DNA of 47,386 bases from Myxococcales bacterium (GCA_013297655.1 JAAFHV010000041.1:1-47386), one strand, 5' to 3'. Counted from the stretch's first letter, positions 1-47,386 are shown. The notes: generated by a model not told the origin, from the letters alone. A program made the numbers and translations.

Positions 1-56
1 GGGAAAAACCGATGCCCTCGCGGGCGGCGAGGCTCGCGAGGGCATCGGTTTTTCCC
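1..56. repeat. 22-bp perfect inverted repeat at the window edge
   Basis: Bases 1-22 and 35-56 are exact reverse complements separated by 12 bases. The hairpin lies inside the open frame of the FHA protein. It starts at base 1 of the window, so it may be a real coding hairpin or a fold-back assembly artefact at a contig end. Confidence 0.8.
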
Positions 57-1060
57 GGCTGCGGCGGGGCAGCGGTGGGCTTGCGCGGCGGGATCGAAGC
101 CTCGCGGACCGCAGGGGGAGCCTCGCGTGCGATGGTCTCGCGCGCACCGGCGGGGACCGGCGCAATCGGCGGAGGCGCCTCGCGTGCGACCGAGGGCTGC
201 GGCACACGCACCGGCGGCGGCATCGACTCGGGGCGTCCCGGAGGGGCCGAGTTTCGGCGCGCCGCGGGCGCGGGACCTTGCGCCATCGCGGGCGGCTGTT
301 GCATCGGCGGCATGCCGACCTGCATCATCGGAGCTTGCACCTCCGAGGGAAGCGGAGGCGGCCCGCCGCTCGTGCCCGGATTTCGGAGCATTTGGGGCGC
401 CGCACCGAGCGGCGCGACCTGGTTGAGCGGCATCGTTTGCTGACGCGGGGGCGCGCTCGCGCCGGGCTGAATCACGCGCGGCTTGTGGATCTCGCTGTCG
501 TCCGCTTCTTCCGCGGGCTGCACGACCGAAGCTTCGTTCCGACCCGGCACGGGACGCGCGCCCGGGGGATGAGTCGACGCCTTCAACGTTACGGCCGGAC
601 CGTTCGTCATCGGCCGCGGCATCATTGGCTGCGGCGCTTGCGAAGGCTGCTGCTGAACCGGCGGCGGCATCGGCGACACCATCGGCGCGATGGGCGGAGC
701 GAGGCCGGCCTCGCGAGCGAGCGTGCTCTCGTCGTTCGCGCCGGGCTCGGGTGGCGAGCCGCCGAGCTCCTGGCTCCCCTCGAGCCGGATGACGAAGTCG
801 CCGATGAAGATCTTGTCGCCCTCGCGGACCACGGTCGCTTGCGCGATCTTCTTACCGTTGACGTAGGTGCCGTTGGTGCTCTTGAGGTCCGTGACGATGA
901 AGCGTCCGTCACGGAAGAGGAGGCGGGCGTGATGCTTCGAGACGTTGCCTTTCGGCAGCATCAAATCGTTGCCTTGGACACGACCGACGTTGATCTCGCT
1001 CTTGTCGTAGGCTTCGCGGCGCTCGGGGCCGCCCTTCTCGCTGATGATGATCGCGAACAT
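1..1060 (-). CDS. FHA domain protein, 3' end cut by the window
   Basis: The reading frame runs leftward from an ATG at 1058-1060 and is open to base 1, so the C-terminus is missing. Residues 1-75 form a forkhead-associated domain: the core has GR at the first strand, then KGNVSKHHARL, then LKSTNGTYVNG, which are the phosphothreonine-binding loops. Seeing these motifs makes the domain call firm. After it comes a long Pro/Gln/Ala/Met-rich, probably disordered linker without a recognisable domain. FHA domains bind phosphothreonine peptides, so a role downstream of Ser/Thr kinases such as those at 7.3-10.8 kb is reasonable but inferred. Myxobacterial proteins of this type often carry another domain further on, which cannot be seen here. 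Confidence 0.85.
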   Translation of the reverse strand, partial: MFAIIISEKGGPERREAYDKSEINVGRVQGNDLMLPKGNVSKHHARLLFRDGRFIVTDLKSTNGTYVNGKKIAQATVVREGDKIFIGDFVIRLEGSQELGGSPPEPGANDESTLAREAGLAPPIAPMVSPMPPPVQQQPSQAPQPMMPRPMTNGPAVTLKASTHPPGARPVPGRNEASVVQPAEEADDSEIHKPRVIQPGASAPPRQQTMPLNQVAPLGAAPQMLRNPGTSGGPPPLPSEVQAPMMQVGMPPMQQPPAMAQGPAPAARRNSAPPGRPESMPPPVRVPQPSVAREAPPPIAPVPAGARETIAREAPPAVREASIPPRKPTAAPPQPGKTDALASLAAREGIGFS

Positions 1061-1259
1061 GCGCCTCGTCTCGGGTCTTCACGGCTCGCGCGGCCGACGG
1101 ACGAGGCCTCAAAGCGAGGACTCGAGGCTCTTTGCGCGCTCTGCGGGGCATTGTCCTTTTCCGGAACAGCCACTGTCAATCTCGTCGCAACGATTCTGCG
1201 AGATTGCGGGTCCGTGCCCGAGAACGGCGCCGAGCGCGCTTAGCGTTTGCGTCGGCGGC

Positions 1260-1445
1260 TCAGTCGCGAGAGCGACGCTCTTCGACCTCGGACGTGACCA
1301 CCCCGAGGAGCTCGCCGGCGAGCGCGACCACGTCTTTCTCTGAGTAACCGCTCGCTTGAAGCTCCCGGTAAATCGACTTCGCCAAAATCGCGAGGGCGCG
1401 GGGGTCACGAGCAAGGGAGGCCTGCGGAAGGGGGAGAAGAGCCAT
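1260..1445 (-). CDS. small conserved-looking hypothetical protein (61 aa)
   Basis: A 61-residue protein starting at the ATG 1443-1445 (MALLPLPQASLA). A longer version from a GTG at 1529 exists, but its extra 28 residues look like non-coding translation. The body is a helical, charged sequence (LAKSIYRELQASGYS, DVVALAGELLGVVT) that looks like a short helix-turn-helix-sized bundle rather than a membrane or secreted protein. The sequence after the second serine fits a soluble regulatory or adaptor protein, but no family is recognised. It ends 199 bases upstream of the FHA gene start on the same strand, so both might be co-transcribed. No clear Shine-Dalgarno sequence is present. Confidence 0.55.
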   Translation of the reverse strand: MALLPLPQASLARDPRALAILAKSIYRELQASGYSEKDVVALAGELLGVVTSEVEERRSRD

Positions 1446-1746
1446 ACTTTGAACCGCTTGCAAACAAGGTCCGTGCCATCTCGATTTTCCCTGGAAAGTG
1501 TTGCTTTCGCCCCTCGCCGTCCCCCCCACGTGCGTAGCGTTCTTTCCATTCCGGTTCGCGTACCGCGAAATCGACTACGCAGCACCGAGGTGTCGAGGAG
1601 GCCCATTGCGCCCCCGAGTGACACGCACCGGGCTCGTCCGTCGAGCGCTTCACCCGGCGCAGCGGCCTCGACCTTTCTGCACGTGCACCGGCGGAGGGAC
1701 GCTTCGGAACCGGCGTCGAATTCCGTCATGGTAAACAGGGGCCGCG
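1446..1746. other. intergenic region between divergent genes
   Basis: Divergent spacer between the small protein (minus) and the GT-C-like protein (plus). It should hold both promoters. I see no RNA gene, no strong dyad and no convincing -35/-10 pair; a GGGG stretch just before 1747 can serve as ribosome binding site for the plus-strand gene. Confidence 0.5.
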
Positions 1747-3549
1747 ATGGCGAAAGGTCCGGAAAGCGACGCGGGTCGGGACGACGGCTCGACCAACCTG
1801 GCGGCGCGGGGTGACACGAGCGGCCTCGAAGAGGGCGACGCGCCGGCGTCGAGCGGCGTCGCAACGGGCGACGGCTCACTCGAGCCCCTCGACGGCCGCG
1901 CGTCGACGAAACCGCCCTCGGGAGCTCCAGCGGCTCGCGACGGCTCGCTCGACACGAGCGGCGACGCGGCCCGCGGCGAGCCCGCGACGCCCGCCGACCA
2001 CGGTTCGGCGTTCGCAGAAGCCCCCGCAGACGGTCCCGCCGACGCCGCACCGCCCATGACCGCGACCGATGGCTCCGAAGGAGCTTTGGACGCCGAGCCA
2101 CGAAAAGGGAATCGGAGCTGGCTTCGCGCCGAGTCGCGCAGCCGTCGCCTCCTGCTCGCGCTCCTCGTTTACGTCGTGTGCGTGCTCGTGTTCGCTGCGG
2201 TGGCGGGAAAGCCGCGCCTCACTCAGCACACCGCGTTCAACCATTACGCGCACCTCGCGGACGCGTGGATCCACGGGCGCCAAGATCTCCGCAACGGCGC
2301 GCCGGCGTACGCGATGGGGAACGACTTCGCCGAATACAACGGCAAGACTTACATCAGCTTTCCCCCCTTCCCCGCGGTGCTCATGGTGCCGTTCGTCGCG
2401 ATGGCGGGGAGCCCGGAGGAGTTCCGAGACGGGCAGTTCTTGGTGTGGCTCGCGGGAGTCGGGCCGGCCGTGCTCTTCCTCGTGCTGGAGAAGCTCCGCC
2501 GCGGGCGCACGTCGCAACGAACCGAGGGCGAGAACCTAGCGCTCGCGTTCTTGCTCGCTTTCGGGACGGTCTATTTCTTCACGGCGGTCGAGGGCACGGT
2601 CTGGTTCGCCGCGCACGTGGTGGGCCTCGGAGCCGTCGCGCTCTACTTGCTGTTCGCGCTCGACGCGGAGCGACCGTTTCTTGCTGGCCTCTGCCTCGCG
2701 GCGGCATGGACGAGCCGCCCGTCGACGATGCTGCTCGGGGTCGTGTTCGCGATCGAAGCTTTGCGAATCGCGACCGCCGCGCGCGGCGGGCTGCCGGTGG
2801 AGGGATCGCTCGAAGCTCGGCTCCGTGCGCTGCGAACACGCATCGACTTTGGTCTATTGGCGCGAAAGATCGTGCCGTTCGCGATCCCGATCGCGGCTTC
2901 GATCGCGCTCGCATCGACCTCGAACTACCTTCGCTTCGGGACGATGGATCCCTCTGCGTTCGGCCACGAGCACCTCTCGGTCGTGTGGAAGGGGCGCATC
3001 CAGGCGTGGGGTCTCTTCGGCTACCACTACCTCCCGAAGAACCTCGGCGTCATGCTCACGATCCTTCCGTGGCGACCGCCCCAGCACATGGCGTGCTTCG
3101 AGGGACAGCCGCTCGGCTTCGTCGCTTCCCTCGTCGCTTTCGTGAAGGGGCTCTTCGGCCAGCACCCTGCGTGCACGCCGTTCAGAATCAACGAGCACGG
3201 CCTCGCGCTGTGGTTCACGACGCCGCTCTACTTCTGGCTCTTCCGACCGAAGTCGCGCACGTACACGTTCAACCTCGTCGCTCTCGCGGCGTTCCTGCCC
3301 TTCACCCTCGACCTGCTCTACCAGAACAGCGGATGGCGGCAGTTCGGCTACCGATTCTCCAACGATTACGCCGTGTTGCTATTTGTCCTATTGGCGCTCG
3401 GGGGCAGGCCGATGGGCGCCCTTTGGAAGGCGTGCGCGGTGTGGAGCGTGGCTTGGAATCTGTTCGGCGCGGCCACCTTCGACCGCGGCGATCACGAGCG
3501 GTTCTACTTCCGCGAGGGCACGCAGACCGTCCTCTACCAGAACGACTGA
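1747..3549 (+). CDS. multi-pass membrane protein, GT-C glycosyltransferase-like
   Basis: 600 residues. The first ~125 are hydrophilic and low in complexity (Ala, Gly, Asp, Ser, Pro). A first membrane helix follows (LLLALLVYVVCVLVFAAVAG) and then about eight to ten more. Between the first two helices is a conserved-looking extracytoplasmic segment (HLADAWIHGRQDL, then NDFAEYNGKTYISFPPFPAV). Such a large first loop followed by many helices is the architecture of GT-C enzymes, which transfer sugars from lipid-linked donors. The catalytic acidic residue expected in that loop could be one of the Asp/Glu in these motifs. The GT-C assignment is inference from topology. It is monocistronic, with the start chosen at the first ATG after a G-rich SD. 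Confidence 0.7.
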   Translation: MAKGPESDAGRDDGSTNLAARGDTSGLEEGDAPASSGVATGDGSLEPLDGRASTKPPSGAPAARDGSLDTSGDAARGEPATPADHGSAFAEAPADGPADAAPPMTATDGSEGALDAEPRKGNRSWLRAESRSRRLLLALLVYVVCVLVFAAVAGKPRLTQHTAFNHYAHLADAWIHGRQDLRNGAPAYAMGNDFAEYNGKTYISFPPFPAVLMVPFVAMAGSPEEFRDGQFLVWLAGVGPAVLFLVLEKLRRGRTSQRTEGENLALAFLLAFGTVYFFTAVEGTVWFAAHVVGLGAVALYLLFALDAERPFLAGLCLAAAWTSRPSTMLLGVVFAIEALRIATAARGGLPVEGSLEARLRALRTRIDFGLLARKIVPFAIPIAASIALASTSNYLRFGTMDPSAFGHEHLSVVWKGRIQAWGLFGYHYLPKNLGVMLTILPWRPPQHMACFEGQPLGFVASLVAFVKGLFGQHPACTPFRINEHGLALWFTTPLYFWLFRPKSRTYTFNLVALAAFLPFTLDLLYQNSGWRQFGYRFSNDYAVLLFVLLALGGRPMGALWKACAVWSVAWNLFGAATFDRGDHERFYFREGTQTVLYQND

Positions 3550-3607
3550 GCGCCGCCGCGCCGCGCCCGAGGAGACGGGGGATGGGCACGCGCGCCGAAC
3601 GCGACCG

Positions 3608-4375
3608 CTACTTGGCGGGGACCGGCGGCGCCTTCTCGCGGGCGATGGTGACCTTCTTCATCGTGACGGGGGAAGCCGGGCGCTCTCCGAGCACGGGCGT
3701 GGACGCGATGGCGTGGACCACGTCGATCGGCGCGCACTCGCCGAAGATCGTGTATCCGCCGTCGAGGTGCTTCGCTGCGTCGTCGGTGATGAAAAACTGG
3801 GCGCTGTTGGTGTCCGGGCCGCGGTTCGCCATGCACAGAAGACCAGCGCGATCGTGGCGCGCGCCAGCCCAGACCTCGTCCTTGATCGTGTAGCCCGCCT
3901 CGCCGCTGCCGGTGCCCTTGGCGTCGCCGCCTTGGATCATGAAGCCCTTGATGATGCGATGAAACGTGGTGCCGTCGTAAGCCGGCTTGGTGACCCAGGT
4001 CTCGGTCGAGGGGTCTTTCCAGGGCCGCTTGCCGGTGGCGAGACCGACGAAGTTCGCCACCGTGACAGGGGCCTTGTCCTCGAAGAGCTTGCACGTGAGG
4101 GCGCCCTTGTTCGTCTCGATCGTGGCGAGCAGGGCGCCGGTACCCGGGATGTCGCGGACCGCTTCGGCGAGGGTGAAGCGCCCACCGAAAGGATCTTGGC
4201 CCTTCGCGCTCGACGCGCCGACGGTGGGTTGGCCTCCCGGAGAGCCTACGCTCGCGTTCGGTGCCGCAGGCGCGACGGCCGGATCGGCGTGCACGGGCGC
4301 GGGCTCGGGCGGCGCGCTTTTGGAGCATCCGAGGGCACCGACGACGAGGAGAGAAGCAAAAGCGACCTTACGCAT
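3608..4375 (-). CDS. cyclophilin-type peptidyl-prolyl isomerase lipoprotein
   Basis: 255 residues. The N-terminus is a lipoprotein signal (MRKVAFASLLVVGALGC) with Cys17 as the likely lipidated residue, followed by an Ala/Pro-rich linker. From about residue 80 there is a cyclophilin domain: FHRIIKGFMIQGGD carries the catalytic Arg, and SAQFFIT and the GGYTIFG segment complete the active-site groove. Cyclophilins catalyse cis-trans isomerisation of prolyl bonds during folding; the signal places this one outside the cytoplasmic membrane. It converges with the upstream plus-strand gene, 58 bases away. About 140 bases separate its start from the next minus-strand gene. Confidence 0.93.
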   Translation of the reverse strand: MRKVAFASLLVVGALGCSKSAPPEPAPVHADPAVAPAAPNASVGSPGGQPTVGASSAKGQDPFGGRFTLAEAVRDIPGTGALLATIETNKGALTCKLFEDKAPVTVANFVGLATGKRPWKDPSTETWVTKPAYDGTTFHRIIKGFMIQGGDAKGTGSGEAGYTIKDEVWAGARHDRAGLLCMANRGPDTNSAQFFITDDAAKHLDGGYTIFGECAPIDVVHAIASTPVLGERPASPVTMKKVTIAREKAPPVPAK

Positions 4376-4515
4376 GTCGCCCCCTTACCATGACGACCGG
4401 AGGCAAGCGAAATCGCAGGGGACGCCTCCTCGAACAGGAGCTCCGTGGGCGTGCAGCGGGCCGCCGCTCCTCTCGCGCTGCGGGTCAACACCGCCCACCG
4501 CTCGCCGGGTGGCGA

Positions 4516-5124
4516 TCAGCCCGGGAGCTTGGCCTTCATTCCTGCCTTCACGCCGTGCGCCTTGCACCAGCCGCCGTTCGTCTCGAGGACGAAGCGCGAG
4601 GGCTTACGCACGGTGCGCTGCTCCTCGTTCAGCGTAGGCACGTTCTCGAGGATGCCGACCACCGTTCCGTCGTCGTCGAGAAAGAGCATGTCGAGCGAGA
4701 TGCATGTATTCCGCATCCAAAAGATCTGCTCCTCGCGGCGGGGCATGCGAAAGAGCATCCCGCGATCTTCTGGCATGCTCGTGCGATACATGAGCCCGCG
4801 GGTGACCTCGTGCTCGGTTCGCGCGATCTCCGCCTCGAGCTTGGCTTTCGCCTCCGGGAACTCGATCGGGCGAAGGACGGGCGTGGTGGGCGGATCCGGA
4901 TCCTTCGGACAAGCCGCGTTCGGACCGGACGGGACCGCCTTCGGCTCGCTCTCGGTCGAGGTCGTCGTCGTGGTCGCGATCGGCGCGACCGTGGGCTTCG
5001 GCGTGGTCGCGCTCTCTACGGTGGAGGGAGGCGGGAGCTCCTCCGGTGCGCGACGGCAACCCGCCGACGACGCGACGAAGGCAAAGGCAAAGACAACGGC
5101 AGGGGCGATACGAAGGGCGACCAT
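4516..5124 (-). CDS. DUF192 domain lipoprotein
   Basis: 202 residues from the ATG at 5122-5124. The frame is open further upstream, but only this start gives a normal lipoprotein signal (VALRIAPAVVFAFAFVASSAGC) with Cys as acylation site. A Pro/Thr-rich linker of about 60 residues leads to a C-terminal DUF192 domain (PF02643): RGLMYRTSMPEDRGMLF, then FWMRNTCISLDMLF, then a final NGGWCKAHGVKAG. These are the family's most conserved blocks. DUF192 proteins are small extracytoplasmic beta-rich proteins with no settled function. The next gene on this strand is the cyclophilin lipoprotein, so co-transcription of two envelope lipoproteins is possible. Confidence 0.88.
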   Translation of the reverse strand: MVALRIAPAVVFAFAFVASSAGCRRAPEELPPPSTVESATTPKPTVAPIATTTTTSTESEPKAVPSGPNAACPKDPDPPTTPVLRPIEFPEAKAKLEAEIARTEHEVTRGLMYRTSMPEDRGMLFRMPRREEQIFWMRNTCISLDMLFLDDDGTVVGILENVPTLNEEQRTVRKPSRFVLETNGGWCKAHGVKAGMKAKLPG

Positions 5125-5420
5125 CGAGAACCGGAGATAGCCGATCGCACGCGCGAGCGGAGCGGAGGATCGTCGGCCGGGTGGCGGCACGCGCGCGCAA
5201 TGGGTGCATACTGCATAGATACCGCGGCCGTCGCCAGCGGCGCCGGATACCCATTTCGAGCGGCGCGAGCCGCGAAAAGGCGCTGTCGATAAAGATGACG
5301 AGGCGTCGCTACGCGCAGGAATTCTCATTGATTTCGGCCTTTTCAGTCGCATTCGGGCCGTTCGCTCTCCAGAATAAGCGTTGCCATGTCTGGCGGAAAC
5401 AAAGCACTCTTGGAGACGCG

Positions 5421-6212
5421 ATGAGCTTCGGATCCGACGACCGGGGGGCGCCGTCCAGTCTCAGGGGGTGGCTCTCCGAGGTTTATTTCCCCGCCATTCT
5501 GGAAGGCGCCCTCGAACCGCTCCTCCTTCGCCTCGGCTCACGGGCGACGGTAGACGAGCCCATGTTCGGCAAGAGCGTTGGGCTCGAGGCGCTCGCCGAG
5601 CACCTCGCGCAGCTCTCGAAGCGCTTGACGGAGACCAAGGCCACCTACGATCGTTATGCGTTCGTCACTGGCATCGACCGCGACATGACGGAAGGCACGC
5701 TCGCGTTCGATCGCGACGACCTCCGCCTCGCGTTGCCGGTCGCGGTGGTCGCGGAGCGACGCAAGTCACGTGAGGTAGAGCTCCGGGTGTACTGCCGCGG
5801 ACGCGAGCTCCCGCGCACGTCGCCTCGGGCCGCTCCGTTCATCCCGCCCCTCCCCGCCGTGCTGCCGGACAACGTGCGTCAGCTCCTCGACTGCTTCGCG
5901 AGCGGCGATGCCGCTGGCGCCGCGAACCTCTTCGACGCCGTGAGCTTCACGCGCGAGCCCACCGCGCGGCAGCGCGAGGGCCGAGACGCCATCGAGCTCG
6001 GCTTCAAGAGCCTCATCGGCGAGGGCGTCGAGCTCTACCCGACCGGCAGCGCCGACGACGGAAGGCACTGCGTCGTCGAGGGCGCCCTCATGCGCGTCGC
6101 CGGCTCGCAGATCCGACCGACGCCGAGCTTGTTCGTGATCGAACGAAGCGACCAGGGTCTGTTTCGCTCGCTCCGCATCTACGACGACGCGCTCGCCAGC
6201 ACCGAGGCGTAG
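5421..6212 (+). CDS. protein with two NTF2/SnoaL-like halves
   Basis: 263 residues from the ATG at 5421, preceded by TGGAG. The frame extends upstream to 5046, but that extension overlaps the divergent promoter region and reads like non-coding sequence. The protein looks like two tandem NTF2-like cone folds. Residues ~15-130 have helix WLSEVYFPAILEGALEPL, then strands ending ELRVYCR. Residues ~150-260 have helix VRQLLDCFASGDAAGAANLF, then HCVVEGALMRV and LFVIERSDQGLFRSLRIYDD. NTF2-like domains act as small enzymes (SnoaL-type) or ligand-binding scaffolds. No catalytic Asp/His pair can be assigned by eye, so the function is unknown. No membrane or signal sequence is present. Confidence 0.72.
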   Translation: MSFGSDDRGAPSSLRGWLSEVYFPAILEGALEPLLLRLGSRATVDEPMFGKSVGLEALAEHLAQLSKRLTETKATYDRYAFVTGIDRDMTEGTLAFDRDDLRLALPVAVVAERRKSREVELRVYCRGRELPRTSPRAAPFIPPLPAVLPDNVRQLLDCFASGDAAGAANLFDAVSFTREPTARQREGRDAIELGFKSLIGEGVELYPTGSADDGRHCVVEGALMRVAGSQIRPTPSLFVIERSDQGLFRSLRIYDDALASTEA

Positions 6213-6270
6213 AGCGCCCGCGCAGCACGGAGAACGGCCTGCGAACGCAGAACACCTCGCGCGCGCCTCT

Positions 6271-6453
6271 TCAGCTCTTCTTCTTGAACGAGCGCTCGAA
6301 GAGGATCGACAAGATGCCGGCCGCGATGCCGACGCCGAACGTGGAGGCGTAGCCCATGGAGCCACCGCACGCCGATCCATGAGGATTGCATGCAAATGCG
6401 ACCTGCGGGGCGACGAAGACGGTGAGGAACGCGGCGGCCTGAGCGAGCTTCAT
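6271..6453 (-). CDS. small exported or membrane protein (60 aa)
   Basis: 60 residues from the ATG at 6451-6453. The first 21 residues are a good Sec signal (MKLAQAAAFLTVFVAPQVAFA). After likely cleavage, a short Cys/Gly-containing stretch (CNPHGSACGGS) leads into one hydrophobic helix (STFGVGIAAGILSILF) and a basic tail (ERSFKKKS). The mature protein would be a tiny membrane protein with its C-terminus probably in the cytoplasm. No family is recognised. It is 95 bases downstream of the next minus-strand gene, possibly in the same transcript. The longer frame upstream of this ATG overlaps the neighbouring gene antisense-like and was rejected. Confidence 0.65.
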   Translation of the reverse strand: MKLAQAAAFLTVFVAPQVAFACNPHGSACGGSMGYASTFGVGIAAGILSILFERSFKKKS

Positions 6454-6548
6454 GAGAAGAGCGTAGCAAGTCGCGTAGGAATCCTCGAGTCGAACAGCGC
6501 GTAGGGAAAAGTACGTTTCGCTTCGACGAACGCGCCTTCCGCGGGGCG

Positions 6549-7193
6549 CTACGGGCCGTACGTCGCGACGATCGAGAGCTTGTAGCGGGCGTGGGTGTGG
6601 GTCACGCCCTCGAGCGGGATCGCTTGCACCTTCGGGCGGATGGCGTGGGTGCAGCCGGCGACGACCTTCGGGTTCTTGAACGAGCGACCTGCGCGCGGCA
6701 GTTGCAACGTGATCGGCGATTTTTTGCGCGCGAAGCTGACGTCGAGCACGTACTCCACCGTGCCCGCGCCCGCCGACTCCGGCACGCACGCGCCCGAAGA
6801 TTCGATCGCTTTCGCGAAGGCCTGTTCGATCGCCGGGAGACGATCGCACACCTCTCCGGCGGGCTTCTTTCCGTCCTGGCAGGACACAGCGCGCACCTCG
6901 GCGAGCTTCACCTTCGGCGCTGGCGACGCGCTCGGCGCAGACGCCGGCCCCGGCGCGCCAGTGACCAACGAGGCCTCCTGGCTTGGATCACCAGCGTCGT
7001 GGGGCTGCGCGAGCTCCTCCGCGCGCGGGCGCCGCCACCAGTAGAGCGCGGCGGCGACGAGCACGAACGGCAAAAAGAGCGCGCCCAGAAGCTGGAGCCT
7101 ACCCGAGCGCTCGGCCCCGACCTCGGCGAAGCTCTTTCGCGACGGTCGCGGCTCCGAGGGCGGATGCGACGGCTTGCGCTGGGAATCGGTCAT
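6549..7193 (-). CDS. single-pass membrane-anchored hypothetical protein
   Basis: 214 residues. A cytoplasmic, Pro/Ser-rich N-terminus of ~32 residues precedes one transmembrane helix (LQLLGALFLPFVLVAAALYWW). A Pro/Ala/Ser linker then leads to an extracytoplasmic domain of ~120 residues with a disulfide-capable Cys pattern (SCQDG, EVCDRLP, GACVPES, AGCTHA). The C-terminal part (VEYVLDVSFARKKSPITLQL, then YKLSIVATYGP) looks like an alternating beta-strand domain, loosely like TonB/AgmX C-terminal folds, but that link is weak. The short lead to the downstream 60-residue membrane protein suggests an operon. No function can be assigned. Confidence 0.68.
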   Translation of the reverse strand: MTDSQRKPSHPPSEPRPSRKSFAEVGAERSGRLQLLGALFLPFVLVAAALYWWRRPRAEELAQPHDAGDPSQEASLVTGAPGPASAPSASPAPKVKLAEVRAVSCQDGKKPAGEVCDRLPAIEQAFAKAIESSGACVPESAGAGTVEYVLDVSFARKKSPITLQLPRAGRSFKNPKVVAGCTHAIRPKVQAIPLEGVTHTHARYKLSIVATYGP

Positions 7194-7302
7194 GTCGAAG
7201 CGGACGCCTGTTTATCACGAAAGCGCCTAGATGCTCGTCTTGCCGTCGCTCACCCGCGACCCGCGGTCAGCCCGGCATACATTCAACTCAGACCCGGGCC
7301 CG

Positions 7303-9024
7303 TCAGATGGGATCGACGAGCTTTTGCACGTTCATGCCCGATTCGTAGCGGGCGATGGACGCATGGAGATCGAGGCCTTCCGGCAGCATGCCCTGGACCT
7401 GACCGACGACCTGCTCGACGAGGTTTTTTGCCTCGTGCGGACCGGGCCCCACCATCGCGACGGCGAAGCGGAGAGGGCCCGTCTTGCCCCCGGTGACGGC
7501 GATGAGCGAAAGAAGGAGCATGTCCGTCAGCTCGATCACGCGGGTGGCTGCGCGACGAAGCGCGAGCATTTCGAGGATGGTCGGACGCTCCGAGACCTGA
7601 CGCGTGGGGCCCCGGAGCTCGTAGCGCGCAACGGTGAGCGGCTGCTCGACCCAATCGGCGAAACCGGCCTCTTCTTCGATGGCGCGGAGCAGGTTCTCAG
7701 TGGCGTAGAGCCCGGTGAGGCCGTCGCGCTTGGCGAGGTAGGAGCGCGCGCGCTTGTGCGCCATGGAGTCTTTCGGGAAGCTCACGAGCTTGAACCGAAG
7801 CTCACCGAACTGGACCTCGCCCGAGTGCATGAGGTTCACAGTCTTTTTGCGCTCGTACGTGTGCTCCACGTAGGTGCCGTTCGTAGACCCCTGATCTTCG
7901 ATCTGCCACGAGCCCGCCTGCCAGCGGAGGTTCGCGTGGTGACCGCTGACCGTGGCTTCCGGGACGACGATGTCGACGTCAGTTCGGCGGCCAATCGTGA
8001 TCTGCGGCTTGTCGAGCGGGATGAGCTCGCCGACGAACTCGGGCGAATTGGTGGCGAAGGTGGCGAGCAGCGCCTGGGAGCCGGGCTGGAAGCTGGTCGC
8101 CGCGCTGCGACCCGGCGGCGGGCCGGGATCCAAACGCTCGCGCGGGACCTGCACCGGGTTCGTGGTGAGGGCGGCAGGGTTAAAAAACCTGAGGTGTCGC
8201 GCGGGGATACGCTGCGTTTGATCGTCCGACAGGCAGCGGAAGATCTGCTTGATCTCGTCGACCGAGAGGCCGGACGGGACGTCGAACATGATCTGGTGCC
8301 GCATCGGCTTCGCGCGGGGCTTGTAGCCGGGCTCGGGCACGCGGCAGGTCCACATTTCCCAGAGGGTGAGGCCGAGCGCGTAGAGGTCGTCTTCTTGGGA
8401 GGCGCCGCCGGAGCGAATGCGCTCGGGCGCCATGTAGTTCGGGGTGCCGCCGTCGGGAGGGGCACCGGGACGCCGCGCGCTCGCACGGGCGCGCTCTTTG
8501 GCGAAGCCGAAGTCGAGGACGATGGCCTTGCCGATGGAGCCGTCGGGGTTCGACGTGACCATGACGTTGCCCGGCTTCAAATCGCCGTGCACGAGGCCCT
8601 GCGCGTGAATCGCGGCGACGCCGGAGGAGATCTCGTGCGCGATGCGGCGAAACTCGTCTGCCGTGTAGCCGCCGAGGGCTTTTTTCAGCCGAATGTGCGT
8701 ATGGAGCGTCTTGCCGGTGATGTGCTCCATGACCAAGATCGGCCCGTACGGGGACGGCGCGAGGTCGTGGACGCGGCAGACGAACGGGTTCGAGACCGAC
8801 CGGGCGTGGAGGAGCTCCTGACGAAGGGCTTCGTCGTCCCCGGGCATGCGGGCTTCTTCGCGCACGATTTTGAGGGCGACCTTTTGATGGGTCGTCCGAT
8901 CGTAGGCAAGGAAGACCTCTCCCATGCCGCCTTTGCCAAGGCTTTGAGAGATCTCGTACCGCTCGTTGATCACCGTGCCATGCGAGATCGGCGGCGGCGG
9001 CGTAGTTCGCTGCGTTTCGGTCAT
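7303..9024 (-). CDS. Ser/Thr protein kinase-FHA-degenerate GGDEF fusion
   Basis: 573 residues, no membrane helix, so a soluble cytoplasmic protein. Residues ~22-280 are a Hanks-type kinase: Gly-rich loop LGKGGMGEVF (29-38), catalytic Lys52 in VALK, catalytic loop HGDLKPGN (146-153) and DFG at 171-173. HGD replaces the usual HRD, making it a non-RD kinase. Residues ~338-415 are an FHA domain (IGR 344-346, GHHANL, STNGTYVE). Residues ~430-573 begin with RDGLTGLYATENLL, the typical N-terminal block of GGDEF domains, and end with a matching helix, but no GG[DE]EF catalytic motif is present, so cyclase activity is unlikely. It could act as a nucleotide-sensing or dimerising module (inference). It is divergent from another kinase 186 bases away. 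Confidence 0.92.
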   Translation of the reverse strand: MTETQRTTPPPPISHGTVINERYEISQSLGKGGMGEVFLAYDRTTHQKVALKIVREEARMPGDDEALRQELLHARSVSNPFVCRVHDLAPSPYGPILVMEHITGKTLHTHIRLKKALGGYTADEFRRIAHEISSGVAAIHAQGLVHGDLKPGNVMVTSNPDGSIGKAIVLDFGFAKERARASARRPGAPPDGGTPNYMAPERIRSGGASQEDDLYALGLTLWEMWTCRVPEPGYKPRAKPMRHQIMFDVPSGLSVDEIKQIFRCLSDDQTQRIPARHLRFFNPAALTTNPVQVPRERLDPGPPPGRSAATSFQPGSQALLATFATNSPEFVGELIPLDKPQITIGRRTDVDIVVPEATVSGHHANLRWQAGSWQIEDQGSTNGTYVEHTYERKKTVNLMHSGEVQFGELRFKLVSFPKDSMAHKRARSYLAKRDGLTGLYATENLLRAIEEEAGFADWVEQPLTVARYELRGPTRQVSERPTILEMLALRRAATRVIELTDMLLLSLIAVTGGKTGPLRFAVAMVGPGPHEAKNLVEQVVGQVQGMLPEGLDLHASIARYESGMNVQKLVDPI

Positions 9025-9210
9025 GCCGGGGTTCGGGCCTTCGGGCGTTCTGAGGCTAGCGTCGTCGATTCTGCGATGCGACGCAACACCGCATTTTCGT
9101 AGGACGACGAAGCTTCACCCGGCGGGGGGCCCGCGCCGCCAAAAATCCACGCAGGACGCTGCGATAGGGCTGGTCGGTCGGCCGCAAACGCGCGAAGCTT
9201 TCGCTACCCG

Positions 9211-10782
9211 ATGAGTGGTCAGGACGTCAGAGCTCCCGTGGCTCCAGGAGACATCCTCGCCGGAAAATACCGGGTGGACCGGATTCTTGGCGCCGGAGGC
9301 ATGGGCATCGTCGTGGCCGCCACCCACGAAGCGCTCGACCAGAAGGTCGCGATCAAGTTCCTTTTGCCGACGATGGTCGACAACACCGACCTCGTCCGGC
9401 GGTTTCTCCGTGAAGGCCGCGCGGCAGGCAAGCTGAAGAGCGAGCACGTCGCGAAGGTCATCGACGTCGGTAGCCTCGAGTCCGGTAGCCCGTTCATGGT
9501 GCTCGAGTACCTCGAAGGCCGCGACCTGTCCGAGGTCCTCAAAGCAGAAGGCCCCCTCCCCGTCTCGGTCGCGGTGCGCTTCATTTTGCAGGCGGTCGAG
9601 GCCATCGCCGAGGCGCACTCGATGAAGATCATTCATCGCGACCTGAAGCCGCAGAACCTGTTCCTCACCCACCGCGTGAACGGCGACCCGCTCGTCAAGG
9701 TGCTCGACTTCGGTATCTCCAAGGCGATCGAAGAGGCGAGCGCGGAGATGGCGCTCACGCGGTCGCAGAGCTTGCTCGGCTCGCCGCTCTACATGTCACC
9801 CGAGCAGATGCGATCGTCGCGCAGCGTCGACGAGCGGTCGGACGTGTGGTCTCTCGGGGTGCTCCTCCACGAGCTCCTCACCGCGCGTCACCCGTTCGAG
9901 TCGGACACGATTCCAGGCTTGGTTTTCCAGGTCACCATGGAGCCGCCGACCCCGATCCGCCTCCATCGCGGCGACGTGGACGAGGGCATCGAGCGCATCA
10001 TCGCGCGTTGCCTCGCGAAGAACGCAGCCGAGCGCTACGCGAACGTGGCCGAGCTCGCGAAGGAGCTCGAGCCGTTCGGCGGCGACGCGGTGAGGGGCCT
10101 CGGCGCCTCGATCGCGGCAGTGTTGAAGCCACCGGCGGGTATTCGCTCTGCTTTCGCCAGCTTCTCGGACATCTCCGCCGTCACCGACAATCCGCTCGCT
10201 CCGACGCTCGACGCCAAGAGCGACCCCGATCTCGCGCGCCAGCTCGAACAGTCGGCGTCGGCTTCACGGGCGCGCCTCGCCGCGCAAAAACCCGAGGGCA
10301 GCGATCCGGCCGGCGCCGCGAGCGCCTGGGGCAATACGCAGAGCGGCATGAGCAGCGCTCCGCCACGGAAGCCGACCTGGATTTACGGGGCCGCAGCGCT
10401 CGCGCTCGTGGGTATCGGCGTCGGCGCGACCCTTCTCGTCACGTCACGCGGAAAGGCACCCGCGGGGTCTCCCGTCGCCGCGCTCTCCGCGACGTCGACC
10501 ACGTCCGCGTCTGCGCCCGCATCGCCCGCATCGCCCGCATCGCCCGCATCGCCCGCATCGCCCGCATCGGCGGCAAGCACGAACGCGGCGAGCAACGCGC
10601 CAGCGGCGTTCGCTTCGGCCCCGAGCGACGCGCACCCCTCACCTCACGCGAGCGCGCGTGCGACCGGAAAAGTGCCGGTCAAACCAGCCCCCAGCGCGCC
10701 CGCGGCCGCGCCTTCCCAAAAGGCTCCCCCCCCGAAGCCCACCCCCTCCGGCCCCCCGGGGTTCGTTCCGTACGGCGAATGA
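9211..10782 (+). CDS. transmembrane Ser/Thr protein kinase
   Basis: 523 residues. The kinase domain spans ~20-285, with LGAGGMGIV as nucleotide loop, Lys49 in VAIK, HRDLKPQN (142-149), DFG 166-168 and SPEQM of the APE motif; all key residues are intact. A linker of ~100 residues follows, then one transmembrane helix (391-410, YGAAALALVGIGVGATLLV). The extracytoplasmic tail is low in complexity: Ala/Ser/Pro, including six ASP-type repeats from a 9-bp tandem repeat, and ends in a Pro/Lys-rich stretch. No sensor domain is visible outside. The stop overlaps the next start (ATGA at 10779-10782), so the kinase leads a coupled operon. Confidence 0.93.
   Translation: MSGQDVRAPVAPGDILAGKYRVDRILGAGGMGIVVAATHEALDQKVAIKFLLPTMVDNTDLVRRFLREGRAAGKLKSEHVAKVIDVGSLESGSPFMVLEYLEGRDLSEVLKAEGPLPVSVAVRFILQAVEAIAEAHSMKIIHRDLKPQNLFLTHRVNGDPLVKVLDFGISKAIEEASAEMALTRSQSLLGSPLYMSPEQMRSSRSVDERSDVWSLGVLLHELLTARHPFESDTIPGLVFQVTMEPPTPIRLHRGDVDEGIERIIARCLAKNAAERYANVAELAKELEPFGGDAVRGLGASIAAVLKPPAGIRSAFASFSDISAVTDNPLAPTLDAKSDPDLARQLEQSASASRARLAAQKPEGSDPAGAASAWGNTQSGMSSAPPRKPTWIYGAAALALVGIGVGATLLVTSRGKAPAGSPVAALSATSTTSASAPASPASPASPASPASPASAASTNAASNAPAAFASAPSDAHPSPHASARATGKVPVKPAPSAPAAAPSQKAPPPKPTPSGPPGFVPYGE
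10516..10569 (+). repeat. 9-bp minisatellite, six units, in the kinase tail
   Basis: Six perfect consecutive copies of CCCGCATCG. They encode repeated Pro-Ala-Ser in the extracytoplasmic tail of the kinase. The unit is a multiple of three, so copy-number change would alter linker length without a frameshift. Confidence 0.95.
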
Positions 10783-11780
10783 CACGAACAATTGTATTCT
10801 GCATGGGTCTCGCGGTTCTCTCTTTCGTCCCGAGCGTCGCCCGCGCCGACGACGGCCCCACCGAGGACGCCCGCGCGCGCGGCAAGCAGCTCTTCGATTC
10901 GGCCCTCGCCGACGTGAAACGTGAGGACTACAAGTCGGCCTGCCCGAAGTTCCGCGCGAGCTATGACGTGGACCCGAAGGCGTCGACCTTGCTCAACCTC
11001 GGCACCTGCTACGCGCGAAACGGGCAGACCGCGAGCGCGTGGGGCGCGTTCTCGAGCGCCGTCGTCGCCTCGAAAAAAGCGGGCAAAGAAGACTGGGCGG
11101 CGCAGGCGGAGGAACAGGTGAAGGCGCTCGAGCCGCGGCTCGTCCGGCTCACCGTCGACGTGCCTCGCGAGGCGCGCGTGGACGGGCTCGTCGTCGCGCG
11201 CGACGCGAGCACCCTCAGCGACAGCGAGTACGGTCTCGCGATGGCCGTCGATCCCGGCGAGCACACCATCAAAGCCTCCGCGCGCGGTTATGTCCCATGG
11301 CAGACCAAGGTCACCGTGTGGGAGGGCACGCAGCTCGCGCCCGTCACGATCCCGAAGCTGGTGGAGGAGCCTAAGGCCGTCGTAGTGGTGCCCCGCGACG
11401 CGACCGCACCGGCCGGGCCCGCGCCGTACTGGACCACGAGCCGCGTCGCGGGCGCTTCGGTCGCGGGCCTCGGCGTGGTCGCGCTCGGCGTAGGCAGCGT
11501 CATCGGCATCCTCGCGAAGGGAAAGTACGACGACTCACGCGCGGCATGTCCGACGCCCACGTGCTCCGACGCGACCGCGGTCGAGAGCAACTCGTCTGCG
11601 TTCGGGATGGCCACCGGCTCGACGATCCTGTTCGTCGCGGGCGGCGTGCTCGCCGCGGGCGGGATCGGCCTCTTTTTGTGGGCGCCGGACGCCAAGCGCA
11701 AGACCGCGAGCGGCACGTTCCGCATGTATCCTACTGCCTCGCACACTTCCGCGACGCTCGAGCTGGGGGGCACGTTTTGA
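10779..11780 (+). CDS. secreted TPR/PEGA-like protein with two C-terminal membrane helices
   Basis: 333 residues from an ATG that overlaps the kinase stop. The track of features is a Sec signal (residues 1-23, ending SVARA), then a TPR-like helical region (GKQLFDSALADVKREDY, STLLNLGTCYARNGQTASAW). A PEGA-like beta domain follows (REARVDGLVVARD, DPGEHTIKASARGYVPWQ). Two hydrophobic helices near the C-terminus (VAGASVAGLGVVALGVGSVI and STILFVAGGVLAAGGIGLFL) flank a short Cys pair. This layout is common among myxobacterial proteins encoded next to Ser/Thr kinases, suggesting a periplasmic partner of the upstream kinase (inference). The next gene's start overlaps this stop. Confidence 0.85.
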   Translation: MTRTIVFCMGLAVLSFVPSVARADDGPTEDARARGKQLFDSALADVKREDYKSACPKFRASYDVDPKASTLLNLGTCYARNGQTASAWGAFSSAVVASKKAGKEDWAAQAEEQVKALEPRLVRLTVDVPREARVDGLVVARDASTLSDSEYGLAMAVDPGEHTIKASARGYVPWQTKVTVWEGTQLAPVTIPKLVEEPKAVVVVPRDATAPAGPAPYWTTSRVAGASVAGLGVVALGVGSVIGILAKGKYDDSRAACPTPTCSDATAVESNSSAFGMATGSTILFVAGGVLAAGGIGLFLWAPDAKRKTASGTFRMYPTASHTSATLELGGTF

Positions 11781-12997
11781 GCACCAAGAAGCACGGTTTG
11801 CTCGCCCTCGGCCTCGCGCTCCTCGCCACGAGCGCCTGCGCGAGCATCTTCGGTTTCGAGGAGATCACGTTCGTCGCCGACGCCGGCGTAGTGGTCCCCG
11901 ACGCGCCGACCGCGACCACCAGCGCCGACACCGAGCCGCCCCCGTCGACGTGCAACTCGAAGGTCGCGCCGCCTCGCCCCGACGTGCCCGATGGCAACGA
12001 AAAGGCGGAGCTCACGATCGTGCTCGATCGCTTCGACGTCGGCCTTCGCCAGGACGGAGGCGCGCCGACCCCCGTCGGATTCGACCTCGATCGTACCTGC
12101 ACCACGTCGCTCGAAACGGTGAGCTGCGCGCCCGGAAGCCAGCTCACGAGCGGCGTGTTCACGGACTCGGTCCTCGACAAGGACGGCGGCGTCGACAACG
12201 GCTCGTTCGCGCTCCTCCAGCTCCTCTCCATCGTCTACGATGCGTTCTCCGCCGCCGCGATCGAGCGCGCGCTCATCGATGGCAAATTCGGCTTCCTCGT
12301 CGACATCGACGGCTACAGCGGGGCCGCGAACGACTCCCGCGTCGGGGTCGCGTTCCGGCCCACCATCGGCCTCGACAACGGCGGAGGCAAGCCCAAGCTC
12401 GACGGCACCGATCGCTGGGACGTCGACAAGGAGTTCGCGAACAAGAGCGAGTTCTTCGGGAGCACGTTCGTCGACGTGAACGGCTACGTGCGCGACGGCG
12501 TCCTCTACGCCACGTTCCCGAGCCTGGTGCTACCGGTCCAACGAAACCAGAACGGCAACGTGCTCCGCATCGTCCTCCAAGACGTCGTGTTCTCCGCCAA
12601 GGTCGTGAAGGTCGCGGTCGACCGAACCGACCTGCAGGAAGGTGTGCTCGCCGGAAAGTGGCCCGTTGCGGATGCGATCGGGCAAGTGCGGCGCTTCGCG
12701 TTCGACGGCGACGAGGAGAGTCCTCTCTGCGCCCAGCCCGAGTTCGACCCGCAGTTTCGTCAGCGCGTGTGCGCCGCGCGCGACATTCGCCTGGGGATCG
12801 CGTCGAAAGCGACCGATCCGTGCGACGCGCTCTCCGTCGGCTTCGGGTTCAGCGGCCGCCAATCGATCGCCGCCGTCGACCGCGACTGGCGCCCGTACCG
12901 CCCGGACCTCTGCCCTCCCGTCACCTGCGACACGCCGCTCGATGGGGGCTTTCTCCGCGACGCGGAGGGCTTCCTCGACGCAACGACCCCGCCGTGA
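11777..12997 (+). CDS. lipoprotein, third gene of the kinase operon
   Basis: 406 residues from a TTG at 11777-11779 whose last bases overlap the previous stop (TTGA); a G-rich SD (GGGGGG) lies 6-12 bases before. The start gives a lipoprotein signal (LLALGLALLATSAC) with a good lipobox, followed by a Thr/Pro-rich linker. The rest is an all-beta-looking secreted domain of ~340 residues with several Cys (STCNSK, RTCTTS, VSCAPG, SPLCAQP, RVCAARD, DPCDALS). No family is recognised. The unusual TTG start and the overlap indicate that its translation depends on the upstream gene, so kinase, TPR/PEGA-like protein and this lipoprotein are probably made in a fixed ratio. Confidence 0.8.
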   Translation: MSTKKHGLLALGLALLATSACASIFGFEEITFVADAGVVVPDAPTATTSADTEPPPSTCNSKVAPPRPDVPDGNEKAELTIVLDRFDVGLRQDGGAPTPVGFDLDRTCTTSLETVSCAPGSQLTSGVFTDSVLDKDGGVDNGSFALLQLLSIVYDAFSAAAIERALIDGKFGFLVDIDGYSGAANDSRVGVAFRPTIGLDNGGGKPKLDGTDRWDVDKEFANKSEFFGSTFVDVNGYVRDGVLYATFPSLVLPVQRNQNGNVLRIVLQDVVFSAKVVKVAVDRTDLQEGVLAGKWPVADAIGQVRRFAFDGDEESPLCAQPEFDPQFRQRVCAARDIRLGIASKATDPCDALSVGFGFSGRQSIAAVDRDWRPYRPDLCPPVTCDTPLDGGFLRDAEGFLDATTPP

Positions 12998-13044
12998 CGC
13001 ACAGAAACGTGCCTCCCCCGCTGGGCCTGCTAAGCTGACGCAAG

Positions 13045-13404
13045 ATGTCTCCCCGCGCGCTCTTGCGAGCCCTCGCTCAGATCGCGCACAAGATGGGGAT
13101 CGAGGTCCGCGAGGAGCCGTTTTCGCCACTCCAGCGCTCTCGCGGCGGTGAGTGCCGCGTGATGGGGCGAACGGTGCTCCTCCTCGACGCGGAGCTCGGG
13201 CACTTCGATCGCGCGTGCATGGTCGCCGAGGCATTGAAGCGTCGCGACCTCCGCGGCCTCTCGCTCCCGCCGCACCTCCGCGAGCTCATCGAGCGCGGGC
13301 CGCGCGCACCCAAGCTCATCCCGATGGACCGGCTACGGCCGATCGCAAAAGCGCGCCCTCGGCTCCGCGCCGAGAAGCTCGAGCCCACCGTCGCGCTCCC
13401 GTAG
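13045..13404 (+). CDS. conserved-type hypothetical protein
   Basis: 119 residues, soluble, basic C-terminus. The core (GIEVREEPF, then GGECRVMGRTVLLLDAELG, then ACMVAEALKRRDLRG) resembles a small protein I know from many myxobacterial genomes in which a Gly-Cys-Arg stretch is followed by a hydrophobic strand and a helical end. No enzymatic motif can be seen. The start is the first ATG after the lipoprotein gene, 47 bases away. The start lies close to the kinase operon, but the gap and lack of overlap leave co-transcription open. Confidence 0.65.
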   Translation: MSPRALLRALAQIAHKMGIEVREEPFSPLQRSRGGECRVMGRTVLLLDAELGHFDRACMVAEALKRRDLRGLSLPPHLRELIERGPRAPKLIPMDRLRPIAKARPRLRAEKLEPTVALP

Positions 13405-13457
13405 CGTCTGCGATCGCGCGGTTCGTGCGGCGGTTCGTGCACGAGCGCCCGCGGCAT

Positions 13458-13487
13458 GTTTTCCGTACGGATGTTTCGTATGAAAAC
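13458..13487. promoter_or_regulatory. imperfect palindrome upstream of the acyl-CoA dehydrogenase gene
   Basis: GTTTTC at 13458-13463 faces GAAAAC at 13482-13487, and inside them TACG faces CGTA with a one-base offset. The site is AT-rich against a GC-rich background and sits 34 bases before the dehydrogenase start, where a repressor operator would be expected. A TetR- or FadR-like regulator is a guess; no regulator gene is next to it. Confidence 0.35.
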
Positions 13488-13520
13488 GATCTGGTAGCGT
13501 CTCCGAGCTGGAGGAGCACG

Positions 13521-14660
13521 ATGGACCGTTTGATCTTCAGCGAGGCTCAGATCGAGTTTCGTAACCAGTTCCGTAAGTGGGTCGAGAAGGAGGTCGCTCC
13601 GTTCCACCCGCAGTGGGAGGAGGACAAGCAGGTCCCGAAGGCGATCTGGCGGCGCGCGGGGGAGCTCGGCTTCCTCTGTCCGCAGACGTCGGAGGCGTAC
13701 GGCGGGCTCGGCCTCGACTACATGTACAACGCCATCGTCGTGGAGGAGCTCTGCCGCGTTGGCGCGAGCGGCTTCGCGATGAGCCTGCACAGCGACATCG
13801 TCGCGCCGTACATCGAGTCGTTCGGGAGCGAGGCGCTCAAACAGAAGTACCTCCCGAAATCGGTCACCGGCGAGTGCATCTTGGCGATCGCGATGACGGA
13901 GCCGAACACGGGCTCGGATCTGGCGGCCATCCGCACGACCGCGATCGCCGACGGCGACGACTACGTGCTCAACGGAAACAAAACGTTCATCACGAACGGG
14001 CAAATCTGCGACGCGGTGCTCGTGGCGGCGAAGACGAACCCGGACGAGAGCCACTCTGGGATCAGCCTCTTCATGGTGGACGCCGGCACGAAGGGCTTCA
14101 CCAAGGGCCGCGTGCTGAAGAAGATGGGCATGCACGCGCAGGACACCTCCGAGATGCACTTCGAGGACTGCCGCATCCCGAAGAGCCAGCTCCTCGGCGA
14201 CGAAGGCTCGGGCTTCTATTACCTGATGGAAAAGCTCCAACAGGAGCGCCTCGTCGTGGTGCTCGGCGCGGTCGCCGGGGCTGAGGCGGCGGTGAACCTG
14301 ACGGTCGAGTACTGCAAGGATCGCAAGGCCTTCGGGAAGCCGATCTCGAAGTTCCAGAACACGCAGTTCAAGCTCGTGGAGATGGCGACCCAGGTGGAGG
14401 TCGCGCGCCACTTCGTCGACCGCCTCCTCGTTTCGCACGTGAAGGGCGAGAACGTCATCAAGGAGACGTGCATGGCGAAGTTCTGGACGACGGACATGCT
14501 CTCGAGCGTGGTCGCCGAGTGCGTGCAGCTCCACGGTGGCTACGGCTACATGATGGAATATCCGATCGCGAAGGCGTACCTCGACGCGCCGGTGCAGCGG
14601 ATTTACGCGGGCACGAACGAGATCATGAAGGTCATCGTCGCGAAGCAGATGGGCCTCTGA
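13521..14660 (+). CDS. acyl-CoA dehydrogenase, LCAD/IVD type
   Basis: 379 residues, the usual length for the FAD-dependent family that forms trans-2-enoyl-CoA. The start at 13521 follows a GGAGG SD. The flavin/substrate region has AMTEPNTGSDLAAIRT and FITNG. The C-terminal signature is IYAGTNEIM: the position that carries the catalytic Glu in short- and medium-chain enzymes is Ala363. Instead Glu242 in QQERL fits the catalytic base used by long-chain and isovaleryl-CoA dehydrogenases. The enzyme is therefore probably active with the alternative base rather than dead. It would feed electrons to ETF in fatty-acid or branched-chain amino-acid degradation. It stands alone, with a palindrome just upstream. 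Confidence 0.95.
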   Translation: MDRLIFSEAQIEFRNQFRKWVEKEVAPFHPQWEEDKQVPKAIWRRAGELGFLCPQTSEAYGGLGLDYMYNAIVVEELCRVGASGFAMSLHSDIVAPYIESFGSEALKQKYLPKSVTGECILAIAMTEPNTGSDLAAIRTTAIADGDDYVLNGNKTFITNGQICDAVLVAAKTNPDESHSGISLFMVDAGTKGFTKGRVLKKMGMHAQDTSEMHFEDCRIPKSQLLGDEGSGFYYLMEKLQQERLVVVLGAVAGAEAAVNLTVEYCKDRKAFGKPISKFQNTQFKLVEMATQVEVARHFVDRLLVSHVKGENVIKETCMAKFWTTDMLSSVVAECVQLHGGYGYMMEYPIAKAYLDAPVQRIYAGTNEIMKVIVAKQMGL

Positions 14661-14868
14661 TCGGACACCCGCGCCCTCTGCGCTCCCCCCTATGCGTGTA
14701 TGATGCATCCCTACGGCGCCGCCGCTCGAAGGGGACCCCGCCCGATCGAGCACGGACCCGGGCCTCCCGACGTCGTCCGCGCCGGCCCCCTCGCTGGGTT
14801 GAAGGGGTCGCGAATCGAGGAAGCGGAGGCTAGATTTCCAGGCGCGCACGCGGCGCGCAAACGGCGAA

Positions 14869-14895
14869 GACCTCGGCGTCTTGCGGGCCGAGGTC
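14869..14895. terminator. hairpin in the convergent gap, possible terminator
   Basis: GACCTCGGC (14869-14877) pairs with GCCGAGGTC (14887-14895) over nine base pairs. It lies 19 bases beyond the end of the minus-strand amidase-like gene and 209 bases beyond the dehydrogenase. Neither side has a strong T-run, so it is a weak call. Confidence 0.35.
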
Positions 14896-14913
14896 CTCGT
14901 CGTAACGAGAGGG

Positions 14914-16239
14914 TTACTTGCAGGCGATCACTTCGCCGCTCGTCTGCGCCTTGTAGTCGTCGCCGCTGCCGGCCCGCTGGCACTTCTGGCTCGTCGGGCA
15001 CTGGTAGCCGCTCGCGATGATGCCGCCCTTGCACTTGTATCCTGCATAGGTCGTCTTCTCCGCGCAGTACCAGCCGTCTTCCTTGCCGGCGCAGTCACCG
15101 GAGCCGCACTTGTCGTTCTTCGCGTCGGGGGCGCGGAGCGCGTAGGCGGCGCGCGTCTTGGAGCCTTTTGCGGTGATGTTGCGGGCGTGCACGAGGGTGC
15201 CCTGGTTGTCGATGACCTGGCCCATGCCGGGGGACGGGTCGTTCATGCTCGCGAGCATGTAGACGTGGTCCGGGTGGCCCGCCCAGCCCTTGCGGTCACG
15301 AGAGATGATGACATCGCCGGGTTGGAACTGAGCGGGGTCCTTGATGACCTTCCAGCCGCGCTTGAGGAGCGCGTCGCGGAAGCCCTCCGTGCCCGGCTCG
15401 ATTGGCATGTTCGGGACCGCGCCGGACTGCTTGAGCGCATACGAGAGGTACGTCGCGCAGCCGTTGCGATCGGGGCGCTTCGCCGTCGTCGCGCCGATCG
15501 CGCGGAGCTTCGCGCGCGCAGCCTTGCGCGTGTTCATGAAGCCCTTCTGCGACTTGTAGTAGTTGAAGAGCTTCGCGTTCGCCCCGCACGCTTCGTCGAG
15601 CTTCGACGGAACGGCCAGCGGCTGGACGCCGATCGTCGCGCGGTCCTCGGCGCTGAGGAGCGGGGCGAAGGATTTGTCCCAACGCAGGTCGCTGCACTGA
15701 GCGCCACCGCCGGCCGCGCGGCAGTCGTCGATGATGGTCTGATCGAACGGACCGTAGACGAAGCGGCCATCTGTGCAGAGGCCCGTCGTCACGTCGATGT
15801 CGGTGCCAGCGGGGCAGAATTCTTCGCCGCGGGCGCGCTGCGCGAGGGAGAGGTCCCAGCGGTCGGTCGAGCACTGCGCGCCACCGCCGAGCTTCTGGCA
15901 CTCCGCGACGAGGCCCTGCGGAAAGGGTCCCATCGCGCTGGTCCCGGTGACGCAGAAGCCGCCGGTCTCGTCGAAACGCGCGCCGGCGGGGCACACCGCG
16001 AGGTCAGGCGTGACGAGGTGGAGGTACTCGTCGACCTCGGGCTCGCTGCCTTCGTTCGCGGTGAGCGCGGGATCGATGTCGAGGAGCGTCGACCCGTTCG
16101 CGCCGTTCGCTCCCGAGACCGCGTCGCTGCCGTTCGAGTCGAACGCGCCGGGGTCCTCCGGGCCGCCCGAGCAAGCAACGAGGGCGAGCGCGGAGACGGC
16201 GGTGATCGCGAGCAGAGCGTGGAGGCCGCGGAGGTTCAT
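14914..16239 (-). CDS. lipoprotein with two Cys repeats and a CHAP/NlpC-like amidase domain
   Basis: 441 residues with lipoprotein signal (LLAITAVSALALVAC). Residues ~80-200 contain two tandem repeats of ~55-60 residues, each with CPAG, a Gly-Pro-Phe, a Cys, GGGAQCS and RWD. Residues ~250-385 look like a cysteine peptidase/amidase: GCATYLSYALKQSG supplies a candidate nucleophile Cys, FQPGDVIISRD is the GD block and GHPDHVYM the catalytic His, with a polar residue in VIDNQG. This pattern fits CHAP/NlpC-P60-like cell-wall hydrolases. The C-terminal ~60 residues are another Cys-rich segment (GSGDCAGKEDGWYC). It probably acts on peptidoglycan or a peptide substrate in the periplasm or at the surface. 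GGGAG-type SD before the ATG. Confidence 0.78.
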   Translation of the reverse strand: MNLRGLHALLAITAVSALALVACSGGPEDPGAFDSNGSDAVSGANGANGSTLLDIDPALTANEGSEPEVDEYLHLVTPDLAVCPAGARFDETGGFCVTGTSAMGPFPQGLVAECQKLGGGAQCSTDRWDLSLAQRARGEEFCPAGTDIDVTTGLCTDGRFVYGPFDQTIIDDCRAAGGGAQCSDLRWDKSFAPLLSAEDRATIGVQPLAVPSKLDEACGANAKLFNYYKSQKGFMNTRKAARAKLRAIGATTAKRPDRNGCATYLSYALKQSGAVPNMPIEPGTEGFRDALLKRGWKVIKDPAQFQPGDVIISRDRKGWAGHPDHVYMLASMNDPSPGMGQVIDNQGTLVHARNITAKGSKTRAAYALRAPDAKNDKCGSGDCAGKEDGWYCAEKTTYAGYKCKGGIIASGYQCPTSQKCQRAGSGDDYKAQTSGEVIACK

Positions 16240-16675
16240 GACTCCCTACGAAGCAGCCGACGTGCCACGCCTAAAATCTTTCGATCATCCCCAATTTTTT
16301 CGGCATTTTGGGGCCTCGCAACGCCGATGCACCTCGCCGCATGATCCACGTCGGCGAACGTGGTGGATCGCTTGCGGGTCTCTCCCATCCGCCCACATGA
16401 GCCGACTCGGATCCGTCGGGTCGATCCAGTGTGGATGTCGATCATCCGGCGCTTCGCATCGCGCTCGGCAATCGGGTGTTGGTGCCGAAGTCGAACACCA
16501 CGCAGCTTCGCTGGCCGCTTCCTTCCTACGCTCGATCGCCCTCATGCCGGAGCGGCTCGGTTCGATGAACACGACCTCCGCGCGGCAGCGCCCTCGTGGT
16601 GGGCACGACGACGCGCCGCTCGAGGTCCGTGGGCGGCGCGTTTTTCGTTCGCGACTCGAGATCAGCGACGCGAGC
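16240..16675. other. 436-base gap with promoter region and orphan terminator
   Basis: Between the amidase-like lipoprotein (starts 16239, minus) and alaS (ends 16676, minus). The left part is AT-rich (CCCCAATTTTTT at 16290 with a facing TTGGGG) and should hold the lipoprotein promoter. The right end has a good plus-strand intrinsic terminator with no plus-strand gene before it. Open frames here do not look like protein. Confidence 0.5.
16611..16645 (+). terminator. intrinsic terminator without an upstream gene
   Basis: ACGCGCCGC (16611-16619) pairs with GCGGCGCGT (16633-16641), followed by TTTT to 16645. In the plus direction this is a textbook Rho-independent terminator, but no plus-strand coding sequence precedes it. 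In the minus direction, downstream of alaS, the hairpin lacks a T-run. Confidence 0.5.
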
Positions 16676-19408
16676 TCACTCGGCGGTGATCTCGCGGAGC
16701 TTCGCGAGCGCGTCGTCGAGCTTCGCGACGTCTGTGCCTCCCGCTTGCGCCATGTCGGGGCGACCACCGCCGGAGCCGCCGACGAGGGCAGCGCACGGCT
16801 TGATGAGGTCGCCCGCTTTGAAGCGCGGGATGAGGCCCTTGGAGACGGTGAGCACGAGCTGTGCTTTTGGTCCGCTCTCGGAGCCGAGGAGCACGATCGA
16901 CTCGCCGAGCTTGTCGCGGAGCTTCTCGGCCATTTCGCGGAGGACCGCGCCATCGGGGGCGACGACCTTGGCCGCGAGCACCTTGCCGTAGCTGCGCGTC
17001 TCGGCTTTGGCGGCGAGATCGTCGAGGCCTCCGCCGCCGCCCGCACCGGCACCACTGGTGCTTGCTCCACCGCCGGCGAACGCGAGCTTTCGCTTGGCCT
17101 CCGCGAGCTCCTTCTCGAGCGCGCGCGTGCTGGTGGTCAGCTTCTCGAGCTTGTCGGTCAGCTCGTGCGGCTGCGCTTTGAGCACCTGTGCGACGCTCTT
17201 CAAATCGGCTTCGAGCTTCTGCACGTAGGCGAGCGCGTTGGTTCCGGTGACGGCCTCGATGCGACGGACGCCCGCCGCCACGCCGCCCTCGGACACGATC
17301 TTGAAGAGCCCGATGTCGCCGAGCGCGCGCGCGTGGGTGCCGCCGCAGAGCTCGACCGAGTCGTCCGTCATGGTGAGCACACGCACGGTTTCGCCGTATT
17401 TTTCCCCGAACATCGCGACCGCGCCGCGCGCCCTCGCCTCCGCGATCGGGAGGACCTCGGTCTTCACCGGCGCGTTCTCGAGGATCTTCGCGTTCACGAG
17501 GCCCTCGATCTTCGCGATCTCTTCCGCGCTCACGGCGCGGCCGTGGGAGAAGTCGAAACGAAGACGGTCGGGACCGACGAGCGAGCCCTTCTGCGTCGCC
17601 TGCTCGCCGAGCACCTTCCGGAGCGCGTAATGGAGGAGGTGGGTCGCGGAGTGGTTTCGGCGGGTGGCCGAGCGCGCGACGCCGTCGACGTGGCCATCGA
17701 GGGTGTCACCGACCGAGACAGTTCCGCTCGTGACCTTCCCCTGATGGGAAAAAAGGCTCTGGATCGCCTTGTGTGTATCTTGCACGGAGACGCTCGCGCC
17801 CGCTTTCGTGAGCGTTCCGCGATCACCCATTTGGCCGCCGGACTCGGCGTAAAACGCGGTCTGGTCGAGCACGAGCTCGATCTCGTCGCCTGCCTGTGCG
17901 GAAGCCACACGCGCGCCGCCTTTGACGATCGCGACGACCTTGCCAGCGTCTTTCTCGGTGTCGTAACCGAGGAACTTGGTGGTGTCGGCGCCGGACTTCG
18001 AGAGCTCTTCGCGAAGCGTCTTCCACACGTCTTCGAGGGCGACCTTGTCGTTGAGCTTCGACTCCTTGCTCCGCTCTTTCTGATCCTTGAGCGCCGCGTC
18101 GTAGCCCTTCTCGTCGACCGAGAGCTCGCGCTCTTGGACGATGACCTGGGTGAGGTCGAGGGGGAAGCCGTAGGTGTCGTAGAGCTTGAACGCGACGTCG
18201 CCGGGGAGGACTTTCTCGCCACGCGTTTTTACGGTCGCGAGCTCTTCGTCGAGGATCTTGAGCCCGCGATCGATCGTCTCGCGGAAGCGGACCTCTTCCT
18301 GCTGCGTGACGTCGGCGATCGTGGCCTTCGCCTCACGGAGCTCGGGGTAGGTGTCGCCCATCGTCTCCACCACGCGGAGCGCGATGTCGTGCAAAAAGGG
18401 CTCCTTGATACCGAGGCGGTGGCCGTGGCGGACCGCGCGGCGCATGACCCGGCGGAGCACGTACTCCTTCTCGCCGCGATCCGGGAACACGCCCTCGGCG
18501 ATGAGGAACGCGGTGGTGCGCGCATGGTCGGCGATGACACGCATGGAGACATCGTCCGGGGCGAGGGTGCCGCCGTAGGGCTTTTTCGCGATCTCGGCGG
18601 CGCGGTCGACGAGGGAGCGGAGCAAGTCGGTGTCGTAGTTCGTGCGCTTTCCCTGGAGCACGCTCGAGACGCGCTCGAGGCCGGCGCCGGTGTCGACGCA
18701 GGGCTTGGGGAGCGGGTCCATCGAGAAGCCTTCGCCCGCCTTTTTCCGGTCGAACTGCATGAACACGAGGTTCCAGATTTCCATCCAGCCGATGCCGTCG
18801 GGGCCGGGCTCGGCGCCGAACGTGCCGAGGGGAGCCTCGCCGTCGCCGGTGAAGTAGTGAATCTCGGTGCAGGGGCCGCAGGGGCCAGTGTCGCCCGCGG
18901 ACCAGAAGTTGTCCGCCGCGCCCATGCCGATGATGCGCTCGTCCGAAAATCCGGTCACCTTGCGCCAAATTGCGCGCGCTTCGTCGTCGGCAGCGATGCC
19001 GTTCTCACCGCCGAACACGGTGATGACGAGGCGCTCTTTCGGGATCTCCCAAACCTTGGTGAGGAGCTCCCAGGCGTAGGCGATCGCGTCGTCCTTGAAG
19101 TAGTCACCGAAGCTGAAGTTGCCGAGCATCTCGAAGAACGTGTGGTGGCGCGCAGTGACGCCGACGTTCTCGAGGTCGTTGTGCTTGCCGGAGATGCGGA
19201 TGCACTTCTGGCTCGACGTGGCGCGGGTGTAGGGCCGCGTCTCTTTGCCGGTGAACACGTCCTTGAACTGGACCATGCCCGCGGCGGTGAACATGAGCGT
19301 CGGATCGTTCTGCGGGACGAGGTTCGCCGACGGGACGACGGCGTGGCCTTTGCCCTTGAAGAAGTCGAGAAACGACGATCGAACCTTGGAACCGGGCGTG
19401 CTCTGCAT
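16676..19408 (-). CDS. alaS: alanine-tRNA ligase
   Basis: 910 residues from the ATG at 19406-19408; an in-frame GTG at 19432 would add eight residues. Full-length AlaRS: the N-terminal class II catalytic domain (FTAAGMVQFKDVFTG, then TRATSSQKCIR, HHTFFEMLGNFSFGDYFK, DTGPCGPCTEIH), then the editing domain with zinc ligands HSATH (586-590) and CGGTH (688-692). The C-terminal DHHA1/C-Ala part ends with a glycine-rich block (GGSGGGRPDMAQAGG). It charges tRNA-Ala and clears mischarged Ser/Gly. All catalytic and editing motifs are intact. An Ala/Gly-rich insertion sits in the coiled region near residue 790. Confidence 0.98.
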   Translation of the reverse strand: MQSTPGSKVRSSFLDFFKGKGHAVVPSANLVPQNDPTLMFTAAGMVQFKDVFTGKETRPYTRATSSQKCIRISGKHNDLENVGVTARHHTFFEMLGNFSFGDYFKDDAIAYAWELLTKVWEIPKERLVITVFGGENGIAADDEARAIWRKVTGFSDERIIGMGAADNFWSAGDTGPCGPCTEIHYFTGDGEAPLGTFGAEPGPDGIGWMEIWNLVFMQFDRKKAGEGFSMDPLPKPCVDTGAGLERVSSVLQGKRTNYDTDLLRSLVDRAAEIAKKPYGGTLAPDDVSMRVIADHARTTAFLIAEGVFPDRGEKEYVLRRVMRRAVRHGHRLGIKEPFLHDIALRVVETMGDTYPELREAKATIADVTQQEEVRFRETIDRGLKILDEELATVKTRGEKVLPGDVAFKLYDTYGFPLDLTQVIVQERELSVDEKGYDAALKDQKERSKESKLNDKVALEDVWKTLREELSKSGADTTKFLGYDTEKDAGKVVAIVKGGARVASAQAGDEIELVLDQTAFYAESGGQMGDRGTLTKAGASVSVQDTHKAIQSLFSHQGKVTSGTVSVGDTLDGHVDGVARSATRRNHSATHLLHYALRKVLGEQATQKGSLVGPDRLRFDFSHGRAVSAEEIAKIEGLVNAKILENAPVKTEVLPIAEARARGAVAMFGEKYGETVRVLTMTDDSVELCGGTHARALGDIGLFKIVSEGGVAAGVRRIEAVTGTNALAYVQKLEADLKSVAQVLKAQPHELTDKLEKLTTSTRALEKELAEAKRKLAFAGGGASTSGAGAGGGGGLDDLAAKAETRSYGKVLAAKVVAPDGAVLREMAEKLRDKLGESIVLLGSESGPKAQLVLTVSKGLIPRFKAGDLIKPCAALVGGSGGGRPDMAQAGGTDVAKLDDALAKLREITAE

Positions 19409-19476
19409 GATGCTTGGAGCCCGCAATACCACTTCCCGCGCCGCTTTTCAGCCCGATCGGCGGCGCCTCCGCCGGC

Positions 19477-20616
19477 TCACGAGGCGCGCGTGATCTCGGC
19501 GTAGAGATCGTCGTGCGCGCGGGCGACGACCGCGGGAGAAAAGCGTGCATGGTACAGTTTATCGCCTTCGACGCGGGCGGCAGCGCAGGCCTCGTCCGAG
19601 AGCGCTTCGGAGAGGGCGAACGCGAGGGCGTCGTCGTCCCCGAGGGGTACCGCGTTGGCGGCAGGGGTGAGGGCCTCGAGGGGTCCACCTTCGGCGACCA
19701 CGAGCGGGACGCCGAGCGAGAGCGCCTCGATGAGCACGAGCGGCACGTCGACCTTTCCGTAGAGGTCGTCGACCGGGAACGCGACGACGTCGGCAGCGGC
19801 GAGCCACGTGGCCATGCTCGCGACCTCCCCCACGCTGCGCACGTTCGCGCGGATGCCGAGGCGTGCGACCTCCGTGAGCACGTCACGCTCGGATTGGTCG
19901 GCCTTCGCGGTCTTCTTCCGGCACGCGAGCACCAACGTCACGTCGCTTCGATGGCGGAGCAGCGGAGGCATCGCCGCGACGACATTTCGCGCCCCGCGCG
20001 AGTGCTCGATATCGCCCGGATACAGCACGATTTTCCCTTTCAAATCGTGCTTCGCCTTGAGCGCGGCCACGTCCTCCTCACGAGCACGCGCGGGCGCCGT
20101 CGCGCACGGCGGGATCACGTGAATCGGCACCCCGGTGACCCCCGCCCCGACGAGCCTGCCACGCGTGAACTCACTCAGCGCGACGACCCGGTCCCCGAAC
20201 ACGAGGCGCGCGACGCCATCGAACGACTTGGGCGCCGACGCCACCGTCTGCACGACGGGCCCTTTGAAGCCCATGAGGCGCCGCAGGTTCTTCGCGACGA
20301 GCGCCGCCCCGGACGACGCCGGGTTCGGAGCAAACACGAAATGCCAAACGTCGTGAGGATCTCCGCGAAGCAGCCGCGCGAGCACCCGAGCGTTCGCGAG
20401 CATCGCCGGAGAAAACCCACCGGAAGCGCGGTAAATCCCCTCGCACCGCACGAACGGCGGCAACGTCGAAGCCCCCGCGAACGCATCGGTGGTCATCACC
20501 GTCGGCACCGCTCGCTCCAGGTTCGACGCCACGTCTCGCACGAGGTTCTTCGACCCATCGTGCCAAGGGGGAGCAATCGGCTTCGAAACAAAAAGAACGC
20601 GAGGACCGTTAGCCAC
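19477..20616 (-). CDS. glycosyltransferase family 4
   Basis: 379 residues from a GTG at 20614-20616, which follows GTGGGG and starts directly with VANGPRVLFVSKPIAPPW, the normal N-terminal strand of the fold. A longer frame from 20655 adds 13 unlikely residues. Two Rossmann-like halves of GT-B type are visible: the acceptor half to ~180 (HFVFAPNP, RVVALSEFTRGRL), and the donor half with KIVLYPGDIEHSRGA, WLAAADVVAFP and VPLVLIEALSLGVPLVVAEG, the EX7E-like nucleotide-sugar region. It would transfer a sugar from an NDP donor in polysaccharide or glycolipid synthesis. It lies 68 bases downstream of the alaS start on the same strand but there is no other sugar gene nearby, so the substrate is unknown. 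Confidence 0.9.
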   Translation of the reverse strand: MANGPRVLFVSKPIAPPWHDGSKNLVRDVASNLERAVPTVMTTDAFAGASTLPPFVRCEGIYRASGGFSPAMLANARVLARLLRGDPHDVWHFVFAPNPASSGAALVAKNLRRLMGFKGPVVQTVASAPKSFDGVARLVFGDRVVALSEFTRGRLVGAGVTGVPIHVIPPCATAPARAREEDVAALKAKHDLKGKIVLYPGDIEHSRGARNVVAAMPPLLRHRSDVTLVLACRKKTAKADQSERDVLTEVARLGIRANVRSVGEVASMATWLAAADVVAFPVDDLYGKVDVPLVLIEALSLGVPLVVAEGGPLEALTPAANAVPLGDDDALAFALSEALSDEACAAARVEGDKLYHARFSPAVVARAHDDLYAEITRAS

Positions 20617-21174
20617 GCCCCACTCTACCCACGCCGTACCGCTCCTGTCGCCCAACTCCGCGCGCGCACTCGCGACCCTGCCTCCCGCGTCGTTCGGCTC
20701 ACGGGTCAGGGCTCGGCGGTCTTGGGGCTCGCGTAGTGGGCGCGGGGCTTAGGCGGGTTTGTGCGCGGGGCGCACGGGGCCGGTGGGAAGAGAAGAGCGC
20801 GCGGGGCCGGCGGGAAAACGGCCGCGGGTCGGCACGGTTTTGGGGCGCTGGCGGGCCCCTCCGCAATCTCGGCATCGTTCCGCGCGATGGCCGCTCCGGG
20901 ATCGCGAGCCTGGGCCGTTCAGTCGCTCGCCGCCGCGCGGGAACGCTTCCCGCGGCAGCGACGCAGTCGCAACCCGCGCACACTTTTCCCCCGTCTCGTC
21001 TCGCACCGATCACCGAGACAGAAGGTGGGCGTTGGCGTGGCGAGACCGAGCCTGGGCTAGGAGGCCGCGCGGAACGAGCTCCTGTTCGTGAGCACGGCCG
21101 ACGACCCTTGGAAGTCCCTGACGAGGGACGACGCCCAGGCGAAGGTATCGCCGCGCCAACGCCCGCCTTCTCTT
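20617..21174. other. 558-base non-coding gap with structured elements
   Basis: Lies between two minus-strand genes. It contains a near-duplicate GC-rich stretch at about 20769-20820, a hairpin at 20932-20955 (GCCGC-GCGGGAA facing TTCCCGCGGC), and the long inverted-repeat element at 21020-21171. No open frame here has the codon use of the neighbouring genes, and no tRNA or known RNA family is recognised. Confidence 0.6.
21020..21171. repeat. 152-bp inverted-repeat element, MITE- or structured-RNA-like
   Basis: Bases 21020-21043 pair with 21148-21171 over 24 nearly continuous base pairs. The two deviations from Watson-Crick pairing are wobble-compatible. After an internal loop of 6/7 bases, GCCTGGGC (21050-21057) pairs with GCCCAGGC (21133-21140). 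Inside lie GTCCCT/AGGGAC (21114-21129) and AGGAG/CTCCT (21059-21083) hairpins. The arms are thus ~38 bp long. It could be a miniature transposon with long terminal repeats or a structured RNA. No target-site duplication is visible. It sits 3 bases beyond the stop of the minus-strand gene. Confidence 0.75.
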
Positions 21175-21993
21175 CTAGCGGGAGGCTTGGGCGAGGCTGT
21201 TCTCCGCGCCTCGGAGCGCGCTCTCCACTGCGCCGCTCACGACTTCACCCTGTAGCTCGGCCAACCTGCGCTGGCTCTCGAGCGCCTTCGGAGAATCGCT
21301 CCCCGCAGCTCCTCCGTGGAACGTGCCGCACAAGGTCTGCTGCGGCGCCTTTCGCACGACGAACTCGACCTGCGCAGAGTACGTCACGTTGCCGGTCGCG
21401 TCGGCCCGGTTCAGCTTGGAGAGCTGGCCATCGAGCACGAGCACGGGGAGGTGCTTTTCCGCGGCTTTCTGAAACAAAACGTCGCCCGGCCCCTCGACGA
21501 CGACGGCCCCCTTCACGTGCGTCGCGTGTGTCTTCACGGCGGAACGCATCACGTCGGGGAGCTGCGCGTTCCGTACCGCGGTGTTGTTCGTCATGTTGCC
21601 GATTTGAACGACGAACTTCGCGGAGTCGAGCGACGCCTTGCGTAGGCGGACGATCGCCGTCTCGATGCGTTGCTTCACGCTCGCCGACGACTCGACGCTC
21701 GCGCGACGCTCGAGCACGGGGATAACGGACGCATCTCCGAGCGCCTCCATCCCCGAGGCCGCCGCGACGCGCACGCTCTCGGCCGGATCGGACAGCCCGC
21801 GCTCGAGCTCTTGCCGCGCGTTGGGCGCGTGGCTCCGCGCGAGCTGCAAGAGCTGCACGATGCGCACGCGGTTGTCGCCATCGGACGCGGGCTCGGCGGG
21901 TGAGAGCGCGGGGACCAGCACCGTCGCGAGCCCGAAGGCAGCGGCGAGGGACATTTTGGAGAGAGAAAGCGAGAAGGTCGAGCGAGCGGCCAT
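21175..21993 (-). CDS. exported HEAT-repeat-like protein
   Basis: 272 residues from the ATG at 21991-21993, after GGAGAG. The upstream extension to 22110 has no signal-like start and was rejected. The N-terminus is a Sec signal (SLAAAFGLATVLVPALSPAEP). Residues ~35-115 contain two or three HEAT-like helical repeats (ELERGLSDPAESVRVAAASG, MEALGDASVIPVLERRA). The C-terminal ~150 residues form a separate domain with beta-strand character (AKFVVQIGNMTNN, HVKGAVVVEGPGD, YSAQVEFVVRKAP) of unknown family. It is probably periplasmic. The gene directly abuts the inverted-repeat element at its 3' end, which may act as its transcript end. Confidence 0.8.
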   Translation of the reverse strand: MAARSTFSLSLSKMSLAAAFGLATVLVPALSPAEPASDGDNRVRIVQLLQLARSHAPNARQELERGLSDPAESVRVAAASGMEALGDASVIPVLERRASVESSASVKQRIETAIVRLRKASLDSAKFVVQIGNMTNNTAVRNAQLPDVMRSAVKTHATHVKGAVVVEGPGDVLFQKAAEKHLPVLVLDGQLSKLNRADATGNVTYSAQVEFVVRKAPQQTLCGTFHGGAAGSDSPKALESQRRLAELQGEVVSGAVESALRGAENSLAQASR

Positions 21994-22207
21994 CGAGTTT
22001 TGAGCTCTCCGTCTCTCTCCCGCGTGGTTGGCGCTGAACGGGATTGAGGTAGCGGATTTTTGGTCCGACCGAGGGGAGGGCGCAAGGAGATCCATGATCC
22101 ACGAAGGCACTTATGGAGGAGACGCGCTTACCTGTAGGAATGGATGGCACACCTGTTTCGTGGCGAATCGCCCCATTTCGTCCCTGAGTGGATAGGATCG
22201 AGGGTGG

Positions 22208-23362
22208 ATGCGAGGTTCCGCCGTCGAGCTGCTCGAGGATTGCCCACATTGTCGGCTCGAAGGCGGGCTCGTCGAGACGTATGACGCGCGCGTGGCCGCA
22301 TGCCGGTTCGGGGTTCCATCGCGTGCATCCTGCAAGCTCTGTGGGCTCGTAAAGGAGGGCGTGCTCTCTGCCTCTTCTCGAGACGACCTCACGACGGTGC
22401 CAACCAACCTCTGCCCGTCGTGCATCAAGCCGCTCCGCGCCGAGGTGCTCGACGTGCGCCGCTGCGGCGAGTGCGGGGTGCGCGCGATGCTCGTGGATCG
22501 CGCGCCCGCGCTCGACTTACGCGTGTTCTCCGTGTTCGCGGCGCAGCTCGCCGCGTGGGCGGAGCGCGACGAGCTCGCGAGCGCCGAGGAGCTGGTGTTC
22601 CACACGTTCGTAGCGGAGGACGTACGCGCGCTCCACGCGATCTACCTATGCGGCGAGCCCCTCGAGACGGTCGGAGATCCGTTCGCCTTCGGTGGCCGCG
22701 CGAGCGGTGGCGCGAGCACGAAAGACGAACCTCCGCCGTCACGTCACGCGCGTCGAGCGCCGCCCTCGATTCGGGTCGTGCCGAGCGCCGAGGGTGAGCC
22801 CGCGACCGAAATTCCACGCGCGCCCCTCGTCCCGAACGGGCCCGTCGTGGCCTTCGCACCTTCGCATCCGGTCGCGCCTCGCGTCGACGTCCCGCCGGAG
22901 ATTTCCGTCACGAACGCCTCTTTGGTCGGCGAGGTCCCGCCCCTCTCGGCGCCCCCTCGCGCGATCCTTTATCCGCTCGTCTCCGTGATCTCGGCCGACG
23001 GAGAGATCCACCCCGAGGAACGCGCGTTCGTGGACGCGTTCCTCGTGAGCGAAGGCATGGCGCCGCTCACCGACGACGAGGTCCGCGTCTACACGCCCGC
23101 CGAAGCCGCGCGCTACGTCCCGAAAGACCGCCGCGAGAAGATCGTGGAGCTCATGTGCGAGGTGGCGATGGTCGATGGCCTCGCCGACGACGCCGAGCTT
23201 CGGGTGGTGCGGGCGTACGCTTCCGCCTGGCAGGTCGCCGAAGAGAAGGTGGAGACCTGGCTCTGGGGCTACGAGCACGCGAAGGCCTCTGCGGCACGGC
23301 AATTTTGGCTCCGAATTCGTCGTTTTGTCCTTTCGTCCCGATGGGAGACTCCACCTCCGTGA
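22208..23362 (+). CDS. zinc-ribbon and TerB-like domain protein
   Basis: 384 residues. Four CxxC pairs are visible: C12/C15, C42/C45, C69/C72 and C86/C89, which can make two zinc ribbons. A Pro/Ala-rich linker (~165-255) leads to a C-terminal TerB-like helical domain: LVSVISADGEIHPEERAFV and ELMCEVAMVDGLADDAELRVV carry the two acidic Asp-Gly-Glu motifs typical of TerB. TerB-like domains occur in tellurite/stress modules linked with metal-sensing and VWA/MoxR systems. The gene ends inside the start region of the MoxR gene. It is the first gene of a four-gene coupled operon, and would act in the cytoplasm. The pairing of these two domains is unusual to me. Confidence 0.8.
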   Translation: MRGSAVELLEDCPHCRLEGGLVETYDARVAACRFGVPSRASCKLCGLVKEGVLSASSRDDLTTVPTNLCPSCIKPLRAEVLDVRRCGECGVRAMLVDRAPALDLRVFSVFAAQLAAWAERDELASAEELVFHTFVAEDVRALHAIYLCGEPLETVGDPFAFGGRASGGASTKDEPPPSRHARRAPPSIRVVPSAEGEPATEIPRAPLVPNGPVVAFAPSHPVAPRVDVPPEISVTNASLVGEVPPLSAPPRAILYPLVSVISADGEIHPEERAFVDAFLVSEGMAPLTDDEVRVYTPAEAARYVPKDRREKIVELMCEVAMVDGLADDAELRVVRAYASAWQVAEEKVETWLWGYEHAKASAARQFWLRIRRFVLSSRWETPPP

Positions 23363-24315
23363 ACCAGCCTGCTCCTCCGCCCCCCGGGTTCGACGCGAAC
23401 CTCCTCCGTGGCCAATTCCGCGCCGTGCTCGACTCCATGCGCAAGGTCATCCTCGGCAAGGACGAGGTCATCGCGCGTGTCTTGTGGGCCGTGGCCGCCG
23501 GCGGTCACGTGCTGTTCCGCGACGTGCCCGGCGTCGGCAAGACGGTGCTCGCGAAGGCGTTCGCGGCGAGCGTGGACGCGACCTTCAAGCGCATCCAGTT
23601 CACCCCCGATTTGCTTCCAATGGACGTCTCGGGAGCGAACGTGTTCGACATGCGCAAGAAGGCATTCGAGTTCCAACCGGGCCCCATCTTCACGAACGTG
23701 CTCTTGGCCGACGAGATCAACCGCGCGCCGCCGAAGACGCAGTCCGCGCTCCTCGAGGTCATGGAAGAGCGGCAGGTCACGATCGAGGGCACGACCCACA
23801 AAATCGACGCGCCGTTCGTCACGATCGCGACGATGAACCCGCTCGACGACGAGGGCACGTATCCCCTCCCCGCCGCACAGCTCGACCGCTTCATGATGAT
23901 GCTGTCGGTGGGGTATCCGCCGGAGGACGCGGAGGTGAAGATGCTCGAGATCCACCTCGGGGGGTCGCCCCTCGCGGAGCTCACGAAGGTGGTCACCCGC
24001 GAGGACGTGCTCGGGTGGCAGCGCACGGTGCCGCAGATTTACGTGGCGCCGGAGATTCGTCGCTACCTCGTCATGATCATGCGCGCGCTGCGGAGCGACC
24101 ACCGGAACCTCCGATCCGTCTCGCCCCGCTCCACGCTCCTCTTGGCTCGCGCGTGCCAGGCGCGCGCGCTTTTCGAGGGGCGCGCGTTCGTCAGCGTCGA
24201 GGACGTGAAGGTGCTCGCCCCCGACGTGCTCGGCCACCGCGTGCTCACCGCCGATTCGCAGGTCGGACGCGAGTTCGTTGCACAATGCACAGAACGGGTC
24301 CCGGCCCCGGCATGA
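23359..24315 (+). CDS. MoxR-family AAA+ ATPase
   Basis: 318 residues from the GTG at 23359, whose GTGA overlaps the previous stop and follows GGGAG by about ten bases. An ATG at 23341 would add six residues but lacks an SD. The AAA+ core is complete: Walker A PGVGKT, GANVFDMRKKAF, Walker B LLADEINRAPPKTQSALLEVME, sensor 1 ATMNP, arginine-finger region AAQLDRF and sensor 2 SPRSTLLL. MoxR ATPases remodel partner proteins, usually together with DUF58 and VWA proteins encoded next to them, as here. The stop overlaps the next start (ATGA). Confidence 0.95.
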   Translation: MNQPAPPPPGFDANLLRGQFRAVLDSMRKVILGKDEVIARVLWAVAAGGHVLFRDVPGVGKTVLAKAFAASVDATFKRIQFTPDLLPMDVSGANVFDMRKKAFEFQPGPIFTNVLLADEINRAPPKTQSALLEVMEERQVTIEGTTHKIDAPFVTIATMNPLDDEGTYPLPAAQLDRFMMMLSVGYPPEDAEVKMLEIHLGGSPLAELTKVVTREDVLGWQRTVPQIYVAPEIRRYLVMIMRALRSDHRNLRSVSPRSTLLLARACQARALFEGRAFVSVEDVKVLAPDVLGHRVLTADSQVGREFVAQCTERVPAPA

Positions 24316-25964
24316 CCTTCCTCAAGCTCCTCCGCGCCGGCTTCCACGGCATGCTCTTGTTCCTGCTCCCGTGGGGCGTGGGCGGGCTCTCGTCGGTCGC
24401 CTTCGACACGCGCGAGGTGCAAGAGACGGGCGGGGAGCTCGCTCGTTATTTCGCTTATTTCACGGTGCCGCTGCTCTTCGCGCAGCTCGTCGCGATCTCG
24501 ATGAAGGTCGCGCGCGAGCGGCGAGCGCTTGCAGAATCGGGTGTTCGAGGGTTCACCGGGTTCGTGGAGGCGCTCGACCGTCACGTGCGCGTGCTCACCG
24601 GGCGCGGGATCTCCCTCGCGCTGACGTCGCTCGTCGCGGTCGGCCTCGCGCTCTCCGCGAAGTGGGCGCAGCTCGGGGTGCTCGCGGTGGCGGGCCTCGG
24701 CCTCAACTACGTGTTCGCGACGGCGGCGACGCTCGTGTCCGCGTTCAGCGTGCGCGCGTTCGACGACCGCATGAAGCGCGGGCGCGGCTCGATCGATCGC
24801 GAAATTGTTCCCGCCGTGGTCGACGCGGGAGAGTCGGTCGAGGAGCGCTTCGTTCTGTCGCGGGTGCCGGTGCCGCCCGGGTTTCGTTTGCACATCGAAG
24901 AGGTGCTGCCGCGTCGGCTCGGCGGTGAGACGCGTTTTGCCCTCGATCGCTCGGTGTCGCGCGCCGACGCGACCGTGTCGGCGCCGCTCCCGCGAACCCC
25001 GCGCGGGGTCTACCAGCTCGGGCCGGCCACGATTTGGTACGAGGACGTGCTCGGCCTCACCCGCGTCCGCGTCGCTTCCCGCGCGACGGCGAGCTTGCGA
25101 TCGCTCCCGCGTCTCCGCCCGCTGATGTTGGAGAAGAAGCCCCGCGCGCTCGCGAAGGCGGAGGGCTCGCTCAGCATGCTCTCGCGCCAGGCGACGGAAG
25201 AGCACTACGGGGTGCGCGCGTACATTCCGGGCGACGACGTTCGGCGGCTCCACTGGAAGCTGAGCGTGAAGACCGGGACGCTCCAGGTGCGCGTTCCCGA
25301 GGCGGTGCCGTATGCCCCTCGCAAGGTGCTGCTCGTGCTCGACTCTTACCTCCCGGAGGCAGACGGCACGATCGAAGAGCACCTCGAGGCGGTCCTCGAT
25401 CTCATGGTGGAGGGTTGGGTCGCCCTCGCGCACACCCTCGCCAAGCGCGGCGAGAAGGTCAGCCTCGCGGTCGCCGTGCGCGACGGCGGGGGCCAAGTCA
25501 AGGTCGTCGAGCTCCAAGCCAAGCGCGGCGAGGAGCGCAGGTGGCGCGCCCTCGGCTCCGACGTCGTGTGGCAGGCGTTCTTGCCGCTCTGCGCCTTCCC
25601 GAAGCCCCCCGGCGACATGTCGGCGATCTTCATCACGGCAGGCTTCGGTCCTGCCGCGGAGCAGGTTGGCCCCGGATCGAGCGTGATTTATGCCGATCCA
25701 TCCGTGGTCGCGGAGGCCGCGGCAGAGCTCCCGAAGGGCCGCCTCGGCGATCTCGCGAAGCTCCTCTTCTTCAAGTATCCGGTCGGCTCGGACGACAACC
25801 GCTCGGACATCCTCGGGCTGTTCAAGAGCAAGCCCTCGCCCCACGCCGCGGCGACACGCGCCGGCGCTGGCGCCCGCTACGCGGCAGACTTGGCGCGCGC
25901 GCGTGGAGCGCACGTGCTTCGCTTGCGGCGCGCAGGTCCGAACCTCTCGCTGGAGTCGCCATGA
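24312..25964 (+). CDS. DUF58 family membrane protein
   Basis: 550 residues from an ATG overlapping the MoxR stop. Three or more hydrophobic helices occur in the first ~160 residues (MLLFLLPWGVGGLSSVAF, YFAYFTVPLLFAQLVAI, LAVAGLGLNYVFATAATLV). The DUF58 core lies at about 290-340 (VRAYIPGDDVRRLHWK, a hallmark block), followed by a VWA-like half (KVLLVLDSYLPEADG). DUF58 proteins associate with MoxR ATPases in stress-related assemblies at the membrane. The length is above the usual ~300-440, because of a larger N-terminal membrane part and a C-terminal extension. It overlaps the next gene by ATGA. Confidence 0.92.
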   Translation: MTFLKLLRAGFHGMLLFLLPWGVGGLSSVAFDTREVQETGGELARYFAYFTVPLLFAQLVAISMKVARERRALAESGVRGFTGFVEALDRHVRVLTGRGISLALTSLVAVGLALSAKWAQLGVLAVAGLGLNYVFATAATLVSAFSVRAFDDRMKRGRGSIDREIVPAVVDAGESVEERFVLSRVPVPPGFRLHIEEVLPRRLGGETRFALDRSVSRADATVSAPLPRTPRGVYQLGPATIWYEDVLGLTRVRVASRATASLRSLPRLRPLMLEKKPRALAKAEGSLSMLSRQATEEHYGVRAYIPGDDVRRLHWKLSVKTGTLQVRVPEAVPYAPRKVLLVLDSYLPEADGTIEEHLEAVLDLMVEGWVALAHTLAKRGEKVSLAVAVRDGGGQVKVVELQAKRGEERRWRALGSDVVWQAFLPLCAFPKPPGDMSAIFITAGFGPAAEQVGPGSSVIYADPSVVAEAAAELPKGRLGDLAKLLFFKYPVGSDDNRSDILGLFKSKPSPHAAATRAGAGARYAADLARARGAHVLRLRRAGPNLSLESP

Positions 25965-27250
25965 GCTCGCCCGTCCCCGAGTGGCGCCCGTCGTTCTTCG
26001 AGTCGTTCAAGCTCGCGTGGAAGCCGATCGCGATCTACGGGGCGTTCACGTTCTTCGGATTCGCCGCATTTTTCCTTTCGATCGTGGCCTACGACCACGG
26101 CAGCAAGGCCTTCGAGGTGTTCGCCGCCGTCACCGCCGGGTTCGCCGGCGTGCTGTGCGGGCAGCTCGTCGCGCTCCTCCGTTTCCGCACGATTCCGGTG
26201 CTCATCGTGGGCTCGTTCTCGGTGTTCGTCGCGGTGATGGTGGGCATCTACGCGAACGCCAACCTGCCGAGCTTCCTCGGCATCGCGATCTTCTTTTTCT
26301 GCTTCGCCTTCCCGAGCGGCATGCTCTCGCTCCACCACCGCTTCGAGCTGCTCGGCGTGTTCTGGCCCGCGATCGGCTGGATCGGCTCGGTGATGATCAT
26401 CTTGAACGAAGAGGGTCGCGCCTCGACGTGGGAGAAGAGCAAGGTCGGCGCGTGGCTTCCGATCCCGTTGATTTTGCTCGCTCTTTTCCTGCTCGGGCTC
26501 TTGCTCTTCATGGCCTCGAAGCAGGCGATGCGGGTGTCGAATTGGCAGGCGCTCTCGGGCGCCACCGAGCGCCGCGTGAAGATGCGCGCAGAGAATCAAA
26601 TCTCCGCGATCCCGAAGAAGAACCTGCTCCCGATCTTGATCGCGACCGCGCTGCTCTTCGCGTTCACCGCCGTCATTTCGCCGTACCTCTGGCGCACGGG
26701 CAAGGGCGATCGCGACGGCAAGAACGGCGCGAAGGGAGACGACACGGGGCAGGTCGACGAGAACAAACCTGGACCGAAGCCGCCGGACATCGACGGGGAA
26801 GCGATCGCCAAGGCGATGCAGAGCGCCGCGAGCAGCGCCGCCGCCGCCGCCCACACCCTCTGGCCGCTCTTGCTCTTCGCGCTCTTTTACAGGCCGATCA
26901 AGCGCGCCGCGCTCACGAGCCACCTGAAGACGCCGATCTTCCCGACGCCCCCGAGCGAGCGGATCGACAACCTCTGGGAGTACGTGCGCATCGCCGCCCA
27001 AGACGCCGGCGCGGTCTGCGCTTCGTCGGACTCGGTCGACGATTTCGTGCGCCGCGCGAAGGAGAAGGGCACCTCCTCGCCCGAGCTCGAAGAAGCGGCC
27101 CGCATCTACGAACGCACTCGCTACGGGTTCGTCGTCGCGCGCGGCGATGGCCTCGCGATGAAGCGGGTGAGCGTGCCGGCCGCGCGCGTGCTGCGCAAAG
27201 AGATGACCACCTGGGACACCGTAAAGTCCTTCTTTCGCCCTCTCTCGTGA
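25961..27250 (+). CDS. multi-pass membrane protein with DUF4129-like end
   Basis: 429 residues. About seven transmembrane helices occur in the first ~200 residues and two more around 225-245 and 300-315. The cytoplasmic-looking C-terminus (DNLWEYVRIAAQDAG, then ELEEAARIYERTRYGF) matches the DUF4129 pattern, in which a helical tail with RYG follows the last membrane segment. In related operons DUF4129 is fused to a transglutaminase-like domain; no transglutaminase Cys-His-Asp triad is visible here, so that activity is missing. It is the last gene of the TerB-MoxR-DUF58 operon and converges with the amidotransferase, 13 bases away. Confidence 0.8.
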   Translation: MSSPVPEWRPSFFESFKLAWKPIAIYGAFTFFGFAAFFLSIVAYDHGSKAFEVFAAVTAGFAGVLCGQLVALLRFRTIPVLIVGSFSVFVAVMVGIYANANLPSFLGIAIFFFCFAFPSGMLSLHHRFELLGVFWPAIGWIGSVMIILNEEGRASTWEKSKVGAWLPIPLILLALFLLGLLLFMASKQAMRVSNWQALSGATERRVKMRAENQISAIPKKNLLPILIATALLFAFTAVISPYLWRTGKGDRDGKNGAKGDDTGQVDENKPGPKPPDIDGEAIAKAMQSAASSAAAAAHTLWPLLLFALFYRPIKRAALTSHLKTPIFPTPPSERIDNLWEYVRIAAQDAGAVCASSDSVDDFVRRAKEKGTSSPELEEAARIYERTRYGFVVARGDGLAMKRVSVPAARVLRKEMTTWDTVKSFFRPLS

Positions 27251-27263
27251 CGTCGAGCAGCGG

Positions 27264-27986
27264 TCAACGCTCGTCGCCGATCACGAAGTGGGTCACGAAG
27301 TTGCGCAAGATCGCGCCGCCAGCAGGGCTCTCGCGCGCGGCGCTGCGGATCGCCTCGTAGTCGAGCCCCTCGTTCTCGAGGAGAGGGCGCCGCAGCTCGA
27401 CCCAGGCGCGCATCGCGTCGCCGTCGATCTCGGGGTGGAACTGGACACAACGAACCTTGGGGAGCGCATACGCTGCGTGCGGCTCGAGCGCGGTCCGGGC
27501 GAGCACGCGCGCTCCGGCGGGCAGCTTCGCCACCGTGTCGACGTGGGTCGTGCTCACGTGAAACGTCGAGCCGAGACCGCTGAAGATCGGATCCTCGACC
27601 CCCTCTTCTACCGTGACCTCCCGGGTCCCGATTTCACGACCGAGCGGGTTCTTCGCGACCGCGCCGCCGAGCGCTTGCGCCAGGATTTGATGCCCGAAAC
27701 AGACCCCGAGGATCGGGACGCCGAGCGCGACGCACGCGCGCAGGTAGCCCTCGAAGCGCAGCATCCACGGGGCGCGCTCGGTCACGCTCGCGCTCGAGCC
27801 CGTCAGCACGAAGCCCGCGACGCTCGCGGGCTGTGGGAACGCGGTGCCATCGCGCACGTCGTGCTCGTGCATGTCGCCCCGCCACGCGTCCCCTACTCCG
27901 CGCCGAAACCACCCGAGGTACTCGCCTCGGCGGGCCGCGATTGGGGGTGGGACGTCACCTGCGCGCAAGACGACGAGCGGTCGCAT
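27264..27986 (-). CDS. class I glutamine amidotransferase (GMP-synthase-like)
   Basis: 240 residues from the ATG at 27984-27986. The catalytic triad is clear: the nucleophile Cys in GVCFGHQ and His/Glu in QFHPE near the C-terminus. The glutaminase fold is complete, with an N-terminal AGDVPPP strand and GFVLTGSSASV as oxyanion-region. No synthetase domain is attached, so it resembles stand-alone GATase1 proteins (YfeJ/GMP-synthase-like) whose acceptor is often unknown. It may serve as ammonia donor to another enzyme or act on a gamma-glutamyl compound. It is divergent from a 5'-nucleotidase, with a 148-base shared promoter region. Confidence 0.9.
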   Translation of the reverse strand: MRPLVVLRAGDVPPPIAARRGEYLGWFRRGVGDAWRGDMHEHDVRDGTAFPQPASVAGFVLTGSSASVTERAPWMLRFEGYLRACVALGVPILGVCFGHQILAQALGGAVAKNPLGREIGTREVTVEEGVEDPIFSGLGSTFHVSTTHVDTVAKLPAGARVLARTALEPHAAYALPKVRCVQFHPEIDGDAMRAWVELRRPLLENEGLDYEAIRSAARESPAGGAILRNFVTHFVIGDER

Positions 27987-28134
27987 GGCCCAAGAATAGC
28001 GCGCCTTCCACGCGTCGCGTCGTCTCGCACGACTTGCCAATCACGAACGGGCTATGGGATCCTTCGAGGGTTCGCTTTTCTCCCTGCCGTAGGCCCTCCG
28101 TGGCGCCCTCGGTTCCCCGCGGAGCACACCCAAG

Positions 28135-29658
28135 TTGACCAACGACGACAAGCCCGCGTCCTCCGACAGCGCGGCGCGTGAAGGTACGGAACAGCTCTTT
28201 TTGCCGCTCGACGACTTCCTCGCGCGAGACCGGACACCGAGAATTCCCCGTCACGAGAGGGTGTTCTGCAACCGCAACCTGCGGATGAGCCACATCAGTT
28301 GGGTGGGGTTCGACATGGACTACACCCTCGCGATTTACAACCAAGCGGAGATGGACCGGCTCTCGATCGACGCGACGATCACGAAGCTCATCGGCCGCGG
28401 GTACCCGGAGCTCATCCGTCACGTGTCGGTGCCGATCGACTTCGCGGTCCGCGGCCTCCTCATCGACAAGCGCTTCGGCCACGTGCTGAAAATGGACCGC
28501 TACAAGAACGTCAACAAGGGCTACCACGGCTTCCGTGAGCTCTCGAAGGACGAGCTCCGCGCGCTCTACCACACGAAGAAGGTGCGCCCCGCGACCCCGC
28601 GCTACCACTGGATCGACACGCTCTACGCGCTCTCCGAGGCCGTCACCTACGCGTCGCTCGTGCACACCCTCGAGGAGCGCGGCTTCGCCGTCGACTACGC
28701 GAAGCTCTTCACCGACATCCGCGAGTGCATCGACGAAGCCCACCGCGACGGCACCATCTTGGACGCGATCGCCGCCGATCTCCCCCGCTTCGTGACGAAG
28801 GATCCGAAGCTCGCGCCCACCCTCCACAAGCTACGGAGCTCTGGCAAACGCTTGTTTTTGCTCACGAACTCGCGCTGGGCCTACACCGAACGAATGATGA
28901 CGTACCTGCTCGGCGGGAGCATGAGCGAGTACCCGTCGTGGCGAAACTTCTTCGACGTCGTCATCGTCGCCGCGACCAAGCCCGCGTTTTTCCAAGAGCG
29001 CCGCCCGCTCCTCGAGCACGAGAACGGCAAGACCAAGCCGGCCTCGTTCCCCCTCGAGCGCGGCAAGGTCTACGAGGGCGGGAACTTGCTCGAGCTCGAG
29101 CGCGCGATGGGCGTCACCGGCGATCAGGTGCTCTACGTCGGCGACCACATTTACGGCGACATCCTGCGCTCGAAGAAGGACTCCGCCTGGCGCACGGCGA
29201 TGATCATCCAGGAGCTCGAGACCGAGGTCTTGGCCCACGAGTCGTGCAAAGAAGACTTCGAGACGCTCGTGCACCTCGAAGAGCTCCGCGAGCGCCACGA
29301 GGACGACCTCCGCTTTTACCAAGCGAGGATCAAGGACCTCACCCGCCAGCTCGATCGTGACGCGAGCGACGTGCTCGAGGCCGAGCGCCTCCGCGTGAAG
29401 CGCGCGGTCGAGCGCATCCGCGGCATGCTCCGAAAGATCGAGGCCGAGTCCACCACCATCGAGCGGCGCGCCGACGCGCGTTTCCATCCGTTCTTCGGGT
29501 CGCTCATGAAGGAAGGCGGAGAGCAGTCGAGCTTCGGAAAACAAGTCGACGAGTACGCCTGCATTTACACCGCGCGTGTCTCGAACCTCGCCGCCTACTC
29601 GCCGGCGCAGACGTTCCGCAGCCCCCGCGACGAGATGGCGCACGAGCTCGGCGACTGA
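28135..29658 (+). CDS. HAD-superfamily 5'-nucleotidase (cN-II type)
   Basis: 507 residues from a TTG at 28135, ten bases after GGAG. The HAD motifs are all visible: the nucleophile loop FDMDYTLA (DxDxT type), LLTNS as motif II, a motif III Lys in the following helix, and YVGDHIYGDILRSKK as the acidic motif IV. The large cap and the C-terminal coiled region (HEDDLRFYQARIKDLTRQLD) match the HAD-IG 5'-nucleotidase family that dephosphorylates IMP/GMP-like nucleotides in eukaryotes. Cytoplasmic. The opposed amidotransferase could also concern purine nucleotides, but that is only a guess. Confidence 0.9.
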   Translation: MTNDDKPASSDSAAREGTEQLFLPLDDFLARDRTPRIPRHERVFCNRNLRMSHISWVGFDMDYTLAIYNQAEMDRLSIDATITKLIGRGYPELIRHVSVPIDFAVRGLLIDKRFGHVLKMDRYKNVNKGYHGFRELSKDELRALYHTKKVRPATPRYHWIDTLYALSEAVTYASLVHTLEERGFAVDYAKLFTDIRECIDEAHRDGTILDAIAADLPRFVTKDPKLAPTLHKLRSSGKRLFLLTNSRWAYTERMMTYLLGGSMSEYPSWRNFFDVVIVAATKPAFFQERRPLLEHENGKTKPASFPLERGKVYEGGNLLELERAMGVTGDQVLYVGDHIYGDILRSKKDSAWRTAMIIQELETEVLAHESCKEDFETLVHLEELRERHEDDLRFYQARIKDLTRQLDRDASDVLEAERLRVKRAVERIRGMLRKIEAESTTIERRADARFHPFFGSLMKEGGEQSSFGKQVDEYACIYTARVSNLAAYSPAQTFRSPRDEMAHELGD

Positions 29659-29666
29659 CCACGCCA

Positions 29667-29796
29667 CGCGACGCTTCATCACCGTCGCAAGCGTTGCGAA
29701 GGTCGCGTTCGCTCGAGAATTTACGGCAACCCGTGACGCTTCATCATCGTCGCAAGCGATAGAACGACACGCGCTTCACGTATCTTTACGCAACTC
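29667..29796. repeat. two tandem ~65-bp repeats upstream of truD
   Basis: Units 29667-29731 and 29732-29796. The first ~26 bases are nearly identical (one C/T change in a 24-base core at 29670-29693 and 29735-29758); both end with a similar TTTACG(G)CAAC. The repeat fills the gap between the nucleotidase stop and the truD start. Confidence 0.85.
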
Positions 29797-29798
29797 GA

Positions 29799-30971
29799 TT
29801 GCAACGATGTGCGCGCTACGGTACGAGTTCCGGCGTGGAGAAGCCGCACGCGCGCATCAAGTCGGTCCCGGAAGACTTCGTCGTCGACGAAGAGCCCGCG
29901 TACCCCGCTTCCGGCACCGGCGATCACCTTTTCCTCCACGTGAAGAAGCGCGGCCTCACCACGATGGACGCGGTCGCGCGGCTCGCGGAGGCGCTCGGCG
30001 CTCCTCGCCGCGACGTCGGCGTGCCCGGCCTGAAGGACAAGATCGCGGTCACCACCCAGTGGCTCTCGTTCCCTGCGCCGCCGGGCTCGCTCGTCGAGAC
30101 CAAAGCCCGCGCCCTCGAGCCGACCGCCGACCTCGAGGTCCTCGCGATCACGCGCCACGAGAACAAGCTCCGCACCGGTCACCTCGCGAAAAATCGCTTC
30201 ACCCTTCGCCTCCGCGACGTCGCCCGCGACAAGATCGACCAGGTGAAGGCCGCGTTCCTCCGCCTCGGCGAGACCGGCGTCCCGAACGCGTTCGGCGCGC
30301 AGCGCTTTGGCCGCCAAGGCGACAACGTGGAGCGCGCGCTCGCGTTCTTGAGCGGCAAAGAGCGCGGCCCCCGCGACGTCCGCGCGCGCAAGTTCCTCTT
30401 CTCTTCACTCCAGTCGCACGTGTTCAACGCCGTCCTCGAAGAGCGCGAGAGCGACGGCACATGGAACGTTCCGATCCTCGGTGATCTCCTGAAGCTCGAG
30501 AGCGGCGGCATGTTCGTCTGCACCGATGTTCAGACCGACACCGAGCGCGCGCGCCAGGGCGAGCTGGGTCCGAGCGGTCCCATGTTCGGTGTGAAGATGC
30601 GGTCACCCGAGCACGACGCCCTCGCCCTCGAGACACGCGTTTTTTCGCGCCTCATGGGGGAAGGGTTCGACCTCGGACCGACCAAGCCGCTCGGCGAAGG
30701 CACACGAAGGCCCCTTGTCCTCCGCGTGCAAGACCTAAACGTGACGCTCGAGGAGCTCGCCGACGCGCCCGCCGCCACTGGGACAAGCGCCGCGTCCGAG
30801 ACACCCAAACCAGCGGAACAACGAGCGAACCTCTTGGTTAAATTCGTGCTAGCGAAAGGTGCGTACGCGACGACCGTCCTCTCCAGGGTGGTCACCGCGG
30901 AGGAAGGCTCCCCCGAGGCCGCTCCGGAATCCCCGGCCGGCCAAGAGGACGCCGACTCGTTCGCCCTCTGA
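29799..30971 (+). CDS. truD: tRNA pseudouridine synthase D
   Basis: 390 residues from TTG 29799; the alternative is a GTG at 29835. The first start places the PEDF motif at residues 24-27 and the catalytic Asp at 80 in GLKDK, the same numbering as the E. coli enzyme, which favours it. Further TruD motifs: HENKLRTGHLAKNRFT and PNAFGAQRFG. The enzyme makes pseudouridine 13 in tRNA-Glu and some other tRNAs. Residues ~325-345 and the last ~25 are Ala/Pro-rich tails not needed for the fold. Neither start has a strong SD. The upstream gap is filled by a tandem repeat. Confidence 0.93.
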   Translation: MQRCARYGTSSGVEKPHARIKSVPEDFVVDEEPAYPASGTGDHLFLHVKKRGLTTMDAVARLAEALGAPRRDVGVPGLKDKIAVTTQWLSFPAPPGSLVETKARALEPTADLEVLAITRHENKLRTGHLAKNRFTLRLRDVARDKIDQVKAAFLRLGETGVPNAFGAQRFGRQGDNVERALAFLSGKERGPRDVRARKFLFSSLQSHVFNAVLEERESDGTWNVPILGDLLKLESGGMFVCTDVQTDTERARQGELGPSGPMFGVKMRSPEHDALALETRVFSRLMGEGFDLGPTKPLGEGTRRPLVLRVQDLNVTLEELADAPAATGTSAASETPKPAEQRANLLVKFVLAKGAYATTVLSRVVTAEEGSPEAAPESPAGQEDADSFAL

Positions 30972-31054
30972 AGTGCAAAGGAGGCATCGGCCAAGAGTCC
31001 CCGCGATCTCGCGATGTCTCTGCCCGATGCCCCGCGAAGAAGGAACCTACGGAC

Positions 31055-31870
31055 GTGAATCAGCTCATCGAGCGCGTGAAGAGTGCGATGGTCGGCCTCG
31101 GGGCCGGCTGGCTTTTGGTTCTCATGCTCGTGCTTAGCGTCGTTTCGCTCGCGATCATGCTCGAACGTGCCTTCCTCTACTGGTCACTTCGGGACGACAT
31201 CCCGGCCCTCATGAAAGACCTCGCGCGGCTGCTCCGTTCGGGCGACATCGAAGGCGCGCGACGGCGGCTCGAAGCTTCCCCGAGCGCCGAGGCTGCGGTC
31301 GTCGTCGCGGGTGTGGTCGAGGCCGAGCTCGGCGCCGAGAGCGCCGAAGAGGCCATGATCGGCGCGAGCGCGCTCCAGCGGATGAAGCTCGAGAAGCGCC
31401 TCGCGTTCCTCGGAACGCTCGGCAACAACGCGCCCTTCATCGGGCTGCTCGGCACCGTCATCGGCATCGTCGGTGCGTTCGACGAGCTCGGCAAAGTGAA
31501 GAACGCGGCTCCTGGCGCTGCCCCCGCCGCGGCCGCTGCCGGAGCGAGCGGAGTCGCCCCCGAAGCCGTCATGACGAACATCGCCGAGGCGCTCGTCGCG
31601 ACCGCGATCGGCCTCCTCGTCGCGATCCCGGCGGTGGCCGCGTTCAACGCGTTTCAGCGCATCGTCAAAGCAACCCTCGCCAACACCGACGCGATGAGCT
31701 CGCTCGTGCTCGCGCACCTCAAGGCCGACCCGGCCGCGCTCGCGGAGCTCGGCAAGGCGGCCGCCAAGTCGAAGAACGTCCGCAAGGACGAGGCCGACGC
31801 CTCGGCGACGACGAGCCGCAAGTCCAAGACGGACGAAAAGAGCAAAGCCAAGGACGAGGACGAAGGCTGA
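31055..31870 (+). CDS. exbB: ExbB/TolQ/MotA-family proton channel protein
   Basis: 271 residues from a GTG after GAAGGA. Three transmembrane helices are visible: WLLVLMLVLSVVSLAIMLERAFLYW, NAPFIGLLGTVIGIVGAFDEL, and NIAEALVATAIGLLVAIPAVAAFNAF. The conserved GLLGTVIGIVGAF and IAEALVATAIGLLVAIPAV segments are those of ExbB. An Ala-rich insertion (GAAPAAAAAGASG) lengthens the linker between helices 2 and 3, and the C-terminus is a Lys/Asp/Ser-rich cytoplasmic tail. With ExbD and TonB-like genes directly downstream it forms a proton-driven motor complex. The stop overlaps the next start. Confidence 0.95.
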   Translation: MNQLIERVKSAMVGLGAGWLLVLMLVLSVVSLAIMLERAFLYWSLRDDIPALMKDLARLLRSGDIEGARRRLEASPSAEAAVVVAGVVEAELGAESAEEAMIGASALQRMKLEKRLAFLGTLGNNAPFIGLLGTVIGIVGAFDELGKVKNAAPGAAPAAAAAGASGVAPEAVMTNIAEALVATAIGLLVAIPAVAAFNAFQRIVKATLANTDAMSSLVLAHLKADPAALAELGKAAAKSKNVRKDEADASATTSRKSKTDEKSKAKDEDEG

Positions 31871-32334
31871 TGGCCGGCGGATCGCAAGACTCGGAAGAGG
31901 CGATCAACGGGATCAACGTCACCCCGCTGGTCGATATCATGTTGGTTTTGCTCATCATTTTCATGGTGACGGCGAAGCTCATCGTGTCGCAGACCAACGT
32001 CCCGCTCGACCTCCCGAAGGCCTCCAACGGTCGTAACGACATCCAGGTCATCTTCAGCGTGGTGCTCGCCGCCGACGGCACTGCGCAGGTCGACTCGAAG
32101 CCGGTCCCGAACGACGAGGCGATCCTTGCGCTCGCGACCGAAGCGTCCAAGAAAGACCCCGACGTGCGCGCGGTCATCAAAGCCGACTCGGCCATCACCC
32201 ACGGCCGTGTCATCCACGTGCTGGATCTTCTGAAGACGGCGCACGTCTCGAAGATCGCGTTCGGAGTCACTCCTGTCGCGTCGGGCACCCCCGCCCCTCC
32301 GATCGTCCCCGTTCCGCCGCCCAAGCAGCCCTGA
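31870..32334 (+). CDS. exbD: ExbD/TolR-family protein
   Basis: 154 residues. An N-terminal INVTPLVDIMLVLLIIFMV segment holds the conserved Asp in the single transmembrane helix that carries protons (NVTPLVD). A periplasmic domain of ~90 residues follows, and a Pro-rich end. The start ATG overlaps the exbB stop by one base (TGATG), so the two subunits are made in coupled amounts. ExbB-ExbD complexes energise TonB or similar transducers; the neighbour downstream is a TonB-like protein. Confidence 0.95.
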   Translation: MAGGSQDSEEAINGINVTPLVDIMLVLLIIFMVTAKLIVSQTNVPLDLPKASNGRNDIQVIFSVVLAADGTAQVDSKPVPNDEAILALATEASKKDPDVRAVIKADSAITHGRVIHVLDLLKTAHVSKIAFGVTPVASGTPAPPIVPVPPPKQP

Positions 32335-32344
32335 GGCCCTCCCC

Positions 32345-33223
32345 ATGCAGCACGCCTACCGCAGCCCCGGACGCACCGCCCCCCAGCCCGCGAAGAACCC
32401 GCTCGAGGGCGTGCTCGGGTTGGATCGGGGCGGCGTCGTCGTGTGGGTCGCTGCGGGCTTGGCGATTTTGCTGCATCTGCTGCTCCCCATTTTCGTGCGC
32501 GGATTGGCGTTCGTGATGGTGTTCGTCGGCGCGCTCTTCGCGCGTCTCCTCCCGGCCCCGCCGGTGAAGGTGATGTCCGATCCGATCGAAGTGGAGCTCG
32601 CTCCCCCGCCGGAGCCGCCGCCCGCGAAAGAGGAGCCCAAGGAGGAGCCGAAGCCGGAGCCGCCGAAGGAAATCCCGAAGGACATGAAGGCCCCGGAGGC
32701 TCCGAAAGACGCCCCCGTCGCCGCCGCCGCGCAGGCCGCCGCGGTGATGACCTCGGAGACGAAACCGGACGAGCCGGTCGACCTCACGAACAGCTTCGTC
32801 ACCGGTTCCGGCACGTCGTACGCGGGCGGGACCACGATGGCCGCCGGCACCGGCACCGCCGCCGTGCGCGCGCCCACCGCCGCCGTCACCGGCACCCCGG
32901 GAGGAACGGGCAACGGCCCCCCCGCGCAGGTCGGTCCCGATCGCTCACGCAACGCCGGGCTCGGCGGCTCGAAGAGCTGGAACGACTGCCCCTTCCCTCC
33001 CGAGGCCGACGTCGACAACATCGACCAGGCCGCGGTCCTCGTGCAGGTCACTGTCTCCCCGGACGGCCGGCCCGGTGCGGTGAAAATCGTGTCGGATCCC
33101 GGTCATGGCTTCGGTCGCGCGGCGCGAGCGTGTGCCATGCAGCGCAGCTACCAGACCGCCCTCGACCGCGAAGGCAAGCCGGTCGGCGGCGTGTTCACCG
33201 CCAACGTGACGTTCGCACGGTGA
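32345..33223 (+). CDS. TonB-like energy transducer
   Basis: 292 residues. One or two hydrophobic segments in residues ~30-68 (VVVWVAAGLAILLHLLLPIF, LAFVMVFVGALFARLLP), then a classic Pro/Glu/Lys-rich spacer (PPPEPPPAKEEPKEEPKPE), then a Gly/Thr/Ala-rich stretch, and finally a TonB C-terminal-type domain (VLVQVTVSPDGRPGAVKIVSD, ending VGGVFTANVTF). TonB proteins transmit energy from ExbBD to outer-membrane receptors; related paralogues in myxobacteria also drive other machines. No TonB-dependent receptor is in the window, so the client is unknown. It lies ten bases after exbD. Confidence 0.88.
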   Translation: MQHAYRSPGRTAPQPAKNPLEGVLGLDRGGVVVWVAAGLAILLHLLLPIFVRGLAFVMVFVGALFARLLPAPPVKVMSDPIEVELAPPPEPPPAKEEPKEEPKPEPPKEIPKDMKAPEAPKDAPVAAAAQAAAVMTSETKPDEPVDLTNSFVTGSGTSYAGGTTMAAGTGTAAVRAPTAAVTGTPGGTGNGPPAQVGPDRSRNAGLGGSKSWNDCPFPPEADVDNIDQAAVLVQVTVSPDGRPGAVKIVSDPGHGFGRAARACAMQRSYQTALDREGKPVGGVFTANVTFAR

Positions 33224-33295
33224 TGAAACGCACGGGGTTCGCGCGCACCGCGTTCCGGCGGACGGCGTTCGTGTGGGTGCGCCGATGGTGACCCC

Positions 33296-34273
33296 GTGAG
33301 CGACGAGACCGACGACGTCCGCGACGAGCTGCGCGCGGTCGCCGCGAGCCTACGCGCCTACCTCGAGTGGCAAGCCGACAGCGGCGCGACCGGGATCCCT
33401 CGCGGCGAGCGAAGCCTCCGCGTCGCACCGCGGCCTCACGCGCCCGCGCCTGTCGATGCCGTGGCGGTCGCCCCTCATGGCTCCGCTCCCGCCGCTCAGG
33501 CTCCCGCCGCTCAGGCAGCTACCTCGCTCCCCGCCATGCCCCCAGTTGCCGAGGCCCACGCGCCTCCAGCGGCAACGGCCGACACGTCTGCGTTCGCGCT
33601 CGAGGTCCCGCGTCCGCCCGCGCGGGTCGCCCCTCTCGCGAAGCCCGCGCCCACCGAAGCCCCCGCCCCCGCCCCCGCCGCGCCGACCGCGATCCGTTCG
33701 CTGCCGGTGCTCGCAAAGGTCGTCTCCGAGTGCCACGCGTGCGTCCTCGGAGATACCCGAAACAACACGGTATTTTCGCGCGGCAACCCCGAAGCGGCGA
33801 TCGTGTTCGTGGGGGAGGGCCCCGGCGCCGACGAGGACGCCTCGGGCCTCCCGTTCGTCGGCCGCGCAGGTCAGCTCCTCGACAAGATGATCGCAGCGAT
33901 GGGCCTCGATCCCGAGCGCGACGTGTACGTGTGCAACATCGTGAAGTGCCGCCCACCGGGCAACCGTCGCCCCGAGCCCGAAGAGATGACGGCGTGTTTC
34001 CCGTACCTCGACGAGCAGCTCGCGAACGTGAAGCCGAAGGTCATGGTCGCCCTCGGAGGCACCGCCGCGACCGCGCTCTTCGACACCAAGCTCGGCATCA
34101 CGCGCCTTCGTGGGCAGTGGAAGCTCTACAAGGGCATCCCCACCATGCCCACGTTTCACCCAAGCTACCTCCTGCGTCCCTCCGACCAGCAGGCCGAAGC
34201 GAAGCGGCAGTGCTGGGAAGACTTGCAGGCAGTCATGAAAGAGCTCGGACTCACGCGGAAGCCGAAGGCGTAG
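33296..34273 (+). CDS. family 4 uracil-DNA glycosylase
   Basis: 325 residues from a GTG. The first ~135 are Ala/Pro-rich and probably disordered, including a 15-bp repeat twice at 33485-33514. The catalytic domain has GEGPGADEDASGLPFVG, VYVCNIVKCRPPGNR and FHPSYLLR, the motifs of family 4 enzymes. Four Cys fit the [4Fe-4S] cluster: the CHAC pair, one in NIVKCRPP and one in MTACFPYL. It removes uracil from DNA in base-excision repair. The long N-terminal extension is not typical of the smallest members and may mediate protein contacts. It converges with the repeat lipoprotein. Confidence 0.94.
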   Translation: MSDETDDVRDELRAVAASLRAYLEWQADSGATGIPRGERSLRVAPRPHAPAPVDAVAVAPHGSAPAAQAPAAQAATSLPAMPPVAEAHAPPAATADTSAFALEVPRPPARVAPLAKPAPTEAPAPAPAAPTAIRSLPVLAKVVSECHACVLGDTRNNTVFSRGNPEAAIVFVGEGPGADEDASGLPFVGRAGQLLDKMIAAMGLDPERDVYVCNIVKCRPPGNRRPEPEEMTACFPYLDEQLANVKPKVMVALGGTAATALFDTKLGITRLRGQWKLYKGIPTMPTFHPSYLLRPSDQQAEAKRQCWEDLQAVMKELGLTRKPKA

Positions 34274-34333
34274 CCTTCGCTGCGCGCATCGCATCCGTTT
34301 CGCGCGAAACCCACGTTCCGGGGATGACGCTCA

Positions 34334-34353
34334 CGGCCGGCCTCGCCGGGCCG
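34334..34353. terminator. short GC hairpin between convergent genes
   Basis: CGGCCGGC (34334-34341) folds onto GCC and GGCCG (34345-34353) with one bulged G. It lies between the converging glycosylase and lipoprotein genes. No T-run follows on either strand, so termination is a weak guess. Confidence 0.25.
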
Positions 34354-34381
34354 ACCGCCCCCGGCTTCGCGAAGTGAGCCC

Positions 34382-35803
34382 TCAGCGCACGCAGGTCGCG
34401 GTGTTCGTGTCGAGGCGAGCGCCCGGTTTGCAGAAGCGGTTCCCGTTGGCGTCGGCGCAGTAGGTTTGGCCCGCGTCGCCGCACACCTTGCAGGTCGCGG
34501 TGTTCGAGTCGAGGCGATGGCCGTCGCTACAGAAGCGGCTCCCGTTGCGGTCGGCGCAGTAGGTTTGGCCGTCGGCGCCGCACACCTTGCAGGTCGCGGT
34601 GTTCGAGTCGAGGCGGTGCCCCGGATCGCAGCTCCGGACGCCGTTCGTGTCGGCGCAGTAGGTTTCGCCGTTGCCGCCACAATCGACGCACTTCCAAACG
34701 TTGGAATCGAGTCGCGTGCCGGCGCTGCAGAAGCGCGCCCCGTTCGTGTCGGCGCAGTACGTCTGCCCGTTCGCTCCGCAGGCGACACACTTCGCGACGT
34801 TGCTGTCGAGCCGATGAGCGTCTTTGCACGAGCGACGGCCATCCGGTGCTTCGCAGTACTTCTCGCCGTCACCGCCGCACGCGACGCATTTTCCCGCCGT
34901 GAGCTGGTGGGACGGAGCGCATTGGCCCCCTTCGCACGGGGCCTGACCGTTCGTCCCGCACGACGGGAGCGGCGTGGGGGCGGAGCCCGCGCTCGGCGGG
35001 GTGGAGGGCCTGTCGTTCGTGTCTTTCGTGAGCGTCTGCCCGTCCCACACGTAGGTGCCGGGGCCCGGGATCTTCGCGGCGACCCCGTGAACGTTCACGT
35101 CGACAGCGCCGCTCGCCGGGGCGACGAAGAAAAATTCCTTCGTCCCGCCGGGCAGCTCCACGAACGGACGCAGCGAGAGCTCCTCCGGATCGGTCTCCGG
35201 GATGTTGAAATTCGCGCCGACGCGGAAGCCCTTGGTGGGCACCGTGTAGCGGGCCGTGAGCACGAGCCGCCGACCTTCCGGGCTCTTGATTTCGAGCGGC
35301 CAGAGCGTGAGCGGCACCTTGATGGCGAGCTTCGCGGTGGGCGACGTGGCCGCGAGCGTCGCGATTGTATCGACGTGCTTGAGGGTGAAGCCGTCACCGA
35401 TTTCACCGGTGCGGACGAACGAGATGCGCGTCTTGAGCTCGAGCGGAAACTCGTCGTTCCGGATCCTACCGAGCGACTTCTCGCCATCGGAGAAGATCCC
35501 CGAGAGCACGTTGCCGCGGGCGGTGAACGCCTCGACGATGAACCGCTCGGCGACGAGCGGGTACTTCGGCGGCTTCTTCGCCGCGCACCTCACCTCGTGC
35601 GCTTGGAAGAACGGATCGCTCTCCGTGCTCGGCACGACCCAGCACTCGACCAGATCGGCGGGGAGGATCGGATCCGCGTTCTCCAGGTTGTCGACCGACA
35701 CGCCCGGACCGTCGTCAGCGACCGCCGAGCACCCGATCGGGAGGGCCGACAGACCCAGCGCCACGCCAAGCGAAATTCCCCACACCCGCGTTCGATTGGC
35801 CAT
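34382..35803 (-). CDS. lipoprotein with five 33-residue Cys repeats
   Basis: 473 residues from the ATG at 35801-35803 (another ATG is six codons upstream). Lipoprotein signal VWGISLGVALGLSALPIGC. Residues ~30-280 form a secreted beta-looking domain of unknown family. After a Pro/Ser linker comes a Cys-rich tail: five tandem units of 33 residues with six Cys-like positions (CxxCGxxGxTYCAD, then FC, then RLDSNTATC). The pattern resembles stalk- or growth-factor-type Cys-rich repeats but no exact family is known to me. It is probably anchored on the outer surface, where disulfides hold the repeat rod. It converges with the glycosylase gene. Confidence 0.8.
   Translation of the reverse strand: MANRTRVWGISLGVALGLSALPIGCSAVADDGPGVSVDNLENADPILPADLVECWVVPSTESDPFFQAHEVRCAAKKPPKYPLVAERFIVEAFTARGNVLSGIFSDGEKSLGRIRNDEFPLELKTRISFVRTGEIGDGFTLKHVDTIATLAATSPTAKLAIKVPLTLWPLEIKSPEGRRLVLTARYTVPTKGFRVGANFNIPETDPEELSLRPFVELPGGTKEFFFVAPASGAVDVNVHGVAAKIPGPGTYVWDGQTLTKDTNDRPSTPPSAGSAPTPLPSCGTNGQAPCEGGQCAPSHQLTAGKCVACGGDGEKYCEAPDGRRSCKDAHRLDSNVAKCVACGANGQTYCADTNGARFCSAGTRLDSNVWKCVDCGGNGETYCADTNGVRSCDPGHRLDSNTATCKVCGADGQTYCADRNGSRFCSDGHRLDSNTATCKVCGDAGQTYCADANGNRFCKPGARLDTNTATCVR
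34394..34888 (-). repeat. 99-bp tandem repeat, five units
   Basis: Five consecutive 99-bp units (34394-34492, 34493-34591, 34592-34690, 34691-34789, 34790-34888), each encoding 33 residues. The units near the 3' end of the gene are much more similar at DNA level, for example the shared CAGGTCGCGGTGTTCGAGTC blocks at 34491 and 34590. Confidence 0.92.
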
Positions 35804-35896
35804 GTGCGTCCGTGTAAGCAAAGTTCGTACCGGCTTTTTATTTGAGATGTCGGAGCGTTGGCGTCTGCGGTCCGGATCGCGGATCGCGGGGCGCTT

Positions 35897-36655
35897 TCAA
35901 CCGTGATCCACCTCGGGAGCTTGAAATCCCGCCGCTCGGAAGGTCAGCACGAGGGTATCGCGATGGGCCCCCGGCTCGGCAAGCACGATCGGCGTGGTCT
36001 CGTGCACGACCCGTGCGTCGTCGAGGAGGAGCGCCGCCCAAGGCGCACCGAGGGAGAAGCGCACGCCCCGTGGTCCGTTCGCCTCGAAGACGCGGGTCTC
36101 GCCGCCCTTCACCCCCACGCGGTCCACCAGGATGACCGCGACGAAGTCGACCCCGTCGCGGTGCGCGCCCTCGGGGGTGGGCCTGCCCACGCCCTCGCGC
36201 GGATCGATCCGAAACGCGTGCGCCTCGACGAACCAACGCTCCACCGGCTGCAGCTCCGCGAAGAGCTGCCCGAGGGAGCCCACGAGCGAGGCGAGGCCTC
36301 GACTCGAGAAGACCGCGTCCGCGAGCGGCGAGAACCATCGCAAGAGCCCACCGTGAAGCGCGTTGTAGGTGACGGGCTGGTAGTGCGCGCGATGCTCGGC
36401 GAGGGTGAGAGCGCCCGTTCCCGGCTCGTAGACGAAGCAGCCGTGGCGCCGAAAGCGGTACGCACCTCCGTCGAGCAGGTGCGCGTCGGCCGGCAGGTCG
36501 TCCCACGACGAGACGAGAGCGTCGAGCTCGGCGCGGACGGCGCCGGTGGTCGCGAGCGTCGCTTCCGGCGAGAGCACGACGAAGCCATCGTCGCGGAGAG
36601 AGCGCGCGACGTCGGCGCGGGTGGTCGGAGCGGCGAGACCGAGAGGAAAAGCCAT
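35897..36655 (-). CDS. 2-oxoglutarate/Fe(II) dioxygenase (PF10014-like)
   Basis: 252 residues. The pattern fits the 2OG-Fe dioxygenase family that includes isoleucine-4-hydroxylase: RFRRHGCFVYEPG, YQPVTYNALHGGLLRWF, then the Fe-binding HRDGVDF (His-x-Asp), and the distal His in RVVHETTPI, with Arg downstream for 2-oxoglutarate. All ligands are in place. Such enzymes hydroxylate free amino acids or natural product intermediates; the substrate here is unknown because no biosynthesis cluster is adjacent. Soluble, with no signal. It is followed by a gap of 93 bases before the repeat lipoprotein gene on the same strand. Confidence 0.85.
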   Translation of the reverse strand: MAFPLGLAAPTTRADVARSLRDDGFVVLSPEATLATTGAVRAELDALVSSWDDLPADAHLLDGGAYRFRRHGCFVYEPGTGALTLAEHRAHYQPVTYNALHGGLLRWFSPLADAVFSSRGLASLVGSLGQLFAELQPVERWFVEAHAFRIDPREGVGRPTPEGAHRDGVDFVAVILVDRVGVKGGETRVFEANGPRGVRFSLGAPWAALLLDDARVVHETTPIVLAEPGAHRDTLVLTFRAAGFQAPEVDHG

Positions 36656-36773
36656 GACGCGCTCCTATAGGATCGCGCCACGGCAAAAGGAACCTGCGCC
36701 GCGTGCGAGCGGTCTCGCGCCGAGAGCGGTCGACGTGAACGTTCGGCGCTCGTAGGTTGGCCGACCGCGGCGC

Positions 36774-37511
36774 TCAGCCCTTCTTGAGGGCGCCGGTGCC
36801 GTCGATCACGTACCGCTCCGGGAGCGCCTTGCGCACGGGCTCACGTTGCTCGTCGGCGATCTGGGCGCCGAGCTGGAGGAGCCCGTCGCAGATCTTGTTC
36901 TTCACGCGGACGCTCTCTTCTTCGAGGAGCTGCGCGACGAGCGGCTCGACGAGCCCTTTGTCTTTCTGGGCGAGCCCCGCCATGACCGCGTTGAGGCGTG
37001 CGGTCTCGTTGGAGTCGGCCAGGAAGGGCGTGACGGCGGCGAGGATCTTCTCGTGCTTGTGGTCCTGCAGCTCTTCCAGGATCTGAAGCTTCGGATCGAT
37101 GAACTTTGCGTACTCGGTGTCCCACTTGGAGAGCCACTTGAGCAGCTCCTCGACGTACTCGTCTTCCTCGACGATCTCCTTGAGGAGGCGCATTGGCCAG
37201 GACACGCTCTCGGCCTTGCTCGCGAAGGCACGGATAGGCTCGACCGCGCCGCGCCCGGCCGCCAGCACGCCGCGGTAGGCGAGATCTTTTTCGTCTTGGT
37301 CGGTGATCGAAGGGTCGATGACGAAGGTGAAGCGACGGAGGAGCGCCTCGGCGGCCTCCGGCGTGCCCATGTTGGCGAGCTCGGTGATGGCTTCCTGGCG
37401 ATCGTAGTTCTGGGCGCGCTTGCTGCCCGCGGCCTCCGCCCACTTCGCGGCGGCCGACGACTTCTTGCCGGCCGATCCCTTGTCTTTCTTGAAAAAGTCG
37501 AAAAAGCCCAT
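36774..37511 (-). CDS. HEAT-repeat protein
   Basis: 245 residues, soluble. The N-terminus is a lysine-rich amphipathic stretch (GFFDFFKKDKGSAGKK) that could bind membranes or nucleic acid. Then come four to five HEAT-like helical pairs (REAITELANMG-type repeats: EAITELANMGTPEAAEALL, LAYRGVLAAGRGAVEPIRAF, NETARLNAVMAGLAQKDKG). HEAT repeats form solenoids for protein binding. No enzyme motif is present. It lies 118 bases upstream of the dioxygenase on the same strand. Confidence 0.82.
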   Translation of the reverse strand: MGFFDFFKKDKGSAGKKSSAAAKWAEAAGSKRAQNYDRQEAITELANMGTPEAAEALLRRFTFVIDPSITDQDEKDLAYRGVLAAGRGAVEPIRAFASKAESVSWPMRLLKEIVEEDEYVEELLKWLSKWDTEYAKFIDPKLQILEELQDHKHEKILAAVTPFLADSNETARLNAVMAGLAQKDKGLVEPLVAQLLEEESVRVKNKICDGLLQLGAQIADEQREPVRKALPERYVIDGTGALKKG

Positions 37512-37651
37512 CGTCGAAGCGCTCGTTGGTCGAAAGGAGAGTCTGCGTGGCGGCGATCTTCTTGGGAAGCGAGCCTTGGACAGACAGGAGAAGCTACGCG
37601 GGCCGGGGGACCCGCTCGTGGTCGCTTAGGTTTCGTTCGCGGCGGTAGAAG

Positions 37652-39049
37652 TCAAGAGAGGGGAACGGCGAGGAGCTGAACTTCCTTGTCCGCCCGCTTC
37701 ACCTGGTAACGCACGGCGCGGCCGTGTTTCTGCGCCGCCTCGGCCTCCATGCTCTGGATGCGGGCGCGGAACGTGGGCTCCGTGATGTGGTCGGTCGCCT
37801 CCCCGAGCGCCTTCTTCGCATCGATGTATTCTACATAGAGACGCTGGTAGTAGACCTCGGCGGCCTCGCTCTTGAGGGCGGCCACGTCGGCGCCGGCTTC
37901 GACCTCGGCGGCGGGCTGGTAGCTCTTCGCGGACGGCGGATGCGAGAGCCTGCCTTCTTCGTCGCTCGTGTCTTCCTCGACCCCCATGAGGGCGTTCAAG
38001 AGCTGATCGATGCGGAACGCGAGACCTCCCAGCTCTTCGTGCTCCATGTTGAAGCGCTTGTCGCTCTGGCCGTTGACGATCGCGAGGAGGCCCTCTTCGA
38101 GGGTGTTGATCGGCGTGGAGATGTACGAGCCGAGGAAGCCGCCCGCGACGATGACGAGCACGAGCCCGAGCACGGTGGCGCCGAGGACCGGCCACGCGAG
38201 CGCGCCGGGAGACTCGATGAGGGTCGACGCACCGAGCGCGAGGGCGGCGACGTGCTTGCCCTCGCCGAACCCGTCGAGCGGGCTCGCCGCGAACACCACC
38301 GAGCCCGCGTTGCCGCTCGCGGCGTGACCGGAGCCGATCGCGGTCTTGACCTCGTCGGAGGCCTCTTGTTCGACGGCCTTCGCGGCGTCGTTGCTCGTCG
38401 CAGCGAGCCTCACGTCTTTGCCGTCGTGCACGTAGATGGCGACACCTTCGCCGCTCGTGAGGTCGTTCACCTTCGCGATCGCGTCGTTCAGGCCCATGCC
38501 GAGGACGAGGAGCGCGGTGACCTTGCCGCTCGAGTCGCGGACCGGCGCGTAGCTGACGACGTATTTGTCGTTCTTGCGCTCGATCCACACGTCCGAGCCG
38601 CCCACGCCCTTGGCGATGCTGGTCTTGACGAGCGGATACGAGGCCCCCACGTCGTCGCCGCGCTCGAGGGGCGAGCCATTTCGACCGACGATTTTGCCGT
38701 TCGCGTCGACGAACGCGACGAGCGAGGGGGCGGTAGAGAACACCGATTTTGCGGCGCCGGCGACGCTGTCGCAGAACGCGGTCGCGGCGTCGCCCTTGGC
38801 GTTGTCGGAAGACTTGTTGAACACCTCGAGCGCGGCGGGCTCGGTTGCCTTGACGGCGAGCCAGCGTTCGATGCGGAGGCCGTCGAGCTGGAGCCTCGCC
38901 GACACCGACTGAGCGTCGCGCTCGGTGCGCGCTTTGACGCGCTCTGGGTTGCGGGCCGCGGCCAACGTCGACTGACGGACGATGACGAACGACAAGAGGC
39001 CCACGATGAGGACAATCGCGGCGTTGACGGCAATGATCTTGTTGCGCAT
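37652..39049 (-). CDS. MXAN_5187-family membrane sensor protein
   Basis: 465 residues from the ATG at 39047-39049; the upstream frame is poor. Membrane helix 1 is IIAVNAAIVLIVGLLSFVIV. An extracytoplasmic sensor domain of ~250 residues follows, cache-like in look (DGLRIERWLAV, YVVSYAPVRDSSGKVTALLVLG). Membrane helix 2 (LAWPVLGATVLGLVLVIVAGGF) is followed by a HAMP-like helix (ISTPINTLEEGLLAIVNGQ). The C-terminal ~70 residues (VYYQRLYVEYIDAKKALGEAT, QKHGRAVRYQVKRADKEVQLL) match the MXAN_5187 C-terminal domain I know from myxobacteria. No histidine kinase or methyl-accepting domain is attached, so the output is unknown. Confidence 0.82.
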   Translation of the reverse strand: MRNKIIAVNAAIVLIVGLLSFVIVRQSTLAAARNPERVKARTERDAQSVSARLQLDGLRIERWLAVKATEPAALEVFNKSSDNAKGDAATAFCDSVAGAAKSVFSTAPSLVAFVDANGKIVGRNGSPLERGDDVGASYPLVKTSIAKGVGGSDVWIERKNDKYVVSYAPVRDSSGKVTALLVLGMGLNDAIAKVNDLTSGEGVAIYVHDGKDVRLAATSNDAAKAVEQEASDEVKTAIGSGHAASGNAGSVVFAASPLDGFGEGKHVAALALGASTLIESPGALAWPVLGATVLGLVLVIVAGGFLGSYISTPINTLEEGLLAIVNGQSDKRFNMEHEELGGLAFRIDQLLNALMGVEEDTSDEEGRLSHPPSAKSYQPAAEVEAGADVAALKSEAAEVYYQRLYVEYIDAKKALGEATDHITEPTFRARIQSMEAEAAQKHGRAVRYQVKRADKEVQLLAVPLS

Positions 39050-39307
39050 TCGGCCTCTCGGAGAGGTGCGGGAAGGTGGGACAGAGCGAGCGACGTGCTC
39101 GACGGCGAACCGTCGACGAAAGCAGCGGTGGGCCCTCTTGCTGCGACCCTGAGAAACGACGGGGGAAAGCCTGCCGCGACGGCGGGCCGATGCTCCCATC
39201 GCGAAGCTATCATCCGCGACTTCGAGGCGGCAACATGCGATAACGTTACGCAACGCGCTGCGCTGCGGCCAAGGGCCTGCCTGCGTGGCGCAAGAGCCGC
39301 TTCACCC

Positions 39308-40336
39308 ATGTCTTCTTCTGCCCGCGCCCTGCTCCTCGACGATCCCGCCTTCGCGCGGCATGTGCCCCTAGGGCACCACCCCGAGCGCCCGGAGCGTCTC
39401 CTCGCGGCGCGCGCGGCGGTCGAGCGGGCTCGTTCGTTCGTCACGTTTTCCCCCATGATTCCGCGGGAAGCGACGGTAGAAGAGCTCATCCGGGTCCACG
39501 ATCCACGCTACGTCGAGGCGATGGAGCAGCGCCGCGGCGACTCGCTCTACCTCGATCCGGATACTTACCTCTCGGAGGAGAGCGTCGTGACCGCGAAGCT
39601 GGCGGCGGGCGGCGTCGTGGGCATGGTGGACGCGATCCTCGACGGCGATCATCGTCAGGGCGTCGCCCTCGTCCGCCCTCCCGGTCATCACGCGCGGCCC
39701 GGCCGAGCGATGGGCTTTTGCCTCTTCAACAACGTGGCGGTGGCGGCGGCCCACGCACGAGCACGCGGGCTGTCGCGGGTCGCGATCGTCGACTTCGACG
39801 TTCACCACGGAAACGGCACGCAAGAGATCTTCTACGACGATCCGAGCGTGCTTTACGTGTCGACCCACCAAGCGCCGCTGTATCCCGGCACTGGCGACAC
39901 GATGGAGACCGGCGAGGGCGACGGCCGCGGATTCACCGTAAACGTGCCCCTCACCGCCGGCGGGGGAGACGACGTGTACCGCGGCGCGTTCGAGCGCGTG
40001 GTGCTCCCGGTGCTCTCCGAGTTCGCGCCCGAGCTCGTGCTCATCAGCGCGGGTTTCGACGCCGCGGTCCGCGATCCCCTCTCCGAGATGCGCCTCGAGA
40101 GCGCCGCGTTCGGCTGGATGACACGCGCCCTCCGTCGCGTGGCCGACACGAGCGGCAGCGGGCGCACGTTGCTCGTGCTCGAGGGTGGCTACGATTTGCC
40201 CGCGCTCGAGGGCGGTCTTCACTCCGCGATCGGCGGCCTCACCGGCATCGCCGAGGAGATCGCGCGCGACGTAGACCACCCCGACCTGGCCCGCGCCGCG
40301 AGCTCGGTACGCCACGTGTGGAGCGGCGTGACCTGA
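39308..40336 (+). CDS. histone deacetylase-family hydrolase
   Basis: 342 residues, the typical length of bacterial HDAC/acetylpolyamine amidohydrolases. Visible motifs: HHPERPERL at the start, RPPGHHARPGRAMGFCLFNN with the His pair acting as general base, DFDVHHGNGTQEIF with the Asp and His zinc ligands, AGFDAAVRDPL with the third zinc Asp, and LEGGYDL with the Tyr that stabilises the transition state. All catalytic residues are present. Possible substrates are acetylated polyamines, acetoin-pathway compounds or acetyl-lysine proteins. The start ATG has only a weak SD. It is separated from the divergent sensor gene by 258 bases. Confidence 0.94.
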   Translation: MSSSARALLLDDPAFARHVPLGHHPERPERLLAARAAVERARSFVTFSPMIPREATVEELIRVHDPRYVEAMEQRRGDSLYLDPDTYLSEESVVTAKLAAGGVVGMVDAILDGDHRQGVALVRPPGHHARPGRAMGFCLFNNVAVAAAHARARGLSRVAIVDFDVHHGNGTQEIFYDDPSVLYVSTHQAPLYPGTGDTMETGEGDGRGFTVNVPLTAGGGDDVYRGAFERVVLPVLSEFAPELVLISAGFDAAVRDPLSEMRLESAAFGWMTRALRRVADTSGSGRTLLVLEGGYDLPALEGGLHSAIGGLTGIAEEIARDVDHPDLARAASSVRHVWSGVT

Positions 40337-40459
40337 GGTCCGCCTTCGTGTCGAGGTCCTCGCTCTTTCGCGCGGTCCCGAGCCCGCGACAACTTTGGCA
40401 TAGGTCTCGACGCACCACGAGGAGGCACGCCCGCAGCCGTTCGGTTCGCCCTCGCGCGG

Positions 40460-41059
40460 TCACTTCCCGCATTTCGCCCCCCCCGCCGGCGGAGGGCACT
40501 TCACGAGGCAGAGCTGCTGCGCTTGGTGGCAGTACTCCATTCCTGGTTTCGTCCGGTAGGCGCACCCTTTGATGCACGCGGACTCGTCTGCGCTCTGCGG
40601 CTCGGCGGCCTTCGAGGGGTCGGAGTGGGGGCTCTTGTAGGCGTTGCGGACGGCCATTTCGATACGCCCCTTCTTCGGGTTGAAGGCCTCCGCGGCGTGG
40701 AGCTCGCGGGGGAAGTCTCGTGTCCAGGAAGGATTGGTAACGATCCCGGGGAAGACACACTTGTCGAGCATGTACTGCTGGAGCTCGTCGCGCGTGGGGC
40801 GCATGTTGAGCGGGAGGACTCCCTTCCCTTCGGTCTCCTTGCAGCACTGGAAACAGGCTCCTACCTTGGTCTGTTTCTTCACCGCTTTTACGCACTCCTC
40901 CATCAGCGTCTCGCAGGTGACATGGCAGGACGTGGTGTCGGCGCAGACCTCTTCACCGCCGACGGAGAGCGCGGGTCCCTCGTCGGTGAACGACACGGAG
41001 ACGAGGAGCGCGGTGACGAACGACGTCGCGAATACAGCGGTAGCTTTGGAGCTCTTCAT
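40460..41059 (-). CDS. Cys-rich exported protein next to the Tad locus
   Basis: 199 residues. The start overlaps the stop of the upstream gene (ATGA at 41056-41059). The N-terminal hydrophobic segment (AVFATSFVTALLVSVSF) is a signal peptide or anchor. The mature part has about 15 Cys, including TTSCHVTC, EECVKAV, GACFQCC, ACIKGCAY, CHQAQQLCLVKC and AKCGK. The spacing looks like disulfide-bonded pairs or metal-binding rather than a known family. It is the last gene of the tadE-like/membrane/Cys-rich unit. An extracellular role linked to the pilus is possible but inferred. Confidence 0.75.
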   Translation of the reverse strand: MKSSKATAVFATSFVTALLVSVSFTDEGPALSVGGEEVCADTTSCHVTCETLMEECVKAVKKQTKVGACFQCCKETEGKGVLPLNMRPTRDELQQYMLDKCVFPGIVTNPSWTRDFPRELHAAEAFNPKKGRIEMAVRNAYKSPHSDPSKAAEPQSADESACIKGCAYRTKPGMEYCHQAQQLCLVKCPPPAGGAKCGK

Positions 41060-42051
41060 GGCGACACCTCGAGGACGCTCTTCGCGTTCTTGGACTGGAA
41101 TTTTTGTTCGGTGACGGCGAACACCGTCTTTTCGTCTTGGGCGTTCGCGGCGACGAGGACCTCGAAGCCGTCCCGGAAGTAGACGCGCAAGGTGTGCGTG
41201 CTCGAAGGCGGCGTGAGCCGCGTGAACCCTGCTTTTTTCAGCGTCTCGTCGTAGTGGGCAATCACGGCGGGCACCTTGGCGTCGCTCGTGAACACGTTGG
41301 TCGACTGCGAAGCGCCCTCGATTTCGGCAGTGAGGATCCGTGTCGCTCCCGCCGGACGCGGCACGGTGCCATCGTGGCCATGCGTCTCTCCGCCGGTGGT
41401 GATCGCGGCGAGGCTGAAGTGCTCGTCGGTCGACGCGCGCGTGACATGCGTTTTCCCGTTGGCGCCGCGCTTCGCGTAGACGTAGCTCAGCTTGCCGAGG
41501 TCCCCCAGGTCCTGCGAGCTCGCGAACGCGGAGAGGGACTCCACCGTGCCGCGCGGGTGCTTCGGATCTTGGGTGAAGCACATGACGACGCCGTCTTTTT
41601 CGGTGCCGTTGCGCACGATCCCGTGGGTGAACGAGCCCTCGATCGAATAGGCCTTTCCGCCCTTCAAGGTTCCCTTCTTCGGCATCGCCTCGAAGAGGCC
41701 GGCGAACGCCCCCGGGCTCTCCGCGCAAGCCTTCTCCGCGTCGTCCAGCACGGCGGCGACGGGCGCGTCTTCGACGCTCTCTCCGAGGTGAAAACGCTGT
41801 CCGTTGAGGCTCGCGGTGTATCCCCCCCGAAGGTCGGTCGTGGTCTGGGAGAGCTCACGCCCCATCGACAGCGCGGCGCTGCCGACGTCGGCGCGGGCCT
41901 TGTGTGCGGCGGCCATTCCGAGGCCGGCGGTGACGAGTCCGGCATACCCGACGACGCGGAGGGCCCCCGCGAAGCGAGAGGACGTCTTGCCCGTCGTGGG
42001 GCATGTGCGGCGGGTGGCCTTCCAGGCGAGATAAAGAAGAATCGGGTTCAT
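41056..42051 (-). CDS. single-pass exported hypothetical protein, coupled to the pseudopilin gene
   Basis: 331 residues from an ATG after AGGAGA. A hydrophobic segment at ~28-50 (FAGALRVVGYAGLVTAGLGMAAA) acts as signal anchor. Then a secreted domain of ~270 residues of mixed alpha/beta type (RGGYTASLNGQRFHLGESV, SLAAITTGGETHGHDGT, FTRLTPPSSTHTLRVYFRDGF). No family is recognised. It starts 31 bases after the TadE-like gene and overlaps the next gene by four bases, so these three genes form a coupled unit; a role in pilus assembly or pilus-associated secretion is inferred from context only. Confidence 0.75.
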   Translation of the reverse strand: MNPILLYLAWKATRRTCPTTGKTSSRFAGALRVVGYAGLVTAGLGMAAAHKARADVGSAALSMGRELSQTTTDLRGGYTASLNGQRFHLGESVEDAPVAAVLDDAEKACAESPGAFAGLFEAMPKKGTLKGGKAYSIEGSFTHGIVRNGTEKDGVVMCFTQDPKHPRGTVESLSAFASSQDLGDLGKLSYVYAKRGANGKTHVTRASTDEHFSLAAITTGGETHGHDGTVPRPAGATRILTAEIEGASQSTNVFTSDAKVPAVIAHYDETLKKAGFTRLTPPSSTHTLRVYFRDGFEVLVAANAQDEKTVFAVTEQKFQSKNAKSVLEVSP

Positions 42052-42082
42052 GGCTTTTCTCCTGAGCGCGCAGCTCTTCGGG

Positions 42083-42721
42083 TCAGTCTTTCGTGCGGAA
42101 GTCCGAGCGGCCGCCCTCGGTTCTTCCCTCGGTCCCGGCAGCTTTTGTCACCTCCGAGCCCACGGTCTTCGCCATCGAGCCGAGGTCTCCGTCCATCGGC
42201 GGCTCGTTGCACAGCGTGGTCGAGCGCGCGCCGCGAACGCGGAGAGAGAGCCCCTTTCCGCCCGAGGATTTGCTCGGAAACGGATTGGCGATGAGCTTGT
42301 CGGCGTAGGTCGCGTCGGCGAATCCGGACTGCCCACGAACGGCAGGAGAGGTCTTGGACATTTGCTCTTGGAGCGCGTCGGACTTCGGGTTTCCGGACAC
42401 GTGCGCGGGGTGCGCGAGGGTGGTGTCCTTCTTCGTCACGTCGCCGCGCGTGGAAGGCGCTCCGAGCCCGCTCGCGGAGGGGGTGCCCTCGCAGTCGTGC
42501 GACGCGTAGTCGAGCGCGGCGCTGCGGATGCTCTGGTTCGACTCGAGCTTCGTCTGATAGCCGCGGAACATCATCGTCCCGAGTCCGAGGAAACAGACGA
42601 GCACCGGGATGACGAGCCCCGCCTCCACCATCGCGGCGCCGCGCGAGCGACGAAGGCGCGGACGGAGGAGCGTGACCAGACCGAGGGCCTCGAGAGAGGG
42701 GGGTGAGGGAGGGTTCTTCAT
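42083..42721 (-). CDS. TadE-like pseudopilin
   Basis: 212 residues. A basic, Pro-rich leader of ~28 residues ends in the prepilin site G|AAMVE, with Glu at mature position 5 as the consensus demands, then a hydrophobic helix (LVIPVLVCFLGLGTMMF). The rest is a secreted, Gly/Ser-rich domain of ~150 residues with a pair of Cys. TadE/F-type pseudopilins are minor subunits that help assemble Flp pili. The peptidase that should cleave it is encoded at 44738-45295. The SD is unusually the leader box itself (GAGAGGGG, 4 bases before the ATG). Confidence 0.85.
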   Translation of the reverse strand: MKNPPSPPSLEALGLVTLLRPRLRRSRGAAMVEAGLVIPVLVCFLGLGTMMFRGYQTKLESNQSIRSAALDYASHDCEGTPSASGLGAPSTRGDVTKKDTTLAHPAHVSGNPKSDALQEQMSKTSPAVRGQSGFADATYADKLIANPFPSKSSGGKGLSLRVRGARSTTLCNEPPMDGDLGSMAKTVGSEVTKAAGTEGRTEGGRSDFRTKD

Positions 42722-42723
42722 GA

Positions 42724-42741
42724 CGCCCCTCTCTCGGTCGG
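42724..42741 (-). promoter_or_regulatory. shared leader box, copy 1 (TadE-like gene)
   Basis: Plus-strand CGCCCCTCTCTCGGTCGG, read as CCGACCGAGAGAGGGGCG on the transcript. It is identical to the copy at 45679-45696, and its AGGGG can serve as SD for the TadE-like gene. Confidence 0.7.
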
Positions 42742-42789
42742 GCCCCGGGATTCGTTGCGGCCGCGCGCGCTTTTCTTGTTCGAAAGCGC

Positions 42790-42823
42790 AAGGGCCCGAT
42801 TTCCCGAAAGAAATCGAGCCCTT
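42790..42823 (-). terminator. hairpin after the TadG-like gene
   Basis: AAGGGC and CGATTTC (42790-42803) pair with GAAATCG and GCCCTT (42810-42823), with one internal mismatch and a six-base loop. It lies 21 bases after the TadG-like stop in the minus direction; a short T-rich stretch (GCGCTTTCG) follows. Confidence 0.6.
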
Positions 42824-42844
42824 CTATCCGTCGCCGGAGCGCCG

Positions 42845-44251
42845 TCAGTGCAGGATGTGGTTCGCCCCCTGCCCCGAGATGCCCTCGATGAGCTCCGCGC
42901 CTCCCTCGCGGACGGCGTCGCGGCTCGGGGGATGTCCGCCCGAAGAGGCGAAGCGGGTGTGGTTCTTCTCCGCGAGACCGAGGGCGTCGCGCAGGCTGAA
43001 GGGTCCGAGCTTCGGGAGCGCCACCGGACGAAGGCGGGCGCGCCACTTCATGTTGAACGTCGCGTGGCTGTCTTCCTCGACGTCGCCGTTGCAGCTATCG
43101 CCCGCCCACTTTCCGCCGCACGCGTAGAAGAACTCGGCCTGCGCGAAGAAGGGGAAAAACTTCGGTTTGTCGCCCGTCTTCTCGAGCGCGTCGGCCTTCG
43201 GCAGCCCGCGTTTGGTGCCCTCGCCGAGCGCGACCTTGGCCGAAGATTGGCCGTCGTCGTAGTCGCCCGGGAACGAGAGGTCCCACACCTGCATGTACGC
43301 GGAGCCGTTCTTGGCGGGCTTGTACATGCGCTTCCAGCCGAGCATCTTCGTCTCCCAGGGGAAGCCGCTGCAGTAGCTGCCCGCCTCGGTGAAGGCGCCC
43401 GCGACCCACGAGAGCACGTCGCCGAGGAAGCCCGGAAAGTAGTTGGTCACGCTGTCGGCGGCGAGCTCGCACAGCTTCGCGTTTTCGACGTTGACGAGCG
43501 GGAGGCCGAGCTTGGTCTCGTCGTCCTTTTCCGCGTCGCTCGCCCCGGCTTGGCGGTCGGTTCCGCGACCGGCTGATTGCGCTTCGCACGCGCTGCCGCC
43601 GGTCGAATCTCCGGTGCCATCGAACATCGAGTCCAACGGGACGTCGAACGCGAGGCCCGGCACGTGGGAGGGCCCGAGAGCCATCGCGGACGCGTCGTAC
43701 CCAGACCCCACGTTCGCGGCCATCGCCGACCCGATCCATGGGTATCCGAGCGAAGCGGCGGTCTCGATCCCGGAGAGTACCGGAAGCACCGGCGTGATCA
43801 CGGCGCGCTCGTAGGCGTTCCGAGCGTTTACGAGCGAGGTGTACGCGTTGCATGCGACGGCGAAGAGCGGGGTACAAACCAACGTGGTCACGAAGAACGC
43901 GGCGCACGCGCCCAGGATGCCCATCGCGATGACGAGCAAATCGCGGAGCACGCTCATGACGATCCAGAGGAGCGCCAAGACACGCATCAGCACGTTGATC
44001 GCGGCGACGAGGTTCATCCCCCGTGCGTGCACGACCGCCGCCGCGTAGACCTCGTGGTCGGCCGCTTCTTGCATGCGTTGGCGGTAGACCACCGCGTCGC
44101 CGAGGCCCTTCATCGACCACATGCCCGCGATGAGCAGGAGCGCGAAGAAGAGGCCCATCACCATCACCGCGCCGTGCTCGTCGTGACGAAGGGCGCGCAC
44201 GTTGGGGCTCTTTTCTTGGCGCAGGCCCTCGGCGCAGATCATGGTTTTCAT
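42845..44251 (-). CDS. TadG-like pilus assembly protein
   Basis: 468 residues from the ATG at 44249-44251, after AAGGA. A leader of ~27 residues precedes a prepilin-like junction HGAVMV followed by a hydrophobic helix (GLFFALLLIAGMWSM). The expected Glu5 is Met here, so processing may be weak or absent. Further hydrophobic segments occur around 80-130 (VLALLWIVMSVLRDLLVIAMG, CAAFFVTTLVCTPLFAVAC), more than a normal TadG. The C-terminal 300 residues form an exported domain with Cys pairs. TadG-type proteins anchor Flp pilus assembly in the envelope. It lies 13 bases downstream of a TadE-like gene in the peptidase operon. Confidence 0.78.
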   Translation of the reverse strand: MKTMICAEGLRQEKSPNVRALRHDEHGAVMVMGLFFALLLIAGMWSMKGLGDAVVYRQRMQEAADHEVYAAAVVHARGMNLVAAINVLMRVLALLWIVMSVLRDLLVIAMGILGACAAFFVTTLVCTPLFAVACNAYTSLVNARNAYERAVITPVLPVLSGIETAASLGYPWIGSAMAANVGSGYDASAMALGPSHVPGLAFDVPLDSMFDGTGDSTGGSACEAQSAGRGTDRQAGASDAEKDDETKLGLPLVNVENAKLCELAADSVTNYFPGFLGDVLSWVAGAFTEAGSYCSGFPWETKMLGWKRMYKPAKNGSAYMQVWDLSFPGDYDDGQSSAKVALGEGTKRGLPKADALEKTGDKPKFFPFFAQAEFFYACGGKWAGDSCNGDVEEDSHATFNMKWRARLRPVALPKLGPFSLRDALGLAEKNHTRFASSGGHPPSRDAVREGGAELIEGISGQGANHILH

Positions 44252-44264
44252 TGGAGTATTCCTT

Positions 44265-44741
44265 TTATTCTTCCGCGTAGAGGGCGCCCTGATGGGGCAT
44301 CGTGGCTTCGGCTTCGAGGAGCTTTTGTGGGCCCTTGCAGATCACGCGGCCCATCATCGGGACGGCGCACGCGACCTTCGCGGACACCTTCACGCGGACG
44401 GGACCGCTCGGATCGAGGAGGCTCGAGGTGTCGCTCACCTCCACGTGCACGTCGGTGATCGACTTCGACTCCAAGAACGGGAGGAGCGCTTGGTTCACCG
44501 CCCGCTCCGGCATGTCGTTCTCGCGACGGGGGACGCCGGGATTGTTGCCGTGCGTGTTCGAGGTGACCGCGGCGGTGCGCGCGCCGCAGACCGCGGCGTT
44601 CGTGAGCATGAGCTTCGCCGTCTCGAGGCGCGTGACTTGGTAGAGCGAGAAGAACGTGCCGAGGAGGGGCACGACCGCGATGACGAACTCCGCCATCACC
44701 GCGCCGCGCACGTTCTTGCGCGACCTTCGGCGGGCGCTCAC
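44265..44741 (-). CDS. second TadE-like pseudopilin
   Basis: 158 residues from a GTG at 44739-44741 that overlaps the peptidase stop (GTGA). A short basic leader (SARRRSRKN) ends in VRG|AVMAE, the ideal prepilin processing site with Glu at position 5, followed by the hydrophobic helix FVIAVVPLLGTFFSLY. The remaining ~110 residues are a secreted alpha/beta domain with Cys pairs (AVCGART, KVACAVP, VICKGP). It is a minor pilin candidate, and the translational overlap with the peptidase gene suggests they are produced together. Confidence 0.85.
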   Translation of the reverse strand: MSARRRSRKNVRGAVMAEFVIAVVPLLGTFFSLYQVTRLETAKLMLTNAAVCGARTAAVTSNTHGNNPGVPRRENDMPERAVNQALLPFLESKSITDVHVEVSDTSSLLDPSGPVRVKVSAKVACAVPMMGRVICKGPQKLLEAEATMPHQGALYAEE

Positions 44742-45295
44742 GACGCACCGCCGAGAGAGTCGGTCGCGTGGAGGACGAGGGTCACCACCGTGGCGGCGAG
44801 GATCGCGGGGCCCATCTTGAGCCACGTCATCGTCTCGGCGGCCACCTCGCGACGCGCAGAGGCGGGGCGCACGCTGTTCATCGCGAGCGTGCTCACGTTC
44901 TTGAGCGTCGAGAGCAGCTTGCCCTGGTAAATCAGGCTCACCGGCGCGATCAAGATCGCCGCGACGAACGCCCAGGTGAGGATCTCGAGACCGAGCGCGG
45001 GCTGCGCGAGCGCACCGAGAGCGGCGAAGAGCTTCACGTCCCCGGCGCCGATCGCGGACTTTCGATAGAGGGTCGCCGGCACCATCGCCGCGACGACCGC
45101 GCCGACGACGGAGAACGCGCCTTCGAGGACCGCGTCGTCGTGGGAGAGGCCGAGCTTCTGCGCGTAGGCGAAGCGGGCGATCGGCGCGAGCGCGAGCACC
45201 GGGAGGGTGAGCGCGTTCGGGATTTTTCCGGTCTTGAGGTCGGTCGCGCAGGCAGCAGCGGCCACACCGGCCGCGACGTAGAGAAAGGGGTCCAT
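44738..45295 (-). CDS. cpaA: prepilin peptidase, CpaA/TadV type
   Basis: 185 residues, typical for the compact A24 family. About five to six transmembrane helices. Active-site aspartates are Asp19 (CATDLKTGKIPN) and Asp86 in the GAGD motif (AIGAGDVKLF), both intact. It cleaves the leader of Flp-type prepilins at G|xxxxE. Matching substrates lie on both sides: two Flp-like pilins upstream and TadE-like proteins downstream. The gene follows a leader box and GGAGG SD, and it starts an operon of three genes. Confidence 0.95.
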   Translation of the reverse strand: MDPFLYVAAGVAAAACATDLKTGKIPNALTLPVLALAPIARFAYAQKLGLSHDDAVLEGAFSVVGAVVAAMVPATLYRKSAIGAGDVKLFAALGALAQPALGLEILTWAFVAAILIAPVSLIYQGKLLSTLKNVSTLAMNSVRPASARREVAAETMTWLKMGPAILAATVVTLVLHATDSLGGAS

Positions 45296-45325
45296 GGCAT
45301 CCTCCGAGGGTTCGTTCGTTCCGTT

Positions 45326-45339
45326 CGCCCCTCTCTCGG
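45326..45339 (-). promoter_or_regulatory. shared leader box, copy 2 (peptidase gene)
   Basis: CGCCCCTCTCTCGG on the plus strand, 31 bases before the peptidase ATG. Here the SD is a separate GGAGG nearer the start. Confidence 0.65.
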
Positions 45340-45440
45340 CAGCGCCACCGCGGTCGTTGCGTCGCGGACGATCTTTTTTCTGGCCGTTGGCTCATGTCGC
45401 TCGCAGGCCGTGTCGGCGCGTGTCTGGCGCGCAAACGCCG

Positions 45441-45471
45441 AAGCGCCGACTCCCTCGCGGGGCCGGCGCTT
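45441..45471 (-). terminator. hairpin after the Flp pilin gene
   Basis: AAGCGCCG (45441-45448) pairs with CGGCGCTT (45464-45471), 25 bases beyond the Flp pilin stop in the minus direction. The sequence after it is only weakly T-rich. Confidence 0.55.
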
Positions 45472-45495
45472 GCTCGGAGCGTTTCGCTCGGCGCA

Positions 45496-45663
45496 TCAGA
45501 AGTGTTGGGTGGCGGCCTCCGTCGACGCGCGGACCTTCTCGCCGAGGGTCTTCATGCCCACCGCGCCGAGGATGAGGACCGCGACGAGCAGCAACGCATA
45601 TTCCACCATCGCCGCACCGCGCACGCTCGACATCGCGACGACCATCTTCTTGTTCTTCTTCAT
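45496..45663 (-). CDS. flp: Flp-type pilin (55 aa)
   Basis: 55 residues, below common ORF size cut-offs. Leader MKKNKKMVVAMSSVRG ends at Gly16, then AAMVEYALLLVAVLILGA: the ideal Flp site with Glu5-Tyr6 of the mature chain and a hydrophobic helix. The mature pilin would be about 39 residues, normal for Flp. It is the best candidate for the main subunit. It is bounded by a leader box upstream and a hairpin downstream, so it is probably transcribed alone, as expected for a highly expressed major pilin. Confidence 0.9.
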   Translation of the reverse strand: MKKNKKMVVAMSSVRGAAMVEYALLLVAVLILGAVGMKTLGEKVRASTEAATQHF

Positions 45664-45678
45664 GACCCACCTACCTTT

Positions 45679-45696
45679 CGCCCCTCTCTCGGTCGG
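45679..45696 (-). promoter_or_regulatory. shared leader box, copy 3 (Flp pilin)
   Basis: CGCCCCTCTCTCGGTCGG on the plus strand, identical to copy 1. It is 16-33 bases before the pilin ATG; the SD is the separate AGGTGG. Confidence 0.7.
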
Positions 45697-45783
45697 CTCC
45701 GCGATCGTGTTGCGTGGCGCGTGTTCTTTTTTCGTCGTCGCTCGTCACGCGCTTTTCCCTCGCCGCGGACGTTCGAAACGAAA

Positions 45784-45815
45784 CGAGCGCCGACCCCTCG
45801 CGGGACCGGCGCTCG
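45784..45815 (-). terminator. strong intrinsic terminator after the second pilin
   Basis: CGAGCGCCG (45784-45792) pairs perfectly with CGGCGCTCG (45807-45815). In the minus direction it is followed by TTTCGTTTCG. The stem is the same family as the hairpin at 45441-45471. Confidence 0.75.
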
Positions 45816-45836
45816 AACACGAAACTTCGTGAGCCC

Positions 45837-46082
45837 TCAGGGGGTGCTGCGGACGACGTGGTCGCGGGTCGTGCGGTAGTCGCGGAAGAGCTTCGCGCCG
45901 GCGAGGCTCACCCCCGCGATCGACGGGACCACCACCGCCGACAACACGAGCGCGTACTCCACCATCGTGGCAGCGCGCCCTCGAAGCCGACGACGCGCGC
46001 TCACGAGCGAGACGGACGAGACGGACGACGACACGGGAACGACAGACGAGGCATCAACTTGGGACGTGGGCCGGGTTTCCAT
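45837..46082 (-). CDS. Flp-like pilin with long leader
   Basis: 81 residues from an ATG after AAGGAG. The leader is long (~37 residues, Ser/Val/Arg-rich) and ends at GRA|ATMVEYALVLSAVVVPSIAG, so position -1 is Ala instead of Gly if Glu is kept at position 5. The hydrophobic helix and EY motif are otherwise Flp-like. It may be a second, lower-abundance pilin. It is flanked by a leader box and a strong terminator. It is the first pilin gene after the tRNA-His gene. Confidence 0.8.
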   Translation of the reverse strand: METRPTSQVDASSVVPVSSSVSSVSLVSARRRLRGRAATMVEYALVLSAVVVPSIAGVSLAGAKLFRDYRTTRDHVVRSTP

Positions 46083-46095
46083 GGGAGCTCTCCTT

Positions 46096-46108
46096 CGCCC
46101 CTCATCGG
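46096..46108 (-). promoter_or_regulatory. shared leader box, copy 4, diverged
   Basis: CGCCCCTCATCGG, 13-25 bases before the long-leader pilin ATG. One TC unit is replaced compared with the other copies. Confidence 0.5.
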
Positions 46109-46167
46109 CAGCGGACGGCCGGTCGTTTCCTCGTGGTCGACAGAAACACGACGCCAGAAAGACGAAA

Positions 46168-46182
46168 CCCCCTCGCCGGGGG
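46168..46182 (-). terminator. tRNA-His terminator
   Basis: In the minus direction CCCCC, loop GGCGA, GGGGG, then TTTCGTCTTTCT. It begins 32 bases after the tRNA 3' end and is likely to end the tRNA transcript. Confidence 0.65.
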
Positions 46183-46214
46183 GGCGAAAGGGCTCGTTTT
46201 TACTCACGTTTCGG

Positions 46215-46287
46215 GGTGACTGACGGGGATTGAACCCGCGACAGCCGGATCCACAATCCGGCGCTCTACCGACTGAGCTACAGTCAC
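46215..46287 (-). tRNA. tRNA-His (GTG)
   Basis: Minus-strand cloverleaf of 73 bases including the discriminator. Acceptor stem GTGACTG (46287-46281) with CAGTCAC (46222-46216), D-arm GCTC...GAGC, anticodon loop TTGTGGA between CCGGA and TCCGG giving anticodon GTG, T-arm GCGGG-TTCAATC-CCCGT. Discriminator is C73 (46215). The 3' CCA is not encoded. The base before position 1 is C rather than the G-1 expected for tRNA-His. Confidence 0.95.
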
Positions 46288-46410
46288 GAAGAGCGCGAAT
46301 CATAGTCGCGTCACCTGGGCGCGCAACCAAATTCGTGCGCGTCGCGTCAGGCCGGGCCGCTGCGCGCGCTCCATGGTGCGGAGGCTCGCGCCTCCGGAGC
46401 GACGCGAGGC

Positions 46411-47386
46411 TCAGAACGGCGTGCCTTTGGCGAAGTCTGCGTCGATCGTGGCGGCGACCTTGCCGACCTCGGTCGCGTTGTCGGTGAGGACGCCGACCTC
46501 GCGGTTCTTGAGGAGCGCGGTCTGGGTGAAGTTCTGCGAGCCGATGTACGCGCGGGTCTTGTCGATCACGATCGCCTTCGCGTGGATGTCCGGGGTGCCC
46601 ACCTTCACGATTGGGATCTGGGCCGCCCGCAGCGCGGCGATGGCGGTGTCTTGGCCGGGCGACGGCTCGCGATCGTTGAGGATGATGCGCACGTTCTTGC
46701 CGGCCCGCTTGGCCGCGACGAGCGCCTCGACGACGAACGTGTCGGCGAGCGACTCGCCCTCGAGATCGACGTCTTTCTTGGCCTGTTGAATGAGGGAGAC
46801 GAGGCGCTTCTGCGGGTCGACCGGGGTCGCGGTGGCGGGGGAGACGACGAGGCGACCGGGGATGTCCTTCGACACGTTCGCGAAGTCGCCCTGGAAGATG
46901 GTCTCGAGCTCCGCGACCTCGTCTTTCCCGGTGATTCGGACGAGGTACTCCCGGTTGTCGATCGGGCTCGTCTGGGTGAGGTTCATCGTCATGATCCAAC
47001 CGGACGTGCCGTCGATCACCATCGTCTTGGCGTGGGTGAACGTGAACGCGGGAGGCGCGTAGACCACCTCGACGGAGCCGGCGCGGAGCTGGTTGTAAGC
47101 GTCGAGGTTGCCGTTGCCGCCGGTGGGAAAATCTTTGTTGAGGACGACCTTCACGTCGCGGCCCGCCTGCTTCGCGGTGCGCAGCGCTGCGATCACGGCG
47201 TCGTTCGTGAGGAGGTACATCTCCATGTGGATGGAGGTCTTCGCGTTGCGGATCGCGTCCAGGATGGAAGCGCCGCGATCGCTCGGCATGACCTGCACCG
47301 TGAGCTCGTTCACGAAGGTGAGCGGGATCGGCTGGACGACCGCGCCGTCGGGGAGGACGAGCGCGGCATCACCTTCGGGCTCGACG
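46411..47386 (-). CDS. phospholipase D-like protein, 5' end cut by the window
   Basis: The frame stays open to the right edge (upstream of the GTG at 47313 it reads in frame as a normal protein), so the N-terminus is missing. Two HKD-type halves are visible: HAKTMVIDGTSGWIMTMN in the first and HAKAIVIDKTRAYIGSQN in the second, both with His, Lys and Asp. The two halves together make one active site. Family members hydrolyse phosphodiesters in lipids or nucleic acids. The cut N-terminus probably contains a signal peptide or anchor, but that is not visible. A GC hairpin without T-run (46379-46396) follows the stop. Confidence 0.88.
   Translation of the reverse strand, partial: VEPEGDAALVLPDGAVVQPIPLTFVNELTVQVMPSDRGASILDAIRNAKTSIHMEMYLLTNDAVIAALRTAKQAGRDVKVVLNKDFPTGGNGNLDAYNQLRAGSVEVVYAPPAFTFTHAKTMVIDGTSGWIMTMNLTQTSPIDNREYLVRITGKDEVAELETIFQGDFANVSKDIPGRLVVSPATATPVDPQKRLVSLIQQAKKDVDLEGESLADTFVVEALVAAKRAGKNVRIILNDREPSPGQDTAIAALRAAQIPIVKVGTPDIHAKAIVIDKTRAYIGSQNFTQTALLKNREVGVLTDNATEVGKVAATIDADFAKGTPF

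Follow-up and report, generated by a model that had tools for sequence, protein, structure and literature searches.

Gene content of the pilin locus

The window analysed here is a stretch of 47,386 nt from a Myxococcales bacterium (GCA_013297655.1 JAAFHV010000041.1:1-47386), and the pilin locus on its minus strand raises the question of what a short box and a set of hairpins, recurring from spacer to spacer, could mean for the transcription of the genes between them. The genome to which the window belongs is a 9.9 Mb draft of 546 contigs with an estimated contamination of 4.45%. In transcript order, with all features on the minus strand, tRNA-His(GTG) (46213..46287; Rfam RF00005, 68.6 bits) lies upstream of the pilin locus and is followed by a first Flp-like pilin of 81 aa with a long leader (45837..46082; Flp_Fap E 0.03, below the cut-off; prepilin motif GRAATMVEYAL), a second Flp pilin of 55 aa (45496..45663; Flp_Fap E 7.7e-4, below the cut-off), a CpaA/TadV-type prepilin peptidase of 185 aa (44738..45295; Peptidase_A24 E 3.8e-16), a TadE-like minor pilin (44265..44741; TadE E 0.006, below the cut-off), a TadG-like protein of 468 aa (42845..44251), a second TadE-like pilin of 212 aa (42083..42721; TadE E 0.1, below the cut-off; motif RGAAMVEAGLVIPV) and a 331-aa conserved partner of the cluster (41056..42051). 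The first TadE-like gene overlaps cpaA, and the two are predicted from this overlap to form one transcription unit. Neither the TadG-like protein nor the 331-aa partner has a Pfam match; the former was named from gene order and an N-terminal hydrophobic segment and is syntenic with a paralogous cluster on another contig of the same genome (C479), where a homologue of the latter follows the same genes.

The combination of a Flp pilin and a TadV/CpaA peptidase that marks Tad loci is present, the peptidase by its Peptidase_A24 match and the pilins by prepilin motifs alongside sub-cut-off Flp_Fap matches. A TadA ATPase was absent from the pilin locus, and matches to PF00437 (T2SSE) were found on other contigs only. 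Therefore, what an earlier note on this DNA had described as a Tad/Flp locus is not a complete Tad operon but a "tip" cluster of minor pilins (Flp, Flp, CpaA, TadE, TadG-like, TadE-like).

Hairpins and boxes in the spacers

The same note had described a terminator-like hairpin before each box, and this description was borne out by four minus-strand hairpins that are much more stable than shuffled sequence (z -5.2 to -3.6). The first stands after tRNA-His and before the first Flp-like gene (46165..46195; -23.2 kcal/mol, z -3.6), the second between the two Flp genes, with 14 bp followed by a T-rich tail (45784..45815; -27.5 kcal/mol, z -5.2), the third after Flp and before the predicted cpaA promoter, with a weak T-tail (45441..45471; -32.4 kcal/mol with flank, z -3.6), and the fourth after the TadG-like gene and before the predicted promoter of the TadE-like pilin (42790..42823; -24.6 kcal/mol, z -4.1). 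T-tails are poor at 45441 and 42790, and for this reason termination at these two hairpins is likely but not proven. The hairpin at 46165-46195, the one before the fourth box copy, directly adjoins the downstream side of tRNA-His. The hairpins following the two Flp genes are near-copies of each other.

The box, CCGAGAGAGGGGCG on the minus strand, occurs in three exact copies, before the Flp, CpaA and TadE-like pilin genes (plus-strand CGCCCCTCTCTCGG at 45679-45692, 45326-45339 and 42724-42737; three observed versus 0.00 expected from shuffles). Two of the copies have 18 bases in common, CCGACCGAGAGAGGGGCG, as had been noted before. The earlier claim of a box before four starts holds for these three; the diverged fourth copy, a candidate promoter for the Flp-like gene with the long leader (46096..46130, minus strand; GGAAAC-N16-CCGATGAGGGGCG, without an A-tract), scored 6.3 bits with an E-value of 0.11 over 11 kb, which is the chance level. 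With three mismatches allowed, the box alone was found 26 times in the window versus 25.4 expected, that is, without enrichment, and hence the evidence comes from the exact copies together with their bipartite form. CGCAAC is located exactly 16 nt upstream of each exact box, and this pair was matched three times in the window versus 0.02 expected. An A-run and CGCAAC both recur in the three spacers with exact boxes, the same three in which they had been reported, and the A-run is found some 18 nt upstream of CGCAAC.

Three predicted promoter cores on the minus strand result from this pairing. The core of the Flp pilin gene (45679..45714; R1 41.0 bits) and that of the cpaA-tadE-tadG-like unit (45326..45361; R1 44.9 bits) each consist of an exact CGCAAC-N16-box with an A6 tract, at 45727-45732 and 45374-45379, respectively. 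That of the TadE-like pilin gene (42724..42759; R1 41.6 bits) combines CGCAAC at 42754-42759, N16 and CCGAGAGAGGGGCG at 42724-42737 with an A-rich tract, AAGAAAA, at 42771-42777, and its box ends 2 nt from the ATG. Most likely, the box is the downstream half of a larger element, a promoter type shared under one specialised sigma factor.

The element across the genome

Searched alone, the box had six exact copies in the genome, whereas its reversed control had no copy. Each of the six, including the three that lie outside the window, is preceded at exactly 16 nt by CGCAAC, a spacing for which the search did not select, and this is the strongest single result of the analysis; both the fixed spacing and the genome-wide spread had been overlooked in the earlier note. 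The bipartite pattern with up to three mismatches was found at 17 genome sites versus three for the reversed control. A profile of 60 positions, built from 15 sites, recovered 16 sites of at least 34 bits and five more at 22-26 bits (E<0.001), and six of these 21 were outside the training set. For the sites of the training set, 15 in number, the E-values are by construction circular, and the independent evidence consists of the six exact copies of the box, the six sites outside the training set and the relatives as a negative control.

The aligned sites have three parts in a fixed geometry. On the putative -35 side, G.AAC is invariant in 22 aligned sites and CGCAAC is present in nearly all; in the putative -10 core, [C/T]CGA is invariant, GAGAG occurs in most sites and GCCGATAG or GCCGATGA in a few weaker ones. 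An A-tract precedes CGCAAC by 15-20 nt in nearly all sites, and in a pair on C62 it lies about one helical turn further away. Nearly all sites stand just upstream of same-strand open reading frames, with 2-71 nt between box and start codon and an SD-like sequence at most of them. Even weaker profile matches often contain CGCAACG and a CCGA core and stand just before a start codon, and therefore the regulon is probably larger than the 21 profile sites.

Beyond the window, the element precedes another Flp pilin gene (C130), lipoprotein genes (C190, C246 and C525), a gene for an M48 peptidase-like membrane protein (C17) and members of Pfam-less paralogous families, one on C62 (two) and C37, the other on C149 (two) and C215. 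In a Pfam search of proteins with the element upstream, only the M48 and Flp_Fap/TadE matches were informative, and Big_1 was marginal. The repeat thus becomes a testable regulon: the promoter sequence is defined, the target genes are listed (lipoproteins, Pfam-less protein families, an M48 peptidase and two pilin loci), and the candidate sigma factors are few.

Predicted modules of terminator and promoter

Two blocks at a fixed spacing stand before many genes and point at them, and this geometry and orientation, together with the A-tract and the short distance to start codons, argue for a promoter. Each module is very probably an intrinsic-terminator-like hairpin joined to a promoter of one alternative-sigma class, and the modules would split the locus into co-regulated units. 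From the sequence we infer that the element acts as a promoter, that the hairpins terminate transcription and that a single sigma factor reads all sites. The predicted order is hairpin, A-tract (about -55 to -45), -35 CACGCAACG, 16-nt spacer and -10/start region CCGAGAGAGGGGCG, after which comes a 5' leader so short that the start codon is reached within 2-71 nt; the earlier anatomy of terminator, AT-rich tract, box, SD and start was right. For the TadE-like pilin, the 2 nt between box and start codon would make the mRNA nearly leaderless. RNA polymerase with one alternative sigma factor would read the class at about 15-21 places in the genome, so that Flp, cpaA-tadE-tadG-like and the TadE-like pilin may each be a co-regulated transcription unit of their own instead of parts of one compact operon, and several pilus parts could be turned on together with surface or uncharacterised proteins. 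The earlier proposal, in which each unit is transcribed separately while one regulator serves them all, is one that we judge right. The promoter class itself is newly recognised, lineage-restricted and of an already known kind, that of sigma-factor promoters; the literature searched contained no description of a CGCAAC-N16-box promoter. A housekeeping sigma70 promoter was excluded, because TTGACA-N17-TATAAT was found nowhere in 36000-47386.

Candidate sigma factors

By analogy with known promoters, the ECF type is slightly favoured as the putative sigma class (-35 AAC and spacing), with the FliA/WhiG type next (-10 CCGA core). ECF promoters, e.g., those of sigma X/W/M in B. subtilis, resemble the element in the -35 AAC, the AAC-N16/17-CG spacing, the upstream A/T tract and the cell-envelope targets, and the AAC-N17-CGA of the element matches the geometry of the sigma X promoter. 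A conserved AAC in the -35 is a hallmark of ECF promoters (PMC4153023). However, their -10 usually reads CGT, whereas the element has CGA with a G-rich extension, and ECF membership is therefore not claimed. Unlike in ECF systems, no cognate ECF/anti-sigma pair is tied to the element, and no autoregulated ECF gene was found. The genome has 84 Sigma70_r2 matches, and a search for the cognate sigma factor through autoregulation found the element in none of the 80 sigma gene upstream regions scanned, where the best score was 6.8 bits versus 9.4 in the antisense control. Among the ECF factors, one encoded on C525 next to an anti-sigma-like gene is the foremost candidate.

FliA/WhiG (sigma 28) promoters, with a -10 core of (G)CCGA(T/G)A, resemble the element in part, as CCGA is kept but GAGAG stands in most sites. 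Control of Flp/Tad genes by an alternative sigma, predicted for the element, is known from them as well, whereas their -35 is TAAA and that of the element CGCAAC. It is possible, though rather doubtful, that the reader within the proposed mechanism is not an ECF factor but the single FliA/WhiG-like sigma of the genome (C38:8368-9084) with a diverged -35 recognition. The FliA -10 consensus is GCCGATAA, which the invariant [C/T]CGA core and its variants GCCGATAG and GCCGATGA resemble. The C38 protein is FliA/WhiG-like at 115 bits, and its best PDB matches are WhiG (6pfv) and FliA (6pmi). Compared with 29 family orthologues, its region 4.2 helix departs at a serine and at a histidine that does not vary among the others (R-[LI]-H to R-V-M); such a change would suit a promoter class found in one genome only, as a correlation and not as proof of a link. 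FliA is the sigma factor behind the TAD operon of Bdellovibrio (PMC5430801), but with one promoter, whereas several separate promoters are predicted here inside one pilin cluster. The CGCAAC in place of TAAA and a C38 match below the curated FliA_WhiG cut-off speak against such a reader, as do the tad loci of relatives, in which no FliA-consensus promoters were found and scores were at the shuffle level; autoregulation of the C38 sigma was not seen either.

Other readings of the element

The promoter class under one alternative sigma factor has three further competitors. A DNA-binding activator or repressor could recognise CGCAAC and the box as an operator, with the transcript made by a different sigma factor. 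One protein on two half-sites could account for the fixed spacing, and a normal -10 element is shorter than the G-rich 3' half. However, the element is asymmetric, without inverted or direct half-sites, and always gene-directed, and the 2-71 nt to the start codons leave little space for a downstream promoter, with sigma70-type promoters absent from the region; we consider an operator improbable. The earlier suggestion of the box as a stand-alone regulator site gives way to the -10/start half of a predicted bipartite promoter, which recurs at a dozen or more unrelated loci and has the CGCAAC-like stretch as its -35 half.

A structured RNA element, the other role that had been proposed for the box, was rejected, as no covariation or shared structure was detected (3 pairs, -0.49 kcal/mol, 0 compensatory) and Rfam matched only the tRNA. 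That the box acts as an RNA leader, after transcription has begun further upstream, could be suggested by its overlap with an SD-like purine tract and, at 42721, by its position directly before the ATG, but an A-tract and CGCAAC at a fixed distance are typical of DNA recognition, and this alternative is highly improbable. It is scarcely credible that the modules are merely recent tandem copies of one gene plus spacer without special function, as the near-copy hairpins behind both Flp genes might imply, because the spacers vary in sequence from one conserved element to the next and the same element stands before unrelated genes on ten or more further contigs, a genome-wide distribution that contradicts duplication.

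Comparison with relatives and with the Kil system

Enrichment of the element was confined to its own genome. The profile had one match in all among 59 other family genomes, and in an order-wide count the pattern occurred 15 times in the own genome versus none in the controls and 0-2 times in each of 182 other genomes, which equals the reversed-control level. An exact-pattern scan of GTDB species, from which the own genome was possibly left out, gave no match. Together, these counts suggest that the predicted promoter class is specific to its own lineage in the available sample, in which a single species stands for the genus. A search for related loci with CpaA among the genome contigs scanned also gave no match.

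The tad loci of relatives retain the gene order and are devoid of boxes, and the C479 paralogue, likewise without a box, has the same order, its genes lying 11-86 nt apart. Between Flp and cpaA, the window has 200 nt, whereas 19 homologous loci, the C479 paralogue included, have 19-129 nt and no box there. With these compact, box-free homologues, the predicted terminator and promoter were either added to the window copy or lost from the other copies. Absence of the box from these positions in relatives had been named beforehand as a refutation of the module idea; the box is indeed absent, and we keep the module idea because recurrence within the genome at a fixed geometry outweighs that absence. 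Being absent from relatives, the element leaves no phylogenetic footprint. Its absence from 182 related genomes would make it a case of recent regulatory rewiring. One course of events, which we regard as unlikely, would be that the -35 recognition of a family-conserved FliA/WhiG-like sigma shifted in this lineage and that this sigma, with a new -35/-10 pair dispersed through the genome, captured the minor-pilin tip cluster together with lipoprotein and uncharacterised families and broke a compact pilin operon into separately promoted units.

The Kil system of Myxococcus xanthus is a Tad-like pilus with tip complexes (PMC8460266, PMC12075869); its kil-gene cluster II encodes Flp and a short prepilin peptidase, together with the TadE/TadG-like minor pilins of which the pilus tips are made, and contact killing in Myxococcus proceeds via such pili with exchangeable tips (PMC12075869). 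If a lineage-specific sigma regulon controls one of the two paralogous tip clusters, it would illustrate a way in which predatory bacteria could change from one tip set to the other. The likeness between the locus and Kil is one of composition: each has one or more Flp pilins, TadE/TadG-like minor pilins and a prepilin peptidase of short length, with the secretion machinery not nearby, and the predicted promoter modules are what distinguishes the window locus.

The probable promoter element and its downstream genes

At the TadE-like pilin gene in the window, only 2 nt separate the box, the downstream half of the probable bipartite promoter element, from the start codon (42721), and the TadE-like pilin mRNA would therefore be leaderless or almost leaderless. 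The whole tip cluster has a second, compact paralogue in the same genome (L092:8754-13221, on contig C479), from which the promoter modules are absent. Two paralogous protein families without Pfam assignment recur downstream of the element (stretches L001, L004, L006 and L030); one has two members on contig C62 and one on C37, and the other has two on C149 and one on C215. On contig C22 (L113:3300-4874), a weak regulon site with a 15-nt spacer comes immediately after a gene whose product has a T2SSE ATPase domain, and ahead of an open reading frame of 257 aa. In the genome G182, which belongs to a different family, the bipartite pattern had one exact match (G182:C260:2218-2252), probably due to chance.

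Sigma factor genes

A FliA/WhiG-like sigma factor is encoded at C38:8368-9084 (L024, L205). It has matches in 43 of the 60 family genomes, and region 4.2 of the copy in this genome deviates at residues that are otherwise invariant. On contig C525 (L124:3671-5016), an ECF sigma gene overlaps a second gene, whose product is hydrophobic and anti-sigma-like, and the pair lies ~3 kb from the regulon site L124:7329(-).
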